A program made the position numbers and the translations under genes. The notes under the pieces are model-generated. The model made no database searches and was not told the DNA's origin. It worked only from the letters and a program-made list of their open reading frames with translations. A DNA stretch of 64,000 bases, from contig CM065886.1 of assembly GCA_033439255.1 (NCBI GenBank), positions 1,674,001 through 1,738,000 of the forward strand, given 5' to 3'. Source of the stretch: Hericium rajendrae (Eukaryota; Basidiomycota; Agaricomycetes; Russulales; Hericiaceae). This document shows positions 1-64,000 of this stretch, piece after piece; the first letter of the stretch is position 1; every line of letters starts with the position of its first letter.

Positions 1-12
1 GAAATGGTACAG
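1..12. repeat. Right end of a CTGTACC-type MITE, cut by the window edge
   Basis: The first 12 bases are the reverse complement of CTGTACCATTTC and are followed by TA (13-14), the same junction as the right end of the complete MITE at 44401-44810. It lies at the equivalent codon of the copia frame, so both copia copies share this insertion. Confidence 0.6.
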
Positions 13-890
13 TACTGTACACGCTAAGCATAGCGTTTACCCTGATTTCAATCAGCCGCATTAACGCATTGGGCTTTTCGACAATGTTCTGTGATGGACA
101 TTGCCAGATTTGCAGTCCCGCCAGACAAACCATCACATGCATCCTGCGTGACAACAACCTCTACAAATTTACTAGTCCTGCAGATGCACTCGCACATGTG
201 CTAGCTTCCATTGTGACCATCGATGACCATAGTGCCAATCTCATGCTGTCCGCTGCTGACCTTCATCGCCAGCTAGGCCATATGTCAATTGATGCTGCAA
301 AGTCTCTAATTAAGCGTGGTACAATCACTGGCATTAATCTCAATGATCTGATCCAGGAGATGGAACTCTGCCGAGCTTGTGTCCAAGCAAAAATCTGGCA
401 TGTGCCATTTCCAAAAGAATGCACGTGGCCTCGATCGACAATCTATGGCAAACTTGTATCATCTGATCTATTTGGCCCTGCTCACATTGCATCCCTTGTC
501 GGACATTGGTATGCTATGACATTATTGGACGATGCAACCTATGAGGTCCTCATCTCATTCCTTCAGCACAAGAGCAAAGCTTTCAACAAATATGTAAACT
601 ACGAGAAATTTGTCCAAGTTCATTGGGGGGTCTCTGTAATACAGACTTTCTGTTCTGACCGAGGTGGCAAGTACACCAGCCTCACATTCGAAGATCATCT
701 TGTGAAGCAAGGCACACATCATGAAAAGACGGTCCATGACTCATCTTCACAGAATGGTGCTGCAGAACATTTTTTTCTGCATGAGCGTCACATGCACGCT
801 CGCAATGCTATTGGCCGTGGGACTCCCTAAATTCCTCTGGGCCACTGTGATGCAACATGCCATGTGGCTTTGGAACTGCATCAGGGGAAA
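13..890 (+). pseudogene. Ty1/copia pol fragment A: GAG-pre-integrase and integrase core
   Basis: The frame is open from base 15 to a stop at 828-830; the ATG at 69 is internal. The product has the zinc-binding pre-integrase region (LHRQLGHMS followed by LCRACVQAK) and the integrase core, with Asp in SSDLFGP, Asp in FCSDRGG and Glu in AAEHF. Integrases of this class join retrotransposon cDNA to target DNA. The frame breaks near 800: the typical continuation LPKFLWATVMQ lies in the next frame, a 1-nt lesion also present in copy B. No reverse transcriptase or RNase H follows. The upstream part lies outside the window. Confidence 0.9.
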
Positions 891-1141
891 CATCAGGAAC
901 CCTTACAACTTTCTGATGCATCTGATTCTGTCTGACTCAATCTGATTTCAATCTGATTGATCTGAAAAATGTTTTAAAGGACTTCTGAGCTATGTATTAT
1001 ATATATAAAAGATAAAATATTGTAACTGTTTATATTTCAACTCTCAAATATGTATTTCTTGAAAAATCAGATCAATCAGATTGAAATCAGATTGAATCAG
1101 ACAGAATCAGATGCATCAGAAAGTTGTAAGGGTTCCTGATG
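891..1141. mobile_element. CATC-A: 251-bp MITE in copia A
   Basis: Starts CATCAGGAACCCTTACAACT and ends in its reverse complement; long inverted arms are made of TCTGA repeats. AA flanks both sides (889-890, 1142-1143). Copy B at about 53190 is uninterrupted and has a single AA, so the 2-bp duplication is directly shown. Terminal sequence matches CATC-D, its likely source of transposase. Confidence 0.93.
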
Positions 1142-1297
1142 AAGATCACTGGCAACCAAACCCGATATGAATGGGCATTCAGCAAGAAACCAGACCTGTT
1201 GGACCTGCATGAATGGGAATGCCCCATCTGGGTCTGCATTGAGAACTGACGGAAGCTTGATGAATGTGCTGACAAAGGCAAGTTCGTCAGCTACAGC
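1142..1297 (+). pseudogene. Ty1/copia pol fragment A, segment after the integrase
   Basis: Continues the copia frame after CATC-A, with an in-frame stop after WVCIEN. It matches copy B at 53194-53350. Its last 8 bases (GCTACAGC, 1290-1297) are the target duplication of the hAT MITE that follows. Confidence 0.75.
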
Positions 1298-1874
1298 TAG
1301 TGAATGGCATGGGTAACCCTTGGGTACTTTTGAGCTGACCCATACCCATACCCATCAAAACCCACACCCATGCTGTGGGTATGGGTTTTCTGTGGGTTGG
1401 GTATGGGTAGGATATGGGTTCATGGGTAGCTGTGGGTTTATGGGTTATCCAAGGGTTGTAACATGTATTGATAGACTATAGTCTTGTTATGCTATAAATA
1501 TCTCAATATAAGTAGACACACATCAATAACATTGTAGCAGTTAACACTGATCAGTCAAAAAAGTCAAGAAAGTTCCATTATATCATATCTCTTTTTCATC
1601 TTAGACTCTTTATTATCTATTTTATTACCTTTTAGAGCATCTGCCATGTTAGCCACCCTTAATATATTAGTCTGATTGTTGCTTGATTTAGTATATAGTA
1701 TAGCTTGCATCTTGATAACATACTTTGAACTAATCATTCTCAATATAGAAAAACCCATGACCCATGATATGGGTATGGGTTTTTCATGGGTTGCATAAGG
1801 CTGACCCATACCCATACCCATGATACCTATACCCATGACCCACTGTGGGTTACCCATACCCATGCCATTCACTA
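1298..1874. mobile_element. hAT-type MITE with ACCCAT hexamer repeats
   Basis: The 577-bp insert has inverted ends TAGTGAATGGCATGGGTA and an exact 8-bp duplication GCTACAGC (1290-1297 and 1875-1882). Copy B has one GCTACAGC at the same place. An 8-bp duplication with a TAGNG end is the hAT rule. Both subterminal regions carry repeated ACCCAT/ATGGGT hexamers in both orientations, probably transposase-binding sites. The AT-rich middle has no gene. Confidence 0.9.
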
Positions 1875-2341
1875 GCTACAGCAGCAAGAGCAAAGGAATA
1901 TTAGTATATTGGCCCTGCAAGCACTCAATCACTGTCAAGTGCAATGTCATTTGGGATGACGCTGCACTGCTGCCGATGACTGACATGCCCACGGATGATT
2001 AGCTAATTGAACTTTTTGATGGTCGTGCTCCAGAGGAGTGGGTTGTCATTGACGGGACGATGCTGCACTGAGAGATACCCCCATGACAGACCATACTGTC
2101 CCTGAGGCTGACCAACTGCCTCCAGACCACATGTTGCCAACCATCGCAGAGCAAGCCCTGCACGACGTGCCAGCTGACACTCTGCCTAATGTGATGAATG
2201 TGCCTGCAACTTGCCAGAGTGAGCACCCACCCATGATAGGACATGCCACTGCACTACAGACCTCATTGCCAGTGCGTACGCACAGTGAACCACCAACTGT
2301 GCTGGATGCATCTCGAGCACAGTGCATATTGTACCTTCCTG
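1875..2341 (+). pseudogene. Ty1/copia pol fragment A, last segment
   Basis: Encodes a typical copia linker beginning SSKSKGILVYWPCKHSITV and continuing to CILYLPA, broken by stops after MPTDD and in the next 100 bases. The copia sequence ends here in both copies, before any reverse transcriptase. Bases 2340-2341 (TG) are the duplication of CATC-B. Confidence 0.8.
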
Positions 2342-2990
2342 CATCTGAGAAATTTAACAGTGGTATATAGCACTATGTAGCCTATATAGCTCTGATAGGG
2401 CCATAGCAGTCTCCTTTTCTACATAGCACTCTATAGCAGCAAGACAATCTATATAAAGCTATCATAGCACTCTATAGTAGTAAGATAATCTATGCAGAGC
2501 TATCATAGCTATTATAGGGTAAGGTAGTAACTATTATAGTCATCATAGTTATCTGTTATAAGATCATAACTATCATAAATATTATAGTATATGATAATTA
2601 TCATAGCTATATTAGCTATGTGGTATATCCTTAATATCATATTATATATAGCTAGTCAGACTACTATTGACTCTATATCATTACTCAAAAGATGCTATAA
2701 ACTTATCAATAAAATAAAATAATTATAGCACTGAGATACTCAAAGCATGAGAAATTTAAAAACATTATATTTCAAGTAATATTTGATTCTAATACATCTA
2801 CAAATATCACTAACAAATCTATGATACATTATAAGATATAAGATATGATAAGACTATAAGATTAAGATAAGATAAGATAAGAGATAAGATAAAGATAAAA
2901 CTTACTATCAAGATAAGAAAAGGCAAAAATGATCTACAAAAGAAGTCAACAAATTAGTATTACAAGATAAAATAAAAACATAAGGCTTAC
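2342..2990. repeat. Subterminal AT-rich repeats of CATC-B
   Basis: Dense short inverted repeats on CTATAGC, CTATCATAGC and GATAAGATAAG, matching the ends of CATC-H, I, K and L. They are the expected place for transposase binding. No gene seen. Confidence 0.7.
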
Positions 2991-3235
2991 CTAAGAAAAT
3001 AAAAGCGAAAATGCCCCAAAGTCTGCAAAGAACAATAGGGTTAAAAGCATTCAAACAATATAACAATATACCAAAGAAAATAAAAAAGCGAAAATGCTAA
3101 GGCCACAAATACATAAGGATAGAGATAATAAAACAATATAACAACTTATCAAACATAAGAAAGTTAAAGCAAAAGAGGGAGACATGACGAAAGACAAGAG
3201 ATGGTAGTGGTAAGGAAGAGAGAGAGAAAGCGAGT
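2985..3235 (-). ncRNA. Putative spliced micro-exon transcript of CATC-B
   Basis: Read on the minus strand from the TATA box, a pyrimidine-rich leader is followed by donor-like GTAAG sites, TTTGCAG acceptors and roughly 30-nt exons built around TTTTCGCTTTT. The same order is in CATC-H (28990-29260), K (38970-39130) and L (42110-42400). No long frame is kept between copies, so a non-coding or decayed transcript is inferred. Confidence 0.4.
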
Positions 3236-3300
3236 CGTGCACGCTTTATATAGACGTGGCGAGCAGAGCATCAAATGTGGGTGATGCGACTCGGCCCGGG
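3236..3300 (-). promoter_or_regulatory. TATA promoter of the AT-rich arm of CATC-B
   Basis: Minus-strand GTCTATATAAAG (3244-3255) follows GCTCGCCAC and precedes a CT-rich initiator region. The same block is found in CATC-H (28955-29010), K (39120-39180), and in weaker form in I and L. Confidence 0.6.
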
Positions 3301-3479
3301 CGCTGCCGGATGCTGCATCAGAGGCTAAGGCAGCAGACATTGTTAAGTTCGTGTCACTGCCCGGTAGCCTGTAGTACAGTAGATAGTTACTTAGCTGATT
3401 CAATCAAATTATATTGATGAATTGTGCATATTGTCTTTTTCTTAGATTTGTAGCTATTTGATTTGATTTACTAAGTTGG

Positions 3480-3737
3480 AAACATTCGAACTCGTGCACG
3501 TTCAGTGGCTGAACCACCGAAACGCGCGTCAAAGTTTGAATGTTCAACTCAAACTTCGACCACCACTCCCCTCCCTCTCCTCCTCCCCTCGCTCTGTCAT
3601 CTCCCGTCAAAGCGAACACCGAAGGAGGGTAGCGGGATGCCGAGGGCACTGCAGGTGAGTAAAAAAAGACCTTCTATACCTTTTCTGCATGCTAACGCAG
3701 AGAGTATCGCTCATTCGAGTGATACTCTCGAGTCTCG
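3480..3737 (+). ncRNA. GC-rich arm leader of CATC-B: exon, 46-nt intron, hairpin
   Basis: A pyrimidine-rich stretch (3545-3600) leads to a donor GTGAGT at 3655, a branch site GCTAAC at 3691 and an acceptor CAG ending at 3700. A hairpin GAGAGTATCGCTC / GAGTGATACTCTC (3700-3729, loop ATTC, one G-T pair) follows at once. The same intron-hairpin order recurs in other members with changed but still paired arms. An ATG at 3637 would open a frame, but it is not conserved in CATC-K (GTG there). Confidence 0.5.
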
Positions 3738-4935
3738 ACTTCCTCTCTCCCATCCCGTCGCCTCTCCCATCCCGTCACCTCCTGCGCCTTTCGCCACCAT
3801 CTCACCCTCGCCAACCCACCCCTGGCATCACCGCCGCGCACACCGCTGGATGATGCACATGGCAGCGCCACCTCGCGCATGGGCTAGGCATGCTGCGCGC
3901 TGGTCCCCGTCTCGCGCATGGGCCCACACACTGCGCGCGATCCCGCCGTGCTGCACGCGCCAGCACATGCATGGCTGGTGGATGGCCACAGCCATGGACG
4001 GGCATGCCAGTGAATGCCAGCACACGCACATGGGCCCCGGTGCCTCGTGCGTGGCCTCTGCGTCATGCATGGGCCTGGTGCCTCGCGCACGCCCGCCTGC
4101 CCCGCTGCGCCCCGCTGCACCTCGCGCATGAGCTTGCCCCCACAGATCCTCACCGTACCCCGCGTATGGGCGCGCGGCAGCTCAGCATCTCGCGCATGCT
4201 TGCTGCACCTCGCCATGCCCACCGCACCTCGCCAAGGCCCGCCACACTTCGATGACGCCCGCTGCACCTCGATGACGCCTGCTGCACCTCGACGACGCCC
4301 ACCACACCTCGACGACGCCTGCCGCACCTCGAGAACGCTCGCTGCACCTCACGCATGAGCTCGCGGTAGCCCAGCATCCCGCGCATGTCCGCAGCATCTC
4401 GCCCACATTCACTGCATCTCGCCCACGCCCACTGCGCCTCATCCATGCCCGCCGCGCCGCGCACACCAGCCCGCGGCAGCCTCATGCCCCGCGACCCCTG
4501 CCGTACCTCGCGGACGCCACCACGCCTCGTACGCAGCCACACCGCCACGCCGTACCTGGCGCACGAGCCAGCGAGAGCCCACGCCCCGCGCACGTCCGAT
4601 ACGCCTCCCGTGTCATCGGACCTTAACACCTCGCCCATGCCTGACGTGCCTTGCGCACGGGCCTATCGCATCCCAGCGACTCGAGCACACCCGCCGCCGC
4701 CTCTATCGCACCTCTCGTGTATGAGCCCACGGCAGTCTAACTCCGACGTGCACGACCACCACTCCATCCGCACGGCCACCGCACCTGCCGCGCCTCATGC
4801 ATGGACCCAACACTTCGCGTATGGGACCCATTGTGCCTGGTGCACGACTGCCGTGTCAAGTGCATGACTACCATGCCCTGCACGCTCGTTGCGCCTCGTG
4901 CGCATGTGCGCGCTTGTCCGCGGGGCATGCATCAT
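3738..4935. repeat. GC-rich quasi-repeat arm of CATC-B
   Basis: Degenerate units close to GCACCTCGCGCATGCCCGCC, about 20-22 bp, repeated dozens of times and rich in CpG. Every frame on both strands stays open by composition and gives Arg/Ala/Pro/His-rich text without a domain, so I call no gene. Confidence 0.6.
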
Positions 4936-5025
4936 TCATATTAGTAGTGTACATAATTGTACTAGTAGCCATTTTAAAAATGAATATATATTTTTCGTAC
5001 TTGTTTGACTTTGGAGATAGTAATG

Positions 5026-5570
5026 CATCAGTAAACCTCAAATTGTCTGACTTGTCTGAGATTTGCCTGAAATGTATCTGATTTTGCTTGATTTTGCTTA
5101 AATTGAAGTTGTTAAATAGTCAGACATTCCTATGGGTGTATATCATCCAGACATCATCAGACCATATCAGACAAAATTATCTGACATCAGACAAATATCT
5201 GACTCTCAGACCAAATGTCTGACATCAGGATAACGTCTGACTCTCAGATCAGAAGTCTGATATCAGACAATGTCTGAAATCAGAGCATGTCTGACATTAG
5301 ATATCAAAGTCTAATATCAGACTTCTGGTCTGAGAGTCAGACTTGGTCAGAACTTTATCTGAAGCATCAGAACAGTCCTAATTTTAGTCTGATTTCACTG
5401 CTTTCAGACACAGTGTCTGAAATCAGTTTAGTCAGACACTCAGACAGGCTTATTTTTCAGTCAATATTGGAAAATCAGTTTACATTCTGAAGTCAGGTCT
5501 GAGTCAGGCATAAATCAGATCACAAATATCAGATCAGATCATAGTTCAAATACATCAGACTAGATCAACC
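5026..5570. repeat. Left subterminal TCTGA repeats of CATC-C
   Basis: Dozens of TCTGAC/GTCAGA/ATCAGAC pentamers and hexamers in both orientations, as at the ends of CATC-D and CATC-E. No gene. Confidence 0.7.
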
Positions 5571-6600
5571 TCAAAATAAAGAAAGCTAGCAAAGTTTCAA
5601 ATACAAATAAACTAATACAGGCACAAGAAATGCAAGAGCTTCCTGCACACAGTCAGGTAGCTGAATACAAGCATAGTACTATAGGGTATGGCACAAAGCT
5701 GCAGGACCCAGGTGTCTCCTTAAAAGAGGGAGACCAGGGGATGCAGATTAGAGTACATCTTATCAAGTAGAAATAAACCACAAACCCGCAAGCTCGTGGG
5801 TTTATTCTGCCAGAGGAGGGAACATCATGCATTGGCACACAGAAACAAGGTGTGCATAGCTTTGTAGACATGCATGAGCTTCTCACGAAGTCGTACACGC
5901 TACGACAGGGCACTTACTGCTATCGTGCACATGACGTGGCCATTGTGGAGGCCCCATAGCATGTTTATTATAGAAAAAGAGACGATCAGTTAATTTATAG
6001 AAACGATAAAGTGCACTCATTACATACCTGTTGTCACAGCCATGCACGAATGCAAGGTGGAGGTGGGAGGCAAGGCGAGGTGAGAGCACACATCATACGA
6101 CATTTAGTCGAGTCTCATTGCGACAGGAGTCTCGTTGCTGTCACAACTAGACTTGGCCTGTCCCACCCGAGATGTTGGGGGCTTGCGAGGGCGTTGTCGT
6201 GCTTGCCGGGCACCCGTCCGTCCTTCAAGTGCACCACCTGTTGAGCTCGTATGACGTGGCGAGATCCGCACGCGGGTCGAGACAGGCGCGCGAGGGCTGG
6301 GGGCTGCGTGGCAGAGACGGAGGTGACGTGGCAGATCTGCACGAGCTGTTGGGGCTCGTGCAGGCTCTCGAGGGCATCACGGGGGGATTGTCGTAGATGC
6401 TGAACACCCGGCACCCTTGCATGAAGTGGTGGGTCCGCGCGGGGATCGGAAAAGGTGCGCGGGAGTGAATGGGGTGAGTGTGCGAGCCGCGGGAGGTGTC
6501 GGGCCTGTAGATGGCACCGTGGAGCTTCGAAGGCAGGAAGAGGGTGAGGCGAGGGCGATGTCGGGGGCACAGAGGTGACGCGGAGGTCGTGGGGTTGTGA
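5571..6600. other. CATC-C interior, left part: no recognisable gene
   Basis: Mixed-composition DNA. On the minus strand a donor-like GTATGT near 6028 with a branch-like TAACTGA near 5992 suggests a spliced transcript running left. No protein domain is recognised in any frame. Confidence 0.35.
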
Positions 6601-7610
6601 CCAACAGAGGGGAGTCTCGCTCAATAACGAGCGACACCCCCACATTAGTACGAAAACAAAGCAGATAGAAGTTTTGTTTTACTTACCTTGAAGCCCTCTT
6701 TGCCATTTCCGAACCGCCTAGTCTCCAAGTCGAACGAGATTGCCAGAACAAGACAAGAGGGTATCGATTTATCGAACGATACCCTCATAGTCAGTACGTG
6801 AATGTCAAAAACTAGTAAATACTCACTTTAAAACCTTTGTTAAGTTCCCTAGTGAGTCTTGAGGCCTTGAGATGCGAAACTAAAAGAGGAGGCAAGAACG
6901 GGGTTAAGGGAGAAACATATGCAAGTCGAACGACACGACACGTTGACGACAACGTGCGTTGCCGGGGATTGCCGGTGGGCAATCCCCGACCGGGCCGGTG
7001 ACTGCCGGACCCACTACGCGCGTTCCACATTTAAGTCGTCCGTTGCTATCTCCTGCATCCCCTAGCATCCCCTCTGCACTCGTTATTCTTATACTTTGAA
7101 GGCTGGAAGGGACTGTTCGAAGAACGGAGAGGCTTGATGGAGGCTCTTTGAGCCTAAGGTGAGTGAAAAAGCTCGTTGTTTCATTGTTTTTTGTGCTAAC
7201 CCAGGGAGTACTGCTCATTATCGAGCAGTACTCCCCGTTTTCTTCGACGTCCTCGATTCCTCGATCTTGGACACCGGAGAGGTGACTCAAAAGTGGAAGG
7301 AGCTTAGAAGGATTCCAAGGTAAGTTAAAATGTTGTTGTTTCTCAGTTTATTCTGCTCATCGGGGAGTATTGCTCGTCATCGAGCACTACTCCACGTTTT
7401 GTGTACTACCTCGATATCTACCTCCTCGCCTCGCCTCTCCCGCACCCCGCACCTCACATCCCCCACGGTCCCTCTGCCGTGTTCGATCTCCCGCGTGCCC
7501 GCGCTCTCCGCTGGGCACACTAAGGTAAGTAAAATCAGTCTTATATCTGTGTATATCGTGCTAACGTGGGGAATATTGCTCATTATTGAGCAGTATTACC
7601 CATTCATCCT
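6601..7610. ncRNA. Cluster of five intron-hairpin modules in CATC-C
   Basis: Minus strand: donor GTAAGTAAAAC near 6690 with hairpin 6609-6641, and donor GTGAGT near 6828 with hairpin 6757-6786 (GAGGGTATCG / CGATACCCTC). Plus strand: donor GTGAGT at 7160, branch GCTAAC, hairpin 7204-7235 (GGGAGTACTGCTC, 13 bp perfect); donor GTAAGT at 7321, hairpin 7363-7390; donor GTAAGT near 7525, branch GCTAAC, hairpin 7568-7601. Stem sequences differ but pairing is largely kept. Confidence 0.5.
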
Positions 7611-7678
7611 TTACCACCCCTTCTCTCATGCTCCATGTCCCGCACACTGCCCTCGTCATGCCAGCCTCGCCCCACCCG

Positions 7679-8600
7679 CATCAGGAACCCTTACAACTTT
7701 CTGATGATCTGATTCTATCTGATTTTGTCTGATATCAGAAAGTTTTCTGAAATCAGATATTCAGAACATCAGAAATAAGTCTGAAATCAGGACTAATTTC
7801 TGGTATCAGATAAATGATCTGTTATGCAGAATTTTTTCTGTTTTCAGACTTTTGTCTGAGATCAGATCAGTCAGATTGGTGTCAGATCAGAAATTTTAGT
7901 CAGATTAAAAATTACAGTCAGATCAGAAATTCTAGTCAGATCAGAAATAGCAGATCAGAAATTCTACTCAGATCAGAAATTCTAGCCAGATCAGAAACTC
8001 TACTTAGATCAGAAATTCTAGTCAGATCAGAAACTCTAGTCAGATCAGAGATCCTAGCCAGATCAGAAATCCTAGTCAGATCAGAAATAGCAGATCAGAA
8101 ATTCTACTCAGATTAGAAATTCTAGCCAGATCAGAAACCCTAGTCAGATCAGAGACCCTAGTCAGATCAGAAATTCTAACCAGATCAGAAACCCTAACCA
8201 GATCAGAAGATAAGTTTAGATCAGACTTTCAGATCAGATCAAATTCACACTATAACAACAAAATGCAGCTCAACATTATGCAGTAAGAGATATAAAGCTA
8301 AAAGATAGGCATAGTCAAATGAAAAGGCATAAAAGCAAAAAATAAGATCAGAAAGTATTAAAGACCTTTAGAAGTAAAGCAAAACAGAATACTTGGAGAA
8401 GATATTAAAAAGCTCTAAAAAAAAGATTAGAACTGAGTGGAGATCAAAATCAGGAGTATGATGAAACAATTCAGAAACCAAGAGATATGAGAAAGAAATA
8501 CTCTGAGAAAATATTAAAAAAAACCCTAAGAAGGAAAATCAGAACTGAGTAGTGATCAAAATCAGAGATATAATAAGACAACCCAAACATCAAGTCAGAC
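7679..8600. repeat. Left subterminal repeats of CATC-D, incl. 18-bp minisatellite
   Basis: From about 7880 to 8215 a TCTAGTCAGATCAGAAAT unit repeats with small changes (period about 18, some units shortened). Around it are single TCTGA motifs. Bases 8220-8600 are A-rich with no gene. Confidence 0.75.
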
Positions 8601-8632
8601 ATGCTCAACCACCAATTGCCAATCAATCCAAT

Positions 8633-11600
8633 CTACTTGTTGGCCAAAGTCTTGAGATTATGACGACGAGCAGTGATGGCTGATTTGCCTGGAACATCAG
8701 TAATCTTCCGCTTAGGCTGAAGCAGCTCAGATACTGCATCTGCAATAGCATTCCACTTCTCTGGAGTGAAGCCACGGATAACTTCTGCATAATCATCAGT
8801 GACATCACCCCAGATGCCAGAGGAGAACCAGCTCTTGATTCTTGTCTCTAGTTGAAGATCAGGTGAATTGGGATCAAAATACAACCACCGTGTCCAAGCA
8901 CGCTCAACCTGATGCACACCTTAGATAAGTAAAATTGAAAAGGAGAACAGACTTACTACAGCAGTAGCAAGTGCTAATGCACCAGCTGGCAAGTCACTCT
9001 GCCGAGAACTCTCAGGCATCTCTGACACACTCTGAAAATGTGCGACAGTAAATGTCTGCAAGATGACTCGAGACATGAAGGCATCCTCATAGACCTGTCA
9101 AGGATACATTAGTAGGGAAAGATAACAGTCAAAGGTCTTACCGTATGCCCTTTATTATCTTTATGTGATGTGCGAAAGATAAAGGGAAGAGTTGCACTAG
9201 CACCGGCATCAGAAAAGCCAAGCATTTTTGCAGCATAAGCTTCCTTCGCATCAAGGTCGTTGTCGGCAACAGATGCAACACTCCAAAAGTGATCAGCGAC
9301 AGCATCAACAGCTGCAGAAGCAAAGCCACGACGCCATTCATAGATCCGCTGCATCAACTAAAGCAAGAAGATATATAAGTTATTGAACACATAACAGAGA
9401 ACAACGCACCAAAGAATACACCATATCATCTTTGTCCTTGAACTCACGAGGGACAGAAGGAAAAACCAGATCCCAGAGCTCCTGAACAGGCTCAAGGAGC
9501 TCCTGCGTGTCCCATGGATCAGTGCGTGTACCCATCAAGTCCCGACACATGGGCAAGAAGATGTCTTGCCACCGCCGCAGCGTGCCCGGGGGCAGATCTG
9601 AGTTGCTAGGCCTCCTCGTCTTACTGCGTTGCGAGCCAATCATCTCAGACTCGCTGTCATCCTCTTCCTCTGCCAGACGACGAGAACGAGAACGAGGACA
9701 CGGTGTTTGCAAACTCTAACAAGGATGTCAACATTATATTCACAAAAAATTATAAGGCAGTAAGACTTACCTGCTGAGATGAAGATGCCTGAAGTCCGTG
9801 CAAACGTGCAGGTGTCACAGGCTATAAGAAAAAATATTAGATACAGACAGACAAAGCAAAAAGGAGACACATACCACTGTACGAATCTTGTTTGGTGCTG
9901 AAGACGAACGCTGCCCGGCCCGCATATCATGAGCAGGTGTCGTCTGTGGGGCTGACACGGTGCGTCGGAAAGAAGAACCATACGTTCGACGAGAACGAAC
10001 AATAACATGTTCGTTCTCGTCGTTCTCGTGGCTGAGCTGGTTGCTGGGCTGGTTTCGGGAGTCCTGGCGTGACGATGACGGAGCAGCACGAGAACGAGCT
10101 GGGTCGAACTCGTTCCCGTTGTAGGTGGACTTCATTAAGGGTTAGTTAGTGACAGCAGCAACTCCAGAGATGACGAAAACGAACCTCGTCTCGTTCGTTC
10201 TCGTCGATACGGGGTTGGCGGCGCGAGGAAGACAGTGCACGAGAACGAGCCTCATGTGGCTCGTTCTCGTTGTTGTTGCCTTGGGCCTGGCCACGGGTAT
10301 GCGATAAAGAAGCCGGAGCACGAGAATGAGCCCCACTGGGCTCGTTCTCATCGATACGAGGTTGCTGGCGCGAGGAAGAAGATGTGCCACGGGAACGAGC
10401 CCCAGTGGGCTCGTTCCCATTGACTGGCACCTGTGACTGGTGTAAGCCAAGAAAACAGGAGAGAAGACATGGACGAACCTCTCGTTCGTTCTCGTTGACA
10501 CGCGGCTGGCTGCGTTGTTTCTGGTGTGCAGATGACAATGGGGCACGAGAACGAGCCTCTTGTGGCTCGTTCTCGGCATTATCGTCCAAAGTCGAGTCGT
10601 TCGCACGTGATGAGGAAGTGGGAGCACGAGAACGAACCACAACTGGCTCGTTCTCGTTGCCATAAGACTGTTTCAATTTTAGTAAGTAATAAGAGGTAAT
10701 GATGAGAACGTACCTCGTTCTCATTAACACGGCTGTGTGTCCATGTATGCTTGCGCGCGGAAGAAGATAGCGCACGAGAACGAACACCTTGTGGCTCGTT
10801 CTCGGCGTCTTCGTGCTGGGCTCGGCCACTTGTGCGTGAAGAGGAAGTTGGAGCACGAGAACGAGCCCCAACGGGCTCGTTCTCATCGACAGAAGCCTGT
10901 GTCGAGGGATTAGCTAAGAAGAGAGAATAAATGAAGAAAATAGGACATACCTGATTCTCGTCGGCAATGCTCTGCATCCGGACTTGCTGACGACCGCGTG
11001 AGGAGGAAGATCGCGCACGAGAACGAGCACCTTGTGGCTCGTTCTCGGCGTTGTTGCCCTGGCTCCGGCCACGCACGCGTGAGGAAATCGGAGCACGAGA
11101 ACGAGTCCGATGGGTCCCATCAGACTCGTTCGTGTCGAAATGAGGCTGTCAGAAAGTTGATTAAAGACAGAACAACGAGAAATGAGGAGAACGAACCTGT
11201 AATTCGTTCTCGTCGCTAAGTCCCTGCTCAGCCCGGTCTTGCTGGTGCGCAGAAGATGACAGAGCACGAGAACGAGCCACGCGGGACTCGTTCTCGTTGC
11301 TGATGGGTTGTGCACGATCTTGCTGGCACGAAAACGAGGGTACCACACGAGAACGAGCCACGCCGGGCTCGTTCTCGTCAATGTGAGGCCGGACCTGGTG
11401 ATTCTGACGCGAAGAAGACCGGAGATCACGAGAACGAGCTTCCTGTAGCTCGTTCTCATAGGTAGGAGGTGGCTTCCGATGAATCTGACATGAAGACAAC
11501 GGGGAGCACGTGGATATTGGGTGATCCAAGGTGAAGAGGATGAGAAACGAGAGAAACGTACCTGTGGCTCCCCCTCGAGCTCCAGCTCATATTCCTGCTG

Positions 11601-13118
11601 TATTGAGGGGTGAGGAGAGCCGTCTTGGAGCTCTTCCTCGTCTTCGGGCAGAACGCGGGTGGGCAGAGAAGGCGAAGTCGAAGAGGATTTGTTGTGTTGG
11701 ACGCGGGTGGGTCGGGTGTCAAAGGTGATCATCACCTTATGTATTGTGTAGTGATATTAGTATAGTGAAAGAGCCGAAGAAGTCAACCACGCACCTGGTT
11801 GGACCTTGTAACGTCTTCGAAACCCTCGTCTGCCTCGTCGTCGCTCGATAGGTCGGAGCGTCGCTTTCCAGCTGCGCGAGTCGAGGCCGATTGACTGAGG
11901 GTCTCGTGCCTTGAAGACGACAGTTTCACTTTGATTACCTTCTCGCGCCATTGATCGGTGAGTCCCGTTCTGAATGATGAGGCCGAGGAAGAAGGGAGAC
12001 GTCGAGAACGGTGGTAAAGAGGCATTAACGAGGGGAGGGAACGAGTTCAGTGAATTATCCAAGTAAGGAAATACCACTGAGCGTCTACTACTTACTGATG
12101 GGAAAACTTCCGTGTGGAGTTGAGCACGCCTCCACCTCGAGGCTGCTGGAACCGCACTTTCCGTTTCTTGCTCGACAATACTTCTTGCTTGTCGTCTTCG
12201 ACATCGGCCATACTTGAGTCCGAGCCGACTTTTCCATCTTGCTCGTCCTCATCAGGCTGGGACGGCAGCTCGAATCCGGGTTCATCACTCTGCTCGTTTC
12301 CTTCTGCGCATTCAATTGCAGGTGAGTACGATCGATCTCCATGGTACAGTAAATGCTTCGAGGACTTACCATCATCCGTCTCTTTGTTGAAGTCACCTTG
12401 CCATCCCCCATACTCTGCATACTCCTCGTCCATCTCCAAGAAATTATCGTTGATCTCCTGCCCAATCTCCTCCAGTCGTTGGATCTTCTTATCTAGCTCC
12501 ATTATCTCTTCATCGTCCTCTATCCGATACTCACCACCTTGGTCCTCGTCCTCACCGGTCTCCGAGGACTCCTCTTCCTCCTTGCGTACTGCCTTCCGCA
12601 CAATCGGCACGGAGTCAGGGGCATCCTCTGGCTCTGTCTCACTGCCAGAAGCTCTGTTCAGTGCTTGAGGGGTGGTGGCTTTGGGATTCTCGGGTAAGTG
12701 CCATCCTTGCGACCAGATTGTAGCTTGACTCACCTGCATCCAAATCAATTACTATATTATTATCATTCTCGACCTCCATATGTTGCATTCCTCTCCCCTG
12801 GCCTGCTTGTCTTCGTGCTGTGGTATCTCGGGTGCCCTGTGACACACGACGTGGCGCGCTACGTCCGCCTTGACCACGACGTGTCATCACGACTTGTGGG
12901 ACTGTCGTTGATGGCCGCCTACGCGTTTGCATCCCCGTATCGGTGCTTGCTGCGGGCTGGGTATGACCGTTGCGTGCTGCATCTTCAGCGAGGAGCTCAA
13001 GCTCAGATCTTCGCTTCTTCCGTGGCACCTTGGGATCTTCCTCATCATCGGAGGGGGTGTTGATTGCAGGAAATTGGTGAGGATTCCGGATTCGCTTTCG
13101 AGACCTTTTCGGTGCCAT
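8633..13118 (-). CDS. Transposon accessory protein, DUF6532-like C-terminus, palindromic-repeat middle
   Basis: Starts at the ATG at 13118-13116 (MAPKRSRKRIRNPHQF) and ends with TAG at 8633-8635, in many short exons. Clear introns include 8920-8956, one of 44 nt near 12700 and one near 12330. The first part is acidic/basic and disordered. The middle (about 11465-9985) repeats ENEPxxARSRAxSSS. The last part (about 9700-8633), with WRRGFASAAVDAVADHFW, LPAGALALATAV and FSSGIWGDV, resembles DUF6532 proteins of agaricomycetes; this is from memory, not a search. It diverges from the transposase gene, so the two probably share a promoter. The role is unknown; DNA binding or chromatin targeting is a guess. 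Confidence 0.65.
9985..11465 (-). repeat. About 13 coding palindromes in the accessory gene
   Basis: Units of about 80 bp each contain an inverted repeat close to GAGAACGAGCC..GGCTCGTTCTC with a 4-9 nt loop, e.g. 9988-10022, 10239-10271, 10391-10418, 10855-10890, 11430-11457. On the coding strand each reads DENEPxxARSRA: the left arm gives the acidic half and the right arm, in shifted codons, the basic half. The plus strand encodes the same ENEP/ARSR text. Arm changes are often matched in the partner arm. Confidence 0.85.
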
Positions 13119-13401
13119 GCTGACTATGAAAGAGGTTACAGGACACTGTGAGGAAAGACTGCGATATTGTGAGCTGGTGGTACGAGTGGTTGCCAAGTCT
13201 GACTCTGCCGCAGCCACAGCTCTTTGCCGCACACGCATCGGCTATCATTGACGCACGGGATAAATCCTCCGCATACATTTGCTTGGGCACTTGTACATTC
13301 AGAAAATAAAATCTCTGTTGTCTTGTGACATTGTTATTGTCTTGTGCATTATTGTCTATCTTGGAGGGTCTTGGCTCTGTCTTTGATTGCTCTGTGTTAT
13401 A
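13119..13401. promoter_or_regulatory. Divergent promoter region of CATC-D
   Basis: The 283-bp gap between the two ATGs has a repeated TTGTCTTGTG / TTATTGTCTTGTG stretch (13318-13350) and TATAATGG overlapping the transposase start. No canonical TATA box is evident for the accessory gene. Confidence 0.45.
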
Positions 13402-16340
13402 ATGGCTCCTCGAAGTGTCCATCGTCCACGGACAATTGCTTGTCCAACTCCGACTTCTCACTCTTGTCGCCGCGGGTTCCGAACACCTTGGGGTCTCCGA
13501 CAACACATAGAGGCCATTCATCCCTTTGTATCTCGCTCTCGAGCATCATCACCACCACTTAAATTTCCGTCTCTCTTTGGTGCACAACATGACTCTGACT
13601 CTGACTCTGATATTGATATTGATATGGCTGAAGACATTCATGATGATGGTCAATTGCTCACTGAGACACACCCCATTCTTGATGGCAGACCTTGTGATAA
13701 ATATGGAAATTATATTAATTCAAATGCAGAGCCATGTGGCCTTCCTCTACCCAAAGATAAAAATGATTGGTCTCCATTTCGGAATCGAGTTGAATTTGAG
13801 ACTGCAGATTTGCTATTCCGTCGAGTTCAGATTTCTGAGGATAATCATAATGATCTTATGGACTTGTGGGCTGCTTCTCATGATGGAGAGCCTCCTTTTG
13901 CAAATCAAAAAGATTTACATGGTGTTCTTGATTCTATTACTTTGGGAGATGCACCATGGTTCCGTTTCACTGTAAATTATACTGGAAAGATTCCAAAGAA
14001 AAATCCTCCTAAATGGATGTTGGCTACATATGAAGTGTGGTATCGAGATCCACGTACAATAATAAAGAATCAGCTGAGCAACCCTGACTTTAAGGGTGAA
14101 ATTGACTATGCTCCAAAACGTCAGTTTAAAAATAACAAGAGATGCTGGACAGACTTTATGTCAGGAAACTGGGCATGGCGTCAGGCTGATAAAATTGCTG
14201 AAGATCCCAAAACTCATGGTGCCATGTTTGTGCCTCTTGTCATGGGAAGTGATAAGACTACAGTTTCAGTTGGTACAGGCAACAATGAATATTACCCACT
14301 CTATGCATCAATAGGCAATGTGCATAATAATGTTCGACGTGCTCATCGTGATGCTTTAACTGTGATGGGCTTTCTTTCTGTTGCAAGAGCAGATCGCAGA
14401 AGTAAAAAAAGTGTTGAATTTCGCAGATTTAAGAAACACCTTTTGCATGAATCCTTGAAAGCAATTTTAGGATATTTGCAACCTGGTCTAACTACACCAC
14501 AAGTGCTTTGCTGTTCTGATGGGCACTTGCGCCGTGTTATTTATGGTCTTGGTCCTTATATTGGAGATTATCTTGAGCAAGTTGATTTGTCTGCTATTGT
14601 TAAAAACTGGTGTTTTACATGCAAATGCAGACCAAAGCAACTTGATAATGATCCTGATCGTGGTCCAAGAAGTCATGAAGACACATGTGAATTGATGCAG
14701 TCTAAGACTAATCAACAACTATGGTATGAGTATGGCATAGTTCCAGGTATAATGGTTAGTACATATAATTTTATCTTGTTAAAACTTTTATCTAATAATT
14801 TATTAAGCCATTTACAGCATCCTTTGCTCGTGCTGATATTTATGAACTTCTTTCTCCTGATCTTTTGCATCAAATTATTAAAGGCACATTTCATGATCAC
14901 ATTGTGCTTTGGATTGAAAAATACCTGATAAAAGTACATGGCAAAACAGCTGGATCTGAAATTCTTGCTGAAATTGATTGTAGAATTGCTGCTGCACCTG
15001 CATTTCCAGAACTTCGTCATTTTCCAGATGGACGTGGATTTTCACAATGGACTGGTGATGACTCTAAGGCATTGATGAAAGTATTTTTGCCTGCAATTGA
15101 TGGTCTTGTTCCTCAAAGAATGGTTCGTTGTGTTCATGCACTTTTAGATTTCTGTTATCTTGCACGAAGATCAACAATTGATGAAGATACTCTTAATGAA
15201 ATAGAAGCTGCCTTAGAGATATTTTGGAAAGAAAGAGAAATATTTGTAGAAGTTGAAATATATCCAAATGGTATTTCTTTACCTCGGCAGCACTCTTTGA
15301 AACATTATCGTCATTGGATTGAAGAATTTGCAGTGCCCAATGGACTGTGTTCATCTATCACAGAGTCAAAGCATATTAGAGCTGTAAAAGAACCATGGCG
15401 TCGCTCTAGTCGATTCAATGCTCTTGGACAGATGCTTATGACAAATCAAAGACTTGACAAATTAGCAGCATGCTGGGATGATTTTGTTGACCGTGGAATG
15501 CTAAACAAACCAGTAGCTATAGAGGCAGACTCTGATGATAATTCAGTTATAGAAGATGATGAAATTAAAATTTCTGAATTGCCTTTCAATGCAGGAGATT
15601 ATAGATTTTTGCAAGATGGTGGACCTGTAGAAGGCTCTAAGATTATGGCAAATGTTAGAATGGCAAGGTCAAGAGAGAAGAGTGGCTATCCTAGAAAACT
15701 TTATAAACTTTCAAGATATATTGAGCAGCCAGATCTTCCTGAATTGATTCGTCGTTTTTTGTATGATCAGCTTGAAGCAACACCTGACAGAACATCATCA
15801 CATGTGGAACTATCTGAATGTCCAAAAGCACCACACAAAATTGATGTTTTTCATTCAGCGATTGCTACATACTATTCACCTAGTGATTTATCTGGAAGAA
15901 CAGGATTTCATCAGCATCGTATTCGATCAAATCCTAAATGGCGCAATGGTCCTGCACGTCGTGATTGTGTTTTTGTAGAAAGTAATCCTGATTTGCCAGG
16001 AATGCAAGAGCTTTTTGTTGGTCAAGTCTTGCTATTTTTCTCTTTTATACACAGACAAAAGACCTATCCATGTGCACTTATCTCATGGTTTACTACTATT
16101 GATGATAAGCCAGATGAAGACACTGGAATGTGGATTGTTGAAAGAGAAGTGGATGAAGATGGTGAAAGAGTGTGCTCTGTTGTCCACTTAGATACTATAC
16201 TTCGAAGTGCTCATCTGATTGGAGTATATGGTAATGAACATCTTCCTTCTGACTTTCATTATACTTATACTCTTGATGCATTTCACTCTTACTATGTTAA
16301 CAAATTTTCTGATCATCATGCAAATGAAATAGCCTTTTGA
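13402..16340 (+). CDS. Plavaka-type transposase
   Basis: Two exons, 13402-14754 and 14808-16340, joined across a 53-nt intron (GTTAGT..TTAAG, phase 0), give 961 residues, as expected for the family. An N-terminal C2H2-like finger (CPTP..C..H..H, residues about 10-40) and a Ser/Asp/Ile-rich linker precede the catalytic region. That region holds MGSDKTTVSVGTGNNEYYPL with a conserved Asp, then NVRRAHRDA, and LGPYIGDYLEQ with another Asp; an RNase H-like fold is known for the family. Exon 2 opens PFTASFARADIYELL, the usual continuation. The C-terminal part ending HANEIAF is shared with the pseudogene at 25143-26045. The ATG is chosen for the MAPRS start before the zinc finger. Likely mobilises the CATC elements in the nucleus. 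Confidence 0.92.
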
Positions 16341-17546
16341 TAGCATATCTTTCAGTTTTTGTACTTATATATTATCAGTAGTAATAACTGACAATCTGAG
16401 ATTTTAACTATTAGTTTATAATGTGAAGATTAAAATGTAAAGTACAATCTAAAAGTCTGATCTGGATCTATATTTCAGTCTTACTAAATCTGATATTGTC
16501 TGAGATAAAGATATAGTTCTGAGAACAATCTGACTTGAGTCTGTATCTAGTCTGAAAGTAAGTATAAATCTGACTTGAGTCTGACCCTGGTCTGAAAGTA
16601 AGTATAAATCTGACTTGAGTCTGACCCTAGTCTGAAAGTAAGTATAAATCTGACTTGAGTCTGACCCTAGTCTGAACAGTAAGTATAAATCTGATAATTT
16701 CTGAGCTCAGTCTGAGAACAGTCTGAGTATAAAGATATTATCTGATTGTTTTTGATTTTTATCTAATTTCTGTTTAGAATCTGATTGATGTCTGATTTAA
16801 CTCTGATAGATAAAGATAAATCTGATTGAGTCTGATATAGTTCTGAAACAAGTGTGTAGGTCTGAAGTAAATCTGAATATTATCTGATTGAAATCTGTCT
16901 TGCAAAGTAAAAATCTGATTATATCTGTAGTACAAAAAGAAATCTGATTATTGTCTGATTTATCTCTGACAGCAAAGCTCATATCTGAGAAGTATCTGAC
17001 TCAAGTCTGTTGATAGATCTCAAATCTGATAGTTTCTGATTCTGTCTGACAATCATATTAAAATCTGATTGTTCTCTGAAGTATATCTGATAATATGTCT
17101 TATTTCTAATTATATCTGACTATAGTCTGAATTGAATCTGATCATTTATATTATTTCTGACTAATATCTGAATTACATCTGAAAAGGTCAAATATTTCTG
17201 AAGTAATCTGATGTTAGTCTGAAACTGTTCAATATTTCTAATTTGATCTGATATTAGTCTAAGATTGTACTCAACATCTGTAATGATCTGATATCAATCT
17301 GATGTTACTCTGAGATTATATTTTAAATCTGATACAAATCTGTAAGTATATGAAGAAGATCTGATTGATATCTGATCAATTTTACAAAATCTGAATGTGT
17401 CTGATGTATATCTGACAGATCTGATATATATCTGAGAAAATTTTATCAGAAATCCAAAAATTTTCAGATGTATCAGATAATCAGATAGTTTCAGATATTT
17501 TTCAGACAGTTTCAGATGCATCAGAAAGTTGTAAGGGTTCCTGATG
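16341..17546. repeat. Right subterminal repeats of CATC-D
   Basis: A 40-bp unit (TCTGAAAGTAAGTATAAATC plus 20 more) repeats about four times in 16552-16690; scattered TCTGAT motifs follow up to the inverted end. No gene. Confidence 0.75.
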
Positions 17547-17548
17547 CG

Positions 17549-18540
17549 TGCCCCATGCCCCGCGTCCCATCTCTGCCCGTGTCATTCCCCTCGCGCGGTC
17601 TGCCCCACGTCCAGCCCACTCCTCGCTTCTCTCATCCCGCTCAAGGCCTGCACGGTTCTGCCATCGAACGTGTGGCCTCACAGTGTCGTGCATGGCGCCG
17701 ACGTCTCGCGTGTGGCTACACCGTGTCGTCGATGGTCCTTCCGTCGCACGCTGGCCTCACCGCTGTGCATATGGCTTTGTGATATCGAGCACAGCATCCG
17801 TGGTGGCCGCAGCATCGCATGCAAGGCTCCCGCGCCTTGTGCAAGCCCCGCTGCACACCAGCAGCCTCGGATCAAGCTCGAACACTACGAGAACGAGCTG
17901 TTGAGACTCTTCTCGTAGTCTATCTACATTTGTTTTCGCACCAGCAACACTGGTTCCAGCCTAGCAACAATGAGAACGAGCTGCGAGAGGCTCGTTCCCG
18001 TGCTTCCTCATCTCCCCTGCCCATCTGCCCCACGTCCTGCGCATGTCGCGCACTCCCCAGCCCTGGCCCCGGCCATCTACCGTGCACGGCACATGCTTTG
18101 TGCGTGGCACGAATGTGTCGCGCGCAGTCCTGCCAACCCACGCACGGCCTTACGGTGTTATGCAGATGTGCACGGCTCCACCGTCACATGCATAGCCTCG
18201 CCATTGCGCGCATGGCCGCGTGGTGTTGTGCACGATGTTTGCGCTTCGCACATGGCCCAGGTGTGTCCTGCACGACCTCGCAAGCGTGCAGAACTTCCAA
18301 TGGATTGATCCCGCCCGGACTTGCCTGGCCACGCCATCTCGTTCATGGACCCGCACAGACCGGCACAGTAGCCTGTGTGGTGTCTGTATGCATTTGTCCC
18401 CTCTGCGTGCATTTTCCCCCTCTCTGTGTGTGTTCGACCCTCTCCTGCCCATGCGCGTTCATCTCTTCATGCTGTTTATGCTGTCCATATGCCCTCTGCT
18501 TACAGGTAAAGTATACTCATTAGCTTAGTCTAATAGTGTA
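17549..18540 (+). other. CATC-C GC-rich interior with ENEL/ARSR hairpin relics
   Basis: Continues the DNA interrupted by CATC-D. Two palindromes lie here: CTACGAGAA / TTCTCGTAG (17885-17893, 17910-17918) and GAACGAG / CTCGTTC (17974-17997). The second reads NNENELREARSRASSS on the plus strand, matching the repeats of the CATC-D accessory gene though outside that element. The rest, Cys/Ala/Arg-rich in every frame, shows no domain. Confidence 0.5.
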
Positions 18541-18699
18541 AGTATCCAACTTTAGAATAAATTCATTAAAAACGAAGTCTAGTGTCTTGAGTCCCACCCA
18601 ATCTCAGTCTCTGAGTTCTAGTTCCATTTCAATTTCAAATTTAAATTAAAGTCAAAGCCGAACTCTGATTCTAAATCCAACCAATGATGTTTGAGCAAT

Positions 18700-19901
18700 A
18701 GATCCACCTGAAAGTCTAACAACAATCCTTGCATCAGATAGAATTTCAAATCTCAAAGGTCTGCTAATATCTGACAATAAAGACCTGCCTAATTGTTCTA
18801 ACTTTTTTACAAAGTCTGCTGATATTTCTTGTGTCTGACAAAGTTCAAAAATCTAAAAGATCTGTTAACATTTGATAATAGACACCTATAGATTTTATCT
18901 GACTGATAAACACCTGCTTGATTTTTGTCTCAAATATGTAATACATCTGACTACATTTCTTGGGTCTAACAGAATATAAAAATATAAAATGTCTGATTAT
19001 GTCTAATGATAGACACCTGCAGAAATTTTGTCTAAACTTTGTGATGTGTCTGATTATATTTTTATATCTGACTGAATGTAAAAATCTGAAATGCCTGATC
19101 ATGTCTAATGATAGGCACCTGCAGGATTTTTATCTGACTTTATAACATATCTAACTTCTTATACAAAGTCTGATAGTATTTAGTATATCTGACAGAATTT
19201 GTAAATCTAAAAGATCTGATTGTGTCTAACAATAAACACTTGTAGGAATTTTGTCTGAACTTTGTGATATGTCTGATTATATTTTTATGTCCAACTCAAT
19301 ATAAATATCTCAAATGTCTGACAATAGACACCTGTAGGATTTGTGTCTGACATTTGTAATATGTCTGATGTTTGATATAAAGTCTGATAATATTTGTTAT
19401 GTCTGACAAAAGTTGAAACTCTGAAAGGTCTGAGAATGTCTAATGATAGACACCTGTAGGATTTTGTCTGAACTTTGTAATATATCTGACTATATTTTTT
19501 GCATCTGACTTGATATAAAACTCTGAAATGTCTGACAATAGACACCTGTAGGATTTATGTCTGACATTTGTAATATGTCTGATGTTTGATACAAAGTCTG
19601 ATAATATTTGTTGTGTCTAACAGAATTTGGCACTCTGAAAGGTCTGAGAATGTCTAACGATAGACACTCGTAGGATTTTTATCTGAAAATTGTTGATTTA
19701 TCTGAAAAAATGTATAATCTCTGACAAAATTACCAATGTCTGAATATTTTTAAAGATCTGATAGCTCTGACAGTATCTGAAGCACATCTGAAAGTGAAAA
19801 GTATCTACTCATCATTTTATACATATTTTGGTCCAGACAATCGAAAAAATTCAGACAAATCAGATTGTCAGACAAGTTAGTAAATATGGCTTTTGCTGAT
19901 G
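18700..19901. repeat. Right subterminal tandem repeats of CATC-C
   Basis: About nine diverged units of 95-120 bp, each with GACACCTGTAGGATTT, TTTGTAATATGTCTGA and a run of TCTGA motifs (phrases near 18883, 19012, 19116, 19235, 19329, 19448, 19543, 19664). No gene. Confidence 0.7.
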
Positions 19902-19903
19902 TG

Positions 19904-20136
19904 ATAGTATTCATACCTCACTTAATGTAGGGTCATAGGGACCATAGGGACCATAGCAAGCCAATGAGTTTATATAGCACTGTATAGTGTCTAACTACTG
20001 CTATGGAAGCTATGATAGGCCTTGTAGCCCTACATAGTTCAGAAGGATAGCTACATAGATGGTGATAGACCTCATAGCACTATGATAGGATATATAAATC
20101 AATACTGGGCTATATAAAAATATAATTTTTCAGATG
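19904..20136. repeat. Right end of CATC-B
   Basis: CATAGGGACCATAGGGACCATAGCAAGC and TATAG-type repeats, homologous to the right end of CATC-K (43960-44205). Confidence 0.8.
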
Positions 20137-21055
20137 TGCTACGTCTGTCTACTTCAAGCTAGTACTATGATAGGACATATAGATCAACACTGGGCTATGT
20201 GAAATTTCAATCTTTCAGATGATATACACTACACCAACTCATATATGCACTCTTGGCTCACATTTTTTGACTTATGTATACCTTTGTTGATCTACTTACA
20301 CATGTATCAACCCATGGGCATCATAGCAAACTTATGTATGCTTCTACTACCTCATACATTTCCTGTTAGCCTGTGCACCTTCTATTGATTTGTATGCATT
20401 GCTGCTAGCACCAAAGGCAGAATTTAATTTCTATATTTGGATTTTTTTTTCTGACTTTTACAAAAAATAATATAACTCATACTAGTTTTTTAATAGAGCT
20501 TATATCTCTTCAATGTATAATCTAGTCAGTATTTTTCTATTTTACATGCATTAAATACTATTAAAATTGAATTCTCACTTTCAAATCATATTTTGTATAC
20601 TGGCAGAAATTAGTGACCAAATATGGCAACTACTTTCTGATAAAATTGCCTGTCGACTAGCATGAAGGTCCAGAGTAACAAAAAACTCATACAAATGCAT
20701 GAGAACATCAATTGTGCAAACATCACTTTAAGCATATAAAAAAAACACTATTTAATCTAATCTAATCATGAGTAGTTCAGCTCCTACCTCTGATAACTCT
20801 ACATTTTCTGCTATGTCATATATCTTAGCACCTTATTTTATATATAATCTTGTGTGTTATACAGTACACACTTGTCATATCTTATTCTACTCAGTCCGAT
20901 ATATGATATACACTATTATATATACTTATACTATAGATACTTGTAATATCTACAATTATAGTAGTAGTCTAGTTGTATGTCTAATCAAACAAGATTCAAG
21001 ATTGAATATATGATCAATGTCAAACATTGTATTGTTGAACAAAGCTAATGGCCAA

Positions 21056-21885
21056 TCACGTGATCAATAGCAGACCTTGTTTGGCCGCACAAGGTCTGGT
21101 GGCTGTGCTTAGCTTATGTCAGCAGTAGTTGATGTTGCGCTCTCTGCTTTCTCTTCTTTTCTTCAGATAGCTTTGAAGTCAGTGTGATACTACCAGTAGT
21201 GCACACTGACTACAAGGCTTGGACACGCCCAGTTCCCATCTGCAGCGAGTTGCGGCTGAGGTGTCCAATGATGGTGTAGGGCCATCACCAACTTTCTGGA
21301 TCTCTTCTGATGATGTGGCATAGAGATTGCACCATGGCCCTCTCAATACCACATGAATCAGAATGAGTGAAAGCTTGTTGGAATCAGATTTAGAATAGCT
21401 TTAGAATAGTGCCATAAACAGCAAGATAGCATGGCAAAATGCTGATCTATTGAACTATATGTCCGTGATAATGTGGCAGACTAATTGCTTTATAGCTCTG
21501 CTGATACTGCATCAATCATGATGTATGAGGGCTTATTGAAATTGGATTTACAGTACCTTTCTAACAGTATAGTTTACAACATTATAGCACCACTTGTTGT
21601 TGAGATAGGAGACAATACTGTTTTGCTGATGTGGCACATAAATCGAGAAATATCTCTGCTTTGAGTGATCCAATTTTCATGTTCTAAATTGGATTGGAAA
21701 GATGTAATCCAAGATATTTGAACACAATTTACCGTTTGTCAATTGATTGCTTTGTTGCAGAGCTATAAAGCAATCACTGTATACAGTGTATTGGCTCTCT
21801 AGGCAACTCATGCTTATGTAAGTGGGCGCTAAGACCTTGTTCGGCCGCACAAGGTCTTGTAGGATCACATGACCGAGTCTCAGGA
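21056..21885. mobile_element. Possible small element with a hairpin at each end
   Basis: TCACGTGATC, six bases, then AGACCTTG..CAAGGTCT (21056-21097) occurs again inverted at about 21833-21885, with TCATGTGATC. Each copy is itself a hairpin with GGCCG in the loop. The interior is AT-rich without a gene. Target duplication not determined. Present in both tails. Confidence 0.4.
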
Positions 21886-22019
21886 CCCATTGCTACCGAT
21901 AAATTGCATTGTTTTGCTCATTTTATCAATAAACAGTATGTACACTTGTTTGCTGTATATCATTTTAGTGGCTGTATCTTTCTGTGAGCAGTAAATTGTG
22001 TTGGAGACCGGCTTTCTGA

Positions 22020-22535
22020 TATATTAGGATGCATTTGAGAACAAGTGATTCAGTTGAGTACTGATTAAGTTAGCTGGAGTTCAAGCATTCTAGGGGGAAA
22101 ATGCAGAAACAATTCGCATTCTGCGAGTTTTGCACCGATCCTGGCGGATGAGGTACCGCCAGAAAGCTATCAATGAGTAGATTCTGATGCACTTTAGAAC
22201 GAGTAAATCGGTTGGGAATTGACTTAGTTAGCTAGGGTTCAAGCATTTTAGAAGAGGAATGAAAGAAACACTTTGCATTCTGCAAGTTCTTAACCGATTT
22301 GGATGCATAAAATATGGTAGCAAAGCTATAAGTGAGTAGATTTAGATGCATTTGAGAACGAGTAAATCGGTGGAGAATGGACTGAGTTAGCTCAAGTTCA
22401 AGTATCATAGAGAGAAAATGTAGAAATTCATTGCACTCTGTGACTTCTGCACAGATCAGGATGCAAAAAATACTGTCAGAAAGCAATAAATGAGCAGATC
22501 CAGATGCATTTGAGAACAGGTGAATTGGTCAAGAA
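22020..22535 (-). repeat. Decayed satellite, three units of about 160 bp
   Basis: On the minus strand each unit reads like TTCTCCACTGATTTACT..GTTCT..AAATGCATC..GCTTTC..TATTTTATGCATCC, alignable by eye with the 158-bp satellite at 33293-34706. Same arrays: 31500-32030, 32200-32640, 55690-56215. Confidence 0.6.
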
Positions 22536-22715
22536 TTGATCAAGTTACATTAAATCAAGAAAGTTTGGCCAAAGCTGGAGTTGAACCTGCAAACTCGTTA
22601 GATTGAAGATGTGTGATTATATAAGCCAACTGCCTAATGGGCATAGTCATCATTTGCATGTCGTTTTCACTATGAAAAGGCGGTATAGAGTAAACGATTC
22701 TAAGGAATCGTAATA
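22535..22715 (-). repeat. tRNA-like module ending in the ACGATTC..GAATCGT hairpin
   Basis: On the minus strand: a 7-bp hairpin ACGATTC/GAATCGT, then ACTCTATACCGCCTTTTCATA, an A-box-like TTAGGCAGTTGGC, and about 49 bases after its start a B-box-like GGTTCAACTCC. No good acceptor stem or anticodon arm can be folded. Five copies are in the window (also 31329, 32020, 56215, 57053). A tRNA-derived SINE fossil is possible. Confidence 0.4.
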
Positions 22716-23105
22716 ATGATGATTGGTTAATTTCTAACCAGGCAGATAGCCTAGCATAGCTTAGAAGGCATCATCTGAAAGCAGCTGTCAATGTAGTTTT
22801 GACAAGCTCTAGTACACCCTGGTTGGTGCCAGATTTAGAGACCTATAAATAAATTAGTCTGCTAGCTTAGCAAGTGAGATACATACAAGACAACCAAGAT
22901 GAGCTGTCAGGTTGAGTACCTCCTGGGTTCAAACTGTCGACCACTCAGCAGAAGACTTGGAGATACCTGTCGAGCCTTGCAGCCAACATTACAAGCATGC
23001 AGGATGTAAAGCTCATGAGGAAGCAAGACTTTACTGCTCTCACATTTTAGCACCGAGTTTTGATTATGTAATCAGTCTTCAAAACCATAGATTTATAGGC
23101 ATTCT
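22716..23105 (+). other. TATA-containing region with short frame, inverted copy at 32880-33290
   Basis: CCTATAAATAAATTAG (22843) precedes a stretch from which the minus-strand copy keeps a 62-residue frame (MRYIQDDQGEPPGRVPPGS..). Here the frame is altered. The conserved text covers about 390 bp in opposite orientation at the two places. Function not recognised. Confidence 0.35.
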
Positions 23106-23873
23106 CATCAGCAAAACCCAAAATTTCTGACTAGTCTGAAGCTGTCTAATTTGGCTGATTTGTTTGAAATTTTTACATGTCTGAAGAAAGTTGCCCTCAG
23201 ACAATATTCAGATAAATTAGACACATCAGATGAAAAACAGACACAGTAAAAATTTTAGACTGTGGTTCAGAAGCATTCAGACATATCAGATATTAAAAAT
23301 AATCAGATACTCAGAGTTAAAGACAGATTCAGACTATCAGGCAAGTTTTGTTTCTTTCAGATCAATTATAACTTATATTTTTCTCAGAGATGTGGATGAT
23401 CTTATCATAAGATTTATTACTTAATTGGTGAGATACACTAAGTAACATGCATTAAGTTTATTGATAGACTGATTAATCAAAAGCCTCACTAATACTAACT
23501 TAGTAGTATTTAGAGATTTCTTTTTTTTTGCTTCAAGCTGAGACAAATATTATATTGAGATGTTAAATGTGATGTCTGCTTAGTAGTAGTACTCAGTAAT
23601 TGTAGAACTTATTACTAATACTCTGCTAGAACTAGTATTAGACTTCCAATTTGTGACAATATGAGGCTTTCAAAAAACTTGTCACTTTTAAGAAAAAAGA
23701 TCTGCTCTGAGGCACAACTTGAAAGTAGTAAGAGTACTACTAAGGAGTACTAACTTGAATATTATTAGTACTAGTAGTAATACTTAGTTTTAGTACTAGT
23801 ATTCCTATTCACTAAATTAATACTAAGTAAGAGTTGTCTGACAGTTTGATACTAAGTGGTATACAGTATAGTA

Positions 23874-24273
23874 CATCAGGAACCTTCAAAACTTTCTGTT
23901 TGACCTGCAAGGCATCTGACAGTATCTGCATGACCTGCAGCAGTTGCATCAGACACATCAGATACTCTCAGACAACATCAGCTACTCTCAGCTAGCTGCA
24001 GAATATTTGACCTTAAGATTCAAAAAAGTATCAATGCAGAATGCTCACAGACTGATCAGAACTACTCAGATTTATGTAAATTTTAGATATTGAAAACTTT
24101 GTTTGTCTAATGATTAGAGTTGGATGACTACTATATCTGCCAATAGTTATTGACTTCAAAATATAAAATCTCTGATCAAAAATTGACCTCTAATTAGAGC
24201 CTGCAGCTGGATCAGGTCTTGCAGTTGATCAGACTCTGCAGCATCCATCAGAAAGTTTTGAAGGTTCCTGATG
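23874..24273. mobile_element. CATC-F: 400-bp MITE
   Basis: CATCAGGAACCTTCAAAACT ends, inverted, with TA on both sides (23872-23873, 24274-24275). Nearly the same sequence as CATC-M and CATC-N (about 401 bp each). Confidence 0.9.
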
Positions 24274-25142
24274 TACTATGATATCAAATCTTATGTTTAA
24301 CTTCAACTTCGACTTCAAGACATAAAAATATCTTAATAGTAAAAACTTTTGATCTGATAGTCTGCAATTCAAATATATTGAGCTTAATCTAATACTACTA
24401 TAAGATTCACAGTCTAAGATTTAAATATATTCAGACATATTAAGTCTAAAAGAAATTACTACTAATTTCAAGTCTGAAAAATTTTAGAGTATCTGAAAAG
24501 ACTTAAAAAGCCTGTGTGCAGTTGAAAAAGTAGAGATTGTCTGAAAGTCTGACATTGAGGTTACTTCTAACAATTTTAAAATATCTGAATTTCTTTTTTT
24601 GCCTGATGATCTGAGATTCAAACATATTCTGACATTGTATGTCAAGTCTGAAAGAATGTAAAATCTCTGAAAAGATTTAGAGTGTCTGTGCAGTTTGAAA
24701 AATAGAAGTTATCTGAAACTCTGAAATGAAGTTCAATTCTAACATTTTGACATATCTAATCAAAAGTTGTTGTCTGATAGTCTTAGATTCAAATACATTC
24801 TGATATTACATATCAAGTCTGAAAAAATGTAGTAAAGTCTGAAGTGATTTAGTATTTCTATGCAACTTGAAAAGCAAAGCTTATCTAAAGGTCTGAAATT
24901 CAATTCAATTTCAACATTATAAGATCCTAAGCAAAGAGTATCTTTTTGATGATTTGAGATTCAAACACATTTTGACAAGGTAAGCTCAATAGCAACAGTC
25001 TCAAATTTTAGTGACAAAGCTAAACATAACAACATACCTGGCAGCAGAAAATATCACATCAATTTTATCATATAATGATAAATGACAATGATCTTTATAA
25101 CCAACACTGATCATTGTAAATACTAGTACATATAATATACAG

Positions 25143-26045
25143 AGTTAGAATGCAATTTTATGTGCATGATGATCTGAGTATTTGTTAACATAGTATGTAG
25201 AAAATGCATCTAATGACCATGTATGCTGGAAATTTGATGGAAGAAAATTATTTCCAAAGATAGGAAGTACATCAGGAACCTTGACAACTTTCTGTTTGAC
25301 CTAATAGTATCTGATAATATCTGATAGACCTGGTGCGAGTTCGATCAGACAAATCAGAGAGCATAAGATAGATATCAGAAGAGATTAGATAGTATCAGAT
25401 TCTTCTCAGCTATTTGTCAGAATTTGACCTAAAGCTTCAGATCAGATGCTATCAGATATATAAAAATTTCAAATCTTAGATATTCTATTATAATATATAA
25501 CTAGAGATAGATAACTACTATATCTGACAATAGGTGTTCACTCTCAAATATGTAAGCTCAATCAGATGTAATTATTTTAAAAGTGGTTGCAGACAGATCA
25601 GACTCTGCAGTACCAATCAGAAGTGATCAGTAGGGTTAAAAATTGTCAGATCAATCAGAAAATTGTCAACCTTCCTGATGTAAATGGGCACCACGAAGAA
25701 TTGTGTCAATATGTATCACTGAACGAACAGGTTCACCATTGTCATCTTGTTCTTGCTCTACTATCCACATTTCTGTATTTGAATCTGGCTCATCTCCAAT
25801 AGTAATAAACCATTCAACAAAAGCACAGGGATATACTGTGCCTTCATGTGAGAATGAAAAGAAAAGTAAGATCTGTGCAATATATAAACCATGCATTCCT
25901 GGCAATTCTGCATTATTGTTTACATATACACAATCATGTCTTGGACCTGAACCACGCCAAGAAGATGATGAACGGACTTGGGGGAAGAGGGTCAATGCTG
26001 TGCATGGCAAAACGATTCCTTTTATTATTATTAATGAAGGTATAT
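25143..26045 (-). pseudogene. Plavaka-type transposase, C-terminal fragment split by CATC-G
   Basis: The minus strand from about 26010 encodes GPRHDCVYVNNNAELPGMHG, LLFFSF, MWIVEQEQDDNGEPV and IDTILRGAH, parallel to GPARRDCVFVESNPDLPGMQ onward in the CATC-D transposase. After CATC-G and one TA are removed the frame runs on through LDAFSTYYVNKYSDHHA to a stop at 25143-25145. The upstream two thirds are gone. Confidence 0.85.
25270..25680. mobile_element. CATC-G: 411-bp MITE in the Plavaka pseudogene
   Basis: CATCAGGAACCTTGACAACT / AATTGTCAACCTTCCTGATG ends with TA duplication (25268-25269, 25681-25682). Removal plus one TA makes the interrupted transposase frame continuous. Confidence 0.92.
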
Positions 26046-26070
26046 AAATTACCTCACACATAGATCAGAC

Positions 26071-26393
26071 ACACCATGCCCTGCCTCTGATGTCTTATGC
26101 ATGGGCTCAGATGCTACACATGTTAGCATATGTATGGCTGATAAATGGTCATAGCTATGCACAAGCACATCAGTTAGCACACCTGTGTAGGTATGTCATG
26201 TACCTGTACCTCATGCCTTATACTTGGCATGTAGCATTGTGCTAGGGCCAGTGTCTCGTGCATACCTGCTACACCTCATGCCAGCCCACTGTGCCTCATG
26301 TTCACTGGACACACCCTATGCTGGTTCATCACATCTCGATGTACCTTGTGGATGGGCACACAAAGTATGGTCTGCCATACTTGTAATGAATAC
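26071..26393. other. Decayed GC-arm-like DNA next to copia B gag
   Basis: Phrases such as CACCTCATGCCAGCCCACTG look like the CATC-B GC arm with CpG replaced by TG/CA. The last 40 bases read VWSAI-like copia gag text continuing after the hAT insertion. Confidence 0.35.
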
Positions 26394-27239
26394 TAGGGAT
26401 GGACACGAGTCAGAGTCACCTGCAGGTCAACACAGGTAAATCCGCGAAATTTACCTGCGGGTTCCCGATCCGCGGATCCGGATCACCCGGTGGCTGAGAC
26501 CTGTCCGGATCCAGGTCAAGGTCTTGCAAAAATGCATCAACCTGCGAGTGACCCGCGGGTGACCCATAATTATAGTACTTAGTAGTAATCTGCACCCTCA
26601 TTTTATTTTGGGAAGAGCTACATGAAATATAATCTACAAATGCAAGGACTCTACTGCTACTGAACAGTCAAATATATCTACCATAACCTGGCTGCAGGTG
26701 AGGCGTAGGGATCGAGTGCGAGATGGCAGGGCCATGTGTGACGCGCGGGGTGCAAACACATGCAGGTGGGGCCGTACATCGGTGCAAGGGTGCATGCAGG
26801 CATACACATGGCGGCATGGTCGTGTTTGAGTGTGTGCGCATGCATTGGTGGACACGCAATGCGGGAGGCCATGCGCGAATGCTGGCTCACACAGCTGTGC
26901 ACATCATCTGAGAAATCTGTTTTTTATATAGCAGCAAGGCCTATTATGGGTCCTATGGGTAAGCTATAGAGGCTATGTGGCTAACCTATCTAGCTATGGA
27001 GGGCTATGAGGGCTATGATAGTCCCCATAGCATGAAGTGTCAAAGACATAGGGTAACATAGCCTTCATAGCCAGGAGTGTCACATACATAGGGCTATCAT
27101 ACTTAGTTAGGGAAGCTACATGTACTATAGCTACTATAACCACTATCATAAGTCAAGTAGGCACACAAGATATTGAGTCAAAATTGTACTATATTCATGG
27201 CTAGACTATGACAAAATAACTACGAAATCTAGGAAACTT

Positions 27240-28480
27240 GTAAGGAAAGGTCCCAAGACCTCGCACCCTCGCGCACCTTGCGTGTCGCCGGTTATTGCGT
27301 GCGTGCGATCGCGCATGGCCAAGCGCGAGTTGGCGCGGTCGTGCGTGGCCGTGTATGGGCGGAATATCGGCACGCAGGCACGGGTCGTGGGCCGTGCGCG
27401 GACTCTTGTGGGCCTGCGTATCGCGAGCTTGCGTGCGGGGGGCTGGCGCAGACGTGCCCGGGCCCTTGGTCCTCCCGCGCGCTGTTGCGGGGGCAAGCGC
27501 GCGTTCGCGGGGCCAGGCGCGGTCACATACTCATATACGAGAGCGCATGCGCGCGCTGGAGGCTGTTCGCGGCGTGCGCGTGCAGCTAGGACCTCGCGCA
27601 GGCTTGCAATCGTGCGTGGCCTGCGCGCGCTCGCGTGCGGGCATGCGTGCGCTGACGACGCCGTTCGCGCGCGCACGGCCATGTGTCGTGTCCACGAGCG
27701 CGGTGTTGAGGGCGCGGGCGTGCTGGAGCGTAAAGCTCATGAGACGGGGTCGCACGCGGGCCCGGGTCTGTTGAGGGTGCGCGGATGGGCGTGCGAGGGG
27801 CGCAAAGGGTGCGGCAGGCCGGGCAAATGACCTAGAGCCGCACCTCGTTGCTACGGCAACGAGGTGCAGCGGTAGCGGAGGTGTTGGTGTCGTTGTCGGG
27901 GAGATGGCCGTGGCGAGTGCGCGCGCAGTCGGGGCCTCGTGCGAGTTTGCACGCCGTGCGTCGCCATGCACGATCGCACGCGGGAGTGCGTGCACGCGCT
28001 GGCTAGGGCCGTCCGTTGGGGTGAGTGGCCGTGCCTAGCCACGTGTCGTGGCCGCGAGCTCGTTGTCGACGGTGGGGACGTGTTGTCGATGGCGGGGACG
28101 TGTTGGTGAGCGAAGGTGGTCAGATGGTGGACCCGCACACCCTGTTGAAGGCGTGCGCGGGCCGTTGATGAGACACGAGGTGGCGGGAGGCCGGGCGAAC
28201 GACTTCGCGCCCCGTTGCCACGGCAACGAGACACAACGACGCGGACGTGGATGCCGTCGTCGGCGAATGGGACAAAGGGAGGCTGGGGGCGTGAGCGAGG
28301 GCGTGCGGGTCCAATCGCGGGTTGTCGAGCTTGCTGGCACGCGGCCGGTTTCGTGCGCAGCTGTTGGTGAGGCGCAGAGGGCCAGGGCTGCCGGCGCCGT
28401 GTTCGACAAGCGGGCGGGACGCAGACGACGTGGCGGAGAGAAGGCGACGGGGGAGGGGAGTGAGACGTTGCGGGTGTCGA
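27240..28480 (-). ncRNA. GC-rich arm of CATC-H with GTTGC-NACG-GCAAC hairpins
   Basis: Read leftwards from the hairpin at 28517. Two inverted repeats stand out: GCACCTCGTTGC / GCAACGAGGTGC with loop TACG (27840-27867) and CGTTGC / GCAACG with loop CACG (28207-28222). A 229-codon minus frame (28540-27851) is Pro/Arg/Ser-rich, lacks domains and is not kept in other copies, so it is not called a gene. Confidence 0.4.
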
Positions 28481-28485
28481 AGAAC

Positions 28486-28720
28486 GAGAGTATCGCTCGA
28501 AAACGAGCGATACTCTCTTTATGAGTACAAACATTACCAATAGAAAGTATTTTACTTACCTATAGCAGCCCTCTTCGCCCTATCGAGACCCTCCCGCGTT
28601 CGATCCGAGGAGTGAGTGAGCAGAGGAATGGCTGAAGAACGAGGAGGGAGGAGGGTGGTAAGGATGATATGAGAGTCGAAGTTCGACGCGCCTTCGGTGC
28701 TTCAGCTACCGAACGCGCAC
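28486..28720 (-). ncRNA. GC-arm leader of CATC-H: exon, intron, hairpin
   Basis: Minus strand: a pyrimidine-rich start near 28680, then donor GTAAGTAAAAT at about 28560, then the hairpin GAGAGTATCGCTCG / CGAGCGATACTCTC (28486-28517, 14 perfect pairs, four-base loop). Same order as 3545-3729 in CATC-B and 39480-39640 in CATC-K. Confidence 0.5.
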
Positions 28721-28929
28721 GAGTTCAAACATTTCGAGGCTTTGTAAATCAAATAAATTCCTTTAAACTCTGAGAAAAAGATGGAAACCAGCTTTCATTT
28801 ATTTAATCGGATCGTATGAGACGAATATCTAACTAAGCTACGACAAGCTACGGGGAAACGAAGTGAACTTAGGAAAATCTGGCACTTAGCCTCTGACGCG
28901 AGTGCTCGGCACCGCCCGGCCCGGTCTCG

Positions 28930-29010
28930 GCAGCCACATTTGATGCTCCGATCGCCACGTCTATATAAGACGTGCGCGACGCGCTTCCTCTCTCTTCTCT
29001 TACCACTATC
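28930..29010 (+). promoter_or_regulatory. TATA promoter of CATC-H
   Basis: CCACGTCTATATAAGACG (TATATAAG 28962-28969) is followed by a CT-rich initiator and a TACCACTATCATCTCCCGTC stretch shared with CATC-B and K on their minus strands. Confidence 0.65.
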
Positions 29011-29400
29011 ATCTCCCGTCTTTCGTCGCTTTTTCTTCTCCTGCCTCAACTCTCTGATGTTCGGTAAGTTGTTATACTGTTGCTATATTGCTTCATTGTT
29101 CACTAATCCTACTGTTCTTTATAGACTTCTACATTTTCGCTTTTATTATCTTAAGTAAGTCTTATGTTTTTTTATATCTGTGTCTTGTATATTAATTTGT
29201 TGGCTTTGCCTTTAGATTATTTTCGCTTTTTCTTATCTATGTAGTAAGTCTTATCTTATCTTATTGATCTATTCTTTTATCTTTCAGTTCTATCTTATCT
29301 TATCTTTAAATCTTATCTCATCTTATCTTGTATGTTTTGTTATCTTATCTTGAAGTGTTGGTTTTTGTAGTGTAGTATAGATGTGTAGTATCTGTAACTT
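29011..29400 (+). ncRNA. Putative spliced micro-exon transcript of CATC-H
   Basis: GGTAAGT at 29060, acceptor TTATAG at about 29126, then a roughly 30-nt exon with CATTTTCGCTTTTATT (29130-29150), then AAGTAAGT, and a second TTTCGCTTTT at 29221 before another GTAAGT. The counterpart exists in CATC-B, K and L. Confidence 0.4.
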
Positions 29401-29826
29401 TGTATTAAATTAAATGTGTTACAATTAAATGTTTTTTGAAATATAATGCTTTTATTTAAATGTTTTAGATGCAATAAGATTGAAATATATAATATATATG
29501 AGTATTTAAATATATTTTAGTACTCTTAAGCAGCATACAAGACATAGGTGATATAGAGTAGATAGCAGCCCTACTAGCTAGACATGATATGATAACAGAG
29601 ATATACCACATAGCTGACATAGCTATGATAGCCATTATATGCTATAGCAGCTATGAGAGCTATGATAGCTTATAGTCTATGCTATGATAGCTATCATAGC
29701 TATCATAGCTCTATATAGATTACTTCACTACTATGGAGTAGCTATGTAGAAAAGAGGACTCCTATGGCCCTATCAGAGCTATGTAGGCTACATAGTGTCA
29801 TATACCACTGGTCTTTTTCTCAGATG
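29401..29826. repeat. Right subterminal TATAG repeats of CATC-H
   Basis: Runs of AGCTATCATAGCTATGATAGC form overlapping palindromes (29620-29710), matching the left end of CATC-B read in reverse. No gene. Confidence 0.7.
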
Positions 29827-29828
29827 AT

Positions 29829-30740
29829 GCGAGCAGCGTCGCTGGCAGCGGCGGGATCATACGGCGCATGGGATGTGATCAAGTTGGACACTGGTGTGCC
29901 CCACAGGTGGGTGTTGGTGTTGACGAATGCATGTTGACATGCAGGGGAAGTGAGCAGGGTGGGGGTCGGACTGCACGGCAACGTCGACGAGCAGCGGCGG
30001 GTGGAGTTGATGCGAAAGAAACGGGTCGTCCGCTTGGACGCTAATCGATACGATGTAGCGTACTCACCTCGTTGTGTGCCACCTCGAATCTCTCGCCGAA
30101 CGCCTCATCGCGTGACCGTCCTTGCTCCATCCTTCGAGCCATCCCAAATGCTAGCGGATGCCTGTCGGCGTCTGCATCCTAACTTCTCGCCTGCGGAGCC
30201 TTTGGCCGTCCTCGATGGCGTCCGCGAAGGTATCCAGATGAGGCATGGCCGTACCTACGCGCGCGTGCAGGAATGTGCATTAGTGCGAACGTGTGCATGT
30301 GCGCGCGTTGATGAGTCCGTATACGATGCGTGCTGGTATGCATATGTCGATGGGGATGGAGAGCGTGTATGGGAGGTGTCGAGTCGGAGGTGTCGAGTGG
30401 GAGGTGGCAGTGTCGTTGTGAGGTTGTGCACCGCGTCATCGCCTATCGAGTCTTCGACACTAGAATAAATAGCAAATTCAGTAAAAAGAATGAATACAAA
30501 TGCAAAACAAATACGAACCAAAAAAACTTACCAGCTGCTGCTGCTGGGCACGAATGGGCCACGCGGGGTGGTCTTGTCACATATGATGGTGTAAGGAATA
30601 TTTGGAACCGGGCAGTCTGGCGCAGCGTAACAATGGAAGCCAGTGTATTTTCGGCGGGTGGTCGTCGTGACCTGCTCCGACCCCCAGCTGGCATGGACGA
30701 CTCGAGTACGAGGGGCAGCGATACATTGAGGAAAATGACC
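29829..30740. other. hAT element interior, right part
   Basis: GC-rich, with open frames on both strands caused by composition. No domain recognised in the 172-codon plus frame at 29950-30468. Confidence 0.3.
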
Positions 30741-30896
30741 TGCGAGTGATCCGTGGCGCCGCAGGTACCTGACCCGCGGCTCCGGATCACCCGGTGGCTG
30801 AAACCTGCGCGGATCCAGGTCAGACCTCGCGCTGGGTCAAATACCCGCGGGTTCGGATCCGGATCACCCGCGAGTGCACTCGTGTCGGTCCCTAAT

Positions 30897-31323
30897 GAAT
30901 ACAAGGGCAAGACCAAAATGGTCCAAATCGATCTCTGGTGATGGCTCCAGGAGACACGCTGTCAACCCAGCAGTGACGTTTGTGAGCACTTCAATTTGTC
31001 ACTTTGCATGAAGGAAGAATTAGCAGGCATGGGGGCTAAACTAATTGACACCAATTTCACTGCTATAATTTTATCCTTGCTCTCCACTGACTACAATCCT
31101 GTCCTCTCAGCAATGCTCTCAGCTGCTTGTATCACTGGAAAGACCATCCTGCCAATGACCATCATTTCTCATGTCAATGAGGAATTTGATCACCATGCGA
31201 TCAAGGCCCGGCTCAACAAGGTTGATACAGTGCTCATCGTGAGATCCGATCCAAAGAAGCGTGGCACTAGCCAAGGCATGTGTGGCAACAGCAATGGCAG
31301 CAGCTCTAACACGAAGAACAATG
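30897..31323 (+). pseudogene. Ty1/copia B gag fragment
   Basis: In-frame text EYKGKTKMVQIDLW, stop (TGA 30939-30941), then WLQETRCQPSSDVCEHFN and MKEELAGMGAKLIDTNFTAI is typical copia Gag (UBN2-like). The hAT element cut it at 26394. It ends at the 7-bp repeat AACAATG (31317-31323), and the zinc-knuckle part resumes after 38049. Confidence 0.8.
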
Positions 31324-31328
31324 TCAAG

Positions 31329-31500
31329 TTACGATTCCTTAGAATCGTTTACTCTATACCGCCTTTTCATAGTGAAAACGACATGCAAACGATGACTATG
31401 CCCATTAGGCAGTTGGCTTATATAATCACACATCTTCAATCTCACGAGTTTGCAGGTTCAACTCCAGCTCTGGCCAAACTTTGTCGATTTAATGTAACTT
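31329..31500 (+). repeat. tRNA-like module, copy 2
   Basis: TTACGATTCCTTAGAATCG hairpin followed by the A-box-like and B-box-like (GGTTCAACTCC) blocks; see 22535-22715. Confidence 0.4.
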
Positions 31501-32019
31501 GATCAGTTCTTGACCAATTCACCTGTTCTCAAATGCATCTGGATCTGCTCATTTATTGCTTTCTGACAGTATTTTTTGCATCCTGATCTGTGCAGAACTC
31601 ATGGAATGCAATGAATTTCTACATTTTCCCTTTATGACACTTGAACTTGAGCTAACTCAGTGCATTCTCCACTGATTTACTTGTTCTTAAATGCATCTAA
31701 ATCTACTCACTTATAGCTTTGCTATCATATTTTATGCATCCAAATCGGTTAAGAACTTGCAGAATGCAAAGTGTTTCTTTTTTTCCTCTTTTAAAATGCT
31801 TGAACCCTAGCTAACTAGGTCAATTCCCAACCGATTTACTCGTTCTAAAGTGCATCAGAATCTACTTATTGATAGCTTTCTGACGGTACCTCATGCGTCA
31901 GGATCGGTGCAAAACTCGCAGAATGCGAATTGTTTCTGCATTTTCCCCCTAGAATGCTTGAACTCCAGCTTATTTAATCAGTACTCAGCTGATTCACTTG
32001 TTCTCAAATGCATCCTAAT
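31501..32019 (+). repeat. Decayed satellite, three units
   Basis: Same repeats as 22020-22535 in opposite orientation, about 160-bp spacing of GTTCTxAAATGCATC. Confidence 0.6.
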
Positions 32020-32200
32020 TACGATTCCTTAGAATCGTTTACTCTATACCGCCTTTTCATAGTGAAAACGACACCAAAACGATGACTATGCCCATTAGGC
32101 AGTTGGCTTATATAATCACACATCTTCAATCTGACGAGTTTGCAGGTTCAATTCCAGCTCTGGCCAGACTTTTTCTTTTACACTTTGTTTACTGTAACTT
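32020..32200 (+). repeat. tRNA-like module, copy 3
   Basis: Again begins with the ACGATTC/GAATCGT hairpin and carries GGTTCAATTCC about 140 bases later; see 22535-22715. Confidence 0.4.
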
Positions 32201-32635
32201 GGTCAGTTCTTGACCAATTCACACATTCTCAAATGCATCAGAATCTACTCATTTATCGCTTTCTAGCCATATATTATGCATCTTGATCCATGCAGATCTT
32301 GCAGAATGCAAAGCATTCCTGTATTTTTCCCCCTAGTATGCTTGATCCTCAGCTAGCTCAGTCAGTTCTTGACTGATTCACTCATTCTTAGATGTATCAG
32401 AATTTACTCATTCATTGCTTTCTAGCCATATTTTATGCATTTTGATCTGTGCAGAACTCATAGAACACGAAGTACTTCTGTATTTTTTCTCCTAGTATGC
32501 TTGATTCTTAGTTATCTCAATCAATTCTCCACCGATTTACTCGTTCTCAAGTGGATCAAATACTACTCATTTATAGCTTTCGAACCATATTTTTTGCATT
32601 TTGATCCATGCAGAACTCATAGAATGTGAAGCACT
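32201..32635 (+). repeat. Decayed satellite, further units
   Basis: Units with TTCTTGACYRATTCAC, TTTATxGCTTTC, CCATATTTTATGCAT and GCAGAACTC at about 160-bp spacing. Confidence 0.55.
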
Positions 32636-32710
32636 TCATCATGGTATAGCTGTACCATGGTTGTGATCACATGAGCACTTCACCATGGTACGGCCGTACC
32701 ATGGTGGTGA
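32636..32710. repeat. Twin palindromes with CCATGGTAC cores
   Basis: CACCATGGTACGG/CCGTACCATGGTG (32681-32706) is a perfect 26-bp palindrome. A near-copy at 32636-32662 (CATGGTATAGCTGTACCATG) lies 45 bp upstream. Each is preceded by GCACTTCA or AGCACTTCA and followed by GTGATCAYRTGA. Confidence 0.75.
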
Positions 32711-32879
32711 TCATGTGATGATTACATAATCAAAACTCGGTGGTGAAGTGTGAGTTTTCTTGAGTTTGCAAGTTCAATTCCAGTTCATGCCAGACTTTTT
32801 TGATATTTTTTAATACTAAGAATAATATAATCAATGAGCAATGAGCATTAGTACAATGTCTACTCTTATAGTATATTAT

Positions 32880-33290
32880 AAGTACAGAAATGCCTAGAAA
32901 TCTATGATTTTGAAGACTGATTATATAATCAAAATTTCAGTTTTGAAGCACCAGCAGTAAAGTCTTGCTTTCTCATGAGCTTTACATCCTGCATGCTTGT
33001 CATGTTGGCTGCAAGGCTCGACGGGTATCTCCAAGTCATCCGCTGAGTGGTTGACGGTTTGGAACCAGGAGGTACTCGACCCGGCGGCTCACCTTGGTCG
33101 TCTTGTATGTATCTCACTTGCTGAGCTGGCAGACTAATTTACTTATAGGTCTCTAAATCTAGCACCAACTAAGGTATATTAGAGCTTATCAAAATGATAT
33201 TGATAGCTGCTTCCAGATGAGGCCTTCTGAGCTATGCTAGCCTATCTGCCTAGTTGAAAATCAACCAATTATCATTATTCTAATGATCTT
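32880..33290 (-). other. Inverted copy of the 22716-23105 region
   Basis: The minus strand has CCTATAAGTAAATTAG then the frame MRYIQDDQGEPPGRVPPGS (33117-32929, 62 codons), less damaged than the other copy. Possibly the 5' end of a lost element gene; no family recognised. Confidence 0.35.
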
Positions 33291-33292
33291 GA

Positions 33293-34706
33293 GGTAAGTC
33301 CATCAATTCTCTGCCAATTCTCTTGTTCTAAAATGTGTTGGACTCTACTGATTAATCGCTTTCCAGCCATGCTACATAGCCCCCAAACCATCCAGAACTC
33401 GAAAATCAAGACTCAAGATTGGGATTACCCCCTAGAAACCTTGATCTTGAGGTAAGTCCTTCAATTCTCCACCGATTCACTCGTTCTAAAATGCATTCAA
33501 CTCTACTGATTAATCGCTTTCCAGCCATGCTACATAGCCCCAAAACCATCCAGAACTCGAAAATCAAGACTCGAAATTGAGATTACCCCCTCAAGATCTT
33601 GACCTTGAGGTAAGTCCTTCAATTCTCCACCGATTCACTCGTTCTAAAATGCGTTCAACTCTACTGATTAATCGCTTTCCAGCCATGCTACATAGCCCCC
33701 ACACCATCCAGAACTCGAAAATCAAACCTCAAAACTGAGATCTCCCCCCCAAGATCTTGACCTTGAGATAAGTCCCTCAGTTCTTCACCGATTCACTCGT
33801 TCTAAAATGCACTAGAATGTACTAATTAATCGCTTTCCAGACATGCTACATACATCCCATGCCATCCAGAACTCGAAAATCAAAACTCGAAACTGAGATC
33901 TTCCCCCCAAGATCTTGACCTTAAGGTAAGTCTGGCAGTTCTCCACCAATTTAATTGTTCTAAAATGCGCTAGAATGTACTAATTAATCGCTCTCCAGAC
34001 ATGTTACATAGACCCCATGCCATCCAGAACTCGAAAATCAAAACTCGAAACTGAGATCTCCCCCCCAAGATCTTGACCTTAAGGTAAGTCTGGCAGTTCT
34101 CCACCGATTTAATTGTTCTAAAATGCGCTGGACTGTACTGATTAATTGCTTTCCAGCTATGCTACATAGACCCCAATCTGCCCAGAACTCGAAAATCAAA
34201 ACTCGAAACTGAGATCTCCCCCCCAAGATCTTGACCTTGAGGTAAGTCTAGCAGTTCTCCACCGATTCACTCATTCTAAATTGGGCCTGAATGTACTAAT
34301 TAATCGCTTTCCAGACATGCTACATAGACCCCATGCCATCCAGAACTCAAAAATCAAAACTCGAAACTGAGATCTCCCCCCCAAGATCTTGACCTTCAGG
34401 TAAGTCTGGCAGTTCTCCACCGATTTAATTGTTCTAAAATGCGCTGGAATGTACTGATTAATCGCTTTCCAGCCATGCTACATAGACCCCAATCTGCCCA
34501 GAACTCGAAAATCAAAACTCGAAACTGAGATCTCCCCCCCAAGATTTTGACCTTGAGGTAAGTCTGGCAGTTCTTCACTGATTTAATTGTTCTAAATTGC
34601 ATTGAAATGTACTGATTAATCGCATTCCAGACATGCTACATAGACCCCAATCTGCCCAGAACTCAAAAATCAAAACTCAAAACTGAGATCTTCCTTTCAA
34701 GATCTT
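33293..34706 (+). repeat. 158-bp satellite, nine units, each resembling intron plus exon
   Basis: GGTAAGT (or a variant) begins at 33293, 33451, 33609, 33767, 33925, 34083, 34241, 34399 and 34557, exactly 158 bp apart without indels. In each unit GTAAGT, TACTGATTAATCG and TTTCCAG are placed as donor, branch and acceptor of a 73-nt intron, leaving an 85-nt putative exon. Unit 4 has a mutated donor (GATAAGT); unit 6 reads CAATTGC-like changes only outside the signals. CATC-I interrupts the next unit. Confidence 0.9.
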
Positions 34707-35039
34707 CATCTGAGAAATTTGAATTTGACATAGCTGCAGGTTACATTATAGGTACTATCATTGAGCTATCAGAGCTATGAAGTTTGCTTATCCAGCTATG
34801 TAGAGCTATGAGAGCTATCATAGCCTACATAGCAGACAGTGTGACATTCATAGGGTTATCATAGCCTCTATAGCCTGTAGTCTGATATACATAGGGCTAT
34901 CATGATTAACAAGGTGTGCTATGGCTACTATGATGCCTATGATTACTACCACAAGTCAGATAAGCACCAGATATTACAAGTCAGAATTTATCATAATAAA
35001 TTGTAATAAATCTACTACCATACATATGTAAGCTAGTCG

Positions 35040-36300
35040 AGCTACTGCGTAGGGCACAGGATGTGGAGGGCATGCAAGTCGCCGTGGTGGGTGCAGGTGC
35101 AGGTGCAAAGACAGTGCGGGCACACAAAAGACAGCACGTGCACACAAAAGGTGGTGCGACATGCACGAATGCCAGCACAGAGGGCACAGGGGTAGGCATG
35201 GGCCGCGCACAGCAGACATGGTCCATGCATGGCAAGCCGGACCATGTGTAGCTGCGTGCGGGTGGTCATGCCCACAAATGGGGTCAGGGCTGCCGTGCAT
35301 GCGCACAGGTTGCGTACATGCGTGTGGGACGTTGCGCATGTACGCAGAGCATCTGGAGGGTGCGGGGTGTTGAGCAGGCACGCGGGAGCATGCACGCATG
35401 CAGGGCGTTGTAGGCAAGTGGCGTTGAGTGCTAATGCTGGGTGTCGTATGTGCATTGTTGTGGGATGGAGTCTTGCAGCGCCACCATGCACTGGCATCTG
35501 TGCACATGCGGAGGTGGAGCTGGGCATGTGTGGGGGATGTCGTGCACACGCAGGTGTCGAGCATGTGCAGGAGGCCTGGAGCGGGTGTGTGGAACATTCT
35601 GCATGCACGAAGAGGCACTGTATGGCACGTCACGCATGTGTGATTGTTGTGCACCTGTGCAGATCGTTGTGCACACACGCAGGGCATGTTGAGTTGAGCA
35701 GGTGCAGGAGCATACATGCAACTGGGCATGGCGTGCATGTCCGAGGCATTGTGAGCAGGTGCAGGGTGTTGTGAGTGGGTGTGGGGGCTTGAGCACGCGG
35801 ACAGGACGTTGCAAGTGTGCATGGTGTTGAACGCGAGCACGAGGCCTTGCAGGGATTGAGGCGAGCATGCAGGGTCGTGGCCAATAGGCATGAACGACGT
35901 CTGAGTCCCATTGCCATGGCAACGGGACTACGGTGCATGCACATGCACAGACATGGGGCATGAGCAATGACGTGGCCTGTGTGCACATGTTGTTGACATC
36001 GTGCAGACGACGTCACGTGGTACACACATGCGCACATGCTGTAGCCTTGTGCACGCTGGTGCACGTGGAAGGGGATGGTGGTCGGAGGCATGCGCAGGGG
36101 TCGCAGCCTGTTGGAGTCAGGCATGGGGTGTACGAGCTGTGTGCGGGGCGTGGATGTGGCGTAGACAGGCCGAGGAAGGGGCGATGAGAGTGCAAAAAAG
36201 GCAGCAGGATCGTAGGATGATAGCGCGGGGATGTGGGGTCAACAGAATAAAAGATATCGAGAGTGTTGCTTGAAAAATGATTGACACTCTCTTGATTAGT
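35040..36300 (-). ncRNA. GC arm of CATC-I with decayed hairpins
   Basis: Repeats of GCATGCAGGG/TGTGCACATG type with fewer CpG than CATC-K or L. Hairpins: GTCCCATTGC / GCAACGGGAC with loop CATG (35906-35930, one mismatch) and GAGAGTGTTGCTT..GATTGACACTCTC (36259-36291, imperfect). Minus donor GTGAGTAAAAAA near 36337 precedes the second. Long frames here overlap in all registers and are not called. Confidence 0.4.
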
Positions 36301-36592
36301 ACGAAAAAATGATAAGAGGCTTTTTTTTTACTCACCTAAGGCCCTCTAAGTATCTGCTAAAAAAAACCATCTCAGCCGTATTGAAAGCCGATAGAGAATG
36401 AAAGAAATGGAAGGAAGGAGGCTGGAGGAGGAAACACGAAGGAGGGGAAGGGAGACTGGTAAAAAGGAGTGAAGTCTCGATATGTTAAACTCGGTGCTTC
36501 AGCCACCGAATGAGCAAAGCTTTGTTGCTCGAGCCTCAGCAAATCAAATAAACTTGTATAAATTCAATGAAAAAAGGGACAGTGATAGATTA

Positions 36593-36741
36593 CTGTACCA
36601 ATACAGTCGAAGGCTCAGGTCACAGGTCACAAGGACCTGTGAGCCTATTTTTTATATGCCCAGAATATTCTTTCAGATTTTTGGAATTTTCAAAATCTTG
36701 TCACAGCCAAAGTTTATGAGCCTACGACTGTATTGATACAG
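36593..36741. mobile_element. CTGTACC-type MITE, 149 bp
   Basis: Inverted ends CTGTACCAATACAGTCG / CGACTGTATTGATACAG with TA on both sides. Interior has GGTCACAGGTCACA and AGGCTCA/TGAGCCT, as in the 410-bp MITE at 44401. Confidence 0.75.
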
Positions 36742-36889
36742 TATACATTTAATTAGAATGTATGAGAACACTGTGTATCTACTGGACTGTGAATCTGTGA
36801 GCAGCAGCATCAATGTAGTAAAGTCTGGCATCCAGTCTCTGCCACAACACTCGGCAAGCACCCAGCAACCACAAATCCCGGTTCCGTCT

Positions 36890-37330
36890 GGGATTCCTAT
36901 ATAAGGCTGGCACAATGTGCTTTACCTCTTGCTCTTTAACCCCCACCATCCCTTGCCACGTCAACACATTTGTTGTCATCATTTGCTCACTTGTCATCAT
37001 TTGCTCGCTCATCGTCATCATTTGCTCACTCGTCGTTGCCGTTTGCTCATTTTATTATTATTGTTCTCTTTGTTGTTAAAGGTACGCTGTTATTCTTAAT
37101 TATCTTATAACTTATACTAATGTCTTCATACTTATTACACTACCATGTAGTCCTACTAGGTAAGCTTGATTGTTTCTTATACTAATGTCTTCAAATTGTC
37201 TTGTAGATTTTTGCTTTTTTGTTGATCTGATAAGTCTTCATATATTATCTTTGTTATCTTCTAATACTCATGTCTTTTCTTATTTGTATCTTTTGCTTTT
37301 TGTAGTCATTGTAAGTTTGTTACCTTTTGT
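36890..37330 (+). promoter_or_regulatory. TATA promoter and AT-rich transcript region of CATC-I
   Basis: CCTATATAAGG (36897-36906), CT-rich initiator, TTTGCTC repeats (36960-37060), donor AAGGTACG at about 37079, then TTTTTGCTTTT near 37207 where sister elements have the TTTTCGCTTTT exon. Confidence 0.45.
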
Positions 37331-37347
37331 AGTTCTGTAGTAGTCTC

Positions 37348-37539
37348 CATCAGGAACCCTTTCAGTCTTCTTAGTGACCTTGTTGGTCTGGTTTGAATCT
37401 GGTTTATCTGGTTTCCATCTGGTTTATCTGGTTTTTATCTGAAATTTGACAAAAACCAGACAAACCAGACAGAAACCAGATCCATCAGATCCAAACCAGA
37501 CCAACAAGGTCATTAAGAAGACTGGAAGGGTTTCTGATG
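37348..37539. mobile_element. CATC-J: 192-bp fold-back element in CATC-I
   Basis: CATCAGGAACCCTTTCAGTC and its inverted copy (one end reads CATCAGAAACCC) with GACCTTGTTGGTCTGG arms; almost the whole element is one inverted repeat. Flanking dinucleotides differ (TC, TA), so a duplication is not shown. Confidence 0.75.
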
Positions 37540-38048
37540 TAGCTATAGTAATGTTTTGTAATGAAATTGTTTGAGTAATATAATTTATCCAATTTTCGAT
37601 GTTTGTGACTGTAAGACATCAGACTATTGAATCTATAATATATTTATTTTATATGCTATTTTAGCATATTTGATAGAAGTAATATAGAGTAGATAGAGAT
37701 ATATTATATAGTTAATATAGCTTCTATAGTTATCTTATACTAGAATAACTATGACAGCTATGATAGCTTATGCCCTATGCTATGGTAGCTATGGTAGCTA
37801 TGATAGCTTATGCCTTATGCTATGACAGCTATGACAAGCTATGATAGCTTTGCATAGTTTACTTGACTGCTATGTATAAAAAAGGACAGCTATGGACCTA
37901 GGAAAGCTATGTAGCTAATATAGTGTTATATACAAGTAACATATTTCTCAGATGTTGACCTTGAGGTAGCTATAGATTTTATAGAGATTTATAATCAATC
38001 TGACAAGTGAGACTTTACATCATTTATGCACTGTTTCTAAATATAACT

Positions 38049-38309
38049 AACAATGAAAAAGGAATCGTATTGCCGTGCGAAGCATCGGCCCTCTTCCACC
38101 AAGTGCTCGAACTGCAGACACCATTTTCACAGCACCACTAATTGCTGGCAGAAAGGAGGCAGAAAGGAGGGGCAGGGATCCAATAGGAAGGGCAAGAGCA
38201 GCAGGAAAGACAAGGACAGCAATGGAAAAGGTACAGCAAATGTGGCTGCCACCCTCAAGACCCATTTTGCTTTCTCAGCACTAGCTGCCACAGTTCCCGA
38301 CTCAGCACT
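38049..38309 (+). pseudogene. Ty1/copia B gag zinc-knuckle region
   Basis: Frame from 38053 has CSNCRHHFHSTTNCW, a CX2CX4HX4C zinc knuckle that binds retrotransposon RNA, then a Lys/Ser/Gly-rich stretch. The frame continues through CATC-K (with one CT removed) into the protease-like part at 44206. Confidence 0.85.
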
Positions 38310-39110
38310 CATCTGAAAAATGTAACAGTGGTATATAACACTATATAGCTTATATAGCTCTGATAGGGCCATAGCAGTCTCCTTTTCTATATAGCTCCTC
38401 ATAGTAGTCTTCTTTTCTACATAGCTTCTCATAGCAGTAAGGCAATCTATATAAAGCTCTTATAGCTCTGATAGCTATCATAGACATCTATTATAGAACA
38501 ATAGCTATCATAGTTATCATAGCATATAGTGGTTATTGTAACTATATTAGCTATGTGATATATCTTTGATATCATATTATATCCAGCTAGTAAGACTGCT
38601 ATCTACTCTATATCATTTCTATCAACAATGTTGCTCAAAGGATACTATACACTCATTAATAAAATAAGATAATTGTAACACATCTGAAACATTCAAAACA
38701 TCGAAAATTTACAAGCATTATATTTCAGATAATATTTAATTACAACACATCTAATACAATTATTACAAACAATACTACAGACCTATGATGCACTACAAAA
38801 TAAGATAAGATAAAAGATAGATAGAAAATAAGATAGAAGATAAACAAAGATAAGATAAGAGATAGACAAGAGATAAGATAAAACTGACTTTAAAGATAAG
38901 AAAAAGCGAAAATAATTTACAAGTCAACAAATTAGTATGCAGGATAAAGATAGAGATCAAAGTATAAGCCTTACCTAAGGCAATAAAAGCGAAAATGTAA
39001 AGTCTACAAAGAACAGTAAGGTTGGTGAACAATAAAAGAATATAACAACAAGATACCACTTACCGAACATAAGAGAGTTGAAGCAAAAGAGCAGAGACAG
39101 ACGAAAGACG
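38310..39110 (-). ncRNA. Micro-exon arm of CATC-K
   Basis: On the minus strand: TACATTTTCGCTTTTATTGCC (38980-39000) between TTTGTAG and AGGTAAG, a second TTTCGCTTTTTC near 38905, and GGTAAGTGG at about 39057. The outer part is TATAG repeat. Same plan as CATC-B and H. Confidence 0.4.
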
Positions 39111-39119
39111 AGAGATGAT

Positions 39120-39190
39120 AGTGGTAGGGAAGAGAGAGAGAAAGCGCGTCGTGCACGCTTTATATAGACGTGGCGAGCGCCAAATGTTGC
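39120..39190 (-). promoter_or_regulatory. TATA promoter of CATC-K
   Basis: Minus-strand TATATAAAG (39158-39166), preceded by GCTCGCCACGTC and followed by GCGTGCACGACGCGC and CT repeats, nearly identical to CATC-B. Confidence 0.65.
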
Positions 39191-39439
39191 TGCCGAGACC
39201 GGGCCGGGCGGTGCCGAGCACTCGCGTCAGAGGCTAAGGCAGCAGACATCATTAAGTTCGTGTCGCTGCCCGGTAGCATGTAGTACAGTACTTAGGTATC
39301 TAGCTCATCTTCTCATATTATATTGATGAAATGTATTGACCGTCTTTTTTCTACATTTTCTACTATTTTATTTGATTTGCTAAGCTCGAAACATTCGAAC
39401 TTCCACGCGTTCGGTGGCTGAACCACCGAAACGCGTAGA

Positions 39440-39660
39440 AGTTCGGATGTTCAACTCGAGTCCTCCCGTGCACCACCACTCCCCTCCCTATCCTCCTCCC
39501 CTCCCTCCGTCGTCTCCCATCAAACTGAACACCGAAGGAAGGTCTTAGGGTGACGAGGGCCCCCAAGGTGAGTAAAAAAAAGTCTATTCCTGTCTATTCG
39601 TGCTAACTTAGAGAGTACCGCTCGTTCGAGCGGTACTCTCGACCTCCTCTCCTCTCCCGC
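39440..39660 (+). ncRNA. GC-arm leader of CATC-K: exon, intron, hairpin
   Basis: Pyrimidine-rich start (39470-39510), donor GTGAGTAAAAAA at 39568, branch GCTAACTTAG at 39601, then GAGAGTACCGCTCG / CGAGCGGTACTCTC (39611-39640, 14 perfect pairs). Compared with CATC-H the T-A pair at stem position 8 is C-G here, a matched change. Confidence 0.55.
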
Positions 39661-40249
39661 GCCTCTCCCTGCTCCTCGCCTCTCGCCGCCGCCTCCCCTT
39701 CGCCGTTGCCGTTGCCGTCCCCGACCCACCCCCCAGCATCGCCGTCATGCCCGCAGGGGCTGGCATGCTGTCTCCCAACGCCCACGCCGCGTGCGCCAGC
39801 GCATGGACCCCGACGGACAACGCCCACGCCCGACCGTTGTCTCGCGCACAGGCTCTACACCTCGCGCATGGCCTCGCGGTCCCGCGTCCGGCCATCAGGG
39901 AAATTGGAATTCTACATAGCTCAGTGTTGGGTTATGTGGCCTATCAGAGTGCTATGAGATCTATGTATCTATTCTTCTCAGCTATGTAGAGCTATAAGAT
40001 TTATCATAGCTTCCATAGCAGTAGATGGGAGCTATATAGTGCTATATACTTCTGAGGGACAGATATGATTGCTATATAAACTTGTTAGATTGCTATGGTC
40101 CCTATAGCTCCTATAACCCCTATAGTTAGTGAGTTAGACTCCATAAGCATCCAGTCAAAATTTTCATATTGCACACTCGAAAGCATGGCAAAAATTATAT
40201 ATTTATTGACTCCTACTAAGGGACATTGTAGCTACAACATAGAAGTAAT

Positions 40250-41700
40250 TACAGTAGTGAACACTATATCACGAGGCACACGGACTGTGCACGACACAGC
40301 ACAGCCATGCGCGAGGAGTGGCGGCTGTGCACACACGCGAAATGTGAGGGCCGCAGCAAAGCTCCGCGTGCATCGCGAGGGCAATGGGGCCACACGCGAG
40401 TCGGCGGGGGTACATGCGAGGTGCGAGAGCCATGCACGAAGCACGGCGGCGTCACGCGCGAAACACGAAGGCCGTCGCCACGCAACAAAGCCTCCCGTGC
40501 ATCGCGGGGGCCGAAAATGTGACGGCGGGGCGTGCGCGAAGCATGGAGGGGTGCGAGCAGCGCGAGGGCGTGTGCAGTCAGCTGGGCCATGCACGAGTCG
40601 CGCGTGGCCGTGCGCGCGACAGCGGGACCATGCATGCGACTGAAATGCCGCGCGCACGACGATGAGGTCATGCGCGCGATGGTGGAGCCATTGGTGCGGC
40701 GACGGGGTCACACGTGCGACCGTGGGTGCGTATGTGGGTGCCTTGGGCATTCGGGGACGTGCGTGGGCACGGGCGCGCTAGTCGGGGGCAGCCACGGGTG
40801 CTTGAGCGAGCCGGGGGTGCGGGGGTGCTGTCGGGGACTGAGCGCGGGTGGGCGGAGATGGACGCGTGAGCAGACAGATGGAGGCGCCGCCGTGTCCGGG
40901 TCCGAGCACGCTGTCGCGGGCTTGCGTGGGCTGTCGACGTTGTTCCTGGCGCACTGTTGGCGGCTGGGGCCATGCCCGCGATGTGGGGCCGAGCGTGGGC
41001 GCGCGGACTGCTGGGGCCGTCACGCGTGTCGTACATCAGGAACCTTCAAAACTTTCTGATGGATGCTGCAGAGTCTGATCAACTGCAAGACCTGATCCAG
41101 CTGCAGGCTCTAATTAGAGGTCAATTTTTGATCAGAGATTTTATATTTTGAAGTCAATAACTATTGGCAGATATAGTAGTCATCCAACTCTAATCATTAG
41201 ATGCAACAAAGTTTTCAATATCTAAAATTTACATAAATCTGAGTAGTTCTGATCAGTCTGTGAGCATTCTGCATTGATACTTTTTTGAATCTTAAGGTCA
41301 AATATTCTGCAGCTAGCTGAGAGTAGCTGATGTTGTCTGAGAGTATCTGATGTGTCTGATGCAACTGCTGCAGGTCATGCAGATACTGTCAGATGCCTTG
41401 CAGGTCAAACAGAAAGTTTTGAAGGTTCCTGATGTACTGGATGAAATTCGCTCGAGCCTCGTTGCCACGGCAACGAGGCTCGATGAGGTGGGCGGCGTGT
41501 ACGCCATTGTTGAGGGATGTGGTAGGGGGAGTCCGTGAGCGAGCGTGGGCGTGACGGGTTGTAGTCGAGGGGGGATGGGTTGGTGTGGGGCGAGAAGACA
41601 CAAGCATGCGAGTATCGCTCGAATAAACGAGCGATACTCGCTTTGTTAGTACGAAGAGATAAAGACAAAACTGTAAATACTTACCTTACATGGCCCTCTC
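40250..41700 (-). ncRNA. GC arm of CATC-L with two strong hairpins
   Basis: CGAGCCTCGTTGCC / GGCAACGAGGCTCG (41453-41482, 14 perfect pairs, AC at the centre) and CGAGTATCGCTCG / CGAGCGATACTCG (41609-41640, loop AATAAA). The second follows, on the minus strand, a donor GTAAGTATTTAC at about 41685. CpG-rich; CATC-M lies inside. No gene called. Confidence 0.45.
41034..41434. mobile_element. CATC-M: 401-bp MITE in CATC-L
   Basis: CATCAGGAACCTTCAAAACT ends, TA duplicated (41032-41033, 41435-41436); nearly identical to CATC-N and close to CATC-F in reverse. Confidence 0.92.
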
Positions 41701-42059
41701 CGCATCTGCTAGCCCACCGGAGCATCGAACGACGCTTAGCGTCGTGTGTTGAGCGAGGTTGAGCGAAGGAAGGCCAGAGTGGAGAGAGGAAAGTGAGAAG
41801 TCGTGCCGAAGTCCCTCAGCCACAGAGCACTTGACACGAGCCCAGGTTTCTTCGACGTCAGAAAATAAAATAAAATCGGGATAAATACAGAAAAAAAGAA
41901 CCTGGTACATATCATTCGTAAGACCAAATTAAATGAGCCAACTAGATACCTCACGGACAGTAGGCTCACGAGCAGGGAAGTCAACTTAACCAAGTCTAAT
42001 TCCTAGCCTTGCTTGCGGTTCTCGGCAGCGCCCGGCAGCCACATTTATAGCTCCGACCG

Positions 42060-42420
42060 GGCACGTCCGGGCTCACCCTTATAACGATGCGCTTCGCGCG
42101 TCGTCTCTTTCCTCTCAACCACAACAATCTCTTCTGCCACGTCATCATCTTTGCTCGTCACTATTTGCTCGTCGATATCTGCTCGTTGTCCTCTCTGCTT
42201 GTCATCCTTAAGGTAAAGTTGCCATTGCTTTCTTTCTTATATTCCTCTACTAACATTAATGTAGAGTATTGTTGTAATAGATTTTCGCTTTTTTAATGCT
42301 TTGGTAAGTCTACCTTGTAGTCTTGAGTTGTTATATTACTGACTAGTGTTTGTATCCTTATTAAATTTTCGCTTTTTTGTCACTTTGAGGTAAGTTTCTT
42401 TTGTAGTCTTTTGTAATGAC
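42060..42420 (+). promoter_or_regulatory. Promoter and micro-exons of CATC-L
   Basis: CCCTTATAACG (42075-42085), CT-rich initiator, TTTGCTCGTC repeats, donor AAGGTAAAG near 42210, then GATTTTCGCTTTTTTAATGC (42281-42300) between AATAG and GGTAAGT, and a second AATTTTCGCTTTTTTG at 42365 before AGGTAAGT. Confidence 0.5.
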
Positions 42421-42913
42421 TTTTAGCTAATGCTTATCTTTTTGTAGTGCTTGCTAAATTTTTATAGCTTTCATAGAATGTTTATTAGATTTATTATGTT
42501 GTAGTTAAGCAGAGTATAGTAACAAAAATATATTTTGATCAATAATTTGATTGACTTTAATCTGTTGATGTGATCTTTTATTAAATATGTAAAATTCTAC
42601 TTGTTGTCTAATTGTAAATTGGATAGTGTAACTAGAGTTTATTGCTTGTATAGATGTGTCAACTCTATCTTGTGAATATAGCTCATATCAATGATATAGC
42701 TTCTATAGCTCTTATAGCTATGTGTTCTATGATAGTTACATAGTCAGCTATGAGAGCTATGATAGCACTTCATAGCATCCTCCATGAGCTTTATAGCACC
42801 ATATAGCATCTCTCCTTGGCTATATAGGCTATGGAGTAAAGGGCAATGCTATGGCCCTAGGAACTCTATATAACTCTGATAGGACTATGTAGCACCTCTA
42901 CATTTTCCTGATG

Positions 42914-43870
42914 GCACTGTTGCGTGGGGCACGGGCAGATTCCTGTGCGGGGCCTATCTGAGCCCACGCCTTGCGCGCAACCCTGCCGTGCTGCATGCGG
43001 CCCCGCCAGCACACGTACGGCTGGCGGAGGGCTGCAGCCTCGCGTGGGCACGCCAGCCAGAACATGCACGGCACGCGCCGACGTCGTGCGTAGCCGTGCG
43101 CAGGCGCGCCGACGCCTCGCACGCGGGCCCCGTGCCCCACGCCTCGCGCCTCGTGCGCAGGCCTGCTGCGTCGTGCACGGGCCCGATGCCTCGCGTTCAC
43201 GCATGCCCACCATGCATGCTGCACCCGCCGCTCCTTGTGCCTGCCCATTATACCCTGCGCCCGCCGCATCTCGCGCACGCGCCTCGTGCCCGCAGATGCC
43301 GGCCGTACCTCGCGTACGGGTCCGCGACAGTCCAGCACCCGCGCACGCTCGCCAAGCCTCGCCCATGCCCATCGCGCCTCGCCCATGCCCATCACGCCTC
43401 GCGCACGCCCATCGCGCCTCGCCTACGCCCGCTATACCTCGTGCACACCCCGCGATGCCGGCCATACCTCGCGGACGCCGGCCACACCTCGCGGATGGGC
43501 CCGCGCGAGCCCACCACCCTGCGCACGCTCGCCGCGCCTCGTCCACCTTCGCCACGCCTTGCCCACGCCTGCCGCCTCTCGCGCCCGCCCGTCACACCCC
43601 TTGCCCGACCGCCGCTTCTCACATACGGCCATCGCCCCTCGCCGCACCTCGTGCACGGGCCCAGTGCCTCGCGCACGCCAGCTGCACCCAGCCGCATCTC
43701 GCGTACGACTCGCCACAGCCCGACGCCGGCGCACACGGTCACCGCGCCTTCCACATGCCCGCCGCGCTCGCCGCGCCTCCTGCACAGCCACTGCACCCGC
43801 CGCACCTCGCGCACGAACCCAGCACCTCATACGCGTGCATGCCTTTTCATGCCCTGCCTTTCAGCCTGTA
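42914..43870 (+). repeat. GC-rich quasi-repeat arm of CATC-K, distal part
   Basis: CACCTCGCGCACGCCC-type units of about 20-22 bp, homologous to 3840-4900. Overlapping open frames in most registers (for example 42924-43871 +, 43555-42866 -) are compositional. Confidence 0.6.
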
Positions 43871-44205
43871 GTGTACTTGTTTCTACTAGTAGCTGTACTT
43901 AATATAATTGATTTTAATTTAATTCTATATTTTTCGTACTTGATTGATTTGAGATAGCACTAATAGTAGAGGTCATAGAGACCATAGGGACCATAGCAAG
44001 CAATGAGTTTACATAGCAACTATAGCTGTTCCTCAGAAATATGTAGCACTGTATAGTGTTTAACTACTGCTATGGAAGCTATGATAGGCCTTGTAGACTT
44101 ACATAGTTGAGAAGAGTAGCTACATAGATGGTCATAGACCTCATAGCACTATGATAGGACATATAAATGAACACTGTACTATGTGGAATAACAATTTTTC
44201 AGATG

Positions 44206-44400
44206 CTGATGCAATGCATCAACATCAGCACCAGTCACCACTACTCCTCTTTCTGATCAGAATTCTTGAACTTCTATCAGATTGTACCTAAACCGATCGT
44301 CACCACTGACAAGCATGTCTTCTTCATGACAGGCTGCAGTGATGTAATTATTACCTTCCCAAATGGTGACACAGTCACCAGGATCACCCTGAAGGATGTA
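44206..44400 (+). pseudogene. Ty1/copia B protease region
   Basis: In frame with the zinc knuckle across CATC-K: DSAL.. replaces the catalytic DSGA, one TGA follows (44253-44255), then PKPIVTTDKHVFFMTGCSD and FPNGDTVTRITLKDV, typical of copia protease-linker. Continues after the MITE into the integrase frame. Confidence 0.75.
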
Positions 44401-44810
44401 CTGTACCATTTCAATCATAGGCTCATGAGAGTTGAGCTGTGACTGAGAACTTAGTAGGCTCATTTGGTCTCTTAGGCTCATGACGGGCTGTGACCCATGA
44501 CCAAAATAAAATAGGCTCACTCATCCCTTATGTTTTTGGAGATTTGCAGGCTCATATGCTTGGAGACATCTCATATTATCTTGTTGTGAATGCTCAGACA
44601 GCTTGAACATGTAATGAGATGATTTTAGCCCTCCACAAAGGTCTTGCATTACACCGAGAAATTTTTGATTTTAATTTAATTATAATCAAAATTTGGTCAC
44701 AGATATTGATGAGGCTCATCAGACCTTGTGACCAGTGACAAAGTGGTGATTAGACATAGCTCAAAAGTCCCTGTGACCTGTGATATGAGCTTATGATCAA
44801 AATGGTACAG
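44401..44810. mobile_element. CTGTACC-type MITE, 410 bp, in copia B
   Basis: CTGTACCATTT at both ends, inverted, with TA on each side (44399-44400, 44811-44812). Removing it plus one TA joins ITLKDV to LYTLSIAFTL in frame. Inner repeats: AGGCTCATGA and GTGACCTGTGA. The same insertion marks the start of the window. Confidence 0.88.
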
Positions 44811-45587
44811 TACTATACACGCTGAGCATAGCGTTTACTCTGATTTTAATCAGCCGCATTAATGCATTGGACTTTTCGACAATGTTCTGTGATGGACATT
44901 GTCAGATTTGCAGTCCCACCAGACAAACCATCACATGCATCCTGCATGACAACAACCTCTACAAATTTACTAGTCCTGCAGATGCACTCGCACATGTGCT
45001 AGCTTCCATTGTGGCTGTCAATGACCATAGTGCCAATCTTATGCTGTCTGCTGCTGACCTTCATCGTCAGCTAGGCCATATGTCAATTGATGCTGCAAAG
45101 TCTCTAATCAAGCATGGCATGATCACTGGCATTAATCTCGATGATCTGATCCAGGAGATGGAACTCTGCCGAGCTTGTGTCCAAGCAAAAATCTGGCATG
45201 TGCCATTTCTGAAAGAATGCACGTGGCCTCAATCGACAATCTATGGCAAACTTGTATTGTTTGATCTATTCAGCCCTGCTCATGTCGTATCCCTTGCTGG
45301 ACATTGGTATGCTATGACATTATTAGATGATGCAACCTATGAGGTCCTCATCTCATTCCTCCAGCACAAGAGCGAAGCTTTTGACAAATATGTGAACTAC
45401 GAGAAATTTGTCCAAGTTCATTGGGGGGTCTCTGTAATACAGACTTTTTGTTCCGACCGAGGTGGCGAGTACACCAGCCTCACATTCAAAGATCATCTCA
45501 TGAAGCAAGGCACACATCATGAAAAGACGGTCCATGACTTGTCTTCACAGAATGGTGCCACGAAACGTTTTTTTTCTGCATGAGCAT
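44811..45587 (+). pseudogene. Ty1/copia B integrase
   Basis: Same protein as copy A with differences such as FSPAHVVSLAGHW. It retains LHRQLGHMS, LCRACVQAK and FCSDRGGEYTS; the catalytic Glu context is altered (ATKRFF). An 8-T run shifts the frame at the end. The gypsy element interrupts at AGCAT (45583-45587). Confidence 0.9.
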
Positions 45588-46010
45588 TGTCAAGACTCGG
45601 TCGTAGACAGCAGAGAACCACCCAAGTCACCAGCGATGATGGGAGCGAGAGAGCAGAGAGCGACTAGCAGCGCAGTGACCTGTATTGGAGGTACAGTACG
45701 GTACAGACGAAATGGACAATCTAGGGAAATAGGCGAGCGACAGGGAGCCTATAAGTACTGGGACGACAATGGGAAAAGAACAATGGACACCATAACGGGT
45801 CGAACAATAGAGTGAGAACAATGGTGGCCAAAAGGAGAACAATGGGAGGGAGTACAATAGGATGTCCCAAAGGGGAACAAGGGCATGGGTGAAGGATAGC
45901 CCCAGGTCATGTGAGGAAGTGAACATGTGATGGGGCTGCTGGAGCACATGACCGACGCGATGCCTTGATGGCAGAGAAGAAGGCGGAGAGAAATGGAGCG
46001 ATCCGTGACA
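45588..46010 (-). repeat. 3' LTR of the gypsy element
   Basis: 423 bp, near-identical to 52666-53088; visible differences are C/T in AATACGGGTCG-like text at about 45797 and T/A near 45854. Confidence 0.93.
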
Positions 46011-46562
46011 TCACCCCCTCTCTAAGACGCACTTTCGCCTGGAGTGCGTGATGAGCATGGACGGGGTCGAGGTAGATGAGTCCACGAAGATTGGGAGCCT
46101 TGAGTGCATGCGGATGGCGGTGTAGAAGTCGGTAATTGCACCATGGGCATTGGAAAGGGAGGTACGCGAAAGCCACTGATTCTCCGAATCAGGGTAGCCT
46201 GCCCATTTGACAAGATATTCAATGCCGCGTTTGTTCCGGGTGAGACGAGCATCGAGGACAGACTCAACTTCATACTCTTCCTCACCCTCCACAAGGTCAG
46301 GTGGTGGTGCAGGGAAGTTGGGACCATGAGCATCGGTTTCCTTGTAAGGGGACAACAGGGACGTGTGGAACACCGGGTGGATACGCCAGGTGGGTGGTAG
46401 CTTCAGTCGATAAGAGACTGGGCCCAGGACGTCAGTGATTTCGAAAGGTCCCAGGCGTCGATCAGCAAGCTTAGCTTTGGGTCGTGTGGTTTTGATGTTC
46501 TTGCCATCGAGCCAGACCTTGTCGCCAACCTGGAAGTGGATGGTGTCATGCATATGGTCCTG
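46011..46562 (-). pseudogene. Gypsy pol C-terminus: integrase tail and chromodomain
   Basis: Minus strand QDHMHDTIHFQVGDKVWLDG, LGPFEITDVLGP, PPTWRIHPVFHTSLL, then a chromodomain EYEVESVLDARLTRN..EYLVKWAGYPDSENQWL. Chromodomains direct insertion to modified histones. Ends in TGA at 46011-46013, next to the LTR. Cut from the rest by CATC-N. Confidence 0.9.
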
Positions 46563-46963
46563 CATCAGGAACCTTCAAAACTTTCTGATGGATCCTGCAG
46601 AGTCTGATCAACTGCAAGACCTGATTCAGCTGCAGGCTCTAATTAGAGGACAATTTCTGATCAGAGATTTTATATTTTGAAGTTAATAACTATTGGCAGA
46701 TATAGTAGTCATCCAACTCTAATCATTAGATGCAACAAAGTTTTCAATATCTAAAATTTATATGAATCTGATCAGTTCTGATCAGTCTGCAAGCATTCTG
46801 CATTGATACTTTTTTGAATCTTGAGGTCAAATATTCTGCAGCTAGCTGAGAGTAGCTGATGCTGTCTGAGAGTGTCTGATGTGTCTGATGCAACTGCTGC
46901 AGATCATGCAGACACTGTCAGATGCCTCGCAGGTCAAACAGAAAGTTTTGAAGGTTCCTGATG
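46563..46963. mobile_element. CATC-N: 401-bp MITE in gypsy pol
   Basis: CATCAGGAACCTTCAAAACT ends, TG duplicated (46561-46562, 46964-46965). Removing it plus one TG rejoins MKRNN to QDHMHD in frame. It must be younger than the gypsy insertion. Confidence 0.94.
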
Positions 46964-49900
46964 TGGTTGTTGCGCTTCATGAGATTAGCAGCTGTTTGAA
47001 GGCTGGCCTGGACCTCAGTGCGAAGTTGTTCGAGGTGACGGAAACGATCCTCGATGGCGGGTGTAGACGATGTGGGGTTGACAGTGGGGATGGCAGTGGG
47101 AATATAGCCGAGGAGCATTTCAAATGGAGCTCGGTTAGTGGCGCTGTGGATACGGTGGTTGTGCGAGAACTCAGCGTAAGGGAGCCATTGGACCCAATCA
47201 TCCTGACGGTAGTTGCAGAAGGTACGAAGGAACTGCTCGAGTTCTTGATTGACGCGTTCTGACTCGCCATCGGTCTGTGGATGATAGGCGGTGCTGAGGG
47301 AGGACTTGATACCAAGTTTGTCAAAGACGCCACGCATGACTTTGCCTGCATACTGTGGGCCACGATCAGAGATGAGGCGTTCTCAGAGGCCGTAGTTCCG
47401 ATAAATCCTGTCAAAAAGGATGTCGACTGTGCCATCACTGGTAATGGTCTCGTTACAAGGAGTGAAGGAGACGTGCTTTGTAAAACGGTCGACGACCACA
47501 TTGATGGAGTCATAGCCTTGGCATTCTGGGAGTTTGACGATGAAGTCCGAGGTAATGTCTTGGAAGGGATGGGTAGGGATGGCATTGGGGATTGTTTCAA
47601 CATGGGGGCGGTGATTTTGAACCTTGGTGGCCTGGCAGGTAGCACAGCCATCGACATAATCACGAACGAAGACAGACATACCGGGCCACCAGTAGTTGCA
47701 ACTGAGGAGCTCATAGGTCTTGTAGCGTCCGGGGTGACCAGCCATGGGAGTGTCGTGATGCAGCTTGACGATATCTCGCCGAAGGTCCTTGTCAGCAGGG
47801 ATGTAGACTTTGCCACGAAAGAGGATGAGGCCATCCTCGTAGTTCCATTCTTGGAGGTTCTTGACGAGGAAGCGAGGACCATTGTTCAGGATCACGTCAA
47901 GGGCTTGAACGACCTCAATATCCTTGGTCTTGGCATTGTGAATGCGTTGGCGAAGATCAGCATTGCCAATGGACTTGACAGCGGCTGGACGTGTAGCACG
48001 AATCTGGAAGTACTTGGGGTCAAGGAGGACACGATCTGAGTTGTCGTCGTCCACCCCCTCTCTATGGTCAGGTCGTCTCGACATGGCATCTGGCCGGTGA
48101 TGAATACCGGGTTTGTGGATCAAGGTGAAGTCGAAACGAGTGAGGAAGAGAGCCCAGCGAGCCTGACGACGACTCAGCTTTTGGGCAGACTTGAAGTATT
48201 CCAGGTTCTTATGGTCGGTCCAGATCTCCACAGTATGGGGAGAGCCTTCCAGGTAGTGCCGCCAGGCTTCGAGGGCACGGATGATGGCCAGGAGTTCCTT
48301 GTCATAAATGTCGTAGTTGCGTTCAGGGGCAGTGAAGGCCTTGGAGATGTAAGCAACAGGGTGCCATTGCTCGTCCTTCCCGCGCTGGGATAGGATACCT
48401 CCTGTGGCATAGTCTGAGGCATCGACCTCAACCAAGTAGGGTTTGGACGGGTCAGGCATGATAAGGACTGGGGACGAGGTGAACGCAGCTTTAAGAGCCT
48501 CAAAGGCATGTTGACATTCAGCAGACCAGGCCCAAGGATGGTCTTTCTTGGTAAGGTCAAACATGGGACGGGCGACTTTGGAGAAGTCCTGGATGAAGCG
48601 TCGATAGAAGTTGCCAAAGCCAACAAAGGACTGGACATCCTTGACGTTACGGGGGGCAGGCCATTCAGCGATGCCTGCAACCTTGACGGGGTCCATGGCA
48701 AGCGTGTTATGGGAGACGATGAGACCGAGGAACTCAACGGAGGGCTGCTCAAAAGAGCACTTCTCTGGTTTGAGGAAGAGGTCATTGTCCTGGAGGCATT
48801 GGAGGACCTTGCGCACAAGGTCGCGATGTTCTTCGAGGGTTTCGGTGAAAATGAGGATATCGTCCATGTAGATGACGACTTTGCCCGTGTCGATGAGATC
48901 CTTGAAAAGTTCATTCATCATTCCTTGGAACGTGGCAGGGGAGTTTGTAAGACCAAAAAACATCACCAGGGGTTCAAAGAGACCGCGGTTGGTTTTGAAG
49001 GCGGCTTTCCATTCGTCGCCCTCCTTGATGCGAACGTTGTTGTAACCCCAACGAACGTCCATCTTGGAGAAGACCTTGGCACCCTTGAGCTTGTCAACGA
49101 GTTCAGAGATGAGGGGCAGGGGATATTCATTCTTGATGGTGCCCTTGTTGAGGGTGCGATAGTCCTGGACGGGGCATAGTTTTCCATCTTTTTTCTTGAT
49201 AAAGAAGAAGGGACTCGCCATAGGGGATTTGGAAGGACAGATGTAGCCTTTTTTGACCTGGTCATCGAGGAACGAATCGAGGTCCTCCTGCTCAGTGGGA
49301 GCCATGGGATAGACCTTGCATGAACGGGGTTCAAAACCATCTTTCAGGTCGATGGCGTGATCCCAAGGGCGACGTTCAGGAAGGCGATGGGAGGATTCCT
49401 CATCGAAGACAGGTTGGAAATCCTGGTACTGAGGGGGAACCATCTCAGCAAAGGACTTCTCCGCAACATGGGCGGCCACACGCTCAGCCAGTTTCTGAGC
49501 ATTGGTGAAAGAGCGACGGATACGGATGGTATGTTGGTAGTCTGGGTCGTCATCTGGAGGGGGTGGTGTGTCCCAGTCAGGGAGAACACCAGCTAGGCGA
49601 AGACCCTCTTCAACCCAGTCATCATCGACGTTAGGTCGCGGGTCATCATCCTCGGTAAACAGACGTGCAGGGACTTTGGACAGGTGGATGCGGCGAAGAC
49701 GGACACCTTGGACTCGGCGAGCAGGGATCACGTATTTGGGAAGTGGGGCAGGAACAAATGGTGGGGGCAGTGGGAGCAATGGAGGGGGGCAAGGTGGGGG
49801 GAGCAGTACAGCAGCGGTACTGAGGACTGGTGGACGAGGGGCTGATTGGCGGCGTTCTGAGCGAGTGGACAGGTTTTTGACCGGGGGCTTATTCAGGGTG

Positions 49901-50415
49901 CAAGAGGGAGGGCAGCGAGTCATGTCAACACGACGAGAGACCCAATCAATTTCAGGGTTGTGTTCCTGTAACCAATCGGTCCCAAGGATAATGTCATAGT
50001 CGCCAATATCAACGAGATAGAACTCAGCTGTCTCCTCATGGAAGGACGTCGAGTCCTTGGCGTAAATGCGGATGTTCTGGTTGACGGAATAGCGGACCCA
50101 GCCCATGATGTTTTCGGAGTTGTCCACGTTGCGAACGGGAAAGGGTTTAGGGAGTTTCTTGAGGGGGAACTGGTGTTTCTTGGCAAACTCGGGGTGCATA
50201 ATGATGCCTTCTGCACCACTATCGAGAAGTGCCTCAGCGTCGATTTGTTTCTTGATCGGGGCAGTGATAATCTTGGCCTGGAGCGTAATGGACGGTGTCT
50301 GACGGTTGGGTGTGATAGCGGACATGCGCAAAGACGATGGATACGATTGCTCACAGGGGTCGGATAGTACAGAGAAGCGATTCGACGGATCAAAGAAATG
50401 TTTCGTGCCACCCAC
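46964..50415 (-). pseudogene. Gypsy pol: protease, RT, RNase H, integrase
   Basis: From the ATG at 50415: protease ALLDSGAEGIIM (about residue 63), reverse transcriptase with VIYMDDILIF, RNase H with VEVDASDYATGG and IWTDHKNLEYF, integrase zinc finger HDTPMAGHPGR..C..C and core DITSDFIVKLP. A TGA at 47383-47385 interrupts the core before ERLISDRGPQY; the frame then runs to CATC-N. Pol starts 24 nt after the gag stop. Confidence 0.95.
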
Positions 50416-50438
50416 GGACGACGTGACCGGGGGGCGCT

Positions 50439-52120
50439 TTAAAAACCCTCAACCATATCCTTTAATGCAGCCTTTGCCTCTTCCCTCTCTTCCTCGCTCA
50501 AGTCCTTCAACTGCGACGATAAGTCGGCGATGGACCTGTTGATGGCGGGGACAGCGAGGGCGGCGGCTGCATCTTCTGGAGCTACTCCCGGGGCAGAGCC
50601 AGTTTCTAGCGCTCGGACACGAGGGGTTGAGGCACGGGGGTTGGAGTCGGCATTGAGGGGGCAGTCGCGGAAGCCATGGCCCTTCTGGCGGCAGCGGAAG
50701 CAACCGCCCTCACGCCTGAGGCGCTCACGGTCAGGCTCCGAGAGTTTGGACAGTGGGGCACCTGTAGCAGCGACTGTGCGGGATCGGCCAGTAGATGTGG
50801 ACTGAGGGGAGCGAGTGCTCACCGGGGTGCGCCCAGTTGTAGGGCGGGGACTCTGGAACCGGGTGCGCATGAGGTAGGCAGCATTCCTGTCACGGGCCCT
50901 CGCCTTCCACTCAGCCAGGGTGGTGGGCGTGGGGTAGCTGCGCTGGCAATCATCGCACAGGGCGCTGTTGAGGCCATGCAGGAACCAGTCGATCAGGGCC
51001 ACATCATTGTAGCCGGTGCGAGGGGCGAAGGACTCAAACTCGGTGATGTAGTCGACTACCGGGCGCGTACCCATCTGGAGGGTCTGGATAGCATGGGAGG
51101 CATCCTTGGAGTCGTCAAGGGGAGAAGTCCAAGTTGAAGCGAGTTCGAAGGGCGGTGAGGTTGGCGTAGCGGGGAACATGAGCTGGAGATGTTTTTGCAG
51201 CCACGAGATCGTCATCCTCAAGGATCTCCTCGACGCGCTGGGTGGCCCACTGGCCGGCGATAGGGCCCTGGCAGAGGTCGAGGAAGAGGGAGATCTGGGC
51301 GGTATCATCTTTATACCGGGTAGAGTTGGCGCGAAGGAATAAGCGAATACGCAGCTGGAATTCCTTGGACTTGGAACGATCTCCCTCAAAGGGAGCAGGT
51401 TTGACGCCGATCTCAGGGTTGGACATGTCGATGGATGGCTGAACAGGGGGGGCTGTGGTAATGGTTGGTTTGACGTTGATGGTGGATGTCGATGCAACAG
51501 CGGCAACGGGTGGAGCAGGTGAGGGGACTGGTACTGGGGTAGGCGTCGAAACAGGTGGTGGTGGTGGGGCCCGAAGGGTATCAAGGCGGGTAGCTTGTTG
51601 CTGAGCGAGATTCTCTATAACTGCTTGAGAGAGTGCGAGTTCTGCAGTGGTTAAGAAGAGGGTACTGGCCTGCCAAAACCACAGGTCACTTTCTTCTACG
51701 AGGCTGGGTCTCCAACTGACTACAAGCCGATTGGTGTCGGAGCGGTATGCGTAGTAGTTGTTGGTTACCAGGTTGAAGGTAATACCTGGGGGAACAACAA
51801 GTGGGGTGGTGCGAGCAGGGGGAGAATCTGCACTAGGAAGGGCAACGGTGGGAAGCGGCGGGGTAGCGGGGTGTTGGCGACGGTGTTCTGTAGCTGCGAC
51901 GTCGAAGTCGTTAAGCTCGAGGTCTGCCTGGTCGTCACGATCGGCGAAGTACCACTGTGCGGGACCGTCGTCGTCCTCGTCCGGAGTGACGAAGTCTATT
52001 CGAACGATGCCAGAAAGGGTGTAGATGAAGTATTCGTCGAGCGAGGCGAAGACGCCGAGTGGGTATGGTTCTGTGGTCTGGAGACGGGGGTCGGTGGGAT
52101 CAATGGTGAGGTCTAGAAGA
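50439..52120 (-). pseudogene. Gypsy gag
   Basis: The 3' part (to 50439) has the zinc knuckle CFRCRQKGHGFRDC and a capsid-like region with GTRPVVDYITEFESFA. The upstream part (51426-51115: MSNPEIGVKPAPFEGDRSK..) lies in another frame; an extra C in a CCCC run near 51117 explains the shift. Open coding text goes on upstream (YPLGVFASLDEYFIYTL.., to about 52100), so the true start is uncertain. Confidence 0.8.
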
Positions 52121-52665
52121 AGTCAGCCGCAACTGGGCGACGACCAAGAGCACGAGGGTACAGGGGGTCCGAGTACGGGTTTCTGAGGAATCGGTGGCCG
52201 AGGCGTTCTCTGGCCCACACAGGCTCAGGTGAGGGTTCGGGGGTGAAGAGACCTAGTGTGCAAAAGGGGAACGAGGTCGATGGTAGGATACTTGCAGGGG
52301 ATCCTCGGTTGGGTTGGCGACAGTGGTAAGCGATATCCGAGGCACCGAACGTGAATTCTTGCAAGTCGACGTCAAAGGAAACTCGAATTCGAACGTATAA
52401 GGCAATGGAGATAGCACCTGCACGTGGTTTCCACGACCTCAATCGAAACCAAACTCCTTCGGCTTCCCAACGCTTCACAGCACAATAGCGGAGGAGGGGG
52501 ATGAGTGCACTACCCTCGATGGTGTTGGCGATGGGAAAGGGGAGATGAGGTTGATGGAATGGATGTCGGGATTCGGTGAAGATGTCGGCGGTGAAGGGTT
52601 CAAAGAAGAAAGGTATGATGGGCGATAGTAGGGAGGTGAGGCGGGTGTATGAGAGATTGTCCAGG
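52121..52665 (-). other. Gypsy 5' internal region
   Basis: Minus-strand frame 52478-52116 (WFRLRSWKPRAG..) ends at a TAG before the gag text; it may be an N-terminal gag part or leader. Primer binding likely starts at TGGACAATC (52663 downwards). Confidence 0.4.
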
Positions 52666-53088
52666 TGTCAAGACTCGGTCGTAGACAGCAGAGAACCACC
52701 CAAGTCACCAGCGATGATGGGAGCGAGAGAGCAGAGAGCGACTAGCAGCGCAGTGACCTGTATTGGAGGTACAGTACGGTACAGACGAAATGGACAATCT
52801 AGGGAAATAGGCGAGCGACAGGGAGCCTATAAGTACTGGGACGACAATGGGAAAAGAACAATGGACACCATAATGGGTCGAACAATAGAGTGAGAACAAT
52901 GGTGGCCAAAAGGAGAACAATGGGAGGGAGAACAATAGGATGTCCCAAAGGGGAACAAGGGCATGGGTGAAGGATAGCCCCAGGTCATGTGAGGAAGTGA
53001 ACATGTGATGGGGCTGCTGGAGCACATGACCGACGCGATGCCTTGATGGCAGAGAAGAAGGCGGAGAGAAATGGAGCGATCCGTGACA
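52666..53088 (-). repeat. 5' LTR of the gypsy element
   Basis: 423 bp, TG..CA on the minus strand (TGTCACGG..CTTGACA); partner of 45588-46010. Confidence 0.93.
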
Positions 53089-53093
53089 AGCAT

Positions 53094-53797
53094 CACACGC
53101 ACACTCGCAATGCTATTGGACATGGGACTCCCTAAATTCCTCTGGACCACTGTGATGCAACATGCCACGTGGCTTTGGAACTGCACCGAGGGAAAGATCA
53201 CTGGCAACCAAACCTGATATGAATGGGCATTCAGTGAGAAACCAGACCTGTTGCACCTGCATGAATGAGAATGCCCCATCTGGGTCTGCATTGAGAACTG
53301 ACGGAAGCTTGATGAATGTGCTGACAAAGGGAAGTTCATCAGCTACAGCAGCAAGAGCAAAGGAATATTAGTATATTGGCCCTGCAAGCACTCGATCACT
53401 GTCGAGTGCAATGTTGTTTGGGACGACGCTGCACTGCTGCCGATGATTGACATGCCCACAGATGATTGGCTAATTGAACTTTTTGATGGTCATGCTCCAG
53501 AGGAGTGGGTCACCATTGACAGGGATAATGCTGCACTGAGAGATACCCCCACGACAGACTGTACTGTTCCCAAGGCCGACCAACTGCCTCCAGACCACAT
53601 GTTGCCAACTGCCGCAGAGCAAGCCCTGCACGACATGCCAGCTGACACTCTGCCTGACGTGATGAATGTGCCTGCAACTTGCCAGAGTGAGCCCCCACAT
53701 GCCGCCACACTACAGACCCCATTGCTAGTGCGTATGCACAGTGAACCACCAACTGTGCTGGATGCATCTCGAGCACAGTGCATATTGTACCTTCCTG
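53094..53797 (+). pseudogene. Ty1/copia B, segment after the integrase
   Basis: Continues AMLLDMGLPKFLWTTVMQHATWL, then the linker SYSSKSKGILVYWPCKHSI to CILYLPA, with stops near 53220, 53266 and 53302. It provides the empty sites for CATC-A (about 53193), the hAT MITE (about 53350) and CATC-B (53796-53797). Confidence 0.85.
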
Positions 53798-56372
53798 CTA
53801 CGTCTGTCTACTTCAAGCTAGTACTATGATAGGACATATAGATCAACACTGGGCTATGTGAAATTTCAATCTTTCAGATGATATACACTACACCAACTCA
53901 TATATGCACTCTTGGCTCACATTTTTTGACTTATGTATACCTTTGTTGATCTACTTACACATGTATCAACCCATGAGCATCATAGCAAACTTATGTATGC
54001 TTCTACTACCTCATACATTTCCTGTTAGCCTGTGCACCTTCTATTGATTTGTATGCATTGCTGCTAGCACCAAAGGCAGAATTTAATTTCTATATTTGGA
54101 TTTTTTTTTCTGACTTTTACAAAAAATAATATAACTCATACTAGTTTTTTAATAGAGCTTATATCTCTTCAATGTATAATCTAGTCAGTATTTTTCTATT
54201 TTACATGCATTAAATACTATTAAAATTGAATTCTCACTTTCAAATCATATTTTGTATACTGGCAGAAATTAGTGACCAAATATGGCAACTACTTTCTGAT
54301 AAAATTGCCTGTCGACTAGCATGAAGGTCCAGAGTAACAAAAAACTCATACAAATGCATGAGAACATCAATTGTGCAAACATCACTTTAAGCATATAAAA
54401 AAAACACTATTTAATCTAATCTAATCATGAGTAGTTCAGCTCCTACCTCTGATAACTCTACATTTTCTGCTATGTCATATATCTTAGCACCTTATTTTAT
54501 ATATAATCTTGTGTGTTATACAGTACACACTTGTCATATCTTATTCTACTCAGTCCGATATATGATATACACTATTATATATACTTATACTATAGATACT
54601 TGTAATATCTACAATTATAGTAGTAGTCTAGTTGTATGTCTAATCAAACAAGATTCAAGATTGAATATATGATCAATGTCAAACATTGTATTGTTGAACA
54701 AAGCTAATGGCCAATCACGTGATCAATAGCAGACCTTGTTTGGCCGCACAAGGTCTGGTGGCTGTGCTTAGCTTATGTCAGCAGTAGTTGATGTTGCGCT
54801 CTCTGCTTTCTCTTCTTTTCTTCAGATAGCTTTGAAGTCAGTGTGATACTACCAGTAGTGCACACTGACTACAAGGCTTGGACACGCCCAGTTCCCATCT
54901 GCAGCGAGTTGCGGCTGAGGTGTCCAATGATGGTGTAGGGCCATCACCAACTTTCTGGATCTCTTCTGATGATGTGGCATAGAGATTGCACCATGGCCCT
55001 CTCAATACCACATGAATCAGAATGAGTGAAAGCTTGTTGGAATCAGATTTAGAATAGCTTTAGAATAGTGCCATAAACAGCAAGATAGCATGGCAAAATG
55101 CTGATCTATTGAACTATATGTCCGTGATAATGTGGCAGACTAATTGCTTTATAGCTCTGCTGATACTGCATCAATCATGATGTATGAGGGCTTATTGAAA
55201 TTGGATTTACAGTACCTTTCTAACAGTATAGTTTACAACATTATAGCACCACTTGTTGTTGAGATAGGAGACAATACTGTTTTGCTGATGTGGCACATAA
55301 ATCGAGAAATATCTCTGCTTTGAGTGATCCGATTTTCATATTCTAAATTGGATTGGAAAGATGTAATCCAAGATATTTGAACACAATTTACCGTTTGTCA
55401 ATTGATTGCTTTGTTGCAGAGCTATAAAGCAATCACTGTATACAGTGTATTGGCTCTCTAGGCGACTCATGCTTATGTAAGTGGGCGCTAAGACCTTGTT
55501 CGGCCGCACAAGGTCTTGTAGGATCACATGACCGAGTCTCAGGTCCCACTGCTACCGATAAATTGCATTGTTTTGCTCATTTTATCAATAAACAATATGT
55601 ACATTTGTTTGCTGTGTATTATTTTAGTGGCTGTATCTTTCTGTGAGCAGTAAATTGTGTTGGAGACCGGCTTTCTGATATATTAGGATGCATTTGAGAA
55701 CAAGTGAATCGGCTGAGTACTGATTAAGTTAGCTGGAGTTCAAACATTCTAGGGGGAAAATGCAGAAACAATTCGCATTCTGCGAGTGTTGCACCGATCC
55801 TAATGCATGAGGTACCGTCAGAAAGCTATCAATAAGTAGATTCTGATGCACTTTAGAACGAGTAAATCGGTTGGGAATTGACTTAGTTAGCTAGGGTTCA
55901 AGCATTTTAGAAGAGGAATGAAAGAAACACTTTGCATTCTGCAAGTTCTTAACTGATTTGGATGCATAAAATATGGTAGCAAAGCTATAAGTGAGTAGAT
56001 TTAGATGCATTTGAGAACAAGTAAATCAGTGGAGAATGCACTGAGTTAGCTCAAGTTCAAGTGTCATAGGGGGAAAATGTAGAAATCCATTGCACTCTGT
56101 GACTTCTGCACAGATCAGGATGCAAAAAATACTGTCAGAAAGCAATAAATGAGCAGATCCAGATGCATTTGAGAACAGGTGAATTGGTTGAGAACTGATC
56201 AAGTTACATTAAATCAACAAAGTTTGGCCAGAGCTGGAGTTGAACCTGCAAACTCATCAGATTGAAGATGTGTGATTATATAAGCCAACTGCCTAATGGG
56301 CATAGTCATCGTTTTGGTGTCGTTTTCACTATGAAAAGGTGGTATAGAGTAAACGATTCTAAGGAATCGTAA
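53798..56372. repeat. AT-rich tail of the copia B unit, copy of 20139-22715
   Basis: Nearly identical to the first copy, including the hairpin-ended element (about 54717-55550) and the decayed satellite (55690-56215), ending with the tRNA-like module and ACGATTC hairpin (56215-56372). No gene called. Confidence 0.85.
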
Positions 56373-56840
56373 CTAAGATATCATTTAATCTTCCTTCAAA
56401 ACAAAATGCAGTGCATTCCATGAGCTCAAGACATAACACAATATATAAAGGTTCGTTGGAAAGCAGCTGAAAGGAACTTTCTGATACATCTAAGAACATT
56501 GAAATTGGATACAAATTGAGCGAGGTATCCCTCTATCTTCTTCTCAGAAGATTGAAAACAAAAATGGATTGCATCTTATGAATTTCTCACATGACACAGT
56601 CTATAAGGGCTTGTTGAAAAGTGATTATTCCAATGCATCCAAGATCGAGAAAAAGTGCTTAGAATTGACTAAGATATCATTCAATCTTCTTTCAAAACAA
56701 AAATGTATGATATTTCACGAGTTTGATACATAACATGGCGTATAAAGGCTTGTTGGAAAGTGGTTGAAAAGATCGTTCCAATGCATCTAAGAACATTGAA
56801 ATCGGATACGAATTGAGTGAGCTACAAGCACCAGATCATA
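56373..56840. repeat. Three diverged tandem units of about 155 bp
   Basis: CTAAGATATCATTYAATCTTC..TTCAAAACAAAATG..TATAAAGGYTYGTTGGAAAG..CCAATGCATCTAAGA starts at about 56372, 56525 (weak) and 56678. Not related by eye to the 158-bp satellite. Confidence 0.6.
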
Positions 56841-57052
56841 TGTCTTTGTTTAATTGTAGCTATGTGGCTGATTTAAACTCCGATTAAAAGACATGTTAGA
56901 TGAGTTTGCTCCGAGATACCTCTCTCTCTGCAACCACCATCATCTCTGCTCTTGAAGGTAAGTTTGTTATCTTTGTTACTTTTGACTTCATTTCCCTTTT
57001 TTGTAGTTATGTGACTACTACTCGGCCATCAGGAAATGAGAAATCTTCTGAC
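56841..57052 (+). other. Relic of a CATC-type promoter arm and end
   Basis: CTCTCTCTGCAACCACCATC, GAAGGTAAGTTTG and then CATCAGGAAATGAG (57031) resemble the initiator, first donor and end of the CATC-B class. Both ends are lost. Confidence 0.35.
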
Positions 57053-57220
57053 TAGTTACGATTCCTTAGAATCATTTACTCTATACCGCCTTTTCATAGT
57101 GAAAACGACATGCAAACGATGACTATGCCTATTAGGCAGTTGGCTTATATAATCACACATCTTCAATCTGACAAGTTTGCAGGTTCAATTCCAGTTCAAG
57201 CCTGACTTTTTTTTACACTT
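57053..57220 (+). repeat. tRNA-like module, copy 5
   Basis: TTACGATTCCTTAGAATCA start, then the same block with GGTTCAATTCC; see 22535-22715. Confidence 0.4.
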
Positions 57221-57702
57221 TATTTAATATCACACATGCAAAGCCAGTGCTCTTTCTAGGGTTCAACACAAGTCAGAGTCACCCGTCTATCAATACAAGT
57301 ATACCTATGATTTACATGCAGGTTCCTGACCTGCAGATCTGGATCACCTGGTGGCTGAGACCCGTCCAGAACCAGATCAAGCTTTTACTGAACTCCATCA
57401 ACCTGTGAGTAACCCACAAGCAACTCGCAGTCCAGTAATTATTTATCAATAGTATATTAGTACTATACTATGTACACTACATCCATAGTTTGATCTATAT
57501 TAAATGGTGCTGCTCCCTTCAAATCAACATGCACATGCATGACCTCAATGTATAACAGATGGTTTATCAGTTACTACTATAGTCTTCTACTTTCTTACTC
57601 TTTTCTACCTGGCTTACTTTTCGAGTTTTGCAGAGTTTCCTATTAGGATAGCTGAGTTTGAATCATGTACTTAGAGCGGATTTCCTTATTGGGAATAAGC
57701 AT

Positions 57703-57967
57703 CTATCTTGCCAACTCACCACCATCTGTCTGCTTTTGTCTCAGTCTCTGCTTGTTCTCCTCATATCTGAAAGGCTCTCTTGGGATCCAACCCTCAAAGG
57801 AAGGTGTGTGGCCCCCAAAACCCTCATCAGGAGGTCTATATCTGCTGCTGGCCCTCAGAGGAGGTGCCAGCTCGTCACTCATCTGCTTGGCTGCAGGACT
57901 GAGGCATCCTCGGTTCTGTTAGCTCTAGCTCGTGGACTCTCTCTAGGAGGTCTACGACACCTTTATA
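57703..57967 (-). CDS. 59-residue frame with TATA box; gene fragment of unknown function
   Basis: Minus strand: TATAAAGG (57967-57960), about 80 bp of leader, ATG at 57882-57880, then MSDELAPPLR, SRYRPPDEGFGGHTPSFEGW and REPFRYEENKQRLRQKQTDG up to TAG at 57703. A GTGAGT donor overlaps codons GG-E near the end (about 57717), so this may be exon 1 of a captured gene whose other exons are missing. Codon use and Pro/Glu/Gln content look coding, unlike the surrounding DNA. No family recognised. Confidence 0.4.
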
Positions 57968-59000
57968 CCCTCCTCACTCGCTCGCCTACCTTGGACTTCC
58001 CGGGCAGTAGCGGCTCGACCTCTATCGTCTGTTACACAACGTCTTTGCAGATGGTGCGTGCACGGTGCATCTGCCCTGAATTGCCAGCACAGCTGTGCAT
58101 GGGTGCAGATGGACTGATGGGGCTGTGTGGGGCCATATGCCCACAGTACAGGGTGTTGGGGCAGCACGATGGGTGGCATAAACATGGTAGATAGGTGGGC
58201 GGGCAGGCAGCGAGGGCATATGTGCAGTAATTTGCAGTGCTTCGAATGGGACGTGAAGGGAAAAAAAAAGCACGCACCTTAAAACACTGACTGATCCTCA
58301 CTGCACATAGCTGCACCCTGCCATGCTCCCTACCTGCTGACTCAACCTCGCTGCCTCATTCGATGCCATTTCTGCATATTCCCAATGCCAGCATTTCTGC
58401 ACCCGATGAGGCTGCATCATGGCCGTCACTGACACAAAGATGGCTGGAGGGTACATGAGGGGCACTGTATGCATGCACAAGCTTGCAGTTGTGTGTGCGG
58501 TGCCTCTTGCTCACAGCACTCCTGTGACCTCAGAAGGCTTGAAGGTAGAGCACAGGAGGTGCACTCTGTCCCGTTGTGCGAAGCCATGTGCTGGCAACTC
58601 CACCCCGTCGGGAGGCATGTACATGGTGAGGGAGACAGAAACTGGCACACATGAATGTACGCCAGATATGCGATGTAGTCTGGTAATTGCGTGGACTTGT
58701 ATGGCTTCTGGACGGGTGCCACAGGCACACTGAGGTGACCTGCTCACGGAAAACCTCGACATTGAGAAAGGGAGGTTCGGCAAAGTTTGGCGAGGCGACC
58801 AGAAGGACATCGATTGAGCACGCAAGTGATGACGAGGTGCACAACAGGGGAGAGAAGTCACACAGAATGGCGGGGTGCCGTAGACTGTCGAAGAACAGCG
58901 AAAAATGATGATTCCTGCTCGTTATCGAGCGAGACTGCCAAGATTAGTGCAATACGATGAGATCATGAATCTTGAGGACTCACCCTAAACCCTTCTTGCA
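57968..59000. other. hAT-like interior with decayed intron-hairpin module
   Basis: Minus strand: donor GTGAGTCCTCA at 58983, branch-like CACTAAT near 58945, acceptor GGCAG at about 58936, then CTCGCTCGATAACGAGCAGG (58915-58934). This is the same order as the CATC GC-arm leaders. The rest is CpG-poor, with no gene. Confidence 0.4.
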
Positions 59001-59452
59001 CCTCTGAACCCTCCCTGCCATTGAGTTGAGGAAAGATTGCTGAAAGGACAGTGGGACGACTGACCTGCGAATGACCCATGGCATTGCAGGTACCTGACCC
59101 ATGGCTCCAGATCACCCAGTCGTGCAAACCCGTCCGGATCCAGGTCAGACCTCCGGCCAGGCTGTTGACCTGCAGGTTCAGATCCGAGTCACCTGCATTG
59201 AAGTGCACTCATGTCAAACCCTAGTGCCATACAGAATGTGAAGGTTATGAAGCTTGCACAGGATGTAGGCATAGATGTATGACTGTTAGACAGGGAACAT
59301 GTCTTTATGCTGCAAAACTTAGAATGATTAATGATTACATAAGCAAAACTCGGTTTTCAGATGTGCAGATCCTTATCAATCCTTATCATCTCTCTGCTCT
59401 TGCTCTCTTCCTCTTCACTCTCTCAGCTTCTACACCTCTAAACAATCTCACT

Positions 59453-60485
59453 ATGACTACTACCATTGATTTTCACATCCCTATGCCATCTCTTCCAACA
59501 GAAGTCTGGACAAGAATCTGTGCAGATCCTGATCTTCATGCACCTACCATGCGTCTTGTCCATAGCCAGGCCTGGAGGACTGTCCCTCTTATGCCAAGTC
59601 ATCTTCACATTAGGGAGCCTCAGAATTTGGTTCAATTTCTTGATCAGGTCAGTTCATTAGAGTATGCTCTCTTGGAACTTGCAAATTCATTTTCTCTATC
59701 TAGGTCCAAACTCATTATACTATTCTCTCACCCCACATCACTTTCATCCAAGGCCAACCCAGATATACATATGGCAACATACAGACCATTGTTTTTCATG
59801 GTGGTTTTTTTTCCGATGAGTACCAGGAGATCAAGATGCAGCTGTTGCCATTAGCTCAAGCCACATTTGCCTTGCTGTCCACTCTATCCTATTTTGCCAT
59901 TCGTCAGGATGAGCTGGGCTGTGGGAACATTCAGATAGTTGGAGAGATGTGTAGAGAATTGAATAGAAGGCCTATCACTGTCTGTATCATTAATGTGCAG
60001 GATGAAGATCCTGAAGTAAGTCTTATTCATTCTGATGTTGATATTTTGGAATCCTAATTGTATATTAGGTTGGATTTCATCAAGAGAACCCATGGAATGA
60101 TGAGGATTGGACATCTGTCATGTTGCTATTTGGCAACATCAAAACACTAGTCCTTTCCACTTATTGGCTTTTTTCTGATTGGCCTGAAGGCACACCTCTG
60201 CCTTTGGGAGATCAAGAATGAGATGATGAAGAACTAGAAGTGCATACAAAAGCTATGGAGGCAAACATGGTATCTTCTATGGCACTCAGTCTTCCAACAG
60301 TAGAATATTTTCAGCTTAGGCAAGGAGGTGGATTTGGATATGAGTATAGTGATGGTCGTCCATGTAAGCAGTCTACAGGATCTCATACCACATGGAAGCC
60401 AAAAGAGAATGGCAAGTGGGACCAAACTGACTGCTGGTCTTATGCAGAGTTTGATAAATTTTATGAACACCTTGATCAGTACTAA
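59453..60485 (+). pseudogene. F-box-like host protein, degenerate
   Basis: Exon 1 (59453-59647) encodes MTTTIDFHIPMPSLPTEVWT.., an F-box-like start (LPTEVWTRIC). Exon 2 (about 59763-60015) gives YGNIQTIVFHGGFFSDEYQE and PITVCIINVQDEDPE; intron 60016-60068 (GTAAGT..TTAG); exon 3 to 60485 ends EFDKFYEHLDQY. The exon 1-2 junction is off by one base with the best acceptor, and exon 3 has an in-frame TGA (60219-60221). Such Leu-rich F-box-like proteins are numerous in agaricomycetes; substrate unknown. It stands between two hAT-like elements. Confidence 0.45.
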
Positions 60486-60918
60486 TGATTACAACTTCTA
60501 TCTCTATACCAAATTTGTTTTACTCTTTGTTATGAAAATTGTCTTCTTGATCAGTTCACAGATGAAAGGATGTTATGGCCAAGGAAGAATATTAACATCG
60601 AGAAGGGTATCTGTAGAGCCATCCAGTCAGAAATTAAATTAGAGTTCGACACAAGTCAGAGTCACCTGCGGGTCAATACAGGTATACCTGCAAAAATGAC
60701 CTTCAGGTTCCTGACCTGTGGATCCAGATCACCTGGTGGTTGAAACCTGTCCAGATTCAGGTCAAGCTATTGCTAAAATGCATCGCTCTGTGGGTTACCC
60801 ACAAGTAACCTGTAGTGAAATATTTATTTATCAACAGTATACTATTGGTAGACAATGTACATTATGTACATATATTTTCTAGTCTATATATCTATTGAAT
60901 CACACTGACCCCTTCAAA

Positions 60919-61345
60919 CTACCACCAGATCCAAAATATGAACAGGTGAGATGCTGTCTCCGCACCCTTGGACCGCTCGTTGATGGCCTCGCACGACGGC
61001 TGCATGAAGTTGCTCGCATTGCATGATATGCCCACGAGTGAGAGCGGCATGAGCTTGTTCATGTGCTTTGGATAGCATAACACATACATCCCGCTGAAAT
61101 ATCTGCCAAGCAATTGCGCAGCGAACTCACCTTATCGATCCTTGTGCGCATGTATAACTGCTCGAGCGAGTTGACAAAAAACAATTCTGATTTGTACATG
61201 CACCCAGTGATGTCATTGTGCTTTGCCTTGGAAGCTTGATGCTGAATGACAGTGACACCATACAGTCCATGTCTAGCCAGTCGAGGGCGAAGACAAGGGA
61301 GCCGCGTGGACTGGTGCATGTTGCAAGGGCCGGGAGGTTGAGAAA
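60919..61345 (-). pseudogene. Possible captured gene fragment in the hAT-like element
   Basis: Minus strand text YKSELFFVNSLEQLYMRTRI (about 61200-61140), a GTGAGT at 61132, then GMYVLCYPKHMNKLMPLSLV and CEAINERSKGAETASHLF (61098-60945) looks coding but changes frame. CATC-O cuts it on its 5' side. Family not recognised. Confidence 0.3.
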
Positions 61346-61348
61346 ATA

Positions 61349-61570
61349 CATCAGGAACCCTACAAACTATCTTATAAAATCTTATAAAATCTGCTTGAAA
61401 TCTGGAGAAACTGGTAGCAACATTCAGATTCATCAGGTAGTCAGACACCTAAGACGGGTGTCATCTGTCAGAAATAATCAGAAATAACTTATAAGATTTC
61501 AGATTTATAAGAACAATCAGATACAATCAGATACACCAGACATAGCAGAAAGTTTGTAGGGTTTCTGATG
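61349..61570. mobile_element. CATC-O: 222-bp MITE
   Basis: CATCAGGAACCCTACAAACT / AGTTTGTAGGGTTTCTGATG ends with TA on both sides (61347-61348, 61571-61572). Confidence 0.88.
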
Positions 61571-61572
61571 TA

Positions 61573-62300
61573 GAGTCCAAGGCCAGTGCCATATCCATGA
61601 AGTGTAATGGAAGGGGGTGGTGCATCGGGATTGAGACATCGAGGTGAGAGAGTGTGTTACGATTGTGCTTCAGGTCAGTGCAGGTGACAATAGAGTTATA
61701 TGAAAAGACGCGCACCATGCCAAAACCGTGCGTGCTCTTTTGAGTATGAGTGAGACTGTCCCGGGCATGCAAGGGCATGCGCAGCCAACGTTTGAACTTG
61801 GGGCATGCAGAGATTGAGTGATGCAGGCCCGAGCATGGCATTGAGGCCGGCGCGGGCATCTGCACACAGAGTTGTAGTCGTGGGGATGGGGTATCCAGTC
61901 AGAGGCACATACGTGCGCTGGTGGAACATGAGTGGAAATGCGTGCTGTTCCAGGCATGTGATCGTGCATGAGCAACTGCATGCAGTCGGGCAATGAGGAT
62001 ACGAGCGAGAGCATGAAAGTCTCTGCATGTAACTCCATGCGAGTAATCAATGAGAAGTAGTCGAGCTGCGTTGCTACAGCAATGGGGCTTGATGGTTTGT
62101 TGTTGCTGGCCTCCCACATGTAATACCAGAGCCATGAGCGCTCTTGAGGGTGTGTGCGGGAGGTAAAGAATGGGGCTGAGGTGTGGGATTGACATGTCGA
62201 CAAGGAGAATGTGAGCACGAGAGCTATCATCGAAAGTGAGAATGGTAATGAGCACGGATGGTGTGCAAAAAGTAAGATGGCTTGTTGGGGACTGTCGATC
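61573..62300. other. hAT-like interior, CpG-poor GC-arm-like DNA
   Basis: TGCATG/GCATGTG-rich DNA; GTTGC-TACA-GCAAT at 62069-62082 is a decayed form of the GTTGC-NACG-GCAAC hairpin. No gene called in the overlapping frames. Confidence 0.35.
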
Positions 62301-62642
62301 GGCGGAAAATGAGTCTCACTTGCTCGATAACAAGCAAAACTTTGAAGATTAGTACAGCAAGTAAGATAAAGATCATGTAGACTCATCTAAGGCCCCTCTA
62401 GCCCCTACAAAACCCTCCCTGCCATTGAGTTGAAGAGAAAGACGAAAAGAGAAGATGAGAGGATGTAGTAAGTAGTGAGGCCAACTGATCTGCAAGTGAC
62501 CTGTGATGTCATGGGCCCTACCTGCAGCTCCGGATCACCTGGTGGCTGAAACCCACATGGATCCAGGTCAGCCCTCGTGCCATGTTGAATACCTGTGGGT
62601 TCAGATCCGGGTCACCTGCGAGTGCACTCATGTCGAACCCTA

Positions 62643-62971
62643 GGACTCAGAATCATCTCACATGATTGCTATATGAGATCAGTTGTTTCTGTGCATCTCA
62701 CATTTTGACCCCTTGGTGATGTACTGTGGAAAGGGATGAGGGGCAAGCATACAAGAGGGAATGAACCACAAAAAGTAGTTGAGATCTGACAAGTACACTG
62801 GCATCAACAGAGCAATCCACAATACAACAATGCCTATACACAGAACAGCTAAGGGGCAAGGGAGGACAAGGGGACAGCAGGGGAAGATCATGGTTTCCTT
62901 GCTTTCAGCACAAAAACACCTAGAAAGGAGGGGGGGAGTATGGATAGTGGAAAGCAGGAGGATGGTTTGTT
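62643..62971. other. Flank of the phosphotransferase-fold gene
   Basis: Non-repetitive sequence that probably includes the 3' UTR of the minus-strand gene. Nothing else seen. Confidence 0.4.
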
Positions 62972-63817
62972 TCAATGCCTCAGCTTCAGTACGGTTCCGG
63001 GTATGGTGTACCACACCAGCTGCTCAAAATAGGGCCCACAGGTGACGAATGGAATCCACCATTCCCAAAATGGGACCCTATTGTCGTAATAGCTCTTGGT
63101 GGCAGCAACATACTCAAACCAGGGAGGGTAAAAGCCGGACGCCCCCCAATCGATCAGCCATACTACGCCATCTTCTCCAAGGAGGACATTTGCTGGGTTT
63201 ATATCGCCATGGGTCAACACAAGAGGTTGGGACTTGTCAAAGCGGAGGCACTGCTGAATGTCGTCTGGTTGGACAGAAAACAAATGCATCCCTACATCAG
63301 CCTGTCTGTCGAACCAATTGGCAAGGTCGTCATAGGTGGTCCAAGGGCCCCGTCCAGCGAAGTTGGGCCCAAATATGGGCCCAGAACCAGGGAGAGGTGG
63401 GCCATTGGTGATGGGTCCCGGTGGTGAGTTGGGGGAGGGGTTGGTATGTCGCAACATGCGAACATACTGGCGGAGGACACACATGATGCGAATCTTCGAC
63501 CACCAGTGAAGGTCGCTCCAGGCTTCGGACAACGTGTGGCCAGGGATGCGATCGAAGAGCAGGAATGCGGTGTCCTCTACTCGGTCCATCCGGCGAAGCC
63601 TGGGTACCGGAATGGTGCCTAGTTTCCTGACAAACTCTGATGTGTTGGCCTCCCCTGACTCGCCACCGTTTCTGCCGTCTGGAGACGTGGCAGTGATGAG
63701 CTTCAAAATGCGGTCAGGGCCAACGAAGCGGGCTGTGTGGTCTTCGTCGACCAAGGAGGCCTTGTGGTACTTGTCACGGATCGCTCCATTTCTCTCCGCC
63801 TTCTTCTCTGCCATCAA
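62972..63817 (-). CDS. Aminoglycoside phosphotransferase/kinase-fold protein, 5' end replaced by LTR
   Basis: 281 codons from the ATG at 63817 to TGA at 62972. An N-lobe relic has GPDRILKLI with a candidate ATP-binding Lys. The C-lobe has the catalytic loop LTHGDINPANVLL (about residue 200) and the metal-binding LIDWGASGF, as in fungal APH-family kinase-like proteins. These phosphorylate small molecules or act on unknown substrates. The first 15 codons (MMAEKKAERNGAIRD) are LTR sequence, so the natural start is lost or lies beyond the window. No introns are needed. The kinase motifs look intact; expression is unknown. Confidence 0.82.
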   Translation of the reverse strand: MMAEKKAERNGAIRDKYHKASLVDEDHTARFVGPDRILKLITATSPDGRNGGESGEANTSEFVRKLGTIPVPRLRRMDRVEDTAFLLFDRIPGHTLSEAWSDLHWWSKIRIMCVLRQYVRMLRHTNPSPNSPPGPITNGPPLPGSGPIFGPNFAGRGPWTTYDDLANWFDRQADVGMHLFSVQPDDIQQCLRFDKSQPLVLTHGDINPANVLLGEDGVVWLIDWGASGFYPPWFEYVAATKSYYDNRVPFWEWWIPFVTCGPYFEQLVWYTIPGTVLKLRH

Positions 63818-64000
63818 GGCATCGCGTCGGTCATGTGCTCCAGCAGCCCCATCACATGTTCACTTCCTCACATGACCTGGGGCTATCCTTCACCCATGCC
63901 CTTGTTCCCCTTTGGGACATCCTATTGTTCTCCCTCCCATTGTTCTCCTTTTGGCCACCATTGTTCTCACTCTATTGTTCGACCCGTTATGGTGTCCATT
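63772..64000 (+). mobile_element. Gypsy LTR, cut by the window end
   Basis: TGTCACGGATCGCTCC onward is the reverse complement of the LTR at 52666-53088, so this LTR is in the plus orientation. It is at least 229 of 423 bp; whether it is a solo LTR or a full element cannot be seen. The bases before it are GTACT. Confidence 0.9.

Follow-up and report, generated by a model that had tools for sequence, protein, structure and literature searches.

Palindromic repeats that are read as part of a protein have been described earlier in bacteria and in some eukaryotic microbes, and the main text of the paper on one such family, PARCEL, mentions stem-loops and calls the significance of the symmetry unclear, without using the words "hairpin", "synonymous" or "compensatory" (PMC2996958). 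Among DNA transposons, PlavakaB elements are recognised by the termini CATCA..TGATG, a 2- or 3-bp TSD and a Plavaka transposase, and Plavaka has been grouped with EnSpm in the CMCT clade (PMC12730594). The main text of this second paper contains neither "hairpin" nor "accessory" and has "palindrom" once, and no account of the gene or the array analysed here was found in it; a search of the open-access literature likewise returned no paper that we recognised as describing the array. The array lies in a stretch of 64,000 nucleotides, here called the window (contig 9, 1674001-1738000), and palindromic coding repeats such as PARCEL and the Rickettsia palindromes are its nearest known kind.

The host element and its accessory gene

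The main features of the element are the following.

7679..17546, no strand assigned: PlavakaB element of 9.87 kb, delimited by a second near-identical copy and a 100% inverted repeat
7679-7706 and 17519-17546: TIRs of 28 bp (CATCAGGAACCCTTACAACTTTCTGATG), inverted repeat 100%
7677-7678 and 17547-17548: TSD CG, flanking the window copy of PlavakaB
13387..14928, plus strand: Plavaka transposase, first large ORF (PF18759, E 4.7e-101)
8633..12025, minus strand: accessory gene, modelled with 13 exons and 917 aa, all introns in phase 0, with an open frame through all 13 exons
9991..11457, minus strand: hairpin array of 27-codon units ENEPxxxARSRAxSSSxRQ..., seen from palindromes, frame and folding

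The termini of the element, CATCAGG...CCTGATG, agree with the CATCA..TGATG of the published definition, its transposase carries the Plavaka domain (PF18759), and a TSD of 2 bp was found in both of the two copies examined (CG/CG here and CA/CA around the second copy); judged by sequence, the element matches PlavakaB as defined in the main text of PMC12730594. The second copy lies on the same contig with an identity of 98.9% over 8.1 kb and of 99.2-99.6% over the remainder, and its transposase domain has three stops where that of the window copy has none. The transposase frame is probably continued in the ORF at 14865-16340. Motifs of the type TCTGA/TCAGA are abundant at both ends of the element (7707-8208 and 16400-17546), where they look like candidate subterminal transposase-binding repeats. 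Satellite-like repeats of 158-159 bp occur in the window in blocks at 22028-22517, 32213-32637, 33284-34706 and 55687-56206. Just beyond the right end of the element, at 17889-17999, there are two more palindromes of the same kind as those of the array (the second is ENELREARSRASSS on the plus strand); the sequence around them is weakly similar to two related loci, L025 and L027, and they are perhaps a fragment of another accessory gene.

The accessory gene is transcribed divergently from the transposase. Its splice sites were picked by eye, and the gene may have extra N-terminal exons reaching to about 13238. The C-terminus of the protein gives a 73% match to Hericium alpestre P0002 and a faint one to DUF6532 (22.2 bits, below the curated cut-off of 24), and among the best 8000 candidates scored the homologues of the C-terminal part were three proteins, all from H. 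alpestre. The repeat region had no homologue among the 7999 best candidates and no match to Pfam or NCBIfam at E up to 1, and the homologue search of viral contigs gave no match. The predicted structure of P0002 is of low confidence (mean pLDDT 35.8, pTM 0.20). Several related copies of the gene contain stop codons. An antisense gene over the array was considered and rejected, the longest listed plus-strand ORF there being of 93 aa; a first-pass annotation of this DNA had pointed out that the opposite strand encodes the same text, which is correct but a trivial consequence of a palindrome.

The hairpin array and its relatives

The array consists of 15 in-register palindromes (14 of 28 nt and one of 25 nt) and one unit of 37 nt, with two shorter hairpins at exon-intron junctions besides. 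It lies 2.3-3.8 kb from the left end of the element, and its units are spaced at 81 bp, i.e., 27 codons, except where an intron intervenes. The first-pass annotation had reported about thirteen units of some 80 bp, reading ENEP in the left arm and ARSR in the right; the frame, on the minus strand, was right and the count was too low.

11430..11457, minus strand: hairpin 1, pair 11/18 T-A, stem of 11, -17.5 kcal/mol
11349..11376, minus strand: hairpin 2, -19.0 kcal/mol
11268..11295, minus strand: hairpin 3, T10-G19 wobble
11187..11211, minus strand: hairpin 4, right arm is an intron 5' splice site (CAG|GTTCGTTCTC), pair 9/20 A-T
11097..11133, minus strand: hairpin 5, an inverted repeat with a longer stem of 15 bp, -25.4 kcal/mol
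11019..11046, minus strand: hairpin 6
10857..10884, minus strand: hairpin 7, -23.7 kcal/mol
10776..10803, minus strand: hairpin 8, G9-T20 wobble
10702..10724, minus strand: junction hairpin ATGAGAACG-AGGTA-CGTTCTCAT of 9 bp, intron starting inside it at 10713, -10.5 kcal/mol, z -4.8; also present at locus L032
10628..10655, minus strand: hairpin 9, G9-T20 wobble
10547..10574, minus strand: hairpin 10
10473..10489, minus strand: junction hairpin ACGAAC-GAGAG-GTTCGT of 6 bp, intron starting at 10478, -6.3 kcal/mol, z -3.2
10391..10418, minus strand: hairpin 11, G-C in place of A-T at pair 2/27, -24.8 kcal/mol
10322..10349, minus strand: hairpin 12, with a single mismatch (C6-A23, in a CpG) that is paired in L032
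10241..10268, minus strand: hairpin 13
10175..10202, minus strand: hairpin 14, intron starting inside it at 10184, pair 9/20 A-T, pair 3/26 G-T
10090..10117, minus strand: hairpin 15, G2-T27 wobble
9991..10018, minus strand: hairpin 16, in the terminal unit ENEHVIVRSR, with double changes at pairs 9/20 and 11/18; this unit reads EHEHVIVRAR at locus L024 and in H. alpestre P0002

Three sets of covarying arms that had been singled out beforehand were all found in place: GGGAACGAGCCC/GGGCTCGTTCCC at 10391-10418, GAGCT/AGCTC inside 11430-11457, and GAACA/TGTTC inside 9987-10022, the last within 15-nt arms of 100% identity. Compared with shuffles, the folding of eight of the 16 main hairpins gave z values of -2.9 to -7.1. 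Tandem Repeats Finder has no listing over the array, and a search with GAGAACGAG, allowing one mismatch, found no paired arms within the element outside the array and no match near the TIRs.

Genome-wide, the pattern GAACGAG-N4-16-CTCGTTC has 120 matches, which include an unrelated dispersed repeat, GAACGAGAGAGTATCGCTCGTTC, against 6 when the pattern is read backwards. This dispersed palindrome and close variants of it were seen at L009, L010, L013, L039 and other places. Palindromes of the array type, which the first-pass annotation had proposed to look for in related accessory genes, are present in 12 of the 17 stretches that were read around pattern hits; two of the 12 (L025 and L029) hold fragments only, seven also have accessory C-terminal exons, and the stretches L036-L040 contain no array of this kind. 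Exon-level searches of the genome gave at least 93 matches to the accessory gene and at least 132 to the transposase. The 142 candidate units comprised 123 of 28 nt and 19 of 25 nt. Seven of the former were dropped (four from L029, two from L025 and a false one at L024 4203), which left 116 in-frame 28-nt units from 11 loci, 80 of them distinct, as the analysed set; the 25-nt units were analysed separately, and after removal of two from L029, 15 of the remaining 17 start an intron. Three more array loci, known from pattern hits only, lie at C10:81334-82256, C12:968699-968973 and C12:994221-997689 and stand outside the counts. A three-unit array fragment at L031 4858-5047 and L035 4171-4360, on contigs C7 and C12, is surrounded by 5 kb that are 99.8% identical, and is perhaps a captured piece moving with something else. 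Downstream of the array in the related accessory gene of L024, at 5895-5924, lies a hairpin whose 13-bp arms pair perfectly around a loop of 4 nt.

Silent sites, paired changes and intronic arms

Synonymous codon choice in the arms is close to fixed. The codon-blind protein search found 120 units, three of them absent from the DNA-found set (among these, L030 2430 is not unit-like and L033 5524 is an offset reading), and 118 of the 120 were used for codon counts. For Ser, TCT accounts for 111 of 115 right-arm codons and for 90 of 255 in the SSS run just downstream; for Arg, CGT accounts for 92 of 92 arm codons and 19 of 55 later ones; for Ala, GCT accounts for 96 of 97 arm codons and 39 of 61 comparison codons. 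All nine loci with at least 10 units show the same direction for Ser and Arg; the Ala comparison by locus excludes L024 and L026. Detection bias was rejected as the cause of this freeze, since the codon-blind search gives the same result. The commonest silent arm change, AAT for AAC (19/117), is a CpG C>T change that leaves a T-G pair; the others are GAA for GAG (1/97 and 6/112), TCC for TCT (4/115), GCC (1/98) and CGC (1/93), and in the TCC cases, as in several of those with GAA, the opposite arm carries the matching change. Units that keep the peptide and lose pairing by silent changes would have spoken against the original inference of a conserved hairpin; the codon-blind search turned up few of them, and that inference survives. 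In parsimony counts of change events on a tree built from the short flanks only, non-CpG changes number 0-2 per third-position column of the arms against 5-24 per flank column (p = 1.7e-4), and transitions of the mismatch type (T>C/G>A) at arm third positions number 5 against 48.7 expected from the flanks. Relative to the flanks the arms change at a rate of about 0.4 at CpG and of 0.07-0.19 elsewhere. The arm sequence is the same across units and the loops vary; the rate of change in loops and flanks is about 4 to 15 times that in the stem.

Changes in the two arms are also matched. Over twelve pairs in the 80 distinct units, 91.4% of the cells are paired and 42 are doubly changed against 18.0 after shuffling (0/500), and at the eight non-CpG pairs (2-5, 8-11) pairing amounts to 96.4% against 36-53% with slid partners, and the doubly changed cells number 22, where shuffling gives 3.5 (0/500). 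Because relatedness can inflate covariation, one unit per flank cluster was kept, and the doubly changed cells then number 13 (52 clusters), 13 (39) and 11 (23) against 1.7-2.0 shuffled, 0/2000 in each case. Examples are GGG/CCC at pair 2/27, GAGTCC/GGACTC at pair 10/19 and, in L024, GAGCACGAACA/TGTTCGTGCTC at pair 4/25, where the peptide is EHEHVIVRAR. Independence of the substitutions in the two arms, the other outcome that would have spoken against the inference, does not hold at the non-CpG pairs, which lie above both the shuffled and the slid controls. Unpaired cells among the 80 units are found at pair 12/17 in 37, at pair 11/18 in 18 and at the CpG pairs in 8, 10 and 5, and the RNAalifold covariation term is small (-0.57).

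The CpG pairs (1, 6 and 7) serve as a control. Their single-sided decay events on the tree are 20 to wobble and 19 to mismatch; besides these there are 4 compensated double events, 2 double events that end in a mismatch and 7 reversions to Watson-Crick, and doubly changed units are near expectation (3 vs 1.8, 4 vs 2.3 and 0 vs 0.4). Recent CpG decay, which presumably took place in silenced copies, ignores pairing, and older change respects it. Conversion between arms should mirror old and recent change alike and is therefore disfavoured by decay that is not mirrored. The first-pass annotation had left the choice between selection and arm-to-arm conversion: the silent-site freeze and the covariation speak for the former, and the unmirrored decay and the constancy of the arms across units speak against the latter.

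Five introns interrupt the window array, four of which start in the right arm of a hairpin (11196, 10713, 10478 and 10184) and one, at 10950, outside any hairpin. In 11 distinct intron-start hairpins the 66 non-CpG cells comprise 60 Watson-Crick pairs, 6 G-U pairs and 0 mismatches, with the qualification that these sequences are related, which makes for few independent cases, and that the 5' splice site constrains part of the intronic arm. The right arms are thus complementary even where they are intronic and untranslated. Coding units carry CAG or CAA at the position of the intron acceptor in 74 of 116 cases, which makes the coding and intronic halves look interchangeable.

A distant locus on contig 1 (L043), with 45-56% identity in the C-terminal exons and no tandem repeat found by Tandem Repeats Finder, holds five units, which were anchored on the downstream PSSSS motif and not on the arms. 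In register 47 of 55 cells are paired against 36-44% when slid, with poor pairing in two of the five units, and there are five hairpins of at least 10 pairs and at most one mismatch against 0-3 in 60 shuffles. Two of the three EDE units have P where ENE units have S, as a change from A-T to G-C at pair 4/25 requires, and the third has S, giving G-U; of the two units with N, that at 938 has S and that at 218 has P, a mismatch. These units indicate that L043 keeps pairing with a partly different sequence. The silent-site freeze, the doubly changed pairs, the intronic arms and the decay of CpGs agree in showing selection on the nucleic acid; that pairing is kept, and that the protein alone does not explain the arms, is supported by the sequence comparisons.

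Explanations for the array

We lean, if only slightly, towards a reading in which the sense transcript carries an array of stem-loops of 25-37 nt; these would be under purifying and compensatory nucleic-acid selection and would likely act on pre-mRNA processing. Selection would hold the pairing and the stem sequence together, laid over the coding frame, and the folded molecule would be RNA rather than DNA. The stem-loops would act before or during splicing, because a hairpin with an intronic right arm cannot exist in the mature mRNA, and they may be a repeated binding or splice-gating element that controls processing of the accessory transcript. The mirror-charged peptide would follow from the arms, as in this register the purine-rich GAG AAC GAG is translated into the acidic ENE and its complement into the basic RSR. 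In favour of sense RNA, the array, judged by GAGAACGAG-like arms, is confined to the transcribed gene. One-sided non-CpG changes in the outer arm (pairs 2-5, 8 and 9) give a sense-strand G-U in 17 distinct cells and an unpaired cell in 3 (8 against 2 as tree events), and protein selection would push the opposite way, because changes to G-U alter the protein and those to an unpaired cell are mostly silent. This lean comes from a small number of events and is weak, because the inner pairs 10 and 11 add 20 unpaired cells against 9 G-U (5 and 5 as events), and it was not accepted as proof of RNA since it fails once they are counted. Against sense RNA, the stem sequence is conserved beyond the need of a pure fold, as for a dyad DNA site, and there are also the open pairs 11 and 12 and the CpG pairs, the small RNAalifold term, the intron at 10950 and the stops in copies. 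A search of Rfam over 8500-12200 gave two matches, both far below the gathering score (21.7 vs 64 and 21.5 vs 90). On these comparisons RNA is favoured over DNA only moderately.

The alternative that survives best, though we regard it as doubtful, is that of sites acting at the DNA level, either dyad binding sites for a dimeric element protein or cruciform-forming sequences, for which the transcribed strand would be irrelevant. Both half-sites have a conserved stem sequence, the sense-strand lean vanishes with the inner pairs counted, and Plavaka has been placed with EnSpm in the CMCT clade (PMC12730594), all of which would suit such sites. Unit-specific double changes off the consensus within one array (2/27, 4/25, 9/20, 10/19 and 11/18) would be unexpected for a single protein; furthermore, the outer-arm single changes lean to sense-strand G-U, and the array is internal while the ends of the element carry the TCTGA/TCAGA repeats instead.

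Returning to stem-loops in the transcript, a more speculative extension, which we regard as unlikely, makes the 81-nt unit an interchangeable exon/intron module with a structure-gated donor. The second half of the unit would be ARSR...SSS..Q when coding (with GC at the donor position and frequently CAG or CAA where the acceptor would lie) and an intron when GT...AG. The donor would lie inside the hairpin with the left arm always exonic, and the chain of modules would set the splicing of the accessory transcript or its silencing, by which spliceosome-linked silencing is meant.

Splicing signals without a role for pairing, i.e., an exonic enhancer and a 5' splice site duplicated as a unit, with pairing incidental, seem improbable to us. 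Intron-type and coding-type units do share their register and 5' end (GTTCGTTCTC vs GCTCGTTCTC), and CAG or CAA stands at the acceptor position in 74 of 116 units, but this account predicts neither the double compensatory changes nor pairing in intron-free units. We give equally little credence to templated correction from arm to arm, by quasi-palindrome template switching or conversion and with no selection: some doubles are single steps on the tree, e.g., AT to GC at 2/27, but CpG decay went uncorrected (20 wobble and 19 mismatch events against 4 compensated doubles, with 7 reversions), and such correction would not hold one stem sequence while loops and flanks change 4 to 15 times faster. 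Least likely of all is selection on the protein for a disordered repeat of alternating acidic and basic blocks, the palindromes being left over from a recent founder unit, for although the peptide is in frame across loci and the window copy has an open frame of 917 aa, silent sites are frozen in the arms only, right arms are complementary even where intronic, and paired exchanges of residues (N/H together with S/A, and N/D partly together with S/P) track base pairing.

Comparison with known systems

The symmetry of the array is open to testing by evolution, with separate controls in the silent sites, the double changes, the intronic arms and the decay of CpGs. If the preferred reading of stem-loops in the transcript holds, this would be a DNA transposon of a fungus whose protein code is overlaid with a repeated structured element, and a system for asking about the effects of hairpins on splicing, RNA stability, silencing or transposition. 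The TnpA protein of En/Spm binds inverted motifs that are subterminal, noncoding and repeated in both orientations. The likeness to En/Spm lies in a related transposon clade, a second protein and repeated motifs, and the difference is that the TnpA motifs are subterminal and noncoding whereas the window array is internal, coding and partly intronic. Like the array, PARCEL consists of tandem coding repeats with dyad symmetry, of 25 aa or 75 nt compared with 27 aa or 81 nt here, and in some taxa these lie in ORFs tied to mobile elements (PMC2996958). In the main text of that paper, PARCEL repeats have a 25-residue DUF285/TIGR02167 motif, whereas no family match was found here, and their palindromes vary in length and phase (PMC2996958); unlike PARCEL as described there, the present array has introns, a charged repeat, a silent-site freeze and covariation. 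The palindromic elements of Rickettsia and Wolbachia, as treated in the same text, are likewise palindromes read in frame inside proteins, but they are stand-alone in-frame insertions in assorted housekeeping genes (PMC2996958), whereas the palindromes described here form a tandem array in the gene family of one transposon type.
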